The translations under genes and the position numbers were made by a program. From the NCBI GenBank assembly GCA_020631075.1, contig JAHDHX010000003.1:124001-188000 (forward strand): 64,000 nt of DNA. Direction: 5' to 3'. Source of the DNA: Candidatus Altimarinota bacterium (GTDB lineage: Bacteria > Patescibacteriota > Gracilibacteria > UBA4473). Shown here piece by piece: positions 1 through 64,000 of the stretch (positions within the stretch are counted from its first letter, which is position 1; every line of letters begins with the position of its first letter). The notes below the pieces were generated by a model that made no database searches, had not been told where the DNA came from, and saw nothing but the letters and a program-made list of their open reading frames with translations.

Positions 1-2151
1 GACACTGCTCTTGGCCCACCGTGTGAAGGCGTCGGCTTGGTCGGTGTGGTCAAAGGGAGCGTAGCGGTGGCGCCTGTCGACCCAGAGGGTCGGCAGGTCG
101 CTCGCAAACCGCTCGACCAGCAGGTCGCCCGCTTGCAGGGTGTCGGGGGACGGCACGGTTGACTGTTGGTCAGCCCACCACAGGGCGGTGTTGGTCATGT
201 CTGACCCTGGGAGGGCTGACAGCACCTGCCCCCCTGCCCACCCCCCCAGTGACAGCACTGCCCGCCCCAGCACCCGCGGCTGGGTGATTTCTGAAATAGT
301 TTCGCCGACGGCGGTCAGGTCCGCGCCCCACCAGTCACCGTGGCGGGTGACGGCACTCACCCCCAGTTGCCGCCCCAGTCCCCCGAGCATGTCTATGAGC
401 TGGCTCCCCTGTCCGTAGATGTCACGGTGCAGCACGAGCTCACTCACCCCGAGGCTCCGCCACAGTGGCCCGAGCTGGTCGGTGAGGTTGTACTCCAGCT
501 GATGCTCTGTCCAGTCGTACCACCGACGCCAGACAGGGGTGGTGCCTTCGGTGGGGTTGTAAGTGTGTCGCGTAGTGGAGTGGATGTCGAGCCCTGCGGT
601 GGGGGCAGAGGGGTTCCAGGGGGTGGTGCCGACGGCGGTGTGGGGGGATTGCCAGGCTTCAAACCGTGGGAGGTACCCCACGCGAGTCGCCGCTGGGCGC
701 CCAGCGGCCCAGTGCGCATAGGGCGCGGGGACGGCCACGGGGGCGTAACCCTGCAGTAAGTATTGTGCGTAGTGCGGAGCCCCCCCGCCCAGCACCGATA
801 GGACTGTCAGCAAGCCCACGACCCCCTGCACGGCGCGGTGTCGCCGCGGGAGCAGCAGCGTAGTGCCCAGCTTTTGTGCCAGTGGCCGTAATTTCTGCCA
901 CAGGGCGTGACGCCGTTCACAGACTTGGACCAGTGTCGTGAGGCCACTGCCCAGACAGAGGCTGTAGACTATGAGCACCAGCCCAGAGAGCTTGTCGGGG
1001 TCACGGAAAATAAACCCAATGGCGCCCGCCAACGGCCCGTCAAACACCAGCCAGAGCAGCAGCCCCCGCAATGGCCCCTGCGTGCCCATGCTCAGCCCCA
1101 AGAGCACCACCCCCAGCCCCACCCATGGTCGCAGCCACCGTCGCCAGAGGGCCGTCGCTGCGCCGCTGGCGATCACCACGCCCAGCCAGGCCCAACTGCC
1201 CCCCCACCAGAGGCCCGTGTCTGCGCGAGGCACGTCTGACCACCAGTACCCTGAGACGGTCAGCACCCTGCGCCAGTCACTCATGCGGGAAAAAAGCCCA
1301 ATGGTGTCGACGGTGTTGATGTTTGTCGGGCCTGCGCCTCCACCACTGGCCAACAGCATGGGGAGTAAAAAGTGCAGACTGAGGCCAAGGACCATCCCGC
1401 CCAGGGCGCCCAGCCGCACCCACGCCCACGGCACGGGGGCGTCAGTCGGCCTTCGGTCGACGCTCCGCCAGGCCACCGCCCACGCCAGCACCCCACCGAG
1501 GTAAAACCACCAGTGCACCGCCGCCCCCGCCAGCACCCAGAGCAGCGCCCCCCGCAGCAGGCGGCCGAGGGTTTGGGGGCTCCATATTTCGCGGTTGTCA
1601 GCCCAAAGGGCGCGCTCACACTGATGCAGCACCCACGGCCCCAGTGCCCACCCCGCCAGCAGGTAAATATGCTGCAAACGGTGCACCACCCACGGGTTGT
1701 GGAGGTACACCCCGCCCACCACGGCCAGCACGCCCCAGCGCGTCACCCACGGCAAAGTGGTTTGGGAGTCTTCTGACTGGCGGTGCCCCTGCCACAGGCG
1801 TATGACCCCCACGACCCCGACGGTGCCCAGCCCCCAGACGAGTAATGGGTAGAGTCCCTCCGCCCCCAGCCCCAGCAGCCACCCCACCAGCAGGAGCAGG
1901 GCGACCAGTGGGGCTCGGCTGAGGTTGAAAAAGTTTGGGTTTGACCACAGGTCGTTCCAGAGGGTGAAGGCCCGCTGGCCATAGACTTCGCTGCGGAGCC
2001 CGAAGTCGATGTCGCCGTACACGACCATGCCTTCGCCCCACCACAGCGGGAGGGTCCAGAGCCCGACCCCGACGGCGGCCAGTGCCCACAACAGCACTCG
2101 CTCACGCAGGGTGTGGTGGATGTCGCTGGCAGACTGGGTGGGGGGCTTCAT
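1..2151 (-). CDS. Large polytopic membrane protein, possibly an envelope polysaccharide/glycosyltransferase-C-like protein; partial, continues past the left edge
   Basis: Manual reverse translation from ATG at 2151 (MKPPTQSASDIHHTLRERVLLWALAAVGVGLWTLPLWWGEGMVVYGDIDFG...) stays open to base 1 with no stop. Many hydrophobic segments and an 'IGFIFRDPDKLSGL' motif. Start overlaps the stop of the upstream GT2 gene (ATGA). Missing from the ORF track because it runs off the window. Confidence 0.85.
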   Translation of the reverse strand, partial: MKPPTQSASDIHHTLRERVLLWALAAVGVGLWTLPLWWGEGMVVYGDIDFGLRSEVYGQRAFTLWNDLWSNPNFFNLSRAPLVALLLLVGWLLGLGAEGLYPLLVWGLGTVGVVGVIRLWQGHRQSEDSQTTLPWVTRWGVLAVVGGVYLHNPWVVHRLQHIYLLAGWALGPWVLHQCERALWADNREIWSPQTLGRLLRGALLWVLAGAAVHWWFYLGGVLAWAVAWRSVDRRPTDAPVPWAWVRLGALGGMVLGLSLHFLLPMLLASGGGAGPTNINTVDTIGLFSRMSDWRRVLTVSGYWWSDVPRADTGLWWGGSWAWLGVVIASGAATALWRRWLRPWVGLGVVLLGLSMGTQGPLRGLLLWLVFDGPLAGAIGFIFRDPDKLSGLVLIVYSLCLGSGLTTLVQVCERRHALWQKLRPLAQKLGTTLLLPRRHRAVQGVVGLLTVLSVLGGGAPHYAQYLLQGYAPVAVPAPYAHWAAGRPAATRVGYLPRFEAWQSPHTAVGTTPWNPSAPTAGLDIHSTTRHTYNPTEGTTPVWRRWYDWTEHQLEYNLTDQLGPLWRSLGVSELVLHRDIYGQGSQLIDMLGGLGRQLGVSAVTRHGDWWGADLTAVGETISEITQPRVLGRAVLSLGGWAGGQVLSALPGSDMTNTALWWADQQSTVPSPDTLQAGDLLVERFASDLPTLWVDRRHRYAPFDHTDQADAFTRWAKSSV

Positions 2152-2996
2152 GCTTTGGTGTGGCTAGGCTGCCTCCGCAGTCGCCCCCACACAAACCCAG
2201 CCCCCGACACCCCCACCAGCACCCACAGGCTGACGGCCAAGCGTAGTTTGCCTTGGCGGCAGAGTGCCACAGTCCCCCGCCAGAGTGACCTGCGCAGGAG
2301 GTAGTTTTTGCGCCAGAGCCCACCCCCACCCGCAGGGGCAGGGGTCTGCGCCGACACCCCGCCGTAATATTTCTTCTTGGCCCAGAGCCCCCCCAGAGTC
2401 ACATAGCCTTCGTCATGCGCCAGCTGCGCGCGGCTGGTGCGCCCGATCTGCAGCCCCATTTCGCGGGCCCGTGTGGTCAGGTCCCAGTCTTCGAGTGCGA
2501 TCATCTGGGCGCTCCAGCCGCCGACTGTTTCGTAGCTGCGCCGTCGCCAGACGCGAGCGGCCTCGACCTCGTCGTCGCCTACATACAGCCCCCGCTCTGT
2601 GCATTTGACTTTCGTCCACCAGTTGGGAGCGCCGTGGGGGCGCTCCGCCACGATGAGCGCGTCAAGGGTGGGGTCAGCGGCCATCATTTCGGCTATTTCC
2701 GCCAGTAGGTCGCCCTCCACGGCCATGTCACTGTCCAAAAACAGCAGCACCTCGCCTTGGGCGACCTCTGCCCCGTGTCGTCGCTGGGCGTGGCGCTCGG
2801 GCCCCTTGGTGTGGAGGGCCACGCCGTAGGCTTCACAGAGTGTGTGGGTCATGTCGGTGGAATGGTTGTCGATCACGAGTACCTCTAGGCCTGTTTTAGG
2901 ACGGCGGCCCGTGGTCAAACTCTGCAAGAGGGGTTCGAGCGTGAGGCCACTGTTGCGTGTGGGCACGACCACCGACAGCCAAGGTTTTTGTGTCAT
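2148..2996 (-). CDS. Family 2 glycosyltransferase
   Basis: LSVVVPTRNSGLTLEPLLQSL...VLVIDNHSTDMT...EVLLFLDSDMAVE: GT2/GT-A nucleotide-binding and DxD-like motifs. Confidence 0.85.
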   Translation of the reverse strand: MTQKPWLSVVVPTRNSGLTLEPLLQSLTTGRRPKTGLEVLVIDNHSTDMTHTLCEAYGVALHTKGPERHAQRRHGAEVAQGEVLLFLDSDMAVEGDLLAEIAEMMAADPTLDALIVAERPHGAPNWWTKVKCTERGLYVGDDEVEAARVWRRRSYETVGGWSAQMIALEDWDLTTRAREMGLQIGRTSRAQLAHDEGYVTLGGLWAKKKYYGGVSAQTPAPAGGGGLWRKNYLLRRSLWRGTVALCRQGKLRLAVSLWVLVGVSGAGFVWGRLRRQPSHTKA

Positions 2997-3016
2997 TTTT
3001 TTATGTAAAATTCACC

Positions 3017-3736
3017 CTATTCAAAGATCACTATCTCGTTGCCGTCCTCCACTACGGTCTGCCGCTCGGGGGCAAAGAGCGGATGCGTGCTGGGGAGGGC
3101 GGTTTGGTACTGCGCGGTGTCGGTGATGAATTGCCAATGCACGGCGGCCGAGTCATTCCAGAGGGCGTCACGGAGTTGCTCGTACACGGCGACTGGGGTC
3201 TGTGGGCTGAGGTAGAGCTCGACAAACACGTTGTGTTTGACGGCGGCGGTGTCTATGAGCCCTTGTAATTCCTCCACCATGATTTCTTCGTCCATATACC
3301 GCAGATTTCCCGCCTCGTCGGCCAGGACGCGGAGGGTTTTGCGTTCGCGGATGTTGTCCATCTGCTCGAAGTCCCACACGAGGTTGCCCCCCATGCCGAG
3401 CCTGATGGTCTTGCCTCGGGTGATGATGAGATCCTCATTAAAGGTGTCTTTGGTGGGGAAGCCTTTGTCCATCTCTGCCTGTGGGAAGCCTGTGTCACCG
3501 TAGTAAGCGGCTGAGCTGAGCTCTGTGGGGCGTTTTTCTTCCCGACTGATGGTTTCGACGTCGGGGTTGGTGCCTTGGGCTTGCTGCTGACTGTCGGCGA
3601 TCATCACGGCAAAGACAATTGCCAAAAATAGCACGATGCAGACCATCGTGAGGTTGATGTCATTAAAAAACCACGATACCTCGGCGTCACCGTCCTCCAG
3701 AGCAGCGAGCTCGGCCAGCGAGTTGGCTTGACTCAT
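3017..3736 (-). CDS. Single-TM protein, ExbD/TolR-like partner of the adjacent proton-channel protein
   Basis: N-terminal TM (LTMVCIVLFLAIVFAVMIA) and an ExbD-like C-terminal pattern (KHNVFVELYLSPQTPVAVYEQLRDAL). 4-bp overlap with the upstream MotA/ExbB-like gene. Confidence 0.5.
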   Translation of the reverse strand: MSQANSLAELAALEDGDAEVSWFFNDINLTMVCIVLFLAIVFAVMIADSQQQAQGTNPDVETISREEKRPTELSSAAYYGDTGFPQAEMDKGFPTKDTFNEDLIITRGKTIRLGMGGNLVWDFEQMDNIRERKTLRVLADEAGNLRYMDEEIMVEELQGLIDTAAVKHNVFVELYLSPQTPVAVYEQLRDALWNDSAAVHWQFITDTAQYQTALPSTHPLFAPERQTVVEDGNEIVIFE

Positions 3737-4941
3737 GCTTTTCGGGGTTTGATGGCTGTGCTGACGGGCTGCTGGTGCAGCCGTGGGACGATCTCCACGA
3801 GGATAAAGTTCCGCATGTCGACCAAATAATTCCGATAGGCGGTGCGGGTGACGAGGTTGAGAAACTTCATGACCAGCATGCTGAATGTCCCCGCCAGTGT
3901 GGTGTAAAACGCTGTCCCAATGCCTTCGATCGACGACCCGACTGACGACGCAAACTGAGCTTTGTTGTCTATGGATGAGCTGAGGACGGACTCAAATCCG
4001 CCGATGGAATGCGTCAGGCCGATGATGGTACCGATCAAGCCTAAGATGGGCATGATGGACGTTAAATAGTTGGGGATGGTGGTCACGAGATGACTGTGGG
4101 TGAAGCCCTGTGTGTCGAGGTCGCTGGGGTCGATGTGGCCCTTGATGTGGTGGATACGCGCGAGGGCGGTGAGCTTCTCACGCAATACACTGGTGGTGGC
4201 GGTGGGGGTGACCCGCGCCCAGAGCTCCGCCAGGGGGGCCGCTGGGCGGAGGCGCTGGGCGTGGTAGTGCGCAGCTTGCAGGCGGTCGTATTCGCGGTGC
4301 ATGACCACCACTGACCGCAAGCTGAGGTAGACACCGATCGCGAGCAGACCACAAATGAGCTTAATGATCGACCCTGTGACGGAGTTTTCGACTATGAGCG
4401 CGAGGGAAGCATTGAGCAAGGCGGGGTACACCGCGACCACTCCCACCAGAAACAATCCAAACCCAAACAAGAAAAAGTAGGTCTGCAGGGCGCGCCGATG
4501 GGTGCGGATCTCGGCGGCGTCGGTGATCTCGTCTTCTGCGACGGCGGCTTCGATGGCTGGTTTATACACATACCGCACGACTTCACGGTCTGTGGTGGGG
4601 GTCAGCCACCTGCGTAGTGTCCGTCGCCCCCAGAGGTACCCGACCACCAGCCCCAGCCCCACCCCCAGTCGCCCGACTTGCTCGACCCACGGGCTGAGGC
4701 TCCGCAGGGCGGTGCTCTCGGCCACTGTCACCCAGACCAGCCCCACGGCCAGCACAGCCAGCAGCCCCCCTTCCAGCACATATTCCCCCCATGTCACGTC
4801 TCGCTTTTGGTCTGGTGATGGGGCTTGCATTTGCTCGATCGCTTCGCCGACGGCGTACCGTCGCTCGACTGTAGGCATATCTATTTCTGGTTTCGTTTTG
4901 GTCTGAACCTGTTTTTTGGGCTTGGGGGGTGGGGTCATCAT
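3733..4941 (-). CDS. MotA/TolQ/ExbB-like proton channel family protein
   Basis: Signature region 'IPNYLTSIMPILGLIGTIIGLTHSIGGFES...IGTAFYTTLAGTFSMLVMKFLN' resembles the MotA_ExbB domain; several TM segments. Confidence 0.7.
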   Translation of the reverse strand: MMTPPPKPKKQVQTKTKPEIDMPTVERRYAVGEAIEQMQAPSPDQKRDVTWGEYVLEGGLLAVLAVGLVWVTVAESTALRSLSPWVEQVGRLGVGLGLVVGYLWGRRTLRRWLTPTTDREVVRYVYKPAIEAAVAEDEITDAAEIRTHRRALQTYFFLFGFGLFLVGVVAVYPALLNASLALIVENSVTGSIIKLICGLLAIGVYLSLRSVVVMHREYDRLQAAHYHAQRLRPAAPLAELWARVTPTATTSVLREKLTALARIHHIKGHIDPSDLDTQGFTHSHLVTTIPNYLTSIMPILGLIGTIIGLTHSIGGFESVLSSSIDNKAQFASSVGSSIEGIGTAFYTTLAGTFSMLVMKFLNLVTRTAYRNYLVDMRNFILVEIVPRLHQQPVSTAIKPRKA

Positions 4942-6230
4942 CTCACATCATTTTTAGAAATTTTTGGCTCTAAAGCTGTTACCACCTCTACCCCAGTGGT
5001 CTGCGTGGGGGCACGGTGGCGGAGTTGTACATGGTCGACCCAGGTTTTGACCCGATCGAACCAATAGACTCGATACTCCAACCGACCCACGCCAGGGGCC
5101 ACCACTGGCACCCGAAAGGTGTGGTATGCCCCTGCGGTGGCGAAGTCTGCCCCAGTCAGGGTCACCTCTTGAGTGGTTTGCTGGTCTGTGCCTTCGGTCA
5201 AGTGCGCGGTCTGCAGGCGCACGAGTGGCTCTCGACTCTGGTTGTCATGCACCTTTATGCGAAAATCTGCCCAATATTCCCCCGCGGGCACACTAGCGTC
5301 ATAGGGCCCAAACATCATCGTCCCTGACAGGTGCTGCCCTGGGTCGGCGTATCGGGCGGAGCCTTCGCTCGCCCCAGTGTCGGGGACATCGGGGTACAGG
5401 TCGGCTATGTGCTCCAAATCCGCCACCACTCGCCGTGGCGTGACTTCGACGCTCTCGACGCTCAGATCAGCGCTGCCGTAACTCACTACCCGCACCAACG
5501 GAGCTGGCCCCAGCCCTGGCTGGGTGTATGGCACCGCCACCAGTTGCCACTTGCCAGCTCGCCCCAGCTGCCCAGTCATCAAACCCACGGTTGCCAATCG
5601 CGTTTCGGTGTGGGGCTGGACGACTTCTATCTGGCCATAGGCCTCCCCCCGCTGGCTGGGCCGCACGGGGCCGCGCTTCACCCGCACATAGAGCACATAT
5701 TGCCCTGGGAACTGATGAAACATCTCCGCCCGTGACTGCCACACGACCCGCTCACCACTCTGACCAGCTGCGAGCAGTCTGGCTTGGCGGTCATGGGCGT
5801 CTGGGTCGGGCACGACTACGCCTTGGGTGAGGGTCTCGTCGGTGGTTTCTGGGTCTGTCGCCCACAGCACTTGCTCGACCAGCAGGGGGTTGATCGTCGA
5901 CCCGAAGTCTTCGTTTTCGTAGGTGGTAATCAGGGCACTTTTTTGACTGAGTGTCGGGCCAGTGGGGGCACTGGCCACGGTGTAGGTCGGGTCGTCGGGC
6001 CCGACTGCCGCGGTGTAGCGCCAGCCCGTCCCCCCCCCCAGCAACACCGCCAGCCCCAGCAGGGACAGCATGGCTATGTCTATGCTGAGCCAGTTGCCCC
6101 GCCCTGCGGCCAGTCGCTGCATCACACCACGGAGGCGCCCCAGCTGGCCGCGGCTGACGGCCAGACCGAGGGCCTCAAACCCCAGCACGACCAGACCGAG
6201 ACCGAGGCCGAGCAGCAGACCAGACGACAT
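4938..6230 (-). CDS. Membrane-anchored beta-sandwich/carbohydrate-binding-like protein
   Basis: Two N-terminal TMs then beta-rich modules (SGTMMFGPYDASVPAGEYWADFRIKV...AGAYHTFRVPVVAPGVGRLEYRVYWF); 4-bp overlap with the next gene. Confidence 0.5.
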   Translation of the reverse strand: MSSGLLLGLGLGLVVLGFEALGLAVSRGQLGRLRGVMQRLAAGRGNWLSIDIAMLSLLGLAVLLGGGTGWRYTAAVGPDDPTYTVASAPTGPTLSQKSALITTYENEDFGSTINPLLVEQVLWATDPETTDETLTQGVVVPDPDAHDRQARLLAAGQSGERVVWQSRAEMFHQFPGQYVLYVRVKRGPVRPSQRGEAYGQIEVVQPHTETRLATVGLMTGQLGRAGKWQLVAVPYTQPGLGPAPLVRVVSYGSADLSVESVEVTPRRVVADLEHIADLYPDVPDTGASEGSARYADPGQHLSGTMMFGPYDASVPAGEYWADFRIKVHDNQSREPLVRLQTAHLTEGTDQQTTQEVTLTGADFATAGAYHTFRVPVVAPGVGRLEYRVYWFDRVKTWVDHVQLRHRAPTQTTGVEVVTALEPKISKNDVR

Positions 6231-6281
6231 GGGGGCAAAGGGACGTGAAGCGAAGTAAATTTCAGGCTCTACGCTAAAATT

Positions 6282-6301
6282 CCCTGACAGGACTGTCAGG
6301 G
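6282..6301. repeat. Perfect 9-bp dyad CCCTGACAG-GA-CTGTCAGGG (operator or weak terminator)
   Basis: Direct reading; lies between the 125-aa gene stop (6338) and the start of the 430-aa gene (6230). Confidence 0.7.
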
Positions 6302-6337
6302 TGTAGAATTCATCGGTTCTTCAGTTTTTGCCCTTTT

Positions 6338-6715
6338 TCACATTTCATCAATTTTCTTCATTTCCCGCTCTAATGTAGCGGCCTTTTTTTGGTCATCTTC
6401 CCACTCTAGTGTTTTAATTCCAAATTGGTTGAGCAGTGCTTTGACTTTTTGAAATACTTTTATCTCATTTTCTTTATAATACGCCTTCATCTCACCTGCT
6501 TCAGTTTCACTTTTAATGAAGTCAACTTCATCATGAATATTATGCCCAATAGTAAGAGTTGTCAGTACTCCATCGATTTCTTTATTTATTTTCAAAACAC
6601 CGCCATTTATGAATTCTGTCCCAATGATCGGCACCCGCAATTCATCTACTTCATTGGGGTATTTCAGTTCCAACTGTTTGTATTGATCTCCGTTGCCTTT
6701 TTTACTTTCTATCAT
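6338..6715 (-). CDS. Hypothetical protein (125 aa), AT-rich
   Basis: ORF with lysine/glutamate-rich composition and clearly lower GC than neighbours; no family recognised. Confidence 0.5.
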   Translation of the reverse strand: MIESKKGNGDQYKQLELKYPNEVDELRVPIIGTEFINGGVLKINKEIDGVLTTLTIGHNIHDEVDFIKSETEAGEMKAYYKENEIKVFQKVKALLNQFGIKTLEWEDDQKKAATLEREMKKIDEM

Positions 6716-6781
6716 TGATAGTATTTTACCATCCCTCTCCTTACAAAGGAAAAGAATTTATCTTCATCTATTTCATCCGCC

Positions 6782-8518
6782 TTATCCGCCATCCACGACG
6801 ACATCAAACCGAAAATGGTCGTATTGCTCGCCGATGCGTGCGGTGAGCAGGTGCTGCCCTGGGGTCAGCGCCCATTTGACGGTTTGCCCGTGCCCGAGTG
6901 CTTCCCCGTCCATAAACCAATCGACCTCCAGCTGGCTGGTGAAAGTGGCGCGCTTGACTCGTCGGCGAGGACTGCGCTCCAGCACGAATGACTGGGCGGA
7001 CACGGTTTCGTCTATGAGGCGGGTTTGGCGGTGGGGCTTGGCGGGGTGACCGTGCGAGACAGGTTTTTGCAGCTGGGCTACCGTGGGGTGTGGGGCGGGC
7101 ACGGTCGGCCAGCGTGGGCACTGGGGGGCTGTGGTCTGTTTTTCATTGTTTTCGCACGCTGGCACAGGTGACTCGTTATTATCGATATTAGGGAATTTCT
7201 TGGGAACAGTTTTTGGCTTGTGTTCGGACAGCCACACGGTCAGTTCGGCTTTTTCAGGGTGGTGTTTGGCTTGCAGCCTTTGGTGATCGCCCCATGGTTG
7301 GTCGAGCGTCCACCAGCCTGTGGCTGGGTCGTGCTGCCACCACTGGTGCAGGGTGCGGTTGGCGGCCAGGGGGCTGGTCACACGGCTGCCCCGTCGCACA
7401 GCGTGGGGGAGGACCGTCCCGCGGGCATGGCCGTCATATGCCCCCAGGTGGAGTGTCCGTACGGCACCGCCACTGACCACCTGCGTCAGCAGCTGGGCGG
7501 TGTGCCACAGGGTCGTGGGGGCGGGCGGGGTGTCAGTGCCCTGGGCGGCGGCGGTGGGTGGCTGGGTCAGGGCCCCCAGTCGTCGTAGGCCTTCCCGCAG
7601 GCGGCCACGCCCGAGCCACGCTGTGACTCGCCTGAGCACGGGTGCACTGCCCTGCCAGAGGGCCGTCTGCACTGTCTGCGTCGGTCGCGTGGGGTGAGGG
7701 ACAGTTTCGGAGAAGGGCCCGAGCCCACTGTCGGTGCTCAGCAGATGGAGTGTCATGGCCCAACTGCGCTGGTCGGGCACTTTTCGCCACAGCTGGTCAC
7801 TGTCACGCACTGCTCGCACCGCCCCTGTGTGAGTGTCTATGACTATGTGGCTTAATGCTTTGCGGGTGGTGCGGCCTGCTGCCAAGGGGCTGACGGTTGA
7901 CTGGATGGTTGTGGCTGTCGGCCACTGGTGCGTGAGCACGCACACGGCGCCTCGGCACAGGCTGGGGTCGTCGGTGGTGGTCAGTGGGGCTGTGTCCGCC
8001 CACAGTGTCAATAAGGTTTCTCGTGCCGCGGCCCAGGCTTCGGGTTGCAGCACGGGTGAGTGCGCCTCGGGCGAGAGTATGTACGCGGCGAGCCCTGCGG
8101 CCTGCCCCATTGTCAGGTCGCGCAGTGGCTTCCCCCACCAGAGCTCCGCCAGCGCTACGGCGCCCCTTCGGCCGCGGGGCCCGCCCGTGTGGGCCATCAC
8201 GGCCTCGACACTCTGGCCCCGCTGGGCCCAGCGCCAGGCTAAGTCCACCCTTTGCAGGTTCGTTTCGGCGTCGGCTACTTGCTCCAACCGTCGGAGTGTC
8301 TGGGCGACGCGGTCATGCCCATCGCCTCCGCCATGGTTTATGACGGTAAATTCTCCCAGCACTGCCCCAGCCTCCCCTAGCACCACCACCCGCTGCGAGG
8401 ACTGCGGAGCCAGCGCAGGCTGCGGAACCTGCCCCCCGTCGCTGAGCAACAGCCCTGCCCCGAGTGCCAGTAACCCACACGCAAACCACCGCCGAAATCG
8501 TCGGAATAATTTTATCAT
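6782..8518 (-). CDS. Degenerate penicillin-binding protein 1C-like protein (apparent pseudoenzyme)
   Basis: Remnant GT51 C-half (GGPRGRRGAVALAELWWGKPLRDLTMGQAAGLAAYILSP), transpeptidase-like region (HIVIDTHTGAVRAV...QTALWQGSAPVLRRVTAWLGRGRLREGLRRLG), BiPBP_C-like tail (EVDWFMDGEALGHGQTVKWALTPGQHLLTARIGEQYDHFRFDVVVDGG). Confidence 0.6.
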   Translation of the reverse strand: MIKLFRRFRRWFACGLLALGAGLLLSDGGQVPQPALAPQSSQRVVVLGEAGAVLGEFTVINHGGGDGHDRVAQTLRRLEQVADAETNLQRVDLAWRWAQRGQSVEAVMAHTGGPRGRRGAVALAELWWGKPLRDLTMGQAAGLAAYILSPEAHSPVLQPEAWAAARETLLTLWADTAPLTTTDDPSLCRGAVCVLTHQWPTATTIQSTVSPLAAGRTTRKALSHIVIDTHTGAVRAVRDSDQLWRKVPDQRSWAMTLHLLSTDSGLGPFSETVPHPTRPTQTVQTALWQGSAPVLRRVTAWLGRGRLREGLRRLGALTQPPTAAAQGTDTPPAPTTLWHTAQLLTQVVSGGAVRTLHLGAYDGHARGTVLPHAVRRGSRVTSPLAANRTLHQWWQHDPATGWWTLDQPWGDHQRLQAKHHPEKAELTVWLSEHKPKTVPKKFPNIDNNESPVPACENNEKQTTAPQCPRWPTVPAPHPTVAQLQKPVSHGHPAKPHRQTRLIDETVSAQSFVLERSPRRRVKRATFTSQLEVDWFMDGEALGHGQTVKWALTPGQHLLTARIGEQYDHFRFDVVVDGG

Positions 8519-8544
8519 TGCCAGATTTTACGTTTTCTCTGCCT

Positions 8545-9333
8545 TTATCGGGTCAGGGCGTAGCGCCCTGCGTCCCCCACGCGGGGGTAGTCACGCCAGT
8601 GGCGCACTGTCTGCCCCACTCGCTGCCGCACTTGCACCAGCTGCCAGAGGTATTGCCCCACCCCACCCAGTCGCACACTCGACCCCCCGTCGGCTGCGCA
8701 CTGCCGAAACTGCACTGGGGCTTCGTGCACGCGGTAACCCTCTTTTTCGGCCAGGACGATGAACTCGAGGTCAAACAAAAACCCGCGTGTCCGCAGATAA
8801 GGAAATATCCGCTGGGCGACTGCCCGCGTGAAGAGCTTGAGCCCCACCTGTGTGTCGGCCACGGCGGTGCCCAGCAGCCCTTGCTGCAACCGCTGGAAGC
8901 CCCAGCTGAGCACATGGCGACCCCAACTGCGCTGGGTGGCGGACCGTGGATGCGCCTTCGACGCGACCACGATGTCCGCCCCCCCACGGAGCCACGGTAG
9001 GTAACGGTCGATGTACTCAGGACTGATTTCCCCATCGGCGTCCAAATAGCCAATGACTTGGCCGCGCGCCGCCAGCACCCCGCGCTTGACGGCGGCGCCT
9101 TTGCCTTGGTTGTGTGGCTGGGCCAGTACCCGCAGGTGGGGCAGCTCCTGCGCTAGGCTTCGTAGTTTCACAAGGGTGTCATCATGGCTACCGTCGTCCA
9201 CGGCGATGATTTCGTAGGGTCGACCAGCCGTCGACTGACCCAGCACGGCGTGCGTGTGGCGCAGGTGTCGTTCGATGTTGGCGGCTTCGTTGTAGCACGG
9301 CACGATGATGCTCAGGGCTCGGCTGGGTCGCAT
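8545..9333 (-). CDS. Family 2 glycosyltransferase (dolichyl-phosphate-sugar synthase-like)
   Basis: SIIVPCYNEAANIERHL...EIIAVDDGSHDDT...QPHNQGKGAAVKRGVLAARGQVIGYLDADGEISPEYI: DPM1/DPG-like GT2. Confidence 0.9.
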   Translation of the reverse strand: MRPSRALSIIVPCYNEAANIERHLRHTHAVLGQSTAGRPYEIIAVDDGSHDDTLVKLRSLAQELPHLRVLAQPHNQGKGAAVKRGVLAARGQVIGYLDADGEISPEYIDRYLPWLRGGADIVVASKAHPRSATQRSWGRHVLSWGFQRLQQGLLGTAVADTQVGLKLFTRAVAQRIFPYLRTRGFLFDLEFIVLAEKEGYRVHEAPVQFRQCAADGGSSVRLGGVGQYLWQLVQVRQRVGQTVRHWRDYPRVGDAGRYALTR

Positions 9334-9418
9334 GGGGGGGGTGAGTGATAAAAGAAATAAATCTCATCACTATACGGCGGCCGCTGTCGTCCTTCTAGCC
9401 TCCTGCTTCACGCAATTT

Positions 9419-10345
9419 TCAGTTCGCTCCCCTCTCCGCTTCTTTTTGTACTTCTGTCTTTATCTCTTCACTCATCTCCTGTTGCAGAGCCTCCAGCACG
9501 CTAGCCAACCATGCTTGACCACCGTTGGCTGTAGCAGCCTGCACCAGTTGGGTCACCTTACGACTGGTGATCAGTTGCTCGTCCCACGGGAGGGTGGTGT
9601 TTAGCATACCCCATTCGTGCAGGCGGGCGTCAGCGTAGCCAGTCTGCACCCGCGCCCGCGTCAGGGGGATGGTCCCTGCAGCGAGGTCGTTGACGACGTG
9701 GGCGAGCTCATTCGTGCAGTTGTGCAGCACGCTGTGGTACCACGCGCCTTCAGTGTGGACGGTGTTGGTCTGGGCGGCGAAGCCCTCCAGCACTGCCCGC
9801 GGGGTGAGCGAATTCAGGCGCAAGGGGTGGAGGCGCAGCTGGGCGGCTCGGTCATTGACTCGCAGGTCGAGCATATCAGCGGTGTCGGCCCACACATATG
9901 TCAGCTCATAGTTTCGCCACAGCCCTTGCCACGCGCTGTACTCCTCCCCCTGCTCTTTGCGGGCCTCGACCGACACGGTCACACTGCGCCCGTCACGCCA
10001 CACCCAGTGTAGCATCCCGTGGGCGAAGGCTGGCTGCCCGATAAATTCGTCCACCCCGAACCACATTGATTCGATTTCTCGGAGGTCGTAGGTTTCATCC
10101 TCCCAGACAAAGTCTGCACCGCGCAGCCCGCCTGAGCGGAGGTTTTTGACCCGCAAGGTGTCACCGTCTATGGCGACCTCGGCCAGCTGGGCGACGTCGT
10201 CCGCCCAAAGGCGGTCTGTGCGGGGCACGCGTCGCCCCACCACCACCAGCCACACCAGCAGCACCAGCAAGGTGGCGTATCCCGCCCGCCGCAGGGCGCG
10301 GCGCACGCCCCGCCAGACAACTTTGACGACTGGTGTGGGTGGCAT
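9419..10345 (-). CDS. DUF4105 / Lnb N-terminal periplasmic domain-like protein
   Basis: VTVSVEARKEQGEEYSAWQGLWRNYELTYVWADTADMLDLRVNDR...WYHSVLHNCTNELAHVVND matches the DUF4105 pattern (SVEARRE...GLFRQYEL...NCT). Likely start MPPTPVV at 10345; the track ORF extends to 10453. Confidence 0.65.
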   Translation of the reverse strand: MPPTPVVKVVWRGVRRALRRAGYATLLVLLVWLVVVGRRVPRTDRLWADDVAQLAEVAIDGDTLRVKNLRSGGLRGADFVWEDETYDLREIESMWFGVDEFIGQPAFAHGMLHWVWRDGRSVTVSVEARKEQGEEYSAWQGLWRNYELTYVWADTADMLDLRVNDRAAQLRLHPLRLNSLTPRAVLEGFAAQTNTVHTEGAWYHSVLHNCTNELAHVVNDLAAGTIPLTRARVQTGYADARLHEWGMLNTTLPWDEQLITSRKVTQLVQAATANGGQAWLASVLEALQQEMSEEIKTEVQKEAERGAN

Positions 10346-10416
10346 TGGGGTTTGGTGCTGATGATTGCCCCGAAAAAAATGGGGGAAATTACGCTTCAAT
10401 AAGGGTATAACAAAAT

Positions 10417-10443
10417 CGCCCCAGACGGAAAAGGTCTGGGGCG
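10417..10443 (-). terminator. Rho-independent terminator of the SLH-sortase gene
   Basis: CGCCCCAGAC-loop-GTCTGGGGCG followed (minus strand) by ATTTTGTTAT. Confidence 0.8.
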
Positions 10444-10476
10444 AAAATGTCACCTGAACAAGTAAGATTTAAGGGC

Positions 10477-13400
10477 TTAGAGCTCTGTCGCGTAGAGCAC
10501 GTGGCGATATTGCAGGTCGCGGTCACAGGTGAAGAGAATGGCGTCGGTGTCGGGGTCGCCGTCTCGCAGGGCGGTGATCTGGTTTTCGATCACCCGTTGG
10601 CGGCTGATGACCACGTAGTCACGTGTGACGCCGTTTTTAGTCAGGGTGAAGGTCTCGCCGACGTTGAACCCATCGACCATCGGCTGGAAAACTGCCCCAG
10701 CGGGGTTGGGGTCGCCGCCCCAGACAGACGAGTGGGCAAAGAAGATGTCGTTGTCGTGGACTGGGTCGTAGTAGTACCCCGCACCCAGGTCGGTGAGGTC
10801 AGTGAGCCAGACGCTGCTGTCAGACGGCAAGGTGCTGGCACCGATGAGGTTGCTGATGCCGACCTGTGGGGCGTCAAACCGTACGGTGTCGACGTAGCTG
10901 GACTCGCCACTGTCAGCCATGCGCATGGCGCGGCGGAGGACTTCAAACACTTCACCACGGGTGAGCTGTCGGCCGTAGTTGGGGCCGATCATCGCTGGGG
11001 GGAGGAGGTTGGCGTCGAGGAGGGCGTAGTAGTATTGGTCTTGCCACTGGGTGGTGGCGGTGCCCATCGGCAACGCGAAGGCGTTGGCGACGATCTTGCT
11101 GAGCTGGCCAAAGTTGACCGGTGCCCCTGGGCGGAAGAGACCGTCAGGAAAGCCACTGACTATGCCCTGGTCGGTGAGGTTACTGACGGGGAGGTCAAAC
11201 CAGTCGTCTGCGGTGACGTCGGGGTAGAACTGTGGCAGGCAGCCGACTTTGATGGTCATCTCGGCCGCGCGGACGACCATCTTGCTGACTTCGGCGCGGG
11301 TGACGGCGTAGTCGAGGCCCATCACGCCAGCGTTATCGTACCCTTCGGCGACGTTTTGGTAGTAGAGGTCAACCGCTGCCTGGTAGTAGGGGTGGTTGGC
11401 GGACGTGTCAGGGAAGATGGAGAAGGCTTGGTAACGCTCACGCAGCCAGTCGGGGGTGGCCCCAGTGCTGGGGATGATGTTGCTGTAGACGAGGTTGTCT
11501 GGGTTGCGGTCGTATTGCAAGAACTGACAGTCGGCCGCGGGTGCGTCGGGGACGTACTCTGGTGCGGTCGGTGTGTATCCCTCTGGCTCGGTCGGTGCTG
11601 GGGTGCCTGTGGAGGGACGGTATGACCCTGTGGAGCCCCCACCACCGCCACTGCTGCTGCCGCCAGAGGTGCTAGTGCCACCTGTGGTGGTGGTTGTGGT
11701 GACGGTCGAGCCTGAATTGGTCGTGGTGAGGCTCTGAATCGGATAGGTGTTAACGATGGTACACACCAGGGTGTCGCCCGCGTCAACTGCCTGATAGACA
11801 CCGTTGGTGTCGCAGTCGCCTGAGTAGGCGGCCGTGTAACCCGCGAGTTGGGTTTCACCCGCGGTGAAAGTGCGACCGTCGAGGTCGTCGGGGTTGGTGA
11901 CATCGTGGCAGAAGGTCGGGCCCGTGCCAGCGACACTGCTGACCACGGCTGCTGAAGCGGTGTCGGTGCTGGTGACACTGAGCGTGAAGTCGCTAGCGGT
12001 GTTTGGCCCGCCTGAGACTACCTTCTGGACACAGAACGTCGTGACTGGGTCGGGGTCTGGGGTGACGATGACGTAGTATTCGTTGGTGATGGTACAGGTG
12101 TAAGACTCACCCGCGGTGAGGTCAGTGAACTGGCCGGTGCTGTCACAGTCGCCTGAGTAAGTGGCGGCGTAGTTGGCCACGGCGAGCTCACCCGCGATGA
12201 CGGTCAGGTCGTCGGTGATGGTGATGGTTTCACAGAGCTGTTGGGTTTGCTCCTCGACGTAGTAGTCAGCGCCGTCGGTCAGGGTGAGAGTGAAGTCACT
12301 GGCTGTCAGTGGCCCGTCACCTGTGACGACCTTGGCGACACACACCTCTGCGGTGGTGAGCTCGGGGTCGACGACGGGGGCGGTGTAGGTGTTGGTGATG
12401 GTGCAGGTGTAGGCCTCACCCGCGGTAATGTCCGTCAGCTGGCCTGTGCTGTCACAGTCGCCTGAGTATGACACGGCGTAGTCAGCCGAGACAGGGGCTT
12501 CAGAAGCATAGAAAACGGTGTCTGTCGTCGGGGTGACTGTCTGGCAGAGCTGTTGGGTTTGCTCCTCGACGTAGTAGTCAGCGCCGTCGGTCAGACTGAG
12601 GGTAAATTCGTCTGCGGCCAGGGGGCTGGGGTCACCAGCGAGCACTTTCTCGACACAGATGGTGGCGGTGGTGGGCTCGGGGGCTTGGTAGGTGTTGGTG
12701 ATGACACAAGTCAGGGTTTCACCTGGGTTGGCACTGGGGTAAACCCCGTTGGCGTCACAGTCGCCGCTAAATTCGGCGGTGTAGTTGTCTTGAGGGATCT
12801 CACCCGCGATAAAGAACATATAGTCCTTGGTGATGGCGCGGTCGTCGCAGAGTTTTGGGCCGTATCCGTAGGTAGTCTGTCCGTAGTTTGACTTCACTGA
12901 CAGCTGGAAGTCAGCAGGTGTGAGTGGGCCGCCTTCGACCACTTTCACCACGCAGTACTCGGTGGTGTCGGGGTCTGGTTCGGGGGCTTGGTAGGTGTTG
13001 GTGATCGTACAGTTGTACTGCCCTGGGCCGTTAAGGGTGAGTACACCGTTGGCGTCACAGTCACCGCTGATCACGCCTTCGTACTCATCAGTTGAAATTT
13101 CACTAATGATGAAGTGATTAGGTGCTGTGGCCAGGTCGTATGTCTGACAAAATTCTGGGCCTTGGCCTGTCTTTGTGATTGGCAGGCCAGCCGCTTCAAT
13201 GATTTGCAGGGTAAAATCAGCGGCCGTCAAGGGGCCACCTTCGACCACTTTGGTCACACAGACCTCCGCCGTGGGGCGGACGATGACTGGTGGGTCATAC
13301 GTGTTGGTGATCGTACAAGTGTAGTGCCCTGGGGTCGGGGTGTCGAACACACCGTTGGCGTCACAGTCACCGCTGAAGGTTGCGTCGTAGCCATACACTG

Positions 13401-15573
13401 GCTGCTCACCTGCGGTGAAGGTAAACTGGCTCGGGTTTGACCCACGGATAGTGCGGCACAGTTGGTTGGTGGTTTCGGAGTAGTCCCAGCCTTGGCCGTT
13501 GGTGAGGGTCAACGTGAAGTCACTGTCCGTCATTGTTCCACCTTCGACGACTTTTTCGACACAGAGGGTCGTGGCGTAGTCAATGATGATCGGTGGGTCG
13601 TAGGTGTTGGTGATCGTACAGTTGTACTGCCCTGGGCCGTGGATGTTCACAGCGCCAGTCGCGTCACAGTCGCCGCTAAACTCGGCTTCGTAGTTATCTT
13701 GTTGCACTTCCCCTGCCATGACGGTCAGGTCGAGCCCTGTCAGGGTGTACTCACGACAAAACTCTGGACCACTGCCACTGGCGGGGCGGTAACCCTCTGG
13801 GCCTTGCGTCAGGGTGAAGTCAGAGGCTGCCAGCGGGCCACCTTCGACCACTTTGGTCACACAGACTTCCGCTGTGGGGCGGACGATGACTGGTGGGTCG
13901 TAGGTATTAGTAATGGTGCAGGTGTGCGTTTCGCCCACTGTCAGGTCGGTGAAGACCCCGCGGAGAGAGCAGTCGCCGCTAAACGTCGCGTCGTAGTTGG
14001 CGACGGGGGTTTCGGTGGCGAGGAAGGTCGCGTCAGGCAGGGTGTCACCCGTGAAGGTGTAGCACACGAGCGGGCCAGGGCCCTCGGTGACGAGCTGTCC
14101 GTCGCCTGTCTGCAGGCTGAGGACAAAATTCTCTGGCGAGAGCTTCCCGCCGACGACCTCTTTGGCAATGCAGAGCTTGGTCTGGGGCGCTGGGGGGGTG
14201 ACGATCGGTGTGTATTCGTTGTAGATGGTACAGGTGTATTTGCCTGGCTCGGAAATGGTGAGCGCACCACGCGCGTCACAGTCACCACTAAAGGTACCGC
14301 TGTAGTTGTCGGTGGCGACTTCGCCCGCGATGACCCGAATGGTGGCTGGGCTGAGGGTGTACTCTTGGCAGAGCTCTGGCCCAGGGCCACTGAGGGGCCG
14401 TGCCCCTGCCAGTCCTTGGGTCAAGGTGAAGTCAGACGCGGTCAGGGGGCCGCCTGGTTCGACGACTTTGCGGACACACACCTCAGCCGTGGCGGGTACG
14501 GGGGGCTCGATGACGGGTGGGGTGTAGGTGTTGGTGATGGTGCAGGTGTAGGTCCCCTCTTCGGTGATCTCTACGGTGCCGCTCGGGTCACAGTCACCGC
14601 TGAAAGTGGCGGTGTAGTGGTCGGCTATGGGTTGCTCACCCGCGACGACGGTCAGACCATTGCCGATGGTGTAGGTCTGGCAGTACTGTGGCCCAGGGGC
14701 CGACGTGCCGACATACCCGAGCTTGGTCAGGGTGAGGGTGACGTCGCTGGGGCTCAATGGGCCACCGTCAACGACTTTGTTAACGCAGACCTCCGCCGTG
14801 GGCAGGGGCTCGGGCGTGGGGTGAGTGAAATTAGTGATGGTGCAGTTGTATGAGCCACCAGTCACCAAGGGTGGGTAGTGACCTTCGGCGTCACAGTCAC
14901 CGCTGAAAGAAACGTCGTAGCCCATGGGGTCCTGCTCTGAGGCGGTCAGTTGCCGGCCGTCAACCACTGTGTCGTAGGTGTGGCAAATTTCGGGGCCGTA
15001 TCCTTTGGCTTCATTGTCGTCGGTGCCTGTCTGGGTGATGAAGAGCAGGAAGTCTTCGGGGGTGGCCTCACCGTTGACGACCACCTTGGTCAAACACACC
15101 TCTGTGGTGGGAGTGACTGTCGGGGGCTCAGCGCAGATGGCTTCGCAGGCGGGGTTTTGGTAGGTGGTGCCCTTGGTGAAGTCTTGCACGTAACCCGTGG
15201 AGCTCTGGGCGAAGCCGAAGCTGTCAGGGGACGCGGTGATGGTGAGCTGGCTGCCGACGAGTGAAGCGTCGTAACCCAGGGCGATCAAGTCGCTGACCAG
15301 CTGGCCAAGACCTGTCGTGGTCGAATAGGGGGCATTAGGCAGGGGGAGGGCCGTGCCGTCAGACAGGACAATCTGCTGCACACTGGGGGAGCAGAATGTC
15401 AAAGACAAGGAATAGTCGGCCACAGGGGTGGCGAGACACATCTCACAGCTGGGGGTGGTGGGGTCGTCATTGGCCGTGGCGGGAGCCCCAGCACCAAACC
15501 ACGCAAACGTGGTGACACCCAGTACGCCGAGAGCGGTGAGGCTCAAAAACGCGGAGCGAATGGAGGAAAACAT
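10477..15573 (-). CDS. Giant secreted repeat protein: signal peptide, 11 Cys-rich ~90-aa repeats, Ser/Thr/Gly linker, SLH domains, C-terminal sortase domain
   Basis: Repeats 'TAEVCVTKVVEGGPLTASDFTLT...C...AGE...YxATFSGDCDxxG...YxCTITNTY'. SLH-like stretches (FPDTSANHPYYQAAVDLYYQ...; FYPDVTADDWFDLPVSNLTDQGIVSGFPDGLFRPG). C-terminus DNDIFFAHSSVWGG...DAILFTCDRDLQYRHVLYATEL. Track ORF starts at 15606; signal peptide start MFSSIRSAFLS at 15573. Confidence 0.85.
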   Translation of the reverse strand: MFSSIRSAFLSLTALGVLGVTTFAWFGAGAPATANDDPTTPSCEMCLATPVADYSLSLTFCSPSVQQIVLSDGTALPLPNAPYSTTTGLGQLVSDLIALGYDASLVGSQLTITASPDSFGFAQSSTGYVQDFTKGTTYQNPACEAICAEPPTVTPTTEVCLTKVVVNGEATPEDFLLFITQTGTDDNEAKGYGPEICHTYDTVVDGRQLTASEQDPMGYDVSFSGDCDAEGHYPPLVTGGSYNCTITNFTHPTPEPLPTAEVCVNKVVDGGPLSPSDVTLTLTKLGYVGTSAPGPQYCQTYTIGNGLTVVAGEQPIADHYTATFSGDCDPSGTVEITEEGTYTCTITNTYTPPVIEPPVPATAEVCVRKVVEPGGPLTASDFTLTQGLAGARPLSGPGPELCQEYTLSPATIRVIAGEVATDNYSGTFSGDCDARGALTISEPGKYTCTIYNEYTPIVTPPAPQTKLCIAKEVVGGKLSPENFVLSLQTGDGQLVTEGPGPLVCYTFTGDTLPDATFLATETPVANYDATFSGDCSLRGVFTDLTVGETHTCTITNTYDPPVIVRPTAEVCVTKVVEGGPLAASDFTLTQGPEGYRPASGSGPEFCREYTLTGLDLTVMAGEVQQDNYEAEFSGDCDATGAVNIHGPGQYNCTITNTYDPPIIIDYATTLCVEKVVEGGTMTDSDFTLTLTNGQGWDYSETTNQLCRTIRGSNPSQFTFTAGEQPVYGYDATFSGDCDANGVFDTPTPGHYTCTITNTYDPPVIVRPTAEVCVTKVVEGGPLTAADFTLQIIEAAGLPITKTGQGPEFCQTYDLATAPNHFIISEISTDEYEGVISGDCDANGVLTLNGPGQYNCTITNTYQAPEPDPDTTEYCVVKVVEGGPLTPADFQLSVKSNYGQTTYGYGPKLCDDRAITKDYMFFIAGEIPQDNYTAEFSGDCDANGVYPSANPGETLTCVITNTYQAPEPTTATICVEKVLAGDPSPLAADEFTLSLTDGADYYVEEQTQQLCQTVTPTTDTVFYASEAPVSADYAVSYSGDCDSTGQLTDITAGEAYTCTITNTYTAPVVDPELTTAEVCVAKVVTGDGPLTASDFTLTLTDGADYYVEEQTQQLCETITITDDLTVIAGELAVANYAATYSGDCDSTGQFTDLTAGESYTCTITNEYYVIVTPDPDPVTTFCVQKVVSGGPNTASDFTLSVTSTDTASAAVVSSVAGTGPTFCHDVTNPDDLDGRTFTAGETQLAGYTAAYSGDCDTNGVYQAVDAGDTLVCTIVNTYPIQSLTTTNSGSTVTTTTTTGGTSTSGGSSSGGGGGSTGSYRPSTGTPAPTEPEGYTPTAPEYVPDAPAADCQFLQYDRNPDNLVYSNIIPSTGATPDWLRERYQAFSIFPDTSANHPYYQAAVDLYYQNVAEGYDNAGVMGLDYAVTRAEVSKMVVRAAEMTIKVGCLPQFYPDVTADDWFDLPVSNLTDQGIVSGFPDGLFRPGAPVNFGQLSKIVANAFALPMGTATTQWQDQYYYALLDANLLPPAMIGPNYGRQLTRGEVFEVLRRAMRMADSGESSYVDTVRFDAPQVGISNLIGASTLPSDSSVWLTDLTDLGAGYYYDPVHDNDIFFAHSSVWGGDPNPAGAVFQPMVDGFNVGETFTLTKNGVTRDYVVISRQRVIENQITALRDGDPDTDAILFTCDRDLQYRHVLYATEL
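11741..15105 (-). repeat. 11 tandem protein repeats within the SLH-sortase protein
   Basis: Eleven units each ending in C(T/V)I(T/V/Y)N and containing SGDC, counted by eye in the translation. Confidence 0.85.
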
Positions 15574-15735
15574 GAAGTAAAAATGAAGAGGAGAGAAAAC
15601 TGTCACCTATACCAACGGAGAAACAGTTCGAAATGTCACTAAATTATTATTTACAATTTGTCAAAATAAAATTAAAATACATATTGGAATAATTATTTGG
15701 GGTGACGGTCTGTCTGCCCTACACTCTGACTCGAT

Positions 15736-17274
15736 ATGGCTCTCTCAGATAAAGTACTCGATGCGACAATCATGGTCCTGTGTGGGGTGGTGGGGTACCA
15801 GGCCTATATGATCTATGCGGAGCGACTAGTGCCCACAACCCCAGTGGCAGCAGAGGCCGTGCAAACCGCGAGTGATGACCGCCAAGCCCAGGGGGACATT
15901 ACCCAGGCGGGGGTCGACGTGGCGGCAATGGGCGGCCCCGTGGAGGGAGGAAACGAGCCAGTGCGATTGGCTTTCGAGCGAGTGGAATTCGTGCCCCCGA
16001 CGGTGGAGCAGAGCCACGAAGGGATAGTCGGAGATGAGCCTGTCCTGCTGAGCTGTGAGACGGTCAACCCTGACCAGCTGGCCGAAATGGGCGACGAAGC
16101 GGCGCTGCTGCTGGCGGAGAGCTGCGGGGCGGGGATGGTGTATGAGGAGGGGTCAGAGGAGCAAGAAGAGAAAATAGATGAACAAGGTCAAGAGAGTGAA
16201 GAGGAAGAACAAAAAGAAGGAGACGAAAATTCTACGGCAGAGCGTACAGAAAGTGAAGAAACTGCAATAAGCGCAGAAACCTCAGCAGAGTCAGGAGGGG
16301 AAAAAGACGCTCAAAACGAGGCTGGCGATGAAGAGGCGGAAAAAGAGAATGAATCAACCGTGATAGAAGAAGAGGCCGACAGAAAGGAAGATGAGGATAA
16401 GAACAGTGACAGTGATGAAAGCGATGAGGAAGAGAGTGAAGAAGAAGAAGAAGAAGAAGAAGAAGAAGAAGAAGAAGAAGAAGAAGAACCACTGGCTCCT
16501 ACCAAGAAAATTCTGACGGAATACAAACAAGTGCGGGACTTCACGGTGCCGGAGGAGGTGCTGACGGAAATCCTCAACTGGAAGCACGTGCAGCGCACTG
16601 GTACGGTGACTCCGACCGTGCTCGACGACGTGAACCATTACGTCACTGACCCTGAGCTGATCAGACAAGGGATAGTGGAGCTGGTCGGGGTGGGGGTGAC
16701 AGACTTCGGGGGGTCAACCGCCAACCGCGTGCACAACATCCGCACCGTGGTGGACAAATTTGACGGGACGATCGTGCCGCCTGGGTACACATTTTCGTTT
16801 AATGAGATATTACAGTCCGTCCACCCGTCGCTGGGGTACCGCAAGGCAAAAGTCATCATCAGCGGGGAAACGAAGTATGGCCTCGGGGGGGGGATATGCC
16901 AGTACTCGACGACACTCTTCCGCAGTGTGTACAACGCAGGGTTACCCATCGCCCAGCGGCGCAACCACACCTACCCCGTGCACTACTATTCCCCCCAAGG
17001 CTTTGACGCGACGATTTATCTGGGGGTGCAGGATTTCCAGTTTACCAATGACTCGGAGTCGAGTGTGATGATCCAGACGGTGATACGCGGGACGAAGCTC
17101 GTGGTGCTGACTTACGGCGTGCGGGACCGTGAAACCACCCTGCGGGGGCCCAACATTCGCGGAAATATGTGGTCAGGGATGACGGCGACCTGGGCGCGAC
17201 GGGTAGACTACAAAGATGAGACGCGGGAGGCCGAAGAGGAAGTGCTGTATTCGCAGTATCGGCCGCCGCGGTAG
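15736..17274 (+). CDS. VanW family protein with a poly-Glu acidic linker
   Basis: VanW-like core: TDFGGSTANRVHNIRTVVDKFDGTIVPPGYTFSFNEIL...KYGLGGGICQYSTTLFRSVYNAGLPIAQRRNHTYPVHYYSPQGFDATIY. Confidence 0.85.
   Translation: MALSDKVLDATIMVLCGVVGYQAYMIYAERLVPTTPVAAEAVQTASDDRQAQGDITQAGVDVAAMGGPVEGGNEPVRLAFERVEFVPPTVEQSHEGIVGDEPVLLSCETVNPDQLAEMGDEAALLLAESCGAGMVYEEGSEEQEEKIDEQGQESEEEEQKEGDENSTAERTESEETAISAETSAESGGEKDAQNEAGDEEAEKENESTVIEEEADRKEDEDKNSDSDESDEEESEEEEEEEEEEEEEEEEEPLAPTKKILTEYKQVRDFTVPEEVLTEILNWKHVQRTGTVTPTVLDDVNHYVTDPELIRQGIVELVGVGVTDFGGSTANRVHNIRTVVDKFDGTIVPPGYTFSFNEILQSVHPSLGYRKAKVIISGETKYGLGGGICQYSTTLFRSVYNAGLPIAQRRNHTYPVHYYSPQGFDATIYLGVQDFQFTNDSESSVMIQTVIRGTKLVVLTYGVRDRETTLRGPNIRGNMWSGMTATWARRVDYKDETREAEEEVLYSQYRPPR
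16438..16488 (+). repeat. (GAA)17 trinucleotide microsatellite inside the VanW-family CDS
   Basis: Uninterrupted GAA run read directly; encodes poly-Glu. Confidence 0.95.
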
Positions 17275-17354
17275 GGCGGGGGCAAGGTGGTGCGCAGTGG
17301 AGGGGGGCTTGGTTTGGTGAGGCTTGATGAGGTCTGGCTGGTTTACTTGGTTTA

Positions 17355-17386
17355 TAAAAAATCCTCACCAGATTACAGTGAGGAGT
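17355..17386 (-). terminator. Terminator downstream of tRNA-Gln
   Basis: Minus strand: CCTCAC-loop-GTGAGG then ATTTTTT. Confidence 0.65.
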
Positions 17387-17399
17387 GGAAATTTGATGA

Positions 17400-17474
17400 T
17401 GGCTAGGGCGGAGGGATTCGAACCCCCGAATGGCGGAACCAAAATCCGCTGCCTTACCACTTGGCGACGCCCTA
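17400..17474 (-). tRNA. tRNA-Gln (anticodon UUG), CCA encoded
   Basis: Minus strand TAGGGCGTCGCCAAGTGGTAAGGCAGCGGATTTTGGTTCCGCCATTCGGGGGTTCGAATCCCTCCGCCCTAGCCA; acceptor TAGGGCG/CGCCCTA; anticodon loop TTTTGGT. Confidence 0.95.
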
Positions 17475-17626
17475 GCGAGAGTGGGTAGCCGAGTGATAGT
17501 AGAAATTTGCGGCTTGGCTGCAAATTTTTTGGCGGGTCTTTTTTGACGACGGGCCGCCCAGTGTGTAATTTCCCCTAAAAGACACTTCCTCGTCGCGCGC
17601 TCGTCGCTTTTTTCTTTTTTGTACTT

Positions 17627-19123
17627 TTGACACTCAGTTTAATCTTACAGCCCATGAGTAACCTCACCCCAGAGCTGGCCCTGACATTTGACGATGTACT
17701 CCTCGTGCCCCAATACAGCGAGATCTTGCCCAAGCAGACTAGCCTGCAGACACAATTCACTAAGAACATTACCCTGAATATGCCACTGGTGTCAGCCGCA
17801 ATGGACACGGTGACAGAGGGGCCGATGGCTATCATGATGGCGTTGCATGGGGGGATAGGGGTGATACACAAAAATTGCACCCCAGAGCAACAGGCCGAGA
17901 TGGTGCGTGAGGTGAAGCGGTTTGAGAATGGGTTTATCCGTGAGCCGCTGGTGCTGAGCCCTGAGCATACGATCGATGATGTGATACATATCCGTAACAC
18001 GCGGGGGTATAAGTCTATCCCCATCACGGAGGACGGCACGCTCAACACCCCAGTGGTGGGGCTAGTGACGCGGAATGATTACCTGGCGCGGCACGCGGAC
18101 GTGCCCGTGTGCGAACGCATGAACCCAATTGCGGACCTGCTGACGGCGCCTGAACCCATCACGCTGGATGAAGCGTATGCCATGCTGGGGGAGTCGCGCC
18201 ACAGTAAGTTGCTGGTGCTGCACGAGGACGGCCGCCTGAGTGCGCTGCTGACCCGCAAAGACATCGAAAAAAATGAGCAATACCCCAACGCCGCCAAAGA
18301 CAAGCACCAGCGGCTGCTGGTGGCGGCGGCCTGTGGCCCAGGGCCCACGCGGGCGGCGCGAGTCAAAGCGCTGGTCGAGGCGGGGGCTGACGTGCTGGTC
18401 GTCGACACGGCCCACGGGCACAGTGCGGGGGTGATCGACACAGTGCGGTACATCAAAGAGACGTACCCGCAGGTGGACGTGGTCGGGGGCAATATCGCCA
18501 CGGGGGAAGCAGCGGCGGCGCTGATAGAAGCGGGGGCCGATGGGGTGAAGGTGGGGATAGGGCCTGGGTCGATCTGTACGACGCGGATCATCGCTGGGGT
18601 GGGGGTGCCGCAGCTGTACGCCGTGATGGGTGTGGCTATGGTCGCCCGTGAGTACGGCGTGCCAGTGATCGCCGATGGGGGGATACGGTACTCGGGGGAC
18701 ATCGCTAAAGCTCTGGCCGCGGGGGCCAGCACGGCCATGATCGGCTCGCTGTTGGCGGGCACGACCGAAGCCCCAGGCGAGATGATTTACGCTGACGGTA
18801 AAACCTATAAATATTACCGCGGGATGGGGTCGATCGCGGCGATGAAAAAGGGGTCGAAGGATCGGTATTCACAGGGGAATGTGGCCAATGATAAACTGGT
18901 GCCAGAGGGGATCGAAGGAAAAATTCTCTTTAAGGGGGACGCTGCACCTGAAATCTTTCAGCTGTGTGGCGGGGTGCAGAGTGCGCTGGGGTACAACGGC
19001 TCAAAAGACATCCCGACGCTGTGGGATCGGTCGCACTTTGTGCGCATTACGGGGGCGGGGATGCGTGAAAGCCACCCACATGATATCTCTATCCTTAAGG
19101 AAGCGCCGAATTACCGTGGGTAG
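17627..19123 (+). CDS. guaB: IMP dehydrogenase with CBS domains
   Basis: [18 protein letters not shown]...[27 protein letters not shown]...[13 protein letters not shown]. Start may be the internal Met at 17654 (MSNLTPEL). Confidence 0.95.
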
Positions 19124-19159
19124 AGCATAGGGAAGTAAGACAAGACGATAGACACTAAG

Positions 19160-19186
19160 CAAAGCCATACCTGCGATTTGGCTTTG
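19160..19186 (+). terminator. Terminator after guaB
   Basis: CAAAGCCA-11 nt-TGGCTTTG followed by a T-rich stretch. Confidence 0.6.
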
Positions 19187-19263
19187 TTTGGTGTTTTGCG
19201 GTGTTGAGTTTTATGGTCGAGTGGTTACAGTCGGTGGTGTATTTACTCTTTCCCCTATCCTTC

Positions 19264-20904
19264 ATGCGCCAGTTTTTCCTCGTGCTGGGGCTCTTGCCCC
19301 TCTTGGCCTTCAGTGGCCTGCCTATCAGCCCCAACGCCACCCCTGACGAAGTGGTTGACCGTGTTTTTGACAGTGTGGCTGATGACATCGCTGAGGCGCT
19401 CGACACTGCGGTGGCGGCCGTGCCCGCCAAATCAACCTCCAAGATGGGGTTTAGCCTGAGTATGCCCATGGACGCCCTCGACGCGATGACAGACGGCGAA
19501 CTGCAGGTGAAAGCCGCCATGAAAGCCACCCAAGACACCACCGCCACCCAGCCACTGGGCAGCGCCCAAATGCAACTGGGGGTAGCCGCCAGCGGCGAAA
19601 TGGGTGGGATGGCCCAGCTGGGGGGTGAGGTGCGGATGCGTGACGGAAATATGTATGTGTATCTGGACACGCCGCAGGTGGACATGATGGGGCAGAGCCT
19701 GACTGAGTCTGACCTCCAACCAATGGCACCTTTCCTTGAAAACTGGTTGATGGTGAACTTTGCCGACCTGGAAGAGCGACTGGAAGACATGGCGGGGGAG
19801 CCGCTGCCTATCAGCCTGACGGAGGTGCTGTCGATGGACTATACGCAGATCGCCCGTGCGGAAGTGGCGGCCTACAAAAAGGTGCTGCCGTATCTCAACT
19901 TCTGGGACGCGACCACGGTCAGTGCTGACCAGATGTTTGTGGATGAGCTGCTGCTCAATGACGCTTACCGCGACACTATGCCCGGGTACGGAGCCAACCC
20001 CGCCAGCAACCACGCCCAAGCTGTCGTGACCGCCAACCCTGACAAACTGACCGACCTCGTGATCGCTGGGCGTGACGCCTTCATCGAGGTGATGACCCTC
20101 ATGCCAGGGGTTTCGCCCGCGATGCAGGCAGAAATGGTAGCGGAAATAAAACGTGAGCTGACGCGAGAGTCTGTCCGTGAGGAGCTGGCAGATATGCCGC
20201 TCTGGAAAGGGTTGATGACGGTGGACCGCTACGGGCAAAACATCGAGCTGGTGACCATGGTCGAAGATGAATATGAGTCGCTGTATGTCATGCTGGCCCA
20301 TGACCAAGACGAAACGACGTTCTTCATGGCGCCCGCGGCCAGCTACACCGAAGATTACCTCCGCATGAACTATGACCGAGAGACTGGAGATTACTTCTTT
20401 GATTTCAGTGAAGGGCTCAACATCAACGGAAAATGGACGGACAACGAATTCACCACGACGGTCGTGACTGAGAGTTACTATGACGAGGTGCCTGAAGTGC
20501 AGATGGTGGCGCGCCTCAACCGTGACGTGCGCACTGGACACTGGACGGGGGTGGTGTCTGTGCCGTCAGAAGGGGTGGGGATCGCGATTGACCGCATCGC
20601 CCTGTCAGACGACATGATGAGCCTGCAACTGGCGGCGCGGCTGTATGTGGACCAGTCGTACATGGGGCAGGTGATGCTGATCACTGATACGCAGCCAGTT
20701 GACCGTGTCACGGTGGAGGTGCCTGTGGGTGCCACCCCACTGATGCCCTTGGTCGAGGAGCAAATGGCTCTGGTGGGGATGATGCTCGAAGGGGGGATAA
20801 TGATGGAAAACGACATGATGATCGACGATTGGGAGAACGAATGGGAAGATGACTGGAGTGACGACATGGGGGAGGAGATGGATTTGTATGATTACGGATA
20901 CTAA
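19264..20904 (+). CDS. Secreted hypothetical protein (lipoprotein/export-like), acidic C-terminus
   Basis: Signal-like N-terminus MRQFFLVLGLLPLLAFSGLPIS, long soluble region, Asp/Glu-rich tail. Track ORF begins at 19201. Confidence 0.7.
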   Translation: MRQFFLVLGLLPLLAFSGLPISPNATPDEVVDRVFDSVADDIAEALDTAVAAVPAKSTSKMGFSLSMPMDALDAMTDGELQVKAAMKATQDTTATQPLGSAQMQLGVAASGEMGGMAQLGGEVRMRDGNMYVYLDTPQVDMMGQSLTESDLQPMAPFLENWLMVNFADLEERLEDMAGEPLPISLTEVLSMDYTQIARAEVAAYKKVLPYLNFWDATTVSADQMFVDELLLNDAYRDTMPGYGANPASNHAQAVVTANPDKLTDLVIAGRDAFIEVMTLMPGVSPAMQAEMVAEIKRELTRESVREELADMPLWKGLMTVDRYGQNIELVTMVEDEYESLYVMLAHDQDETTFFMAPAASYTEDYLRMNYDRETGDYFFDFSEGLNINGKWTDNEFTTTVVTESYYDEVPEVQMVARLNRDVRTGHWTGVVSVPSEGVGIAIDRIALSDDMMSLQLAARLYVDQSYMGQVMLITDTQPVDRVTVEVPVGATPLMPLVEEQMALVGMMLEGGIMMENDMMIDDWENEWEDDWSDDMGEEMDLYDYGY

Positions 20905-20950
20905 GCACTCAGCGTGATAGCCGACAGTACGTTGTCGTACATACCAATAG

Positions 20951-20980
20951 AGCCCCTCACCGCCACGGTGGGGGGCTTTT
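20951..20980 (+). terminator. Rho-independent terminator
   Basis: AGCCCCTCACCGCCACGGTGGGGGGCTTTT. Confidence 0.8.
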
Positions 20981-21079
20981 ATATTGGGGGGAAAGTGGAG
21001 CGGATTGCCGCCTCTGGCGGAGGAGGGTTTTCTCTGGAAACCATTTTTGTATAGTCCCGCGCATTCTTTATGATCATGC

Positions 21080-22879
21080 GTGATGAATTCCCCCACCTCG
21101 ATCACCACTTCCGAGCTCCGTCAGCGTTGGCTTGATTTCTGGCAAGCGAAGCAACACGCGATCATCCCCAGTGCGTCAGTGCTGCCAGACAACGACCCGA
21201 CGGCGCTGTTTATCAACTCGGGTATGCATCCGCTAGTCCCCTACCTCATGGGGCAACCCCACCCCGCGGGACAGCGCCTGGCCAACGCCCAGAAGTGCAT
21301 CCGCACGATTGACATCGACGAAGTGGGTGACGCGACGCACCTGACGTGCTTTGAGATGCTCGGGAACTGGTCTCTGGGGGATTTTGGCCCGTTGGAAATG
21401 ATCGATTTTGCTTTTGCATTCTTGACCGAAGAGTTGGGCCTGCCGCTGGAGAAGCTGGCCTTTAGTGTCTTTGCGGGGGACGTCAGTGTCGAGCGTGACA
21501 CGGCCGCCGCTGCCCAGTGGGCCAGCCATGGCGTGGCGGAAGCGCGCATTGCGTACCTCGGGGTGGCCGACAACTGGTGGGCAAAAGGCGACGTGGGGCC
21601 GTGTGGGCCAGACACAGAGATATTTTATTGGACGGGGGCTGGCCCTGCGCCTGCGAGCTTCCAGCAGACACACGACGACCCCCACTGGGTGGAGATCTGG
21701 AACTGTGTCTTTATGACCTTTGACCGACAGGCCGACGGCAGCCTGCAGCCACTGACACAACCCAACATTGACACGGGCATGGGCCTCGAGCGGACGGTGG
21801 CGGTGCTCAACGGGCAGCAGTCAATTTACCAAACGGATGGTTTCACGCCCATCCTGCAGCACCTGACGGGGCTGGCCCAGCGGTCTGACCTGCTGGATGA
21901 TGTCACGGCGGACACGGCGGACCATCACTCTTTGCGGGTGATTGCGGACCATCTGCGGTCGAGCTGTGTGCTGATCGCTGATGGAGTGACGCCGTCAAAT
22001 GTTGACCAAGGGTACATCCTACGGCGGCTGGTGCGGCGGGCCATCCGCCACGGGCGGAAGCTGGGCATCCCGACGTCGTTTGTGGGGTCGATCGTGCCGG
22101 TGGTGGTGGGGCTGCTGGGGGGGGCTTACCCTGAGCTGGTGGCCCAAGCTGAGCACATCACCCGAACTCTGACCACGGAGGAAGCTCAATTTGCGCAAGC
22201 GCTGGTGAAAGGAGAGAAAGAGTTTCACCGACTGGTGGGGGAAATCGCGGGAACGGAGGTGTCTGGGGGGCAGGCGTTTTACCTCTATGAAACGTATGGG
22301 TTCCCGCTGGAGATCACCACGGAACTGGCAGCGGAAAGCCAGTTGACGGTGGACGAACAGGGCTTTGCGGAGGCTTTTGCCGCGCACCAGGCGCGGTCAC
22401 GTGCTGGGTCAGAGGCTAAATTTGCTGGGGGGCTGGCCGATGATGACCCCCGCACGCTGCAGCTGCACACGGCGACCCATCTGCTGCACGCTGCGCTGCG
22501 GAAGTACCTCGGGGAGCACGTCCAGCAGAAGGGCAGCAACATCACCCCTGAACGGCTGCGGTTTGATTTCAGCCACCCTGAGAAGCTGACCCCTGAGCAA
22601 AAGCAAGCCGTAGAGCAATATGTCAATGACGCCATTGCGGCTGACCAGCCCATCACCCACCGTGAGATGCCGACAGATGAAGCCTTTGCGGCTGGGGCGC
22701 TGGGGTTCTTTGGGCACAAGTATGGGGAGCGGGTGACGGTCTATGACATGGGGGAATGGAGCGTGGAAATATGTGGTGGGCCCCATGCGGCCAGCACGGG
22801 GGAGCTGGGGAAATTTCGGATAGCGAAGGAAAAGTCGTCGAGTAAGGGGGTGCGGCGGATACGCGGGGTTTTGGAGTAA
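21080..22879 (+). CDS. alaS: Alanyl-tRNA synthetase, short form (catalytic + editing domains, no DHHA1/C-Ala)
   Basis: LRQRWLDFWQAKQHAIIPSASVLPDNDPTALFINSGMHPLVPYLMG...HTATHLLHAALRKYLG...EICGGPHAASTGELGKFRIAKEKSSSKGVRRIRG; ends at 599 aa directly after the editing domain. Confidence 0.95.
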   Translation: MMNSPTSITTSELRQRWLDFWQAKQHAIIPSASVLPDNDPTALFINSGMHPLVPYLMGQPHPAGQRLANAQKCIRTIDIDEVGDATHLTCFEMLGNWSLGDFGPLEMIDFAFAFLTEELGLPLEKLAFSVFAGDVSVERDTAAAAQWASHGVAEARIAYLGVADNWWAKGDVGPCGPDTEIFYWTGAGPAPASFQQTHDDPHWVEIWNCVFMTFDRQADGSLQPLTQPNIDTGMGLERTVAVLNGQQSIYQTDGFTPILQHLTGLAQRSDLLDDVTADTADHHSLRVIADHLRSSCVLIADGVTPSNVDQGYILRRLVRRAIRHGRKLGIPTSFVGSIVPVVVGLLGGAYPELVAQAEHITRTLTTEEAQFAQALVKGEKEFHRLVGEIAGTEVSGGQAFYLYETYGFPLEITTELAAESQLTVDEQGFAEAFAAHQARSRAGSEAKFAGGLADDDPRTLQLHTATHLLHAALRKYLGEHVQQKGSNITPERLRFDFSHPEKLTPEQKQAVEQYVNDAIAADQPITHREMPTDEAFAAGALGFFGHKYGERVTVYDMGEWSVEICGGPHAASTGELGKFRIAKEKSSSKGVRRIRGVLE

Positions 22880-23296
22880 AATAATACTCTGGGGGGAGCT
22901 GGGGGGTGGACTTTTAGCGCACGGGGAAGTCGAGGGGGAAGCGAACCGTGGTTCGCTCTCGCAGCTGGATCACTACGCTGCGGCTTTTTGGGGCTTGGTC
23001 GCCCCAAAGGCGAGCTGCTTTGTGATCGCTGCTCTTTCCTCGGCGATCGCTATGCCATGAGTCATATGATGCGATCACCTCGGATGCCTGCATCTGCAAA
23101 TAGGCATCTTAAATGCTTCAGGGGGCTTGATTCCGCTGCGCTCCATCTACGCAACCTTTCGCATTCGCTAGAGTGTTTTTTTGAGTGATTGATTTCTCTG
23201 TCATTGGAGAGCACTGGTGGACTTGCGCAGCGAACCACTGTGGGACAGTTTTGGGGGGATGAAAAATTATCTTTTCAAATATTCAGCTGGGGAGCT

Positions 23297-24127
23297 TTAC
23301 CTTGGAGCTGGAATAACTTCAGGATATTTGTCTTCATATTTCGTGAACCATATAAATTGCTTTGCCACTGAGGCATAGTTTTCTTTTGTGTCTTCTTTGA
23401 TGGTGCCCGTGTGATCTATGTACGCTTCATCTACTTCATTTATATCATAAGCCTCTTTTACCCTTCTTGCAATAGTGTCAACTGGTAAGAAACTTTTTAG
23501 TTCTCTAAAATTTTTCAGACTCAGTACATAGGAAGAATCTTTTTTGCCAATATCTCCGTAGCCATACACTAAACACTTGAAGTACTTTTTAAAGTCAGAA
23601 GAATTCAAGGCTGTATCTGTAAACTTGTGAAACTGCGTTTGATTTACCTCAAACCAACGCTTACAAATTTCCCTAAGTACATCACCAGACTCATAAGTAA
23701 TGAGAAAAGGATTCTGATAAATTATATCAAAAAATGACACCCCCATTTGAGCCTCTATTTTATCTTCTGAAATAAATATATCACGATCACGATGGTAGTA
23801 ATTTCTTAATTCTGAATATAGCAACGTTACTCTACGTATAGGGTTCCTATCTGGGTCATTGATAATACCCAAAACTATCTCTTCTCTTACCCTTTGATCC
23901 CAATGGGCAGCTATAATTTTCTCAGACACATCAAAGTGATCTATTATCTTTTCAAATATATTCTTATTTTTAAATAAGGGATGATTCATTTCCAATTCCT
24001 TAATATTTTTAGCTATGCAGATTTCAAACTCACTGTGTGTCACTCTTTTCCTTTTCTCTTTTCGCTTCTTTGCATCAAATTCTTCGATCAAAGTTCTAGG
24101 ATGGTATGACATTCCCCTCTCGAGCAA
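23297..24127 (-). CDS. Hypothetical protein, downstream partner of the KAP NTPase
   Basis: 276-aa AT-rich ORF immediately after the NTPase gene on the same strand; no family recognised. Confidence 0.6.
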   Translation of the reverse strand: MLERGMSYHPRTLIEEFDAKKRKEKRKRVTHSEFEICIAKNIKELEMNHPLFKNKNIFEKIIDHFDVSEKIIAAHWDQRVREEIVLGIINDPDRNPIRRVTLLYSELRNYYHRDRDIFISEDKIEAQMGVSFFDIIYQNPFLITYESGDVLREICKRWFEVNQTQFHKFTDTALNSSDFKKYFKCLVYGYGDIGKKDSSYVLSLKNFRELKSFLPVDTIARRVKEAYDINEVDEAYIDHTGTIKEDTKENYASVAKQFIWFTKYEDKYPEVIPAPR

Positions 24128-24135
24128 AATTTCAA

Positions 24136-25527
24136 TCAGATCATGATCTCATCTTTGCTATATGTCACTGCTGGTGTGCCAAACTGAAGATAATAGTTCC
24201 ATGTTTCCTTATGACAAAGCTGAGTTTCATCACATTCAACTCTTACTGCTAAACGTCCATAACTAGAGTTAACTGGTTCAAATTGAAACACTTTTACAAA
24301 TATCAACTCGTGCAATAATTTTAGCTCTCTGTCATTGATTTCATATTTCTTTTCATCACTTCGATTTCCCATTACCATAGAGCTATTTACAACTACTTTA
24401 GCGTTAAATATATGCTCCATTTTATCAAAGATCACTGCATCAAAATTTAATAACGTAATATCATGCTTGTAACTTTTTTTGTGTTTGCAGTGTAAAAAAC
24501 GAGTCCAAACATCTGGATAAAACATCCTTACAAACTCAATCAAAACTAATTCATCAAACTCAATATTATTCCCCAAATTTTTAAATATATATTTCAATTT
24601 CTCACCAAATCGAATGATTGATCTGGGAGTATTCAGGACAAACGGCGCAAACGCGTACAATGTTTCCACAAGATCTTTGAATTTAATTTCCCACTTGTCT
24701 GTGTTGTCATAGCTAAATTCCACAAAGTCTGACAAACTATCTCTCAGCGTTGTTCGCAAGAAATTCTTTTGATTCTCCCCCTCTAAGACTGGCACATCTG
24801 TTGGCAGGTTAATGATTTTCTCCATGAAATCTCGACCGTCTAATCCTTCTTTTTCTAGCAACTGCGCAACGATCTTTTCATCATAGGCCAATACAAATAT
24901 ACACTGGGTAAAGTCGAGATTGTGTTTAATGATTCTCAAGAAATTTCTTAACTCTTCACCATCCAATCGGTCGAGGTCATCAAGAAAAATTACTGGCGGC
25001 TGAATTTTTGCTGCAGACAAGAACTTTCTGATTGATTTTTTCTGCTCAAAGAGGGCTTGGATCTGAGTGTCTATATTTTTTCGTTCAGCACTCTCAATCG
25101 CCTTGATAAGATGCTGAATTACTTCAAAAGTTATTCTATATTCAGGAGGCACACATGTTTTAATCTTCGGAATAAGTCCAAAAAAATAACTACTCACAGA
25201 AATGAATTCATTTGAAAGTTTTAATTCGTAATGTTTTAAAATTTGCAGAAAAAAGTGTGACTCATACCACACATTATGGTTAATTCCCCAGAGGCTAGAT
25301 CGGATTACCTTATACGGCGGTTTATCGTTTTTTGAATCTCCTTTTTCTAATTCAAGCTGCAATAAATTTAGTATCGAACTTTTTCCGCTTCCCCAACCGC
25401 CTTGAACACTGATTACTTGTGTTCCACCAGAAAAATTTTCTCTCTTAATATAGTCGTATAAAGACTGCACATAAACCTCACGATTTAGTGCGTCGTCTTC
25501 AGCGTTCAGAATTGGCTCTTGAGACAT
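24136..25527 (-). CDS. KAP family P-loop NTPase
   Basis: Walker A 'VQGGWGSGKSSILNLL', Walker B 'VIFLDDLDRLDGEELRNFLRIIKHNLDFTQCIFVLAYDEKIV' typical of KAP NTPases. Confidence 0.8.
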   Translation of the reverse strand: MSQEPILNAEDDALNREVYVQSLYDYIKRENFSGGTQVISVQGGWGSGKSSILNLLQLELEKGDSKNDKPPYKVIRSSLWGINHNVWYESHFFLQILKHYELKLSNEFISVSSYFFGLIPKIKTCVPPEYRITFEVIQHLIKAIESAERKNIDTQIQALFEQKKSIRKFLSAAKIQPPVIFLDDLDRLDGEELRNFLRIIKHNLDFTQCIFVLAYDEKIVAQLLEKEGLDGRDFMEKIINLPTDVPVLEGENQKNFLRTTLRDSLSDFVEFSYDNTDKWEIKFKDLVETLYAFAPFVLNTPRSIIRFGEKLKYIFKNLGNNIEFDELVLIEFVRMFYPDVWTRFLHCKHKKSYKHDITLLNFDAVIFDKMEHIFNAKVVVNSSMVMGNRSDEKKYEINDRELKLLHELIFVKVFQFEPVNSSYGRLAVRVECDETQLCHKETWNYYLQFGTPAVTYSKDEIMI

Positions 25528-25532
25528 ATCGC

Positions 25533-27467
<1,935 letters not shown>

Positions 27468-27569
27468 TCAGGCGCACGGTACACGCTTGCGGGAGGGCTG
27501 ACAACCGTTTGCGGTGGGCAAAAGGGAAAGCGATTCGCATTGTGCAATTAATTCATGCTAAAATAGTAG

Positions 27570-28211
27570 TTGATGAAATCATTTGATGATCCGACCCGAG
27601 CGGCGTGGGAAGCGCCGATAGAAAACCTAACAGTGTGGGAGCGGGTAAAGTACTGGGGGGAGAGTAAAGTGGCGGCCCTGCGTGACAGTGTGGAAAATGC
27701 GGTCACGCGGGTGCTGCAGGGGCCACAGGCGCTACGGGAGCGGGTGGGGTATGTGCAACGGCGGGTGGCGGCGGTGGTGGACAAATATAACCACAAGGCG
27801 AGTGAACGAGGCGGACTGGGGGAAGGGAGTGCTGCGCTGGGTGGTGAGATGTATGTGAGTGAAAACACGCCGATGAGCGCTGTGCAGCTGGCGGACCCTG
27901 CGGGTGATGGCCCGAAGTCGGGCGAGGATGAATTTGGGTATGATCCGAATGCGGCGTATCTGGCGGGGCTGGGGGCCCCAAATGAGGCCGAGGATGACGG
28001 CCCAGTGACAGGGACGGGGGTGGGGCCTGAAATGGGAAAATCAATGATGGGGGGGGCGGCCCCGATGGGGGGTGATGCACCAATGAGCGGGGAGTCACCT
28101 GCAACGGCGGGGGTGGGGTTTGCGCCGCTGGGGCTGGAGGCAGCTGCCGGTGGTAGTGGGGCGAATGCAGCTGAGGGTGGGCAGGCGGTGGGGATGAAAG
28201 GAGGAATCTAG
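27570..28211 (+). CDS. Hypothetical Gly/Met/Ala-rich protein
   Basis: 213-aa ORF divergent from gyrB; low-complexity C-terminal half. Confidence 0.5.
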   Translation: MMKSFDDPTRAAWEAPIENLTVWERVKYWGESKVAALRDSVENAVTRVLQGPQALRERVGYVQRRVAAVVDKYNHKASERGGLGEGSAALGGEMYVSENTPMSAVQLADPAGDGPKSGEDEFGYDPNAAYLAGLGAPNEAEDDGPVTGTGVGPEMGKSMMGGAAPMGGDAPMSGESPATAGVGFAPLGLEAAAGGSGANAAEGGQAVGMKGGI

Positions 28212-28972
28212 ACTGCGTACCACTCTGGGTCATGCACGCGCAGCCACGCGGCCCCTGCGGACACGGCCCGCTGGGCGGCGGCAACATTGGGCGGTGGAGT
28301 GAAGCGGGCCTGGCCGAGGAAGCGCTTTTTGGAGAAGCCGATCAAGACGGGGATGTCGGCGGGCACACACGCGGCGAAATCAAGCAGGGCATGGTTGAGC
28401 TCCATGCTCTTGCCGAAGCCGATGCCTGGGTCGAGGATGATCTTATCAGAGTCTATGCCGTCGCTCATCATCTGGGTGCGGCGGGCGAGGAGGTCGCTGA
28501 CCACGAGGTGGCCGTCTGTCAGGGGGGGGCCGTCGTGCACGGTGGTGGGGTCACCCCCTGGGCAATGGTTGACGATGCAGGTGGCCCCGCTGTCAGCGGC
28601 CAGGCGGCGCATGTGGGGGTCTGCAAAGCCTGAGACGTCATTGATGATCTGGCCGCCGAGGCTGAGGTAGTAGGCGACTGACGCGGGGTGGTAGCTGTCG
28701 AGGGAGATGTGCGGGCCGTAGGCGGCCATGAGCTGGGGGAGGTAACGCTGGAGGCGGGCTTGCTCTTGGGCGGCTGTCAGTACGGTGGCGTGTGGGCGGG
28801 TGCTCTGGGCCCCGACGTCGACCCACGTGGCCCCCGTGGCAAACAGGTGCGCACACTGGGTGAGGGCGGCGGTGGGTTCGTCATATTTGCCGCCGTCACT
28901 AAACGAGTCTGGGGTGACATTGAGAATGCCGAGGAGCTGCGTCATCACAGAATGTATAGCCAAGCGTATCAC
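28208..28972 (-). CDS. folP: Dihydropteroate synthase
   Basis: LLGILNVTPDSFSDGGKYDEPTAAL...WVDVGAQSTRPHA...IINDVSGFADP...IILDPGIGFGKSMELNHALL. Confidence 0.93.
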   Translation of the reverse strand: MIRLAIHSVMTQLLGILNVTPDSFSDGGKYDEPTAALTQCAHLFATGATWVDVGAQSTRPHATVLTAAQEQARLQRYLPQLMAAYGPHISLDSYHPASVAYYLSLGGQIINDVSGFADPHMRRLAADSGATCIVNHCPGGDPTTVHDGPPLTDGHLVVSDLLARRTQMMSDGIDSDKIILDPGIGFGKSMELNHALLDFAACVPADIPVLIGFSKKRFLGQARFTPPPNVAAAQRAVSAGAAWLRVHDPEWYAV

Positions 28973-29072
28973 CTTTGCCTACCCTAGGGGCGGATTTTGC
29001 GCTGCTGCCTTTTGGGCTTCTTGGGCCCTTACGGGAAGGCAGGGTGCTCTCAATACTCATCATTGCTTGACT

Positions 29073-29735
29073 ATGACTGCGCCGATAATCGTTTTGGAGG
29101 GGCTGGATGCTTGTGGGAAATCAACCCAGACGGAGTTGCTGCTCGAACGGCTGGCGGAGCGGTCGATCACGGTGGGGTGGCGACGGTTCCCTGGGTATAG
29201 CGTCACGAATGCGGGGGCTCGGATCTCGGCATACCTGCGGGGGGAGCTGGGGAATTTTCATGACATCCCGCCGCAGATGATCGCGGCGCTGTATGCGGCG
29301 GATAGGATAGCGGTTGTCGATGAAGTGGAAGAGCTGCGCCAGCGGTATGACGTGGTGCTGTTTGACCGTGGGGTGACTTCGAACCTGATATATACGCCAG
29401 CCCGCGCCACGGACGAGGCGGAGCGACAACAGCTGTCGGCGTATGTGGAACAGCTGGAGTATGATGTGTTTGGGTTCCCGCGGGAGAGCCTCGTGCTGTT
29501 TTTGGATGCGTCGCCTGAGGCTCGGGCGCAGATACACCACGCGAAGGGGCGGTTGCCTGACCTGCACGAAGCGGATGAGGTGTACCTTGCGCACGTGCGG
29601 GAGGTGGCGCTCCAACGCTGTGAGACGGATTTCCGCTGGGTGCGGATCCCTGTGGATACGGACGGTGCGCTGCACACCCCTGGGCAGATAAACGATGAAA
29701 TCTTGCAGCTGGTGACTGACCGCTTGCAGCGGTAG
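29073..29735 (+). CDS. tmk: Thymidylate kinase
   Basis: MTAPIIVLEGLDACGKSTQTELLLERL...RRFPGYSVTNAGARISAYLRGELG...DVVLFDRGVTSNLIYTPA. Track ORF extends to 28785, but the canonical start is 29073. Confidence 0.9.
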   Translation: MTAPIIVLEGLDACGKSTQTELLLERLAERSITVGWRRFPGYSVTNAGARISAYLRGELGNFHDIPPQMIAALYAADRIAVVDEVEELRQRYDVVLFDRGVTSNLIYTPARATDEAERQQLSAYVEQLEYDVFGFPRESLVLFLDASPEARAQIHHAKGRLPDLHEADEVYLAHVREVALQRCETDFRWVRIPVDTDGALHTPGQINDEILQLVTDRLQR

Positions 29736-29798
29736 GTTTTCCTACTTCTGTCCCCTCCCCTATTTCACTCCTGACAGTTCTTACTCTTTCTCATTATC

Positions 29799-30692
29799 AT
29801 GACTCACATGACTGCTCCCAACACGCCAAATAATGTCTTGTCTGGCCGCACGCTGTCGGCGGAAATCATCACCAATGACCTGCGCCCGCGGGTGGAGGCC
29901 CTGCAGGCAAAAGGGATAACGCCTAAACTGGTGGTGGTGCTGATAGGTGACCACGCGGCGTCGGCGTCTTATGTGCGGCAAAAAGAGAAATCGGCGGCGA
30001 AGGCGGGGATAGTGTCTGAGGTGTGGCGGTATGAAGAAACGGTCACGGAAGCGGAAATCTTGCAGGTGATAGAGAAGATCAATCGGGATGAGAGCATACA
30101 CGGGGTGATAGTGCAGCTGCCTGTGCCTGACCATATCTCTGTGCCGGCGATCCTGAAGGCGATTGACCCTGCGAAGGATGTCGATGGGTTTACGCCTGAC
30201 AATGTGGGGAAGCTGTTTCAGGGGGAGGAGTGTCTGGCGTGCTGTACGCCGCAGGGGATAATGCACCTAGTGCGGGCGAGTGGGGTGGAAGTGTCGGGGG
30301 CGCACGCGGTGGTGGTGGGGCGGTCAAACATTGTGGGGAAACCCGTGGCGGGGTTGCTCCTCAACGCGAATGCGACGGTGACGATCTGCCACAGTCGCAC
30401 GCGTGACCTGAGTCACCACACGCGGCAGGCGGACATCCTCGTGGTGGCGGTGGGGCGGCCAAACTTCGTCACGGCGGAGCACGTCCGTGAGGGGGCGGTG
30501 GTGATAGATGTGGGGATACACCGTACGGAGGCAGGGAAACTGACGGGGGATGTGGACTATGACAGTGTGAGCCCACGGGCGAAGTGCATCACGCCAGTGC
30601 CCGGGGGGGTGGGGCCGATGACGGTGGTGTCGTTGATCCAGAACACGATCATTGCGGCGGAGCGGCTGGCTGAAGGAAAAGCGAGCCAGTAA
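29799..30692 (+). CDS. folD: Bifunctional methylenetetrahydrofolate dehydrogenase/cyclohydrolase
   Basis: VVVLIGDHAASASYVRQKEKSAAKAGI...HGVIVQLPVPDHI...DGFTPDNVGKL...VVVGRSNIVGKPVAGLLL...TPVPGGVGPMTVVSLIQNT. Confidence 0.95.
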   Translation: MTHMTAPNTPNNVLSGRTLSAEIITNDLRPRVEALQAKGITPKLVVVLIGDHAASASYVRQKEKSAAKAGIVSEVWRYEETVTEAEILQVIEKINRDESIHGVIVQLPVPDHISVPAILKAIDPAKDVDGFTPDNVGKLFQGEECLACCTPQGIMHLVRASGVEVSGAHAVVVGRSNIVGKPVAGLLLNANATVTICHSRTRDLSHHTRQADILVVAVGRPNFVTAEHVREGAVVIDVGIHRTEAGKLTGDVDYDSVSPRAKCITPVPGGVGPMTVVSLIQNTIIAAERLAEGKASQ

Positions 30693-30728
30693 GAGCGCAC
30701 ATTGCTGACCTGCCTGACCTGAGCGGAA

Positions 30729-31319
30729 CTAGAGGTCGAAGAGTGTCCGCTGGGTCAACCAAGTACGCAGCGGGTCGAAGCTCTGGCGGTGGAGACCGCA
30801 ATGACCGTGGGCCCGCAGCGCGGCCAAGTGGGGGGCAGTGCCGTAGCCTTTGTGCTGGGCGAAGCCGTAGTGTGGGTGAGTAGCGGCGGCCGCCACCATG
30901 GTGCGGTCGCGGGTGACTTTGGCGATGATGGACGCGGCACTGATGCACGGGTGCAGCGCGTCACCGTGGATGATGTCTTGGCTGGGGACGGCAAACTGAA
31001 AGCCGTCGCGACCGTCGACCAGTAGCTGGGTGGGGGCGGGCTGAAGACGGGCCACGGCCTGTTGCATGGCACTGTGGGTGGCGGGCTTGATGCCGAGCTG
31101 GTCAACGGTGCTGGCGCTGACGCTCCCCACGCCCCACACGCAGTGGGTGGTGACCCAGGTGTAGAGTGCCTCACGCTGGGGAGCGGTCAGGGCTTTGCTG
31201 TCGGTGAGCTCGGGCGGGGGGATGACCCCTGTGGGGAGGATGACCGCCCCTGCGACCACGGGGCCAGCCAGGGCTCCGCGGCCAGCTTCGTCGAGGCCAG
31301 CGGTGAGCAGGTGGGGCAT
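30729..31319 (-). CDS. rnhB: Ribonuclease HII
   Basis: MPHLLTAGLDEAGRGALAGPVVAGAVIL...SAASIIAKVTRDRTMV...HPHYGFAQHKGYGT; start at 31319 rather than the track start 31538. Confidence 0.93.
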   Translation of the reverse strand: MPHLLTAGLDEAGRGALAGPVVAGAVILPTGVIPPPELTDSKALTAPQREALYTWVTTHCVWGVGSVSASTVDQLGIKPATHSAMQQAVARLQPAPTQLLVDGRDGFQFAVPSQDIIHGDALHPCISAASIIAKVTRDRTMVAAAATHPHYGFAQHKGYGTAPHLAALRAHGHCGLHRQSFDPLRTWLTQRTLFDL

Positions 31320-31326
31320 GAGAACG

Positions 31327-33579
31327 TTATTCGAGGCACTTGCGGATGGGGGCGACTGACGCGACGAGCTTTTTGAGTCCCTTGGACGCGAAGCTGACGG
31401 ACAGGACGTCACCCCGCACGGCCACGACGGTGCCATTGCCCCATGACTGGTGCTCGATCTTGTCACCTGGGCGGAGGTTGACGGCGTCGGGGGTTTCGTC
31501 GCTGAAGGGCTCGGGGGTGGGGGCGTCACGGGTGGCACGACTCAGAGGGGTCTGCACCCTTGAGCGGTTGACGGGTGGGGTGCTGAAGCTGGTGCCGCTG
31601 GTCAGCCAAGAGGCGTAGTGGCCATCGGCGCTGGCGCCGTAGGAGTGCACTTGGGTGGCGGAGTCGGTTAGCTCACGCAGGAAGCTGGAGGGGCTGGCGA
31701 TCTCTGTCCGACCGTAGAGCATCCGCTGGCGGGTGTGGTATATACGGAGATGGGCTTCGGCCCGTGTGATGGCGACGTAGCCAAGGCGGCGTTCTTCTTC
31801 GACGCCCTCAAAGTGGAGCTGGGAGGACTGTGAGGGGATGATCCCCTCCTCCCACCCTGGGAGGTAGACGCGGGGGAATTCGAGGCCCTTGGAGCTGTGG
31901 ATGGTCATCAAGGTGACGCGGTCGTCGGCGTCGTTGAGCTTGTCGGTGTCACTCATCAGGGCGACGCCTTCCAGAAAGGCGGCGAGGGGTTCGTCGGCGG
32001 TGTCGTACCGCCCTGCGACGGAAAAGAGTTCGCGGACATTTTGCTGGCGGCTCTCGCCCTCGGCGGTGCCGTCGTCAAGGTGTTCGAGGAATTTGATGTG
32101 TTCGATCAGGCGGTCGAGGAGGATGGAAATGGGTTTGGTGCCGTATTGCTGACGGAATTTGAGAATCATGTCGGCAAAGTCTTGCAGGGTTTTGCGTTTG
32201 CTGGCGTTGAGGAAGGTGAGCTCTGCGGCGTCTTGGCAGACTTCGAGCAGGCCCATGGTGTAGGCGCGAGCGTACTCACCCAAGGCTTCGAGGGTGGTTT
32301 TACCGATCTTTCGTTTGGGGACATTAATGATGCGCAGGAAGGCGAGGTCGTCGCGGGGGTTGAAGATAAGGCGGAGGTAGGCGATGAGGTCTTTGATCTC
32401 GCGGCGGTCAAAAAACCGTACGCCGCCGACGATCTGGTAGGGGATCTGCAGACGGAGGAGGGCTTCTTCGATGGCTCGGGACTGGGCGTTCATGCGGTAG
32501 AGGATGGCGCAGCTGTGGTAGTCACCGCCCTGTTCGCGTACATAATCCTTAATGTCTTTGGCGATTTCGTTGCCTTCTTCTTTTTCGTTGCGGACTTCGA
32601 CGATCTGCACTTTGTCGCCGTCGTTTTCTTCGGTCCAGAGCTCTTTTTGGTGGCCGGTGCGGTTGTGTGAGATGAGGGAGTTGGCGCAGTCGAGGATGTG
32701 CCCTGTGGAGCGGTAGTTGCGGGTGAGCTTAATGACGGCGGCCTGGGGGAAGTCTTTATTAAAATTAAGGATGTTGGTGTAGTCGGCACCGCGGAAAGAG
32801 TAAATGGACTGGTGGTCGTCGCCGATGACGCAGAGGTTTTGGCGGGGGTCGGCCAGCAGGCGGATCAGGCGGTATTGGGCGAAATTGGTGTCTTGGTACT
32901 CGTCAACCATGATGTGCTGCCACCGTGCTCGGTATTGCTCTAGCACTGTTGGGCATTGCTCCATGAGCTCGACGGTGACCTTGAGCAAGTCGTCGAAGTC
33001 GAGGGCGTTGTGGTCTCTGAGTCGCTTTTGGTAGAGGGGGTAGAGTTTTTTGACGGCTTGGGTGAAGCGGTTGGATTCGAGCTCGGCGGCGAGCTGGTCG
33101 GGGGAGATGAGGTGGTTTTTGGCGTGGGAAATGTGGCTGAGCACGGCGCGGTATTTGATCTCTTTATCGCTGTAGCCTGACTCTTTGATGAGGAGTTTCA
33201 TCAATGAGCGGCTGTCGTCTGTGTCGAAGATGACAAAGTTGCGGTCATAGCCCGACTGGAGCTGCTGGATGTGGCGTCGCAGCAACCGTGCACAGATGGC
33301 GTGAAAGGTGCCGACAGTGGGCATGATGGGGCGTTGGACTTCGGTGGTGGACCGCAGGAGGGACTCGATGCGGGATTTCATTTCGTTGGCGGCTTTGTTG
33401 GTGAAGGTGACGGCCAAGATGTTGTCGCCTTCGATGCCTTGGGTCATGAGGTAGGCGATGCGGTGGGTGAGGCATTTGGTCTTGCCACTGCCCGCCCCCG
33501 CCAAGATCAACAAAGGGCCAGCGGTGATTTGGACGGCTTGGGCCTGGGCGGGGTTGAGCGAGTCGAGGATGGCGGACAT
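31327..33579 (-). CDS. pcrA: UvrD/PcrA-type superfamily 1 DNA helicase
   Basis: MSAILDSLNPAQAQAVQITAGPLLILAGAGSGKTKCLTHRIAYL...VDEYQDTNFAQYRLIRLL...VIGDDHQSIYSFRGADYTNIL...TIHSSKGLEFPRVYLPGWEEGIIP. The in-frame upstream extension to 34080 is probably untranslated. Confidence 0.92.
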   Translation of the reverse strand: MSAILDSLNPAQAQAVQITAGPLLILAGAGSGKTKCLTHRIAYLMTQGIEGDNILAVTFTNKAANEMKSRIESLLRSTTEVQRPIMPTVGTFHAICARLLRRHIQQLQSGYDRNFVIFDTDDSRSLMKLLIKESGYSDKEIKYRAVLSHISHAKNHLISPDQLAAELESNRFTQAVKKLYPLYQKRLRDHNALDFDDLLKVTVELMEQCPTVLEQYRARWQHIMVDEYQDTNFAQYRLIRLLADPRQNLCVIGDDHQSIYSFRGADYTNILNFNKDFPQAAVIKLTRNYRSTGHILDCANSLISHNRTGHQKELWTEENDGDKVQIVEVRNEKEEGNEIAKDIKDYVREQGGDYHSCAILYRMNAQSRAIEEALLRLQIPYQIVGGVRFFDRREIKDLIAYLRLIFNPRDDLAFLRIINVPKRKIGKTTLEALGEYARAYTMGLLEVCQDAAELTFLNASKRKTLQDFADMILKFRQQYGTKPISILLDRLIEHIKFLEHLDDGTAEGESRQQNVRELFSVAGRYDTADEPLAAFLEGVALMSDTDKLNDADDRVTLMTIHSSKGLEFPRVYLPGWEEGIIPSQSSQLHFEGVEEERRLGYVAITRAEAHLRIYHTRQRMLYGRTEIASPSSFLRELTDSATQVHSYGASADGHYASWLTSGTSFSTPPVNRSRVQTPLSRATRDAPTPEPFSDETPDAVNLRPGDKIEHQSWGNGTVVAVRGDVLSVSFASKGLKKLVASVAPIRKCLE

Positions 33580-33668
33580 GGGCAAGAGGGGGCCAGCAAG
33601 AAAGGGGTCGCGGTGGAGGGTACTGAGACTGGTGGGGGGACTCAACACTACCGAGCGAAACTTTGTGA

Positions 33669-33867
33669 GTGTTTCCTTAACGGAAACACTGATAAACTCA
33701 AAAAGATGTGAAAAACATTGATAAAGAGTCGCCATCAAAAAAGGATCTTTGGGGTGCTTTTTCACTCCAGAACCGTCACGGGGTCGAAAGACCCCGTGAG
33801 AACCTGTCGTAAAAAATCTTCCCAAAATCTCTCTTTTTATGATTGACGAGACTTTATCAGTGTTTCC
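33669..33867 (-). promoter_or_regulatory. Structured murC-pcrA intergenic region with mutually exclusive helices
   Basis: GTGTTTCC-TTAAC-GGAAACAC (33669-33689); GGAAACACTGATAAA (33682-33696) is the exact reverse complement of TTTATCAGTGTTTCC (33853-33867); TCACGGGGTC-GAAA-GACCCCGTGA (33776-33799). Confidence 0.55.
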
Positions 33868-35126
33868 TAACGTGAAACGGCAAAGGCGGCCTGTGACAGG
33901 GAGTCGATCTGGCCCGCGCCCATGCAGAGGATGATGTGGCCCTGTGGAACGGACTCCGCCCAGGTGCTGAGGTCGGCGGCACTGCGCACGACGGTGCCGT
34001 GGCCGATGTCGCGCTGGAGGGACTCGATGCGGATAGATTGCTGGTCGGTGGGGGTGTCGCGTGCGGCGTAGATAGGGCAAAGGGCCAAGTGCGACACGGG
34101 TCGCAGCACGGCCACGAAGTCTTGCCAGAGGGCGCGGGTGCGGGCGTGCTGGTGGGGTTCGTAGATGAGGTGGATGGGGACTTCGGGGTGGGCTTCGCCG
34201 AGGGCCTGCAGGGTGGCGGTGATCTCGGTGGGGTGGTGGCCGTAGTCAGAGTAGATGATGCGGCCCAGGTAGTCGGGTTTGCGCTCTAACCGACGGGCGG
34301 AGCCCTGCCACTGGTGCAGGGCCTGGCGGATGGTGTCGTCGGGGTAGCCTTGGTCGTGGAGCCACGCATGGGCGAGGGTGGCATTGGCCCGATAGTGTGC
34401 CCCTGGCACCTGCAAGGTGATGGGACGCGGCAGCGCCGACACGGGGCGGGGGGTGGCCCCGCTGCGGGTGACCAAGCGGGCGGCGTGGGTGTCGGCCGCG
34501 TGGTAGTAGACCTGCTGGGTCTGTGACAAAAATGACACAAAGGCGGCCTCGTAGTCGGCCATGGTGGGGAAGGCGTCGGGGTGGTCGTGCTCGACATTCG
34601 TCAGGAGGACGACCTCGGGGTGCAGGTGGCGGAAGTTTGCGCGGTACTCGCAGGCTTCGAGGAGTGTCCAGTGGCCGTTGCCTGGGCGGAAGTTGCGGCC
34701 ATTGAAATCACGCACGCGGGCCCCGACCAGCACGCGTGGGTCCGCCCCGAGGTGCCCAAGGGCTGTGCCCAGCAGGCTGACGGTGCTGGTCTTGCCGTGG
34801 GTGCCCGTGACGGCCAGTGTGGGTGATTGCTGGCTGATCTCACCTAAGACCTCAAAGTAGCTGCGCTGCTCGACCCCGAGGGTGCGAGCCTGGGCGCGTT
34901 CGGCCTGGGTGGGGGGGACGGCTTCGGAGTAGATGACACGATCAAGGTCGGGGGTGATGTTGGACGCGGTCTGGTCGGTGGTGAGGGTGATGCCCTGCTG
35001 GGACAGGATGGGCCAGATCTCGGTGCTTTGGCGGTCGGACCCGCTGACGTCGTGGCCCTGGTGGGAGTACCACTGGGCGAGCGCTGAGGTGCCGATGCCA
35101 CCGATGCCGCTGAAAAAAATTTTCAT
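33867..35126 (-). CDS. murC: UDP-N-acetylmuramate--L-alanine ligase (MurC-type Mur ligase)
   Basis: MKIFFSGIGGIGTSALAQWYSHQGHDVSGSD...LAVTGTHGKTSTVSLLGTAL...LTNVEHDHPDAFPTM...IYSDYGHHPTEITATLQAL; start MKIFF at 35126. Confidence 0.9.
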   Translation of the reverse strand: MKIFFSGIGGIGTSALAQWYSHQGHDVSGSDRQSTEIWPILSQQGITLTTDQTASNITPDLDRVIYSEAVPPTQAERAQARTLGVEQRSYFEVLGEISQQSPTLAVTGTHGKTSTVSLLGTALGHLGADPRVLVGARVRDFNGRNFRPGNGHWTLLEACEYRANFRHLHPEVVLLTNVEHDHPDAFPTMADYEAAFVSFLSQTQQVYYHAADTHAARLVTRSGATPRPVSALPRPITLQVPGAHYRANATLAHAWLHDQGYPDDTIRQALHQWQGSARRLERKPDYLGRIIYSDYGHHPTEITATLQALGEAHPEVPIHLIYEPHQHARTRALWQDFVAVLRPVSHLALCPIYAARDTPTDQQSIRIESLQRDIGHGTVVRSAADLSTWAESVPQGHIILCMGAGQIDSLSQAAFAVSR

Positions 35127-35224
35127 GTGAGGGATTTCAACGTAAAACAATCCGTGAGAGGTGTCTACGAATGTCAGGGGGAGCGGCGTTGAGCGGTGGG
35201 GGGAATTGGGCTAGAGTCAGTGGC

Positions 35225-35620
35225 ATGACAACCTACATAGGAACGTACATTGCGGCGCTGGTGACCTTCACGGTGATGGATGGGCTCTGGCTGGGGGTGA
35301 TCGGGAAGGGGTTTTATCTGGAATACTTGGGGTACATTATGACCGACCAAGTGAACTGGGTGGCGGCGGCGGTGTTTTACTTGCTGTATTTAGCGGGGGT
35401 GTTGCACTTTGCGGTGTGGCCGAGCCAGTCAGTCAGTCAAGCGGCGGTGCAGGGGGCGCTGCTGGGGGGGCTGTGCTATGCGACCTTTGAGCTGACGGCG
35501 CTGGCGACCCTTAAGGATTGGCCGTTGGGGATTGTGTTTATCGACATTGCGTGGGGGGTGGTGCTCAACACCGTGGTGGCGGCGGTGGCATACGCGGCGT
35601 GGCGACACTTGGCGGGGTGA
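35225..35620 (+). CDS. DUF2177 family membrane protein
   Basis: MTTYIGTYIAALVTFTVMDGLWLGVIGKGFYLEYLGYIM...GLCYATFELTALATLKDWPLGIVFIDIAWGVVLNT; DUF2177-like. Confidence 0.8.
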   Translation: MTTYIGTYIAALVTFTVMDGLWLGVIGKGFYLEYLGYIMTDQVNWVAAAVFYLLYLAGVLHFAVWPSQSVSQAAVQGALLGGLCYATFELTALATLKDWPLGIVFIDIAWGVVLNTVVAAVAYAAWRHLAG

Positions 35621-35652
35621 GGGGAGTGAAGGGGGGCGTGCAAAAATTTAAT

Positions 35653-36921
35653 CTACTCTTCGGTGGAGGTGGCGGCGCTGTCGATGGTGCCGACTGCCTC
35701 GGGGAAGAGGGGGTCGCGCCCTGCGTAGAACTCTTGCAGGTTGGTCTGGCCGTCGTTGTCGGGGTCCATGGTGGCGTAGTTGATGGGGGGGCGGTAGGGC
35801 CGCCCAGTGCCGTCGACTAACTCCATGAAGACTTCCCACTCGTCGGGGAGGCCGTTGGCGTCGTTGTCAGGGTTGGGCACGCGGGGGTGCAGGCCGTTGA
35901 TGGCTTCGTGGTAGTTGCTGAAGGTGTCGCCGTCGGCGTCGGCAGCGAAGCCGTCGCTGGGGTCGTTGAGGTTGAAGCCGTACTCTTGTTCGATCGCGTC
36001 GGTGAGGCCGTCGCCGTCGGTGTCTTTGTCGACGACAAAGAAAGAGGGGTTGATGGTGCGCAGAAGTGCCCCCGAGAGGAAGAGGAGCGCCATGCTGGCG
36101 AGGGCTTGAATGATGCGGGTTTTGCCTTGTTCGTATTGGTTTTGGTCGAAGCCAGCGATGCTCATCTGCACGCCGCTGATGACGATGACCAGCACGCAGA
36201 CAATGCCAATGAGTGACGCGCCGTAGCGAAACGCCACCGTGACGTAGCTGGAAAGCAGGTCGACCCCCGTGGTGCCCGTGACGGCGCTGAGGTCGCCCAG
36301 GCTTTCCTCCAGCGGGATGCAATATCGTACCTCTTGGGCATAATACTGCGTGGTGGGGATGCGCGGGAGTTTGGAGATTTCGTAGCGCTCGGCCGCGGAG
36401 TCGAGGCCCTGGGCCTGCACAACGGCCAGCTGGTCGGGGTCGATGACGTAGTCGGTGGTCTCGACGGTGCTCCACCACTTGATCCTGCCGTCGGGGGACT
36501 CGGCACAGAAGCAGGGCCAGCGTTCGAGTGTTTCGAGATTACGGATGGGGGGGATGGGGATGGGGGGCTGGCTGTCGTCGGTGGCGGTGTAGAAGACATT
36601 GACGCACTGACCTGCGGGGAGTTTTTGGCGGAAGAAATTGATCAGTTCGGTGGGGTCGCCCTTGAGGGTACCCGTGTCGTCGGTGAGTTTGAGGTGGCAG
36701 CGTTCGTTGGGGGTACGCTTATTGCAGGGCTGGCACTCCTCACCGACGAGGTTGTCATTCTCATCGACATTCAGCACCCAGCTGCCGTTTTCTTGTTTGT
36801 ATGGGTCGCACTCTTTGGTGGTTTGGTCGGTGCTGGTGCTTTCGTCTTGGGCAAAGGCGTGGGGGGCACTGCCCAGCAGCAGCACCCAGAGGCTCAAGGT
36901 CAGTAGAAAGAGCTGCCTCAT
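35653..36921 (-). CDS. Secreted/membrane protein with a VirB2/TrbC-like TM pair and C-terminal Ca-binding (TSP3/dockerin-like) repeats
   Basis: Signal peptide; YGASLIGIVCVLVIVISGVQMSIAGFDQNQYEQGKTRIIQALASMALLFLSGALLRTINP; then DKDTDGDGLTDAIEQEYG, DADGDTFSNYHEAING, DNDANGLPDEWE, DPDNDGQTNLQEFYAG. Confidence 0.65.
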   Translation of the reverse strand: MRQLFLLTLSLWVLLLGSAPHAFAQDESTSTDQTTKECDPYKQENGSWVLNVDENDNLVGEECQPCNKRTPNERCHLKLTDDTGTLKGDPTELINFFRQKLPAGQCVNVFYTATDDSQPPIPIPPIRNLETLERWPCFCAESPDGRIKWWSTVETTDYVIDPDQLAVVQAQGLDSAAERYEISKLPRIPTTQYYAQEVRYCIPLEESLGDLSAVTGTTGVDLLSSYVTVAFRYGASLIGIVCVLVIVISGVQMSIAGFDQNQYEQGKTRIIQALASMALLFLSGALLRTINPSFFVVDKDTDGDGLTDAIEQEYGFNLNDPSDGFAADADGDTFSNYHEAINGLHPRVPNPDNDANGLPDEWEVFMELVDGTGRPYRPPINYATMDPDNDGQTNLQEFYAGRDPLFPEAVGTIDSAATSTEE

Positions 36922-38558
36922 AACTGGCCAGAGGTAAACAGGGCGGAGATGACAAACTGCACGATGATGTAGCTGAGGAAGACCAAGGCCAGACCCATGA
37001 GGGCGTATTGGACGACGTTTTTCCCTTGCTGGAGGGTGTTTTCGTCGCCTTGGGACATGATCATGTAGTAGGCGCCGATCACGAGCATTATCACCCCGAA
37101 GGTGCCCGCCACCCCCGTGGCCAGGCGGATGATACGCGTGAAGAGATTGACGTCGCGGTCCTCCAGTGTGGCGGTGCCTTTGCCGATCTTGTCGATCAAC
37201 ACATGGTGGGCGCTGTCACCGATGCTGATGCGGCGGATGTCGAACTGGCTGACGCTGTCGTTGATGAGGTATTGCTTAATGCGGGACTGCTGTTGCTGCA
37301 GCCAGCGGTAGTATTGGTCGTAGAGGTCGTGGATGGTCTGGATAGCAAAAATGCTGTTGGCTTGCATGACGCGCAGCTGGCCCTGGTGGTATTCGATGTT
37401 GTTGATCTGGCGGGTGGTGGCTTCGGTTTTTTGTTTGGCGTTTTGGTCGCGGAGTTCTTCGAGTTTTTTGCGCAAGGGGGTGTGGTAGTTTGTCTCAACG
37501 CAGGCGTAGAATTGCCCAGGGTCGGACTTGGCGGTGTAGAGCTGCTGGCCGAGATGGATGTTTTTTTCGAGTTGCTGGAAGATAGTGGCTGGGAGGCCGT
37601 GGCTGGCTTCGGGGAAGTATTTCTGGGCGTGGGTGGCGGCCACTTTGGTGAAGGCGCATTTCTGGTCACCTTCGGGGCATTGCAACACGCCGTTGGTTTC
37701 CTCCAAAAACGTGCCCGAGCCAGAGAGGAGCTGCTGGGTGCGGATGAGCTCTGGGGCATATACCTGCTGCTGGCAGTGCAGCTGGCCTTCGGCTTCGCTG
37801 ATGCCGACATTGTCGATGAAAGTCTGGCACCCGAAGGCGAAAAATTCTTGGAGGGCTTCCCACGGTTGGGCTTGGCCAGGGGGGAAGGCGTAGATGCCCG
37901 CGTCTGGTTGGTAGAGAGTAAACTCTTTTTCTTGGCCTTTGATCTGTTGGGTGTAGGTCATGGCGGCGCTGTCACCCTGACCGAAGGCCTGACGGAAGTT
38001 GCAGACGTATTTGCCTGTTTTGTCGTCTGGGGCGGGGAGGGAGCTGTCAGCGGCGGTGGCGGCGGAGGGCCGGCCGTTTTGCGTGTGGTCGAGCCAGTGG
38101 TCGGACGTTTCGAGTGGGGTGCAGTAGCGTCTGAGGGCTTGGAGGGGTTTGTTTTTGGTGGTGTCTGTGTCGGGGTCGCTGGGGGCGGTGAAGACGTCAC
38201 GGGGGCCGGTGAACTGGTAGTAGGGGGTGAGGAAGAGCTTTTTTTCCTCTAAAAACGTGCTGGAGGTGGCGTCGATGGCCACGGCCCTGTCAGGGTTGCT
38301 GGTGGTTTCAGACGGGGTGAGGATGGTGTCGAGGTAGTACTTTTCGGTGTTGTCTGCGTTGGCCTTTTTTTCAGTGTAGAGGGACTGACAGCGGCTGAGT
38401 GACAGGCTTTCGCACTCCCCCGTGCAGACATCACCGCTGGAGCTGTCGGTGGTACTTTCGTCCTGCGCGAGGGCCGCCAGCGGCCACAGGCACACCCCGA
38501 CCACCACCAGAAGCCCTGGCAGCCACCAGCCACGGCCGAGACAGACGGGTGAGCGCAT
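36918..38558 (-). CDS. Large secreted protein with C-terminal VirB2/TrbC-like pilin TM module
   Basis: Signal peptide; C-terminus IIRLATGVAGTFGVIMLVIGAYYMIMSQGDENTLQQGKNVVQYALMGLALVFLSYIIVQFVISALF; 4-bp overlap with the next gene. Confidence 0.65.
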   Translation of the reverse strand: MRSPVCLGRGWWLPGLLVVVGVCLWPLAALAQDESTTDSSSGDVCTGECESLSLSRCQSLYTEKKANADNTEKYYLDTILTPSETTSNPDRAVAIDATSSTFLEEKKLFLTPYYQFTGPRDVFTAPSDPDTDTTKNKPLQALRRYCTPLETSDHWLDHTQNGRPSAATAADSSLPAPDDKTGKYVCNFRQAFGQGDSAAMTYTQQIKGQEKEFTLYQPDAGIYAFPPGQAQPWEALQEFFAFGCQTFIDNVGISEAEGQLHCQQQVYAPELIRTQQLLSGSGTFLEETNGVLQCPEGDQKCAFTKVAATHAQKYFPEASHGLPATIFQQLEKNIHLGQQLYTAKSDPGQFYACVETNYHTPLRKKLEELRDQNAKQKTEATTRQINNIEYHQGQLRVMQANSIFAIQTIHDLYDQYYRWLQQQQSRIKQYLINDSVSQFDIRRISIGDSAHHVLIDKIGKGTATLEDRDVNLFTRIIRLATGVAGTFGVIMLVIGAYYMIMSQGDENTLQQGKNVVQYALMGLALVFLSYIIVQFVISALFTSGQL

Positions 38559-38643
38559 CAGAGGAGTATACCACAGATCGGGTGGTGAAGACGAGGCGGT
38601 GGGGGGTGGATTTTGTGCTGGGGGGCAGAGTTTTTCAGAAAAA

Positions 38644-40395
38644 TTATAACTTCTTGGTCATGTAGGTACTGCGGAGGGTGTATCCGAATTTACGATAGTA
38701 CTCACGCGTGCCGACCCCAGCGATGATGGTCATGCGTTTGAGCTGCCACTCTTCGCGGGCGATGCGCTCGGCTTCGGCGATGAGTCGACGCCCCAGACCA
38801 CGGTGCTGGCCGACGCCTTGCCCTTCGCCGACGGAGCGCTCAGCGCCGTAGGAGTGGACTTCGCGGATCAAGGCGGCGTCGTGCAGCACTGACCGAAAAT
38901 GCGAGAACTGTTGCCCACTGGGGCGACGCAGGCGCAGCAGGGCGTAGAGCGTGGAGTGGTCGGGGGACTCAAAGGAGAGGAAGCTCTCGAGCCCGTCGGA
39001 GGCGGGGTAGTCACGGCGGACGAGGACGGGCTGGGGGGTGTCTTCTGTCAGTTGCTGAAAGCCGACCTCGCGGCAGCGTATGCACCGACACGGCCAGCCG
39101 CGGTGCTCGAGGTCGTGCTCGGCGTAAAATTCTTCCCCGACGATCTGGCGGAGTTTGTGCGGTTGATCTTTGAGGATCTGGCGGAGGTTGCTGAACTTGG
39201 CGCCGTCGAGGATGTTGGTGACGGGGATGTCGCGCATCAGGCGCATGATGCGGCAATATTCAGGCACGAAGGGCTTAAATTGCAGGAGGATTTTAACGAT
39301 GGTTTCGTCGTCGTAGGGCTCGTATTTGCCGTCGGCCCACCAGTCTTTGAGTTCGGCGGTCTCTAGCACGACGCAAGGGTAGATCTTAATAAAATCGGGG
39401 CGGCAGTCTTCGCGCTCGAAGACTTGCCGCAGCATAGCGAGGTCGCGCGCTGGCGTGGCACCAGGGAGCCCCGGCATGAGGTGCCAGCAGACCTTGAACC
39501 CGAAGTCTTTCATGAGTTTTTGGGCCTTGATGACGTGGCGCAGGCCGTGGCCGCGCTTAGTGAGGCGGGAGATGTCGTCGTCGAGGGTTTGGACACCGAT
39601 CTCGATCCTCGTGCAGCCGTAGCGGCGCATTCGTACGAGTTCGCGTTCGTTGATGAAGTCTGGGCGGGTTTCGAGTGTGAGGCCGATGATCCGCTTGCTG
39701 GCGGTTTCGTTAATGGTCTGTGACTGAGCGAGAGTCTGGCCGCGGCTGGCTGGGGTTTCGTCGGGGGTGGTTTGGTTGGCGGCGTCGTAGCAGCGTTTGA
39801 CGTACCATGACTGGTACTTGTGCGGGAGGAAGCTCCACGTGCCGCCCATCACGATTACTTCGAGCTTGGAAACGGGGTGGCCTGACTCCTGCAAGGCGAT
39901 GATGCGGTTGCGGACTTGGCGGTGGGGGTGGAATTTATTACGCAGGGCCCGCGCGGCGGCGGGTTGGTTGGACATATAGCTCTTGGGCATGCGGTCTTCG
40001 GTCGGGCAATAGACGCACTGCCCTGGGCAGGGGTAGGGTTTGGTCAAGATGCCGATGGGGGACACGCCTGAAATGGTGCGGACGGCTCGCTTTTGTAGGA
40101 GCTTTTTGAGTGCGGGGGGCAGGGTGAGGCCCTCGGCCATAACGGTGAGCTCACGGTTGTGGATGGTCGGCACCTGGGCGCGTGCTGAGAAGGCGCATTT
40201 GCGTTTCTCGAGAGCTTTGCCGTCTGACGGGGGGGCGGCGATCAGCTCGGCCAAGAATTCTTTCACGGCTTCGGGGTGGCGCACCTTTTGACGGATGCCA
40301 AACACTTTGGCGGTTTTGTTGGGCCGTTGGCCCTTATAGACGAACTTCCCGCGGGGGGAACGGGTGATGCGGCCAGCGTCTTCGGAGGAGATCAT
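38644..40395 (-). CDS. elp3: Elp3-type tRNA U34 radical SAM/GNAT enzyme
   Basis: RTISGVSPIGILTKPYPCPGQCVYCPTEDRMPKSYMSNQPAAARALRNKFHPHRQV...TRIEIGVQTLDDDI...VCWHLMPGLPGATPARDLAMLRQVFE; C-terminal GNAT (VGEGQGVGQHRGLGRRLIAEAERIA). Confidence 0.92.
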   Translation of the reverse strand: MISSEDAGRITRSPRGKFVYKGQRPNKTAKVFGIRQKVRHPEAVKEFLAELIAAPPSDGKALEKRKCAFSARAQVPTIHNRELTVMAEGLTLPPALKKLLQKRAVRTISGVSPIGILTKPYPCPGQCVYCPTEDRMPKSYMSNQPAAARALRNKFHPHRQVRNRIIALQESGHPVSKLEVIVMGGTWSFLPHKYQSWYVKRCYDAANQTTPDETPASRGQTLAQSQTINETASKRIIGLTLETRPDFINERELVRMRRYGCTRIEIGVQTLDDDISRLTKRGHGLRHVIKAQKLMKDFGFKVCWHLMPGLPGATPARDLAMLRQVFEREDCRPDFIKIYPCVVLETAELKDWWADGKYEPYDDETIVKILLQFKPFVPEYCRIMRLMRDIPVTNILDGAKFSNLRQILKDQPHKLRQIVGEEFYAEHDLEHRGWPCRCIRCREVGFQQLTEDTPQPVLVRRDYPASDGLESFLSFESPDHSTLYALLRLRRPSGQQFSHFRSVLHDAALIREVHSYGAERSVGEGQGVGQHRGLGRRLIAEAERIAREEWQLKRMTIIAGVGTREYYRKFGYTLRSTYMTKKL

Positions 40396-40510
40396 GGGGG
40401 GGAAACATAAATGGAGCCCAGAGTCAGAGCAAGCGAAAACAGCGTGCTCTGGGGGACTGGATTGCTACATTTCAGTGAAGGGAATGACGAGGGAAGAAAA
40501 AATGGTTGAC

Positions 40511-40526
40511 CCACTATATGTAGTGG
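40511..40526. promoter_or_regulatory. Putative NrdR box 1
   Basis: CCACTATATGTAGTGG inside the longer palindrome ACCCACTATATGTAGTGGGT; matches the NrdR-box architecture. Confidence 0.75.
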
Positions 40527-40542
40527 GTACTTTTTGATTGTC

Positions 40543-40558
40543 ACACAATATGTTGTGC
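40543..40558. promoter_or_regulatory. Putative NrdR box 2
   Basis: ACACAATATGTTGTGC; centre 32 bp from box 1 (about three helical turns), upstream of nrdB. Confidence 0.8.
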
Positions 40559-40662
40559 AGCGCTGAATTTCAGAAATGTGGAAAAGTGCATAATTTCTGA
40601 ATAAGTTGCGACACTGAATTGTGGAAAACACATTTTGACTTTTTTTCTCTCTCTCCTTCACC

Positions 40663-41829
40663 ATGATGAACCCCACTGCCACAGCGGCCCAGCCCACCAC
40701 TGGTTTGCAGACGAATACCACGGCTTCACTGGCTGGCACCGCGCCCAGCAGCAGCCCCATGAGCACCGCGGCCCCTGCTGCCCCTGCGGCAGCGGCGGAA
40801 GAAGTTCCCTTCCACCTGCGGACAAAGAAAAAGTCACTGATTAACCGTAGCTCGACTGACCCGAATAAAATCTTGCCGATCCAGTACAGTTTTGCGCGGG
40901 AGTGCTACAAACAGGGGGTGGCGAATAATTGGATCCCTGAGGAAGTGAGTATGCAGGCGGACATCGAACTGTGGAAAAGCCAAGATGGTCTGACCGAAGA
41001 CGAGCGACGGATGATTATCTGGAATTTGGGATTTTTTAGCACGGCGGAGAGCCTGACGGCGAATAACATCGTGCTGACGGTCTACAAAAACATCACCAAC
41101 CCTGAGTGCCGGCAGTACCTCCTGCGCCAAGCGTATGAAGAGGCGATCCACACCGACACGTTCATTTATTGCTGTGACACACTGGGCCTTGACCCAGATG
41201 ATATCTACACCATGTACGAAACGATTCCTTCGATTAAGGAAAAGGATGACTTCGTGGTCAGTCTGACGAAGTCGATCATGGACCCGAGCTTTGAGGTGAA
41301 CATGGACGACCCTGCGTCAATCCAGAAGCTGGTGCATGACCTGGTGGGGTACTATGTGATTATGGAAGGGATTTTCTTTTATGCGGGGTTTGCCATGATG
41401 CTGTCGCTGCTGCGAAACAACAAGATGGTGGGGACCGGGGAGCAGTTTCAGTACATCCTGCGGGATGAGTCGGTGCACTTGTCGTTTGGCCAGCAGCTCA
41501 TCAACCAGCTGGTGGCCGAGCACCCAGAGATCTGGACGCCTGAGTTTAAGCAAGAACTGACTGATAACATCACCCGAGCGGTGGAACTGGAAGAACTGTA
41601 CGCTAAAGACGCCCTGCCGCGGGGTATCCTTGGGCTGCGGTCCGACACGGTGAATGAATACTTGCAGTTCATTGCTGACCGACGCTTGGAGCGTATTGGC
41701 CTCGACAAGGTGTACAACGCGTCAAACCCTTTCCCGTGGATGAGTGAAATTATGGATCTGTCAAAAGAAAAGAATTTCTTTGAGTCACGCGTGACGGAGT
41801 ATCAACAAGGGGGATCACTCGAGTGGTAG
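40663..41829 (+). CDS. nrdB: Ribonucleotide reductase beta subunit, class Ic-like (Phe at the radical Tyr position)
   Basis: MIIWNLGFFSTAESLTANNIVLTVYKNITNPECRQYLLRQAYEEAIHTDTFIYCCDTLGL; Glu129/Glu160/His163 metal-ligand pattern with Phe167. Confidence 0.92.
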   Translation: MMNPTATAAQPTTGLQTNTTASLAGTAPSSSPMSTAAPAAPAAAAEEVPFHLRTKKKSLINRSSTDPNKILPIQYSFARECYKQGVANNWIPEEVSMQADIELWKSQDGLTEDERRMIIWNLGFFSTAESLTANNIVLTVYKNITNPECRQYLLRQAYEEAIHTDTFIYCCDTLGLDPDDIYTMYETIPSIKEKDDFVVSLTKSIMDPSFEVNMDDPASIQKLVHDLVGYYVIMEGIFFYAGFAMMLSLLRNNKMVGTGEQFQYILRDESVHLSFGQQLINQLVAEHPEIWTPEFKQELTDNITRAVELEELYAKDALPRGILGLRSDTVNEYLQFIADRRLERIGLDKVYNASNPFPWMSEIMDLSKEKNFFESRVTEYQQGGSLEW

Positions 41830-41885
41830 ACCTCAACAATGCTTACTGAATAGTGCCCGATATAGGGGCCTCTCTCTCCTCTACG

Positions 41886-41919
41886 CCCCCAGACACTGAG
41901 TTGTCTGGGGGTGTTTTTT
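41886..41919 (+). terminator. Rho-independent terminator after nrdB
   Basis: CCCCCAGACA-CTGAGT-TGTCTGGGGG-TGTTTTTT. Confidence 0.85.
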
Positions 41920-41963
41920 GATTAATACAATATGCTGCGGGGGCAAACAGGTGCTATAATACC

Positions 41964-42731
41964 TTGATGAATAAGCCAAAGATCAGCCCAGAGGAAATAG
42001 TGGCCCTGCGGGAAGCGGGGCAAATAGTGGTCAGTCGTGGGCCAGCGCCTGCGGCCCTGCAGGGGGTCGACACCGAGACGGTGGGGGAGGTGCTGGGGGA
42101 GTATGAACGGTTGGCGGCGACGGAGCCAATCACGGCGGTGAAACTCTGGCAGGAGCTGCCCGACGACCCGACCGAGCTGACTGAGCGTGTGCTGCGGGCT
42201 GGGGTGAGCCTGTCCCCCGTGGTGCCCGCCGACGGTGAAGGTGAGCCGTATTTGCAACTGACGATCGGGGTGCTGGCGGGGGAAGCGGCGGCGGACATTG
42301 ACCTGCGTGACCTGACAGCCCTGACCCACCGCGCGTGGGCGGGTGGGGTGCTGGTGCGTGTCGGTGGTGTGACCGCGGACGCTGACCCACTGCTGGGTGG
42401 GGTGGCGACGGAAGTGCAACAGGTCGTGGGGGAAGACGCGGCCGGCCTGCTGGCCCTGCTGGCGTGGGCGACGGACAGTCCGTATAGCTTCACGCAGGAG
42501 CAAGTGACGGCCCTGACGCGGTTGAGCTTCGTGACGGAGAGTGACCAAGAACTGGAATGGCGTGCGGCTGAGCTGCTGGCCCCCGTGCTGGGGCCACTGG
42601 CCGAGGCGGGCGCCGACGAAGCCATGCTGGAAGAGGTGGTGACCGAAGCGATGCGGGAGATAGTGACCAGTGTGGTCAGGCTGAGCACAGAAGGGCAAGA
42701 CGTGGTGCTCACGGTGGGAGCCGCCGCGTGA
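41964..42731 (+). CDS. Hypothetical acidic protein
   Basis: 255-aa ORF, codon usage like neighbours; no family recognised. Confidence 0.6.
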   Translation: MMNKPKISPEEIVALREAGQIVVSRGPAPAALQGVDTETVGEVLGEYERLAATEPITAVKLWQELPDDPTELTERVLRAGVSLSPVVPADGEGEPYLQLTIGVLAGEAAADIDLRDLTALTHRAWAGGVLVRVGGVTADADPLLGGVATEVQQVVGEDAAGLLALLAWATDSPYSFTQEQVTALTRLSFVTESDQELEWRAAELLAPVLGPLAEAGADEAMLEEVVTEAMREIVTSVVRLSTEGQDVVLTVGAAA

Positions 42732-42775
42732 CGCAGCGGGGGGCTATGAAGAATACTGGGGCGGGTTTACACGGA

Positions 42776-45295
42776 CTACTCAGGGAGGAGTGAGCCCTGC
42801 TCGACGGGTTCGACGATCAGTGAGATCGACGCGACGGTGTCGTTTTTGGCTTTGAAGAGGATGACCCCCTGAGTGGAGCGGTTGCTGACTTTGATGGTTT
42901 CGATCGGGGTACGGATGGTTTGGCCTTCGCGGCTGACGATCAAGAGGTCGCCAGCTATGTCACGGCTAATGACGCGCGCGCCCGCGACGAGGCCTGTTTT
43001 CTTGGTCAGGTTGGCGACCTTGACACCGCTGCCGCCGCGTGACTGGGTGCGGTATTGGTCAACTCGGGTCATCTTGCCCAGACCGTTTTGGGTGACGACG
43101 AGGAGTTTGGCTTCGTCGTCACGCAGGACGTCCATCTCGACCACGGTGTCCCCTGGTTTGAGCTTAATGCCGCGGACACCCGCGGCGTTGCGGCCCATGG
43201 GGCGGACGTCGGCCTCGGGGAAGCGGATGGACTGGCCGTTTTGGGTGACGAGGAAGACTTCGTCTTCGCCTGAGCTGACCTTGGCCCAGTGCAAAAATTC
43301 GCCGTCTTTGAGCTTGAGGGCGATCAAACCCGAGCGGCGGATATTTTGAAATTGGGCGAGGTCGGTCTTTTTGATGGTTCCACCACTGGTACACATAAAG
43401 ATGTATTCCCCCACTGAGCGGGAGAGGTTGAGCACTTCGGTAACGCGCTCCTCTGGGCGGAGCTGCAAGAAGTTTACGATTGGGGTGCCTTTGGCGGTGC
43501 GGCTCGCTTCGGGGATCTCATACATAGGGAGCTGAAACACGCGCCCCTGTGAGGTGAAGAAGAGCAAATCATTGTGACTGGTGCCAAAGATGGACTTGAC
43601 TATGATGTCTTCGGCCTTGGTGGTGGCGCCTTTCACCCCGACACCACCACGCTTTTGCGTGCGGAAGTTTTTGGGGGAGAGTCTCTTAATGTAGTTTTTT
43701 TCGGTCAAGACGACCAGCATATCTTCGTCTGGGATGATGTCCTTGGCGTTGAATTCGCCCAGGGCGTGGGCGTGGACCTTGGTGCGGCGGCCGTTGTCGA
43801 ATTTTACTTTGGCGGCTTTGAGTTGGTCCTTAATGATGTCGGCTTGAAGAGCACGGTCAGCCAAAATGGCTTCGAGTTCTTTGATGAGGGCTTGCTTCTC
43901 GGCGAGTTCGTCTTCGATCTTCTTACGCTCAAGCCCAGCAAGAGTCTGCAGTCGCATCTCCAGAATGGCTTTGGTTTGCCTTTCGCTGAGGCCAAACTTG
44001 GCCATCAGCGCTTCGGCGGCGAGTTCTTTGGTTTCGGAGCCGCGGATGATGGCGATGACTTCGTCGATGTGGTCGAGGGCGATCTTGAGCCCTTCGAGGA
44101 TGTGGGCGCGCTCCTGCGCGATGCGCAGGTCGTAGCGGGTGCGGCGCTCGATGACTTCGTAGCGGTGGTCGACGAAGTAGGTCAAGACTTGCTTGAGGTT
44201 GAGCAATCGCGGGTGGATGCCGTCGACGAGGGCGATCATGTTGAGGTTGAAGCTCTTTTGCAGGGGGGTGAGCTTAAAGAGCTGGTTGAGGATTTTTTTC
44301 GGGTAGGCGTCACGCTTGAGCTCGATCACGACCCGAACGCCTTCGCGGTTTGACTCGTCACGCAGGTCAGAGATGCCGTCGATCTTCTTTTCCTTCACGA
44401 GGTCGGCGATCTTAATGATGAGGTCGGCTTTGTTTACCTGATAGGGGATCTCGGTGACGATGATAGCGTGCTTGCCCCCGCGGATTTCTTCGATGTTGGT
44501 GCTGGCGCGCATGATGACACCGCCACGGCCTGTTTCGTACATTTTTTTCAGAGCGCCACCGTCGTATATCTCTGCCCCAGTGGGGAAGTCAGGGCCCTTA
44601 ATGAAGCCCATGAGGTCTGTGATAGTGGCTTCGGGGTGGTTGACCAGATGGGTGGTGGCGTCGACGAGCTCGGCGAGGTTGTGGGGGGGGATGTTGGTCG
44701 CCATACCGACGGCGATCCCCATGGTGCCATTAAGAAGGAGCTGTGGCACGGTGCTGGGCATCACGCTGGGCTCGGTGGTGGTGGAGTCGTAGTTGGGCCG
44801 AAAGTCGACGGTTTCTTTTTCAATATCTTCGAGCATGAGCTCGGTGATGCGGGTCATCTTGGCTTCCGTGTAACGCATGGCGGCGGGGTTGTCGCCGTCG
44901 AGCGAGCCGAAGTTTCCTTGGCCGTCCACCAATGGGTAGCGCAGGCTGAAGTCTTGGGCCATCCGCACCATGGACATATATACCGCGCTGTCACCATGCG
45001 GGTGGTATTTCCCCAGCACGGCTCCGACCACGTTGGCGGACTTGCGGTACTTGGCGGTGGGGCGCAGGCCGTTTTCGTGCATGGCGTAGAGGATCCGTCG
45101 GTGGACAGGTTTGAGCCCGTCGCGCACGTCTGGCAACGCCCGTGAGACGATCACCGACATGGCGTAGGAGAGATAAGACTCCTCCATGTCCGTAATAATG
45201 TCTCGCATCACGAGGCGAGGGTTGTTGTCGGGTTCATCTTCGGTGAAGAGCTGGTCTTCGGTGGGGTCTGTCGGTGGGGTTAGGTCGTCTGCCAT
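42776..45295 (-). CDS. gyrA: DNA gyrase subunit A
   Basis: [38 protein letters not shown]...[41 protein letters not shown]...[10 protein letters not shown]; gyrA-box-like QKRGGVG. Start MADDLTPP at 45295. Confidence 0.95.
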
Positions 45296-45476
45296 GGGCA
45301 AGGTGTCAGCAATGAGAGGAGGGGGATCGGGGGTAATGTACGAAAAAACCTGCTGGGGGCAAACCGAGGGGGAAAACAAATAGGTGAGCAGAGAATCGAT
45401 GCACGGTTTGACACTGGGGGGTGCCTCCTTACCATGCGCGGCGAAACCCTCATTATTTCATACAACCAACTATTAC

Positions 45477-47564
45477 ATGGGTAAAGTGAGTCACTATCCG
45501 CTCGACAAGGTGCGGAACATCGGAATCATCGCGCACATCGACGCAGGGAAAACCACCTGTACGGAACGGATTTTGTATTACACTGGGAAGTCGCACAAGA
45601 TCGGTGAAGTGCACGAAGGGGAGGCCACCATGGACTGGATGGAGCAAGAACAAGAACGCGGAATTACGATTACTTCCGCGGCGACGACGTGTTTCTGGAA
45701 AGACTGCCAGATCAACATCATTGACACGCCTGGCCACGTGGACTTCACGGTGGAGGTAGAGCGCTCGCTGCGGGTGCTGGACGGGGCGGTGTGTGTGTTT
45801 GACGGGGTGGCGGGGGTCGAACCCCAGTCTGAAACTGTCTGGCGGCAAGCGGATAAGTACAACGTGCCACGGATGTGTTTCATCAACAAACTGGACCGAA
45901 CAGGGGCTTCGTTTTGGCGGAGTTATGACTCGATCTTGCAACGGTTGACCAAAAACGCGTACCCGATCCAGCTGCCGATCGGTGAAGAGAGTGACTTCCA
46001 GGGGGTGATCGACCTCGTGACGATGCGTGCGATCGTGTACTATGACGACCTCGGGAAAGATGTCCGTGATGAGGAAATCCCCGCGGATATGGCCGACAAA
46101 GCCCAAGAATGGCACGAAAAAATGGTCGAAGCCATTGCGGGGAGTGACGAGAGCCTGATGGAGAAGTATCTGGAAGAGGGGGCGCTGACCCAAGATGAGA
46201 TCATTGCGGGGATCCGTAAGGCGACTATCGCGGGTGAATTTGTAGGAGTCTTGACCGGGACGGCGCTGAAAAACAAAGGCGTGCAGCCACTGCTGGACGC
46301 AGTGACGGCGTACCAGCCTTCCCCGCTGGACATCACCCCAGCGACGGGGGTCGACCCAGACGACAGCGAAGTAGAAATCGTCCGTAAGTCAGACCAAAAT
46401 GAACCAACGGCGGCGTTGGCCTTTAAGATCGCGACTGACCCCTATGTCGGTCGGTTGACCTTCGTGCGGGTGTATAGCGGTGAGCTAAAGTCTGGCTCTT
46501 ATGTCTACAACCCAGTGAGTGGCAAAAAGGAGCGTATCGGGCGGTTGCTGCAGATGCACGCCAACACCCGAGAAGAAATTGACGCCATCCCTGCGGGGCA
46601 CATCGGGGCGGTGGTGGGCCTGAAGGCGACCCGCACGGGGGACACGCTCTGTGACGAAGACAACCAAGTGGTGCTCGAATCGATTGAGTTCCCTGAGCCA
46701 GTGATTTCGATTTCTATCGAGCCGAAAACCAAAGCCGACCAAGAAAAAATGGGGATCGCGCTGCAGAAGCTGGCCGAGGAAGATCCGACCTTCCGTGTGC
46801 ACACGGACGAAGAAACCAACCAGACGATTATCTCGGGGATGGGTGAGTTGCACTTGGACATCATCGTGGACCGTATGAAGCGAGAATTTAAGGTGGAGGC
46901 CAACATTGGTCGGCCACAGGTGGCGTACCGTGAGACGATCTCGCAGGAGACTGCGTATGAGTATGTCCACAAGAAGCAGTCAGGTGGTCGGGGGCAATTT
47001 GGTCATGTGATTGGGTTTATCCGCCCTGCGGAGCCCGGTACTGGTTTCAAATTTATCAACAGCATTAAGGGGGCGTCGATCCCAAATGAGTACATCCCTG
47101 GGTGTCAGAAAGGGTTCCAAGAGGCGATGACGCGGGGGATCCGCGCGGGGTACCCCGTGGTGGACGTGGAAGTGGAGCTGACCGACGGAAACTACCATGA
47201 TGTGGACTCGTCTGAGCTGGCCTTCAAGATTGCGGCGATTTCAGCCTTTAAAGAAACGGCCCCCAAGGCTGGGGCGAGCATCATCGAGCCGATGATGGAC
47301 GTGGAGGTGATCACGCCTGATGATTACATTGGTGATGTGATGGGGAATTTGTCCTCGAAACGGGGGATCATCCAAGAGACTGGTGACCGCGGGCTGGCGA
47401 AATTTATCAAAGCGAAGGTGCCGCTGTCGGAGATGTTTGGGTATGCGACTGACCTGCGGTCGATGACTCAAGGTCGAGCGAGTTATAGCATGGAATTTGG
47501 TGAATACGCCAAAGTGCCTGAAAGTGTGGCCAAGAAAATTATCGAAGAACGAACGGGAGCTTAG
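45477..47564 (+). CDS. fusA: Elongation factor G
   Basis: [74 protein letters not shown]; track ORF starts at 45384, canonical start 45477. Confidence 0.96.
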
Positions 47565-47592
47565 AGATTGATTTTACTTGTCCGTATTACAG

Positions 47593-47624
47593 AAAAAGCC
47601 CCCCTCAGCTGAGGGGGGCTTTTT
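47593..47624. terminator. Bidirectional terminator between fusA and the convergent 336-aa gene
   Basis: AAAAAGCCCCCCTCAGCTGAGGGGGGCTTTTT, perfect palindrome. Confidence 0.92.
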
Positions 47625-47639
47625 GGTAGCAAGTGACTC

Positions 47640-48650
47640 TTACTTATGCCGTTTGATCCAGTCGAGGGGGGTGTATTCACCCAGGTGGTGACGGTGGAGC
47701 AAATGCTCACGCAGGAAGCGTTGGCGGGAAATCTTGGGGGTGTCGCCGTCGAAGCGCAGGAGCGGAGTGAGGGGGGGCTCGCCAAAGGCTCGCTCGGGGT
47801 GAGGGTGGTAGCGCAGCCAGGCGACGGAGTCATGGAGGTGGGCACGGCGGTTGGTGCTGATTTCGTAGAGGAGCCACAGCAGAAACAGCAACGCCAGCCC
47901 GCCAAGCAAGTAGGGAAAATAGGGCGTGACCCACTGCCAAAAAGGGTCCAGCAGGGGTTTACTTTTCCGATCGTGGATTTCTTGCCACTGTCGGGGGATG
48001 ACGTAACTGTAGGCGGGGTCGATGAAGCTGGGGTCGGTGAGGTCGACCTGCGCTTGCAGCACTTGGGTTTGCTCGCCTTGGTCAACGGTGAGTTGGAGGT
48101 CAAGGGGGGTGTCGTCACGCGTGAAGCGGCCGACCCACTCGGCCCCAGTGGCCCGCAGGGGCGTGGTGCCGACCGAATATAAATCTGTCAACATCTCCTC
48201 CCCCACCCCGAGGGTGACTTGGGTGAAGTACTCCGTGGGGGCGTGGGTGTCGAGGAAGGCATTAAAGCGGACCACCCCTGCGTCGACCCCCGAGGCCGTA
48301 AAGGTGGGGACGTCTAACCCAGTTTGGCCCAGGCCAAGGACGATCACGGTGGGGTCTGTCAGCTGGGCTTCGGCCTCCGCCACGGTGACGACCTGCGCAG
48401 TGGGGAACTGGCGAATTTCGGCCAGCACGGCTTCGTAGTCGGCGACTTCATTGGGCGAGAAACCCCGCGCAAACACCACCTGCGGCGCGCGCCCGACCGC
48501 GTCGGGCCCCGGCAGCACGACTATCCGCACAAAACCAGGGGTGTCTTCGGTGCGGAAGACTTCAAACTCTGCCAGCTGGGCGTGTGCGCCCCCACCGACG
48601 AGCCCGATGACGGCCAGCAATGCAGCGAAAAGTGTTGTCCGAATTCTCAT
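47640..48650 (-). CDS. Hypothetical membrane-anchored exported protein
   Basis: Signal peptide (MRIRTTLFAALLAVIGLVGGGAHA), extracytoplasmic domain, TM (YFPYLLGGLALLFLLWLLYEI), His/Arg-rich tail. Confidence 0.65.
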   Translation of the reverse strand: MRIRTTLFAALLAVIGLVGGGAHAQLAEFEVFRTEDTPGFVRIVVLPGPDAVGRAPQVVFARGFSPNEVADYEAVLAEIRQFPTAQVVTVAEAEAQLTDPTVIVLGLGQTGLDVPTFTASGVDAGVVRFNAFLDTHAPTEYFTQVTLGVGEEMLTDLYSVGTTPLRATGAEWVGRFTRDDTPLDLQLTVDQGEQTQVLQAQVDLTDPSFIDPAYSYVIPRQWQEIHDRKSKPLLDPFWQWVTPYFPYLLGGLALLFLLWLLYEISTNRRAHLHDSVAWLRYHPHPERAFGEPPLTPLLRFDGDTPKISRQRFLREHLLHRHHLGEYTPLDWIKRHK

Positions 48651-48664
48651 TCGGAATTATTTTA

Positions 48665-50665
48665 TTATATATTTAGTAATTTGTACAATATAAATGCGGC
48701 TTCACCGCGGGTTATGCTTTCGTGCGGTTGCACGCGATAGACTCGATTGGCGGGGAGGGCTTCGTGCTCAAGCGCGTAGGCGATGTAGGGCGCAAACCAG
48801 TCGCTGGAGCGGACATCTTTCGCCACCCGATGATATGGCTGGGGGATCTGGGCCCCAGTGGTGCGAGCGGCCAGCGTGACAAACTCGGCCCGAGTGACTG
48901 ACCGTGCTGGGCGGAAGGTGTTGTCGTCGTACCCAGTGACGTACTGGTGGGTGAGGGCTGTTTCTAGGTACGGGACGTACCACGTGTTGGGCTCTGTGTC
49001 GTGGAAGGGGAGGTCAACGGTGTAAGCGAGGTCAATCCCCAGACCTTCGATCAATAGTTTGACGGTTTCCGCGCGGTTGACTTCGTTGTCTGGGCGATAG
49101 GTTTGGTCTTGGTATCCGTTGATCACTCCGCGCTGGTGCAGTGCTTTGATTGCCTCGGCATACTGATGGTCAGTGATGTCTTTCAGCGTTGAGTGGGGTT
49201 CGGGGGCTGGAGCTGGCTGTAACTGGGGTTCTGCAGGTGGTTCTGGCGCACTGTCGGGTATGAGTTTGGGCTGCGGCAGTGGTGGGGTGACGGTGGTGGG
49301 TTTTTCTTGCCCGTCTATGACGGCTGAAGCGGTCTGGCCCCAGGCCCCTTCGGCGATCACCTTCATGCCTGCAGTTGACTGGGTGAGGAGGTCAACGGTC
49401 GCTTGGCCGTTTTGCAGCTGGTGCGCGGTGAGGTAGGTCGGACTGAGGAAGGCTTGGTCACCCAGACTCGTCCGCAGGCGTACCCCTGCCGACAAGTCGG
49501 TCGCGGGGTCGATGGTGAGAGTGACTTGGGTGACCTCCCCCGCGGTGTAGGCCTCTGGGGTGATCCATTGGGGTTCCGCAACTGGCTGGCTGGCGGCACT
49601 GGGGACGTAGCCCTCGTTAGCGGGTGGCTCTGGTGTAGTGTTGGCTTTGAGCATTTGCCCGAGGGTTGTTTCGGTGGAAAGACCTGCCTCAACCGTGAGG
49701 TCAGCGGTGGGGATAAAATCTTGGTATTGCATTACCCACGCCATCGGGTCGATGGTGTACTGATAGGCTTTCTGTTTGCCATACCCCATCCTCACACCGT
49801 CAAAAAATGAGTTTATGCCCGCGGCTTCGATCTCTTTCCAAGTGAAAGGCCAGTAGGGAGAAAAGGGGGCTTGGTTGGTGTCGATCTGGAAATGAAGATG
49901 AGGGGTGGTGCTCATCCCCGTTGAGCCGACCTGACCGATCACTTCGCCTTTGGTGACGGTTTGCCCCACCTGCACAAACTCCGCTGACAGATGAGAGTAA
50001 GACGAACGGTAGGTGGTGCGTGTGTTGGCGTTGTCGAGGGCGGGCACCCCGACGTGGGTCACGACGACGTGCAGCCCTGAGCCATACTTTGAGGCTTCGG
50101 CCTTCGTTACGACCCCATTGGCAATGGCGTGGACTGGGGTGCCTGTCGGGGCCTTGATGTCCACGGCCAAGTGCGACCCACTGTGGGCGGTGCCGTCGAG
50201 CTCGTAGTTGCCCATATACGGCACGCTGTACGTTATGTAGGCGTTGATTCGGTCTTTGTCGGTGATGGTCGTACCACGCACGTCGGTGAAATTAGGGGTA
50301 TAGTCAGGGATGGGGATGATCTTGCCCGCGGGGAGCTGGTCAAAGCGCATTTGCCGCTCGGCGGGGGTGAGCTGTGACCAGTCGGCCATCTGCTGCACGG
50401 GCATGGTGGTGCCGGTGAACTCAATGGGCTGGCTGTCGATCAAAGACGTCCGAAAAAGATAGGAACGCTCACCCAGCCACTGGGAACTGAAAAGAGACAC
50501 GAGCAAGAAGCCGACGATCACGAGGGCAAATGGTTTCTCACGGAAGAATCGCTCCCAGCTGTAGGTCGTGTCTCGTACCTTCCGCGCGGTGAACCCGTGC
50601 GCTGTGGGCGGCAGCGGGGTGTGCTGGTCGGTCACGGGTCGGATTTCATAGTCAAATTCAGACAT
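48665..50665 (-). CDS. M23 family metallopeptidase with C-terminal SLH domains
   Basis: HSGSHLAVDIKAPTGTPVHAIANGVVTKA...YSHLSAEFVQVGQTVTKGEVIGQVGSTGMSTTPHLHFQI (M23); three SLH-like repeats at the C-terminus (INGYQDQTYRPDNEVNRAE, VTGYDDNTFRPARSVTRAEF). Confidence 0.88.
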   Translation of the reverse strand: MSEFDYEIRPVTDQHTPLPPTAHGFTARKVRDTTYSWERFFREKPFALVIVGFLLVSLFSSQWLGERSYLFRTSLIDSQPIEFTGTTMPVQQMADWSQLTPAERQMRFDQLPAGKIIPIPDYTPNFTDVRGTTITDKDRINAYITYSVPYMGNYELDGTAHSGSHLAVDIKAPTGTPVHAIANGVVTKAEASKYGSGLHVVVTHVGVPALDNANTRTTYRSSYSHLSAEFVQVGQTVTKGEVIGQVGSTGMSTTPHLHFQIDTNQAPFSPYWPFTWKEIEAAGINSFFDGVRMGYGKQKAYQYTIDPMAWVMQYQDFIPTADLTVEAGLSTETTLGQMLKANTTPEPPANEGYVPSAASQPVAEPQWITPEAYTAGEVTQVTLTIDPATDLSAGVRLRTSLGDQAFLSPTYLTAHQLQNGQATVDLLTQSTAGMKVIAEGAWGQTASAVIDGQEKPTTVTPPLPQPKLIPDSAPEPPAEPQLQPAPAPEPHSTLKDITDHQYAEAIKALHQRGVINGYQDQTYRPDNEVNRAETVKLLIEGLGIDLAYTVDLPFHDTEPNTWYVPYLETALTHQYVTGYDDNTFRPARSVTRAEFVTLAARTTGAQIPQPYHRVAKDVRSSDWFAPYIAYALEHEALPANRVYRVQPHESITRGEAAFILYKLLNI

Positions 50666-50875
50666 CCTTGGCGGTCGGGGAAAGGCAAAAGGTATCTGGT
50701 AATTATACGCCTTTCACAAGGCAAAAACAATCACCTGACACAGTTTGACTTGCACCAGCCGCACACACGGTGTAAATTCCTGTGCGCTGTTTCCTTTAGC
50801 GGCTTTCCTCGCCTTTTACGCTTCGGCCAAGGTGAAGAAACGATGAAAGAAGTCAGCCAGTAGGTCTTAACAGGT

Positions 50876-50952
50876 GCACGCGTAGCTCAGCTGGATAGAG
50901 CACTGGTCTTCGGAACCAGGTGTCGGGGGTTCGAATCCCTCCGCGTGTACCA
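50876..50952 (+). tRNA. tRNA-Arg (anticodon UCG), CCA encoded
   Basis: GCACGCGTAGCTCAGCTGGATAGAGCACTGGTCTTCGGAACCAGGTGTCGGGGGTTCGAATCCCTCCGCGTGTACCA; anticodon loop CTTCGGA. Confidence 0.95.
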
Positions 50953-51233
50953 ACCACCTTTTAAGCCTTTCTAGGAACGGCTTTTCAGGGTATCCTGGAC
51001 AAGCGAACTTTGTGGGATTCGAACTTCAAAAAACGCTTTAAGTCACTGATAGACTGTTCTTTTTTGTACTAGACCCTTTGCCTTGAGTTTTCTGAACACC
51101 TGTGATTTTCCTGCAAGGGCAAGTAGGCTCGCTATTTTGGGGCTATTCTTATGTTTCTAAATCACAGATGTTTCTCTGTTTAAAAGAGGAAAATTCCTCT
51201 CGCACTTTGTTCAGAATTCCCACAATCATCGGC

Positions 51234-52466
51234 CTAGAATCGGAGCTGTCGAGCGATTATTTTTAGCGTTTCAGGGAGAACTTGCATCAGCTGATATCGG
51301 TCAAATCGGTTCCCATTTTTGAGAAGATATGCAATGTATTGCTCTTCATTTATTGTCGTGAAATGCTGGATTTTTTCGACCTCTCTTTTGATCCGTTTTT
51401 GCAAGATTTTGGGCTTTTCGGAAGCCTCAATCAGCCGTGCGATCTGACTCCAGAATGTCTCTTCATTCACATATTTTTCTTTGCAATTCCCAGCTCGTGA
51501 TTGCTGACAGACGAAGTACGTATGCTGTTTCCCATTTGGCTTTTGAGTGGTTGTCCGCGTGATTTTTGATCCACATTTGCCACACTTCACACGCTTAAGA
51601 ATGTAGGAAACACTGTGGCATTTTTCACGGCTCTTATTTAGACCGAGCGCGACTTGGGTCTTCTCATAGAGCTTTTTCGTGATGATGGGCTCATTTTCTC
51701 CTTTGTACCAGTTTCCTGATCCTTTCGGATATTCAAATTCGCCGTAGTAGAACGAATCTTTCAAGATGTTGTATATCGAGCCGAGTGAGACCTTTTTCCC
51801 TGTGCGAGACCGAAGTCCCATTTCATAGACGACTTCGGCGGCATCTCGCCCTGAGTGTCCTTCATCGGCAACTAGCTCAAAGAGTTTTTTGATATGCGAT
51901 GACCGCTCTTCATCGATTTGCACTTTTGACGGAGCTTTCCAGTTGAATGGATCTCGCCACATTTTGAATCCGAGCGGTTGCCTCCCGGGTCTTTTTCCTC
52001 TTTCACAGCTGGCTACGAGCCCTCGCATGATATTTTTCCCCCGATAATCATTTTCCAGCTTTGCCTGACTTCCAAGGAGCATGAGTAGGAACTTTTCATC
52101 AGGCGTATTTGTGAAAGTTTGATCAAATGTTCTCACTTCATGCAGATGACCTCTATCCATCAGATCGACTAAACGTCCAAGGTCTCCAGCGTTCCGACTG
52201 AGGCGATCTGGTGCCCAAGCCAGCACCGCATTCCATTCATCGTTCATGAGTCCCGTAAGGAGTTCCGTAAACCCCTCTCGGTTCTCAGCTTGTTTCGCAG
52301 ACTTACTTTCTTCAATGACATGCACGACCTCTAAATTGTGCTTCATAGCTAGTTTTGTCATCTCTGCCATTTGTGCCCCGAGGCTCGCAGTTTGTCTTTC
52401 GTCTGATTCAGATGATTTCCGAGCATAGAGGCAGTAACGAAGCGGTATTGGTTGCGTGTTTTTCAT
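51234..52466 (-). CDS. Large serine recombinase A
   Basis: RYCLYARKSSESDERQTASLGAQMAEM...WAPDRLSRNAGDLGRLVDLMD...Zn-ribbon VKCGKCGSKITRTTT...C...C. Confidence 0.9.
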   Translation of the reverse strand: MKNTQPIPLRYCLYARKSSESDERQTASLGAQMAEMTKLAMKHNLEVVHVIEESKSAKQAENREGFTELLTGLMNDEWNAVLAWAPDRLSRNAGDLGRLVDLMDRGHLHEVRTFDQTFTNTPDEKFLLMLLGSQAKLENDYRGKNIMRGLVASCERGKRPGRQPLGFKMWRDPFNWKAPSKVQIDEERSSHIKKLFELVADEGHSGRDAAEVVYEMGLRSRTGKKVSLGSIYNILKDSFYYGEFEYPKGSGNWYKGENEPIITKKLYEKTQVALGLNKSREKCHSVSYILKRVKCGKCGSKITRTTTQKPNGKQHTYFVCQQSRAGNCKEKYVNEETFWSQIARLIEASEKPKILQKRIKREVEKIQHFTTINEEQYIAYLLKNGNRFDRYQLMQVLPETLKIIARQLRF

Positions 52467-52731
52467 TACTTACACTAAGCCTGCACAATCTGTTAATAGC
52501 TAGGCGAAAAGCGACCTAATGCCTCTATGTTCAGCTCTCATAAGCAAGCTGAACAGGCGAACTTTTTGCCCTATTTTTATCACTCAAAACTCCAAAGATC
52601 CTTTCACTGATTGAAATGCTCTCGTGGCACATTCGCATCCCTAAAAGCGTACCAACACGAGCATAGGGTATTACCGATACCCGCAAGGCTGGCAAGACGT
52701 GCGCTTGCCAGTTTTTAGAATATGCCCTCAA

Positions 52732-54090
52732 TTAAGCCTTTATCTGATTGGTCGCCGTACGAGACTCTTCGCCTTTGTTTGGACGGGCATCGGTGTTTTT
52801 TACAATGTCATCATTTTCAGCCAGATACACCACTCCATTTTGTAGGTATAATTGCCCCTTCAAGCACCGCAATATTCGACTCTTTTCTCGTCCATTTCCG
52901 TTCGTCAGCACTTGCCGAATGTAGTCCAGCGGGGTCAGTTTTCGCTTGATCCCCGACTGATTATTCATCTCATTAAGCAGTGTGATTTGTCGCTTGATCT
53001 TACTATCAAGTTTCAGATCTGTTTCTTTGAGTTCATGCACCATATTTACCAATGTATCGATAAGATTTTTCTCATTGATGTAGAGCTCTTTGCAACTCTG
53101 TTTTCCTCCCCATTTCGTGCATTTATAATACACATACCTCTTTGGTCCTGCTTTGCGTTGTCGCACATGCTCTTCTCCACATACGCCTGATCCACAGTTA
53201 CCGCATTTAAGCAGTCGTGAGAAGTAGAATGTCTTCGCGCCCCATTTGCTTTTTTCATAGGTTGCCAATCGTTTTCTAACTTCCAAGAATTGTTCTTTCG
53301 TAATTAGTGGTTTGTGATTTCCTTTGTACCAGTTTCCAGATTCGCGTGGATACTCAAACTCCCCGTAATAGAAAGTATCTTTAAAGATACGGTAAATCAT
53401 ACTCAGGGTTAGCTTTTTGCCACTTCTGGTTCGGAAGCCTTCATTGTAGGTTATTTCCCACGCCTCACGTCCACTTTTGTCTTCATCAGTAATTAAGTGG
53501 AAGAGTCTTTGGATGTGCTTGGCTTTGTCGTCATCTAAGATGATTTTACATTCACCGCGGATTCGACTCGGATCTCTTTTTATCTGATACCCGAGAGGCG
53601 GTAATCCAGGCTTTCTTCCACGCTCACAGGCCGCTCGCATTCCACGTTTGATGTTTTTCCCTCGGTTATCATTTTCCAGCTTTGCTTGGCTACAGAGGAT
53701 CATGAGTAAGAACTTTTCATTGGGATTATTGTGGAAGGTTTGTCCGTGCGTACGAATCTCTTGCAAATGCTCTGCATCCATGAGGTCGACTATCTTTCCA
53801 AGGTCTCCTGCATTTCTACTCAACCTGTCTGGTGCCCAGGTTATGATTCCGTTGAAAAGTCCTGATTCAATATCTGCTAAAAGCTGATTGTACACAGGTC
53901 TATTCCCTACCGCTTTTGCGGATTTGGATTCTTGTCTTATCTCCACGACCTCAAGTTTCTCTTTTTGTGCTATCTCGAGCATTTCCCTGATTTGAGCTTC
54001 AATACTCATCGTTTGTTTCTCGTCACTTTCGGTAGATTTGCGAGCGTAGAGGCAATACTTTAATGGTATCTCTGATATATGTTCTGACAT
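52732..54090 (-). CDS. Large serine recombinase B (paralogue of A)
   Basis: KYCLYARKSTESDEKQTMSIEAQIREM...WAPDRLSRNAGDLGKIVDLMD...LLKCGNCGSGVCGEEHVRQRKAGPKRYVYYKC. Confidence 0.9.
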   Translation of the reverse strand: MSEHISEIPLKYCLYARKSTESDEKQTMSIEAQIREMLEIAQKEKLEVVEIRQESKSAKAVGNRPVYNQLLADIESGLFNGIITWAPDRLSRNAGDLGKIVDLMDAEHLQEIRTHGQTFHNNPNEKFLLMILCSQAKLENDNRGKNIKRGMRAACERGRKPGLPPLGYQIKRDPSRIRGECKIILDDDKAKHIQRLFHLITDEDKSGREAWEITYNEGFRTRSGKKLTLSMIYRIFKDTFYYGEFEYPRESGNWYKGNHKPLITKEQFLEVRKRLATYEKSKWGAKTFYFSRLLKCGNCGSGVCGEEHVRQRKAGPKRYVYYKCTKWGGKQSCKELYINEKNLIDTLVNMVHELKETDLKLDSKIKRQITLLNEMNNQSGIKRKLTPLDYIRQVLTNGNGREKSRILRCLKGQLYLQNGVVYLAENDDIVKNTDARPNKGEESRTATNQIKA

Positions 54091-54137
54091 TTTGAATATG
54101 GGTTAGGTTACCCACAGTAATGTCAGGATGCCTCACG

Positions 54138-54647
54138 TTAGTCTATCAATCCAAGTTCCTCAAAAAACATATGCCATTCACAAATTTCCAAACAATTATC
54201 CGCCGCTCTTTTGATACTATCAGAGAGTTTCTTATCCTTCATAAAATCGTGAGCTATTTGATTTCTAGTTTTGTGAACAAAAACTATTTTTTCGACTGTT
54301 TTTTTGTTTATAGGAACTTTATCAGGAAATATTCCGTTTATGTCATTGTACATGATCCAAAATAATTTTAGTTTCCAGCTGGCGGAGTTATGTGACTTAA
54401 GGATATCTTTAGTTATGTCTCTGTATCCACCAAGAAATTCCCGAACTTCATCATCAGATGCACCTGGTGGAAGTATTTCAGCAAGATGCTTTTCCGCGCG
54501 ATAATCAATTTTCAGGTTATTATTAAAAATTTTATCACAACAAAATTCGATAAATTGAACGCCATATATCAACACTTTTTCAAATTCATTATTTTCAAAC
54601 TGATTCTTCAATTCTTTGAACTTTGCGTTTAACTTGTTATTTTCCAT
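54138..54647 (-). CDS. HEPN-like protein
   Basis: 169 aa, helical, contains 'HKTRNQIAHDF' (Rx4H HEPN-type motif); 11-bp overlap with the 3' end of res. Confidence 0.5.
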   Translation of the reverse strand: MENNKLNAKFKELKNQFENNEFEKVLIYGVQFIEFCCDKIFNNNLKIDYRAEKHLAEILPPGASDDEVREFLGGYRDITKDILKSHNSASWKLKLFWIMYNDINGIFPDKVPINKKTVEKIVFVHKTRNQIAHDFMKDKKLSDSIKRAADNCLEICEWHMFFEELGLID

Positions 54648-57339
54648 GAATTTTTACTAAAAAAGAAAAGTCTTTACTTGGTGCTATGGCATCATGTGGA
54701 ATCAAAAGATACTTCCAAGGTTTAATTGCAAACTCAGTAGCATATTTACAATAGAGATCTGCTGCTTTCTTTTTGGCTAACACATCCGCTGCTTCCATTT
54801 CTTTCTTCATCTTTGGCTCAACCATGTAAATAGCCTCGTTTGTTTCTACAATGAAATCTGGCTCATACAATTTTGATCCCTTATCCCAATAAATTGCGAA
54901 CTGCTTGGGTGCAGGTCGAAGCCATTTGATGATACCACTTTGGGAGTCATTCTCGAGAAGGGTCGCAAAGTCTTTTTCTGTTTTGCTATCAAATTTATAT
55001 TCGGGATGGCATGATTTCTTAAACCCGCCGAAGACTTTACTACGAATTTCTGAAGCCGTCTCAAATGATTGTGTATATGGATAAACAGGTTCTCCTTTAA
55101 TTTTTTCAAATGTCTGTTTTTTAATCGGGACATAGTTTTCAACTACTGTTGGGATTAGCTCTAGTGGAGGCTCTTCTTTGTGCTTTCGCATTTGCTCCGT
55201 AATCATATCGCCGATATCTCGCACTTTTCGTGAAACAGCGGAAGCGGTGGCGTCTTCATCTCCACCATTTACTTCCGATATTTTTTTGATTGCTTGGTTG
55301 GCAAGTTTGAAAAGCAGTGCCTTATTTGCATCATAAAGAATATCATCCGCATTAATTACCGCCCCAATGATTTGATGCGTTAATGGTTCATTTGATCGAT
55401 ACATTTTTGCTGTTAGCCTCTCGGCTTGTTTATCAGATTTTTCTAAAGACTTTGTTATAATTTCGTTTGTCCCAGGGCCAAAAGTGAAGTTTTTTACATC
55501 GAGATCAAAATCTGAAAACGAAAGTCCATCGTCTTCTCCCTCTTTGGGAGTGATGGTAATTCTCGGGATGTCGATCGTATTTTGGATATGATCCTCGACG
55601 GTTTGGTCGATGATAAGTGCGCAGGCTTTAATTTCTTCTTCAACAAAAAGTGAATTTTGATCACGGCTCATCAGTTTTTCTTTCGCTTTTGCGAGTAGTT
55701 TGGCTTTTTGCTCGCCTATTCTCAGATGTGCACTGGAAGCAGTATCACTTCCACTCTGCATAATCACTTCGTGCAGAATTTTCTTAGCTCCCAAGTTAAC
55801 TTTCGCCGTTTTTTTGTCTGACTCATCCGCTATGGTTTCTATTCTTTTTTCTTCTTTTTTAATTTCTGTTTCAACGTTCGAATAGCTCTCAAAGACCTCT
55901 TTCGGCACATAGTTAGCAGAGGCATCAATGGTGATAATGTTTCCACGTTTGATGAGACTGTCTTCTTTATTCGCGGCATCTATGATGGCGTCATACTTGT
56001 CATGATGGACAATTGTCAGCCGATCTACATGCGTATCACCCACACGTTTGCCATACGGCAGACGGAGCCCACGCCCCAGTGTTTGCTCAGTTAGGGTTTT
56101 GCTGGCGGAGGTTCGGAGTGGAATGATTGTATAGAGATTTGTCACATCCCAGCCTTCTTTGAGCATATTGACGTGTATCACTACCTCGATTTTATTTTCG
56201 GGGCTTTCAAGTGTGAGTAACTGCTCTACGTTTTCTTCCTTCTCATCACCTTTTTGATTTGAGTGGATCTCCATCACTTTGCCCTGGTAATACCCATTGT
56301 AAAACGAAGAATCTTCCAGAATATTTTTTATTTCGGCGGCATGATGGGTGTCTTTTGCTACGACTAACACAAATGGTTTTACGATTTTCTGTTCGTTTTG
56401 ACGTGCCCAGAGATCAAGCTTGGTTCGGGTGTCATTATGCAAGCGAATACCATCGAGCAACTTAATACGATCGAGCTCAAGCGGGCGATCTTTGAAATCT
56501 GCTGGCTCAAAGTTGGCTCGCGTAGCCACAAAAGGTTCTTTGACGTATCCGTCATTCATGGCGGCACTGAGCGGGTACTCATACACTACGTTTTTGAACT
56601 TTATCGATTTTGCGCCCTTTTCTATCTGTGGGGTGGCGGTGAGCTCTAGCCCGATGGCAGGGCGAAGCTCATTGATCACCTCCATGCCTCGCTTAGCACG
56701 ATACTGATGCGATTCATCCATAATTACCACCAAGTCATCCAACCCCGAAAGATAGTCAAAATATGACTCGCCAATGTACTCAGAAAGTTTTTTGATTTTG
56801 GGCGTACTGGTGCCTGATGCTTTTTTGTTAATCTTTGAAATATTGAAGATGTTGATATGCACCACGTCATCATTCTTCAAGAGGCCCCCCACACTTGCCT
56901 TTTCATAATTATCACCGGTGATGATCACTGGCGGCGTCATTACAAATTTCCCGATACCCTTAAACACATATTTAGGGTGGGTGGGTTCGCTGAGGTCGGT
57001 AATCAGCTTGTTGTAAATCGTAAGGTTCGGCGCCAAGACAAAAAAGTTCTTGATGCCTTTTTTCATATGCAGATAGGCAATGAATGCCCCCATTAGTCGG
57101 GTCTTGCCCACGCCTGTGGCGAGCGCAAAGGTGAGCGAAACAAAGTCTCGCTCAAAATCCGCACAGGTGGGATAGTTCTTTTTCACTTTGGCTATTTCTG
57201 CCACTGGGTCGGCATCGGGGTGCAGGTCGAGCGTGCGAGCGAGGTCAGCGAGTATCTGCAAGCTGTCTGCCTGTGGAGGGCGGAGTGACAGCACATTGCT
57301 GATTGTTCGCTGGACGTTGTCGTAATATTTTCGTTCCAT
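54637..57339 (-). CDS. Type III restriction enzyme Res subunit
   Basis: LTFALATGVGKTRLMGAFIAYL (Walker A), VVIMDESHQYRAKRG (DEsH), EQTLGRGLRLPYGKRVGD (motif VI), C-terminal PD-(D/E)xK-like EPDFIVETNEAIYMVEPKM. Confidence 0.9.
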   Translation of the reverse strand: MERKYYDNVQRTISNVLSLRPPQADSLQILADLARTLDLHPDADPVAEIAKVKKNYPTCADFERDFVSLTFALATGVGKTRLMGAFIAYLHMKKGIKNFFVLAPNLTIYNKLITDLSEPTHPKYVFKGIGKFVMTPPVIITGDNYEKASVGGLLKNDDVVHINIFNISKINKKASGTSTPKIKKLSEYIGESYFDYLSGLDDLVVIMDESHQYRAKRGMEVINELRPAIGLELTATPQIEKGAKSIKFKNVVYEYPLSAAMNDGYVKEPFVATRANFEPADFKDRPLELDRIKLLDGIRLHNDTRTKLDLWARQNEQKIVKPFVLVVAKDTHHAAEIKNILEDSSFYNGYYQGKVMEIHSNQKGDEKEENVEQLLTLESPENKIEVVIHVNMLKEGWDVTNLYTIIPLRTSASKTLTEQTLGRGLRLPYGKRVGDTHVDRLTIVHHDKYDAIIDAANKEDSLIKRGNIITIDASANYVPKEVFESYSNVETEIKKEEKRIETIADESDKKTAKVNLGAKKILHEVIMQSGSDTASSAHLRIGEQKAKLLAKAKEKLMSRDQNSLFVEEEIKACALIIDQTVEDHIQNTIDIPRITITPKEGEDDGLSFSDFDLDVKNFTFGPGTNEIITKSLEKSDKQAERLTAKMYRSNEPLTHQIIGAVINADDILYDANKALLFKLANQAIKKISEVNGGDEDATASAVSRKVRDIGDMITEQMRKHKEEPPLELIPTVVENYVPIKKQTFEKIKGEPVYPYTQSFETASEIRSKVFGGFKKSCHPEYKFDSKTEKDFATLLENDSQSGIIKWLRPAPKQFAIYWDKGSKLYEPDFIVETNEAIYMVEPKMKKEMEAADVLAKKKAADLYCKYATEFAIKPWKYLLIPHDAIAPSKDFSFLVKIHGK

Positions 57340-59138
57340 TAGGCGGCTTGGCTAAAGAGATCGGTTTGTGTTGGTGCATCATCTGCTGGGGTCATAGCGT
57401 CGTCGATGCTGTTGGCTCCGGGTATTTCTTCTACGTTGAGGCTATAGTCTTCTTTGCCAAACTCACACCGCCCCAGCACGGCTTTGGGGATTTTTTTGAG
57501 GGTGATGTTTGGGTAACGTGTGCGGCAGGCGGTCTGGAACGCCCCTGCACATATCACCAAGCTTTCGGTTTCGGTCATTTGCTCGTGGATTCTATCCAGT
57601 TTCTCCACCGTTAGCATCTGCGTGGTGGTGTATATGTAAGCGTTTTCGGTGCTTTGCCCTTGTTTCCAATACATCTGAGCATCAGGCGCATAGTTAAACC
57701 CCTCGTGCTTGGCCATGGCGTGGGCGAGCATAGCGGGGTTATATTTCGGGTTTATGACTTCTATGCCGTACTCATCTCTCACTATTAGCGTCGGTGCCAA
57801 CTCATATACGGTAAACCCACCACCCCCCTGCCAGTTGACCGCTTTGGTTATGCCCCCCGCATCTTCCCCGTTGACTACCTTTTGCAGGCGCGGCACACAG
57901 TGCGTCTGGGCATGGTCACCCAGCTCTATCCCTATCCACCGTCGGTTCATCTTGTGCGCCACTGCGGCCGTGGTGCCTGAGCCCAGGAACGAGTCGAGGA
58001 CGAGATCACCAGGTTTAGTTGCCATTTTTATACAACGAGAAACTAATTTCTCTGGTTTTTTACCATTAGGGAATTGAACAGAGCCTTCTTTAGTTAAATT
58101 CTTAGTTTCTCCTGTAAAATCCCAATATGTACCTTGTAGTTCCTTTTTACATAGTACACCTTCTTTAATCTCTGATACATCTTTTAACCATGCAAGCAAT
58201 CTAAAACTATTGCCCTTGTAGAATTGCTCATACATCATTCCCTTATTTTTACCAGATCTTGGGACGTACTCGATTGAATAAAAGTCTCCTACATGATTTA
58301 AGTCACTTACTTTTTCCATAACTCTTGGTCGAATAGAACTTTGAGGCATTGCAGTTTGAAAACAGTCTTTAGAATATTTTTTATAGACTTCTTTCTCAGT
58401 TAATTTTTCTTCCTTAATAAGCTGATTTATTGATTTAAATACTGGATTTAATCTTTCAAAAATTTTTATCTCATCACCAGCCCCATCAACGGTTGAGCCA
58501 ATATAATTCTTTTCACCTGGATTAACTAATACTGATGTATACTTCCAACTTTTACCTTGCTCTCTATAAGATTCTACTAATTTATGAATAGGAATGTAAT
58601 CATATGCTGACTTAAATGAACTAAATTCAACATAATTTTTTGTGTACACATGTATATATTCTACATTCTTCTTTAGTTTTTTATCTTCCCCACCTCCTGA
58701 AGCTCCTGCTATATTTTTCATATTCACAGATACTGTGTTTATGAAGTTGCTTCGCCCAAACACTTCATCCATCATCACTTTCAAATAAGCCATTTCAGCA
58801 TCATCAATCTGCACAAATATAACTCCATCTTTGCTCAGCAGGCTCCGCAGCAGCACCAGCCGCGCGTGCATCAGGTTTAGCCACACGCTGTGCTCGACTC
58901 CGTCGTCATAGTGCTCAAACGCATTGCCCGTGTTGTACGGCGGGTCTATATAGATGCACTTTACCTTGCCCGCGTAGTCTTGCTCGAGTGCTTTGAGCGC
59001 CAGCAAATTGTCACCGTGTATCAGCATATTACCGCTGCTCGCGTCACCATGCGTCGCGGTCGGCAAAAGGATCCGTGGCTCTAGGCGAGGGTTATCGCCT
59101 TTACCGATCCAGGTGAGTTCAAGTTTTTGTTTCATCAT
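57339..59138 (-). CDS. Type III (beta-class) N6-adenine DNA methyltransferase Mod subunit
   Basis: CIYIDPPYNTGNAFEHYDDGVEHSVWLNLMHARL (DPPY) before LVLDSFLGSGTTAAVAHKMNRRWIGIE (FxGxG); TAATG junction with res. Confidence 0.93.
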   Translation of the reverse strand: MMKQKLELTWIGKGDNPRLEPRILLPTATHGDASSGNMLIHGDNLLALKALEQDYAGKVKCIYIDPPYNTGNAFEHYDDGVEHSVWLNLMHARLVLLRSLLSKDGVIFVQIDDAEMAYLKVMMDEVFGRSNFINTVSVNMKNIAGASGGGEDKKLKKNVEYIHVYTKNYVEFSSFKSAYDYIPIHKLVESYREQGKSWKYTSVLVNPGEKNYIGSTVDGAGDEIKIFERLNPVFKSINQLIKEEKLTEKEVYKKYSKDCFQTAMPQSSIRPRVMEKVSDLNHVGDFYSIEYVPRSGKNKGMMYEQFYKGNSFRLLAWLKDVSEIKEGVLCKKELQGTYWDFTGETKNLTKEGSVQFPNGKKPEKLVSRCIKMATKPGDLVLDSFLGSGTTAAVAHKMNRRWIGIELGDHAQTHCVPRLQKVVNGEDAGGITKAVNWQGGGGFTVYELAPTLIVRDEYGIEVINPKYNPAMLAHAMAKHEGFNYAPDAQMYWKQGQSTENAYIYTTTQMLTVEKLDRIHEQMTETESLVICAGAFQTACRTRYPNITLKKIPKAVLGRCEFGKEDYSLNVEEIPGANSIDDAMTPADDAPTQTDLFSQAA

Positions 59139-59306
59139 GCTTGAGCAGATTACTCAAACACAGGGGTTTCTCAACACACAATATTTCCCTTATCTTGCTT
59201 TACTTTTTGAACGTTTGCGGTGTATATTAGACATGAAGAAAGTAACCCTTATCTTCTTCTGCTTACCCAAGCAAGGTGTGTATGACTGAGGAACTCGGGC
59301 GTACGC

Positions 59307-59353
59307 ACCGAAAAAAGGCAAGCCACTAGGGATTCCTGGAGACTTGTCCTTTT
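59307..59353 (-). terminator. Terminator-like hairpin between the DUF3800 gene and mod
   Basis: AAAAAAGG(A)CAAG-loop-CTTGCCTTTTTT on the minus strand, directly after the DUF3800 stop. Confidence 0.6.
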
Positions 59354-60097
59354 TTATGGGAAAATTTTGTAACCATATTTCGCTATATCACAACAGCGTC
59401 CTCCATAAAATTTAGGTTTCAATATTTGAAAGGCTTGTGAATTGCGACTATTCCCTAATACCTCTCTTGTTATAGGATAAACAACCAGGTCTGCAATCTG
59501 TGCTCCTTTATTTTCTTTTGTCACAAAATTTAGATTTTCTTGAGGGAAAGTAGATTCAAATCTTGAACTTGAAATATAACCATTCCCATTCTCTTTGAGT
59601 CGTTTAAATATTCTGGAAAGATCTTTTATGTTTTCGGTTCTTCTTTCTAAAAAAAGCTCAACAGTTGCATCTTTATGATATAAAAAATGCTGAATTCGTT
59701 CAATAACAAATTGAAATGACAGATCATACGGGCAACCTGGTGTAACATACTTTTGCTTATGTTCTTGGGTTTTAATAACACTTGCAATCAAGGTAAAATC
59801 TAAAGATTGGAAAAAATTAGATACATTACCTGCAAATGAATCAAATTTTGGCTTTGTATTTAAGATTGAAAAAACACCCTTCTGCTTTCTAAGCTCTGAA
59901 GAATGGAAAATAGTATCAGCGCTAAAACCGTTATCTACCTTTAATTTATCAAAGCCTAGTAAAGCCTCCTCAAAATACTTTCTTTCAAAGATTAAAGCAG
60001 CAAGTCCAAACACAGGATATTCTGGATCAATATTGTCTAAATTGGGTGATCCACTTTCATCAAAAAACACTATATAATCTGTCATCTCAATTCCCAA
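59354..60097 (-). CDS. DUF3800 family protein
   Basis: YIVFFDESGSPNLDN...GAQIADLVVYPITREVLG: DUF3800 N- and C-terminal motifs; 16-bp overlap with the upstream helicase gene. Confidence 0.8.
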   Translation of the reverse strand: MGIEMTDYIVFFDESGSPNLDNIDPEYPVFGLAALIFERKYFEEALLGFDKLKVDNGFSADTIFHSSELRKQKGVFSILNTKPKFDSFAGNVSNFFQSLDFTLIASVIKTQEHKQKYVTPGCPYDLSFQFVIERIQHFLYHKDATVELFLERRTENIKDLSRIFKRLKENGNGYISSSRFESTFPQENLNFVTKENKGAQIADLVVYPITREVLGNSRNSQAFQILKPKFYGGRCCDIAKYGYKIFP

Positions 60098-62940
60098 TTA
60101 ATAATAAATAAATCCTGCACAGTCACATTGTGCTGCATTCGGGCTTCTATGTCACCCAGCAGCTTTTCTTTCTGCTGGTCTACTTTGTCTTGCTCTGCAT
60201 ACAGGTTCATTCGCAGCTCATTGCGCCGTTTTTCGAGTGATTTTATTTCCCGCTGAGCTTTTACTTTGGCTTCCAGCTTAGTGATTTTTCTGGCTTCTGT
60301 CTTTCTTGTTTTAAGGTCTTTTTCGAGCTGTTGGAGTTTATATTCAAGACTTTTCTTTACGTCCTCTGCCCACTTATCCATTTTTTCCAGTTCCTGATCA
60401 AAGAAGTTCACATTCCGTGATTCCACTTTCTCTAAATATACTTTTACCTTTTCCTTTTGTTTTACAGATAGGTCTGATGGTACATTTTGATTTGTGCTTT
60501 GAACGGAAGCCGCCAGGTGAAATATTCGCTTTGCGTGTTCATCTGATAAAACCTGCCCCTGCTCATCTATCATTGTGACTATGATCTCATCCTCAGATTC
60601 AAGTGAATCTATGCTTACCTTTTGTACTATCATCCAACCTGATTCTCCTCGTATATCTTCTAAAATACTAACCTTCGTAGACGTGGATGCGTAGTCGAAA
60701 ATAAGCTTTACAGTAGGTGTATTCTCACTCTTTGCCTTGGTTAAAACCCCTTGAGCCAATTCGTGCCCAAATCGATATTTATGTGCATTTGGCGGATTAT
60801 TATGCAGAGAATATTGCCCCAGATCGGCATTTACACCAGAAGGCATCGTATGAAGGTCAAATACATGCTCAGATTCATCAAAGTTTGCATATTCTGCCAA
60901 CACGGATTTCGTCACTTCCCAGAGGTATTTTTTCGATCGATCAAGATTTTTCTTACTTTCAGATAGGTTTACCTTGAGCTTTTCATGCACCTCTTCATCG
61001 AAGTGCTCTAGTAGTTTATTCCGCGTGCTAAGCATCTTTTCATCTATTTGCGTTGTAAGATCCTGCCGCAATTCATCAAATGCCGCCGTAATTTCTTTCG
61101 GGTTACGGCACTTTGTTAATATTTCACTAATTCGTTTCTCAAAGTCTACTCCAGAGCCAATTGCCCCCAGCACCTCATCGCTCGCCCCAAACACTCCATC
61201 AAACAGCTGGAACTTTAAGCTCAAAAGTTCATATACCCTTTTGTCTGCTTCATTTTTCTGGTTTAAGAAATTCACGACTACCACATCATGTTTTTGCCCA
61301 TATCGGTGGCATCGGCCAATTCGCTGCTCGATACGCTGAGGGTTCCACGGCAAATCATAATTTACCAGTAGGCTACAAAATTGAAGATTTATTCCTTCAG
61401 CGGCGGCTTCGGTTGCAATCATAATCTCAGCCTCATCACGAAAATAATCAACGATAGCAGCACGCATATCCGCTGTTTTTGACCCTGTTACTCGATCCGT
61501 ATCTTTGAATTTTTGAGTCCATTGCTGGTAAATCTCTTTTGATGGCTTGTCATTATTCGAACCATTGAAGAGAACGAGCTTCCCCCTGTATCCATTCTTT
61601 TGCAAAAAATCAGATAAATAGATCTGCGTCCGCACAGATTCGGTGAAAATTATAGCTTTTCTTTGGCCTCCATTTTTTTCGTTTTGCTCAAATGCTTTTT
61701 CAAGTGCAACCAAGAGAGCATCAGCTTTGGCATTGTGCTGAATAGAATTTGCAAGTTCGTAAAACTCAAGAAGTTCATCTCTCTCTTGCTCAATAAGATG
61801 CATGTCTTCAGCCGTTAATACTTTTGGAACTTCTTGGTTTTCCTCATCACCCCATTCATCTTTTAGTTCTGTATAGATTTCAAAGTCGGCTTCTATTTCT
61901 TCTGGCAAATCATCTTCAAAGGCGGATTCTTTGAGAAGCTTATTGAGTTTGTTAGCTAGTCCTTTCAGCGTTCGTGTAATCGCAAAGCTAGAGGAGGCAA
62001 GGAGCTTCCGGAGTATAAGAGTAATCAAATGCCTTTGGGCTGTTGGAAGAGCATACAGATTCGGTTTTCTCAAGTATTCAGAAACTAAATCATAGAGAGC
62101 AAATTCATCTTGGGTTGGCTCAAATTCTTCTGTAATGGCAATTCTTTTCGTGTAAGGCACATACTCTACCACTTGCCTCCTGAGCGTTCTGTGGCAAATT
62201 GGAGAAATCCGTTGCTTTAAATCATAAAATGCATCGCCACCGTCTTCTAGACGAACAAATTGTTGCTTAAAACTTTTCTGATCCCCAAATACATGATCAT
62301 CAATAATGCTGACAAGTCCATAGAGCTCCATGAGTGAGTTCTGTAGTGGTGTTGCTGTCAGGAGAAGCTTTGGAGCATGATCTATAGCTCTCTTAATTGC
62401 TTTTGCAATTTTGTTGTCCGTGCGATAAACATTTCGAAGTCTGTGTGCTTCATCGACAATTACTAAATCCCAATTAATTGCTTTAATTAGGGCTTCTTTT
62501 GAACGAGCAAAATGATAGGAGCATAATACAATTTTATTTTGTTCAAACGGGTTAATCACTCCTATTTTAGCCATTTTATTGAATGACTGCCCCTCTAAAA
62601 TGATTGAGGGAATATAGAACTTATCCATTAGTTCTTGGCTCCATTGCTTCCGAAGGTTTGATGGAAGGATGATCAATATTTTTCGTTTCTGCTCCGCCCA
62701 TTTTTGGCTCAGCACAATTCCTGCTTCAATGGTTTTTCCGAGTCCAACCTCATCTGCTAAAATAGCCCCTTTGGAAAAGGGAGACCGAAAAGCAAAGAGC
62801 GAACCTTCAATTTGATGCGGATTCAAGTCTACTTTGGCGTCATACAAACTGCGTGTAAATTTATCGATTGAACTTCCTGGGCTTCTTTTTGTGATTTCTT
62901 CTGCATAGAGCTTTGCATGATAATTAGTTATTTTTTTCAT
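60082..62940 (-). CDS. SNF2/RapA-like helicase
   Basis: LNPHQIEGSLFAFRSPFSKGAILADEVGLGKTIEAGIVLSQ...LVIVDEAHRLRN...LLLTATPLQNSLMELYGLVSIID...LPWNPQRIEQRIGRCHRYGQKHDVVVVNFL. Confidence 0.93.
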   Translation of the reverse strand: MKKITNYHAKLYAEEITKRSPGSSIDKFTRSLYDAKVDLNPHQIEGSLFAFRSPFSKGAILADEVGLGKTIEAGIVLSQKWAEQKRKILIILPSNLRKQWSQELMDKFYIPSIILEGQSFNKMAKIGVINPFEQNKIVLCSYHFARSKEALIKAINWDLVIVDEAHRLRNVYRTDNKIAKAIKRAIDHAPKLLLTATPLQNSLMELYGLVSIIDDHVFGDQKSFKQQFVRLEDGGDAFYDLKQRISPICHRTLRRQVVEYVPYTKRIAITEEFEPTQDEFALYDLVSEYLRKPNLYALPTAQRHLITLILRKLLASSSFAITRTLKGLANKLNKLLKESAFEDDLPEEIEADFEIYTELKDEWGDEENQEVPKVLTAEDMHLIEQERDELLEFYELANSIQHNAKADALLVALEKAFEQNEKNGGQRKAIIFTESVRTQIYLSDFLQKNGYRGKLVLFNGSNNDKPSKEIYQQWTQKFKDTDRVTGSKTADMRAAIVDYFRDEAEIMIATEAAAEGINLQFCSLLVNYDLPWNPQRIEQRIGRCHRYGQKHDVVVVNFLNQKNEADKRVYELLSLKFQLFDGVFGASDEVLGAIGSGVDFEKRISEILTKCRNPKEITAAFDELRQDLTTQIDEKMLSTRNKLLEHFDEEVHEKLKVNLSESKKNLDRSKKYLWEVTKSVLAEYANFDESEHVFDLHTMPSGVNADLGQYSLHNNPPNAHKYRFGHELAQGVLTKAKSENTPTVKLIFDYASTSTKVSILEDIRGESGWMIVQKVSIDSLESEDEIIVTMIDEQGQVLSDEHAKRIFHLAASVQSTNQNVPSDLSVKQKEKVKVYLEKVESRNVNFFDQELEKMDKWAEDVKKSLEYKLQQLEKDLKTRKTEARKITKLEAKVKAQREIKSLEKRRNELRMNLYAEQDKVDQQKEKLLGDIEARMQHNVTVQDLFIINWELR

Positions 62941-64000
62941 TCCTAACGAGCATACTCATTTTCCGCCATATTTCCACCATCGCCAAGGTATCCAACTCGC
63001 AGTATTTCAGCAGAGCTGATCTTGTTTCTTCCGCTTCTGTTTCGGATTTTTCACCTTGCATAACTTTGTACCACTCGGTCATAGCCATAGCACCATTCTG
63101 CACATCAAGATCTTTGTAAGTTAGTTCAGGGCAGAGAATGGGCAGAACCGCCTTAATCGAAGCACTGCCTTTGAATCGCGGATCAACATAGAGCTGCGTG
63201 GAAAATATCTCCATCAGGTCAAAGACTCGAGCGTTTATATCTTTTAAGAAATGATCATAGAGCGGATACCGCACCGCCATCTCTTTGTTCCGCCCACATT
63301 CAAAGCCTTTATTCCACACAATCACACTGCCATCATCAGATTCAATATCTTTTGCGAGGTGTCGTACCAGCTCTTTTGCGGGATCTGTGCGTGCAAATGA
63401 TAAGAACTCTTTGTGTTCTAGATCTCCGTCAGATTCACGCAGGATATGCAATGAATATTGGAACGGTACTGGCTGGTACGGTTGGTACCCATCAAAATTG
63501 GGGATGGCGTAATTAAAGGTCTCGTAGTCAAGAAAGTAGAGCGGATAAACCAATTCATCGAGACGCTCTTGGATCAGGCTGTGACAAATGAGCGGGACAC
63601 CAGACTTGGCTACGTCGACTTGCAAGGTTTGCTTTTCACTCAGCTCAAAATCCTCAGGTACATCGTGCACGTCTATGATCCCTTGCTCCAGCAGGTCTCT
63701 TCGTTTCGGCTTATGTAAGCGTGAAATATTGTAAATGCTGTAATCGGGCAGATCGTTGTAAGACACAATCGAGCACGGGCAATCTCCAGGTTTGCAATCC
63801 AAATGCTGTTTTTTCTTTTTCGGCACATGTGGTGAGATTATAACCTTCTTCGCCTCCGCCATTTTGAAGCTGACTTCTTGCCATAAATCTTGCACACCTT
63901 CTGTCATTGGCACCACTTGTGCCAATTCTTCCACTACTATGTCGCCTTCGCGCACATATTCAGGATTCAGAAGAATGAGAGAGCTCTCTCCCATAGCGAA
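62924..64000 (-). CDS. DUF2779 family protein (DEDD-like exonuclease fold); frame open to the right edge, probably partial
   Basis: LYFLDYETFNYAIPNFDGYQPYQPVPFQYSLHIL...HKEFL...IVWNKGFE...VFDLMEIF...GSASIKAVLPILCPELTYKDLDVQNGAMAM...LLKYCELDTLAMVEIWRKM; Cys cluster DCKPGDCPC. Confidence 0.8.
   Translation of the reverse strand, partial: FAMGESSLILLNPEYVREGDIVVEELAQVVPMTEGVQDLWQEVSFKMAEAKKVIISPHVPKKKKQHLDCKPGDCPCSIVSYNDLPDYSIYNISRLHKPKRRDLLEQGIIDVHDVPEDFELSEKQTLQVDVAKSGVPLICHSLIQERLDELVYPLYFLDYETFNYAIPNFDGYQPYQPVPFQYSLHILRESDGDLEHKEFLSFARTDPAKELVRHLAKDIESDDGSVIVWNKGFECGRNKEMAVRYPLYDHFLKDINARVFDLMEIFSTQLYVDPRFKGSASIKAVLPILCPELTYKDLDVQNGAMAMTEWYKVMQGEKSETEAEETRSALLKYCELDTLAMVEIWRKMSMLVRNEKNN

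Follow-up and report, generated by a model that had tools for sequence, protein, structure and literature searches.

A CPR surface protein that joins an isopeptide-type stalk, an LPxTG-like motif, an SLH trefoil, and a predicted sortase in one chain and may process its own anchoring

Sortases are enzymes that recognize an LPxTG tag in surface proteins, cut there, and join the proteins elsewhere. In the class C sortase/CnaB-pilin systems (Spy0128, PitB, and RrgB), stalk domains of the isopeptide type (Lys, Glu, Asn) are followed by an LPxTG-like motif, and in Gram-positive pili the pilins and the sortase are separate proteins, the sorting signal of the former ending in a membrane helix. SLH-anchored surface proteins, such as SpaA of Paenibacillus alvei, are held non-covalently through a three-SLH trefoil, without a sortase. 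Fibrillar adhesins have been surveyed with SLH and LPxTG counted as two distinct kinds of anchor and with the LPxTG search confined to the final 50 aa (PMC8286594); therefore, a layout such as the one described here would be missed. In the window (the whole stretch of DNA that was analyzed, 64,000 nucleotides), a single 1709-aa protein carries, in this order, a signal peptide, 11 repeats, a linker, the pentapeptide IPSTG, three SLH repeats, and a C-terminal sortase domain.

The gene lies on the reverse strand, as do all of its features given below, and its translation from a GTG at 15606 yields the 1709 aa (10477..15606). The open reading frame is real, and the coordinate 15573 given for it in an earlier reading made from the sequence only is an internal ATG of the 15606..10477 frame. 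This ATG is the likelier start since it opens a normal signal peptide with an N-terminal hydrophobic stretch (MFSSIRSAFLSLTALGVLGVTTFAWFGAGAPATA, followed by NDD; 15472..15573). The next ~115 aa (15127..15471) have no Pfam match and are a possible tip domain. They are followed by 11 CnaB/pilin-like repeats of ~100 aa (11740..15108) and by a linker rich in Ser/Thr/Gly and Pro (11476..11736); signal peptide, eleven repeats, and linker are all as that sequence-only reading had described them. A terminator-like hairpin lies ~33 bases past the stop codon (10416..10444; one found against 0.2 expected).

Several other features of the window were recorded. Downstream on the same strand (6782-10453) are an Lnb_N-domain protein, a family 2 glycosyltransferase, and a third protein that matches transglycosylase and BiPBP_C weakly. 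Divergent from the stalk gene lies a gene for a VanW-like protein (15736-17274) that contains an extended acidic stretch rich in Glu, and an M23 peptidase with C-terminal SLH repeats is encoded at 48665-50665. Between 52000 and 64000, the G+C content drops from ~0.55-0.60 to 0.41 and the GC skew flips sign, reflecting either an island or a chimeric contig.

On profile, model, and alignment evidence well above chance, the C-terminal 139 aa (residues 1571-1709; 10480..10896) is a genuine sortase domain. The window copy alone scores E=0.012-0.014 (15.6-15.8 bits) against PF04203, under the curated Pfam cut-off of 26.6 bits. That cut-off is passed by three homologues of the same layout: a 2732-aa protein of the same genome (G000:C8; 33.3 or 26.9 bits), a 1450-aa protein (G298; 36.8 bits), and a 1145-aa protein (G325; 42 bits), the last of which has a near-twin in G324. 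When the single domain sequence was used as the query, phmmer against the PDB matched only an unrelated carboxylase, and a scan of the genome contigs found no relative; single-sequence searches are thus too weak, and a family profile was needed to reach the sortases. Built from the first 11 homologues, which are 29-47% identical to the window copy, this profile matched 51 solved sortase chains (best E=2e-6), the first unrelated protein appearing only at E 0.83.

The catalytic residues occur in sortase order, as His1625 (codon 10732..10734), Cys1694 within a TLxTC-like LFTC (10525..10527), and Arg1701 (10504..10506), with residue numbers and codon positions that match the earlier reading exactly. 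All 11 homologues keep the His and the Arg, and 10 of them the Cys. Aligned with solved enzymes, Cys1694 and Arg1701 match their catalytic counterparts in both class A and class C sortases, and His1625 matches the His of class C. In the AlphaFold model of the SLH-sortase block (pLDDT 89, pTM 0.89), the domain adopts a predicted sortase fold, not some other one, and Foldseek with this model retrieved sortases (6bwe; E 3e-6, TM (target) 0.5-0.7). The earlier proposal of a C-terminal sortase is therefore supported by the family profile, by homologues over the cut-off, by Foldseek, and by the aligned catalytic residues. Sortase class models gave weak matches to classes C, D, E, and GN, none of which can be singly assigned.

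Ahead of the sortase, residues 1384-1569 (10900..11457) form the SLH block. Pfam PF00395, searched on this sub-region, reports one SLH only (E 3e-10), the AlphaFold model of the block contains a complete three-SLH trefoil, and Foldseek matches it to the SLH trefoil 7sv4 at E 6e-9; what had been read as SLH-like repeats is, by these three lines, a three-SLH trefoil. As for the pyruvylated wall polymer that serves as SLH ligand, one gene of the pyruvyl-transferase family was found, barely over its cut-off (26.2 vs 25.3 bits).

The stalk repeats have the signature expected of isopeptide-bonded domains. In the CnaB isopeptide pattern, a Lys in the first strand is combined with a Glu and with an Asn in the last strand (PMC12617251). 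All 11 repeats have an invariant Lys8, Glu58, and Asn93 together with four Cys, and in the AlphaFold model of a single repeat (pLDDT 95) the Lys lies in strand 2-11 and the Asn in strand 86-95, with another strand at 54-58, so that the pattern is present in 11 of 11. Foldseek with the repeat returned almost exclusively pilin/CnaB structures as top matches, yet the best E is only 2e-3; FctA (PF12892) matches at E=0.0015, under the cut-off, and the repeat profile has no significant sequence match among PDB chains. Stalk type differs among members of the family, since a 4811-aa paralogue of the same genome (G000:C7) has 28 copies of DUF11, described as a CnaA-like isopeptide domain (PMC12617251). 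This paralogue (G000:C7:107308-107727; L035 2213-16645, same contig) also has an H-type lectin match near its N-terminus and ends in LPRTG, an SLH-like block, and a sortase.

Between the linker and the first SLH repeat lies IPSTG (residues 1378-1382; 11461..11475), an LPxTG-like motif that the earlier reading had overlooked; its predicted cut site is between T1381 and G1382. A motif of the form [LIWY]PxTG stands directly before SLH in 10 of the 11 copies that have sequence ahead of SLH, a count whose members are not independent because the copies are related and two of them (G324 and G325) are near-identical. Besides IPSTG, these are LPRTG (twice), IPQTG, IPKTG, WPRTG (twice, in the near-identical proteins), YPLTG, IPFTG, and WPKTG, the first position being loose (I, L, W, or Y). 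Three of the eleven copies (G004, G007:C71, and G033) are cut short at their N-terminal side by a contig end. The sole exception is FPQLG in G033 (L039 3789-5363, G033:C17), and in this single case the catalytic Cys is gone too, with Ser (codon TCT) instead.

Compared with the background of the open reading frames searched, the frequency of the motif has a P of about 1e-22, a value that ignores kinship and is too small because the copies are related; column conservation in the junction alignment is therefore the preferred measure. In that alignment (mean identity 50%), the motif P, T, and G are three of just five columns that are at least 90% conserved (P about 3e-4). Two control sets lack the motif: sortase-less SLH proteins with an N-terminal segment, taken from the same and from related genomes (0/10; Fisher 3e-5), and SLH-sortases without a segment ahead of SLH (0/23; Fisher 8e-8). 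When a junction profile was run over 60 genomes, only sortase fusions covered the motif, and the remaining matches started after it. Chance occurrence was considered and is ruled out by the background rate and the control sets. In G000:C40, which belongs to the fused clade, both the remainder of the junction and the sortase are preserved, but a signal peptide occupies the place of the motif, and G007:C1 is likewise stalk-less and motif-less. A 492-aa paralogue (G000:C10) has the motif behind only a ~130-aa disordered segment with no folded stalk; a frameshift upstream of this gene was ruled out by its own signal peptide and by the presence of only a disordered linker.

The motif is an LPxTG-type pentapeptide, but the membrane helix and charged tail of a sorting signal are not found within ~50 aa of the C-terminus, and no membrane helix follows the motif at all (highest 19-aa hydropathy, 0.85 over the ~327 following residues). 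IPSTG is thus not a classical sorting signal, although it may work like one, with the SLH block and the sortase standing in the place of helix and tail.

The combination of SLH and sortase is not a one-off. The window genome (G000, 1.46-Mb) encodes five further proteins with an SLH-plus-sortase block, additional fusion copies occur in G007, G004, and G033, and a class-wide search of 353 genomes adds G298, G324, and G325, so that among the genomes searched only seven, all from a single Gracilibacteria-like CPR class, have the family. In a phylum sample of 380 genomes outside the class, searched at E<=1e-20, the clade was found only in G000, more distant fusions falling below the threshold. A search with a four-sequence alignment gave one named match, an uncultured Candidatus Gracilibacteria MAG (L124) that is probably the G007 contig. 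In a tree of 68 sortase domains, membrane-anchored sortases, stalk-less SLH-sortases (mainly families f5 and f9), and the window-protein clade are separate, the last with 100/99 support and including the stalk-less G000:C40 and G007:C1; the inner order of the tree is unsure because of long branches.

Stalk-less SLH-sortases are widespread in the class, which answers the suggestion to look for other SLH and sortase architectures. They share the signal peptide, SLH, and sortase with the window protein and have neither stalk nor motif (e.g., L085-L105). At L085-L105 and L141-L152 they are a conserved gene of family f5, with a ychF-like gene and a ~830-aa ORF as neighbors, and this position is constant across the f5 genomes examined. 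A split version, in which a stalk-less SLH-sortase would lie beside a separate LPxTG stalk gene, was absent from 12 neighborhoods of other families, among which only L144 has an LPQTG protein nearby, of the classical type. At L041 4889-5956 (G054:C1), SLH and sortase are in adjacent open reading frames parted by a TAG stop, representing a split or broken SLH-sortase or else recoding. At G000:C5 of the window genome, three genes lie side by side (L109 3495-7524), coding for a membrane-anchored sortase, for an SLH protein whose C-terminus is thioredoxin-like, and for a classical LPVTGE-helix-charged-tail protein.

The coupling of motif and sortase, whereby the motif is found in the fusions and absent from sortase-less SLH proteins and from segment-less SLH-sortases, would best be explained, at the level of sequence comparison, by self-processing, either in cis or between identical neighbors. 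We therefore propose, with a probability of roughly 0.55, that the SLH-tethered sortase cuts its own xPxTG motif, or that of an identical neighbor, and passes the stalk to an amine. This would proceed as follows: (i) after export, the SLH trefoil would hold the protein on the wall polysaccharide; (ii) the sortase behind SLH would attack the xPxTG ahead of SLH, in the same or an identical neighboring molecule, Cys1694 forming a thioester with Thr1381, the new C-terminus of the stalk; and (iii) the isopeptide-locked stalk would be handed to an amine, e.g., of a wall peptide or of a lysine in another stalk, while the SLH-sortase stub would stay on the wall. SLH plus sortase would then take over the role of the membrane helix and charged tail of the usual sorting signal, and since the protein has its own tag before its wall-binding part, it may process its own anchoring. 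The narrower proposal of a natural autocatalytic sortase that, acting in cis, installs or polymerizes the stalk it belongs to, with an SLH-sortase stub left behind, as a one-gene counterpart in CPR of the Gram-positive pilus operon, is put forward tentatively. The sequence-only reading had envisaged an SLH-tethered sortase on a pilin- or adhesin-like stalk, and its domains and fold hold; of the two functions that it offered, crosslinking of S-layer neighbors and an autocatalytic ligation module, the LPxTG-like motif that it missed would favor self-processing.

The loose first position of the motif and the copy without a folded stalk (G000:C10) weigh against self-processing. The motif could also be cut by the membrane-anchored sortase of G000:C5 (L109), in which case xPxTG would be the substrate of a separate housekeeping enzyme and the fused sortase would act on other proteins. 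Such a membrane sortase (295 aa, L109 3495-4379) is encoded in the window genome, near the classical LPVTGE-helix-charged-tail protein, and in nearly all relatives. However, the same genomes encode the housekeeping sortase together with sortase-less SLH proteins, and none of the latter has the motif (0/10); the helix by which a substrate is normally offered to a membrane sortase is missing behind the motif; and the Cys-less copy has lost the motif Thr as well. We consider this explanation unlikely. Alternatively, the S-layer-tethered sortase may crosslink neighboring S-layer or surface proteins in trans, with the stalk as a mere spacer. The widespread stalk-less, motif-less SLH-sortases must act in this way if they are active, and two members of the fused clade (G000:C40 and G007:C1) have this form. 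Trans crosslinking is thus likely for the stalk-less SLH-sortases and possible for the window protein, but as the explanation of the latter it is rather unlikely, since it does not explain why the motif sits at one conserved spot in nearly all copies with a stalk or linker and not in the bare ones, and the search of 60 genomes revealed the junction motif in no further protein.

The same anatomy would also serve release: if the sortase cut its own motif and hydrolyzed the intermediate, the stalk would be shed from the cell and the SLH-held stub would stay behind. Sortases are known to hydrolyze when a good amine is lacking, but the isopeptide and disulfide signatures of the stalk suit a long-lived, attached fiber, and we regard shedding as improbable. 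Least credible is a degenerate, non-catalytic sortase that serves as a structural or binding module with the motif as a relic. The score of the window copy under the Pfam cut-off, the change from Cys to Ser in one homologue, and the long branches would fit such decay; against it, neither His nor Arg varies, Cys is kept in 10 of 11 copies at 29-47% identity, and the motif is retained where adjacent columns have drifted.

Self-processing of the stalk, if true, would provide a one-protein route to covalent surface fibers in CPR bacteria, a group with little-known attachment machinery, and would mean that LPxTG motifs can sit hundreds of residues from the C-terminus, outside the standard search range. 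In the literature covered, which is mainly open-access, we found nothing on point for SLH and sortase fusions or for sortases in CPR bacteria; the parts are known, and we could not find their combination described other than as a laboratory construct.

Among known systems, the C60 sortases (PF04203/TIGR01076; nearest solved members in classes A and C) share with the window domain the predicted fold, the His/Cys/Arg residues, and the TC motif ahead of the Arg strand. Unlike ordinary sortases, the window domain is without its own membrane anchor, is tethered through SLH, sits inside a giant surface protein, and is not assignable to a single class. It shares the trefoil with SpaA-type SLH proteins and differs from them in having a sortase, and it shares the stalk domains and the following motif with the class C pilin systems, whose separate components are here one chain, with SLH and sortase replacing the helix and no pilin-motif lysine identified. 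The closest parallel to the proposed self-processing is man-made: engineered SrtA-LPETG-target fusions, in which, as in the window protein, a single chain holds both the sortase and the site it recognizes, cut themselves (PMC2901362). These constructs have the order sortase-site-target, whereas the window protein is natural, wall-tethered, and ordered target-site-SLH-sortase, and it would, if the proposal is true, be a natural sortase fused to its own substrate, something that engineers built by hand.
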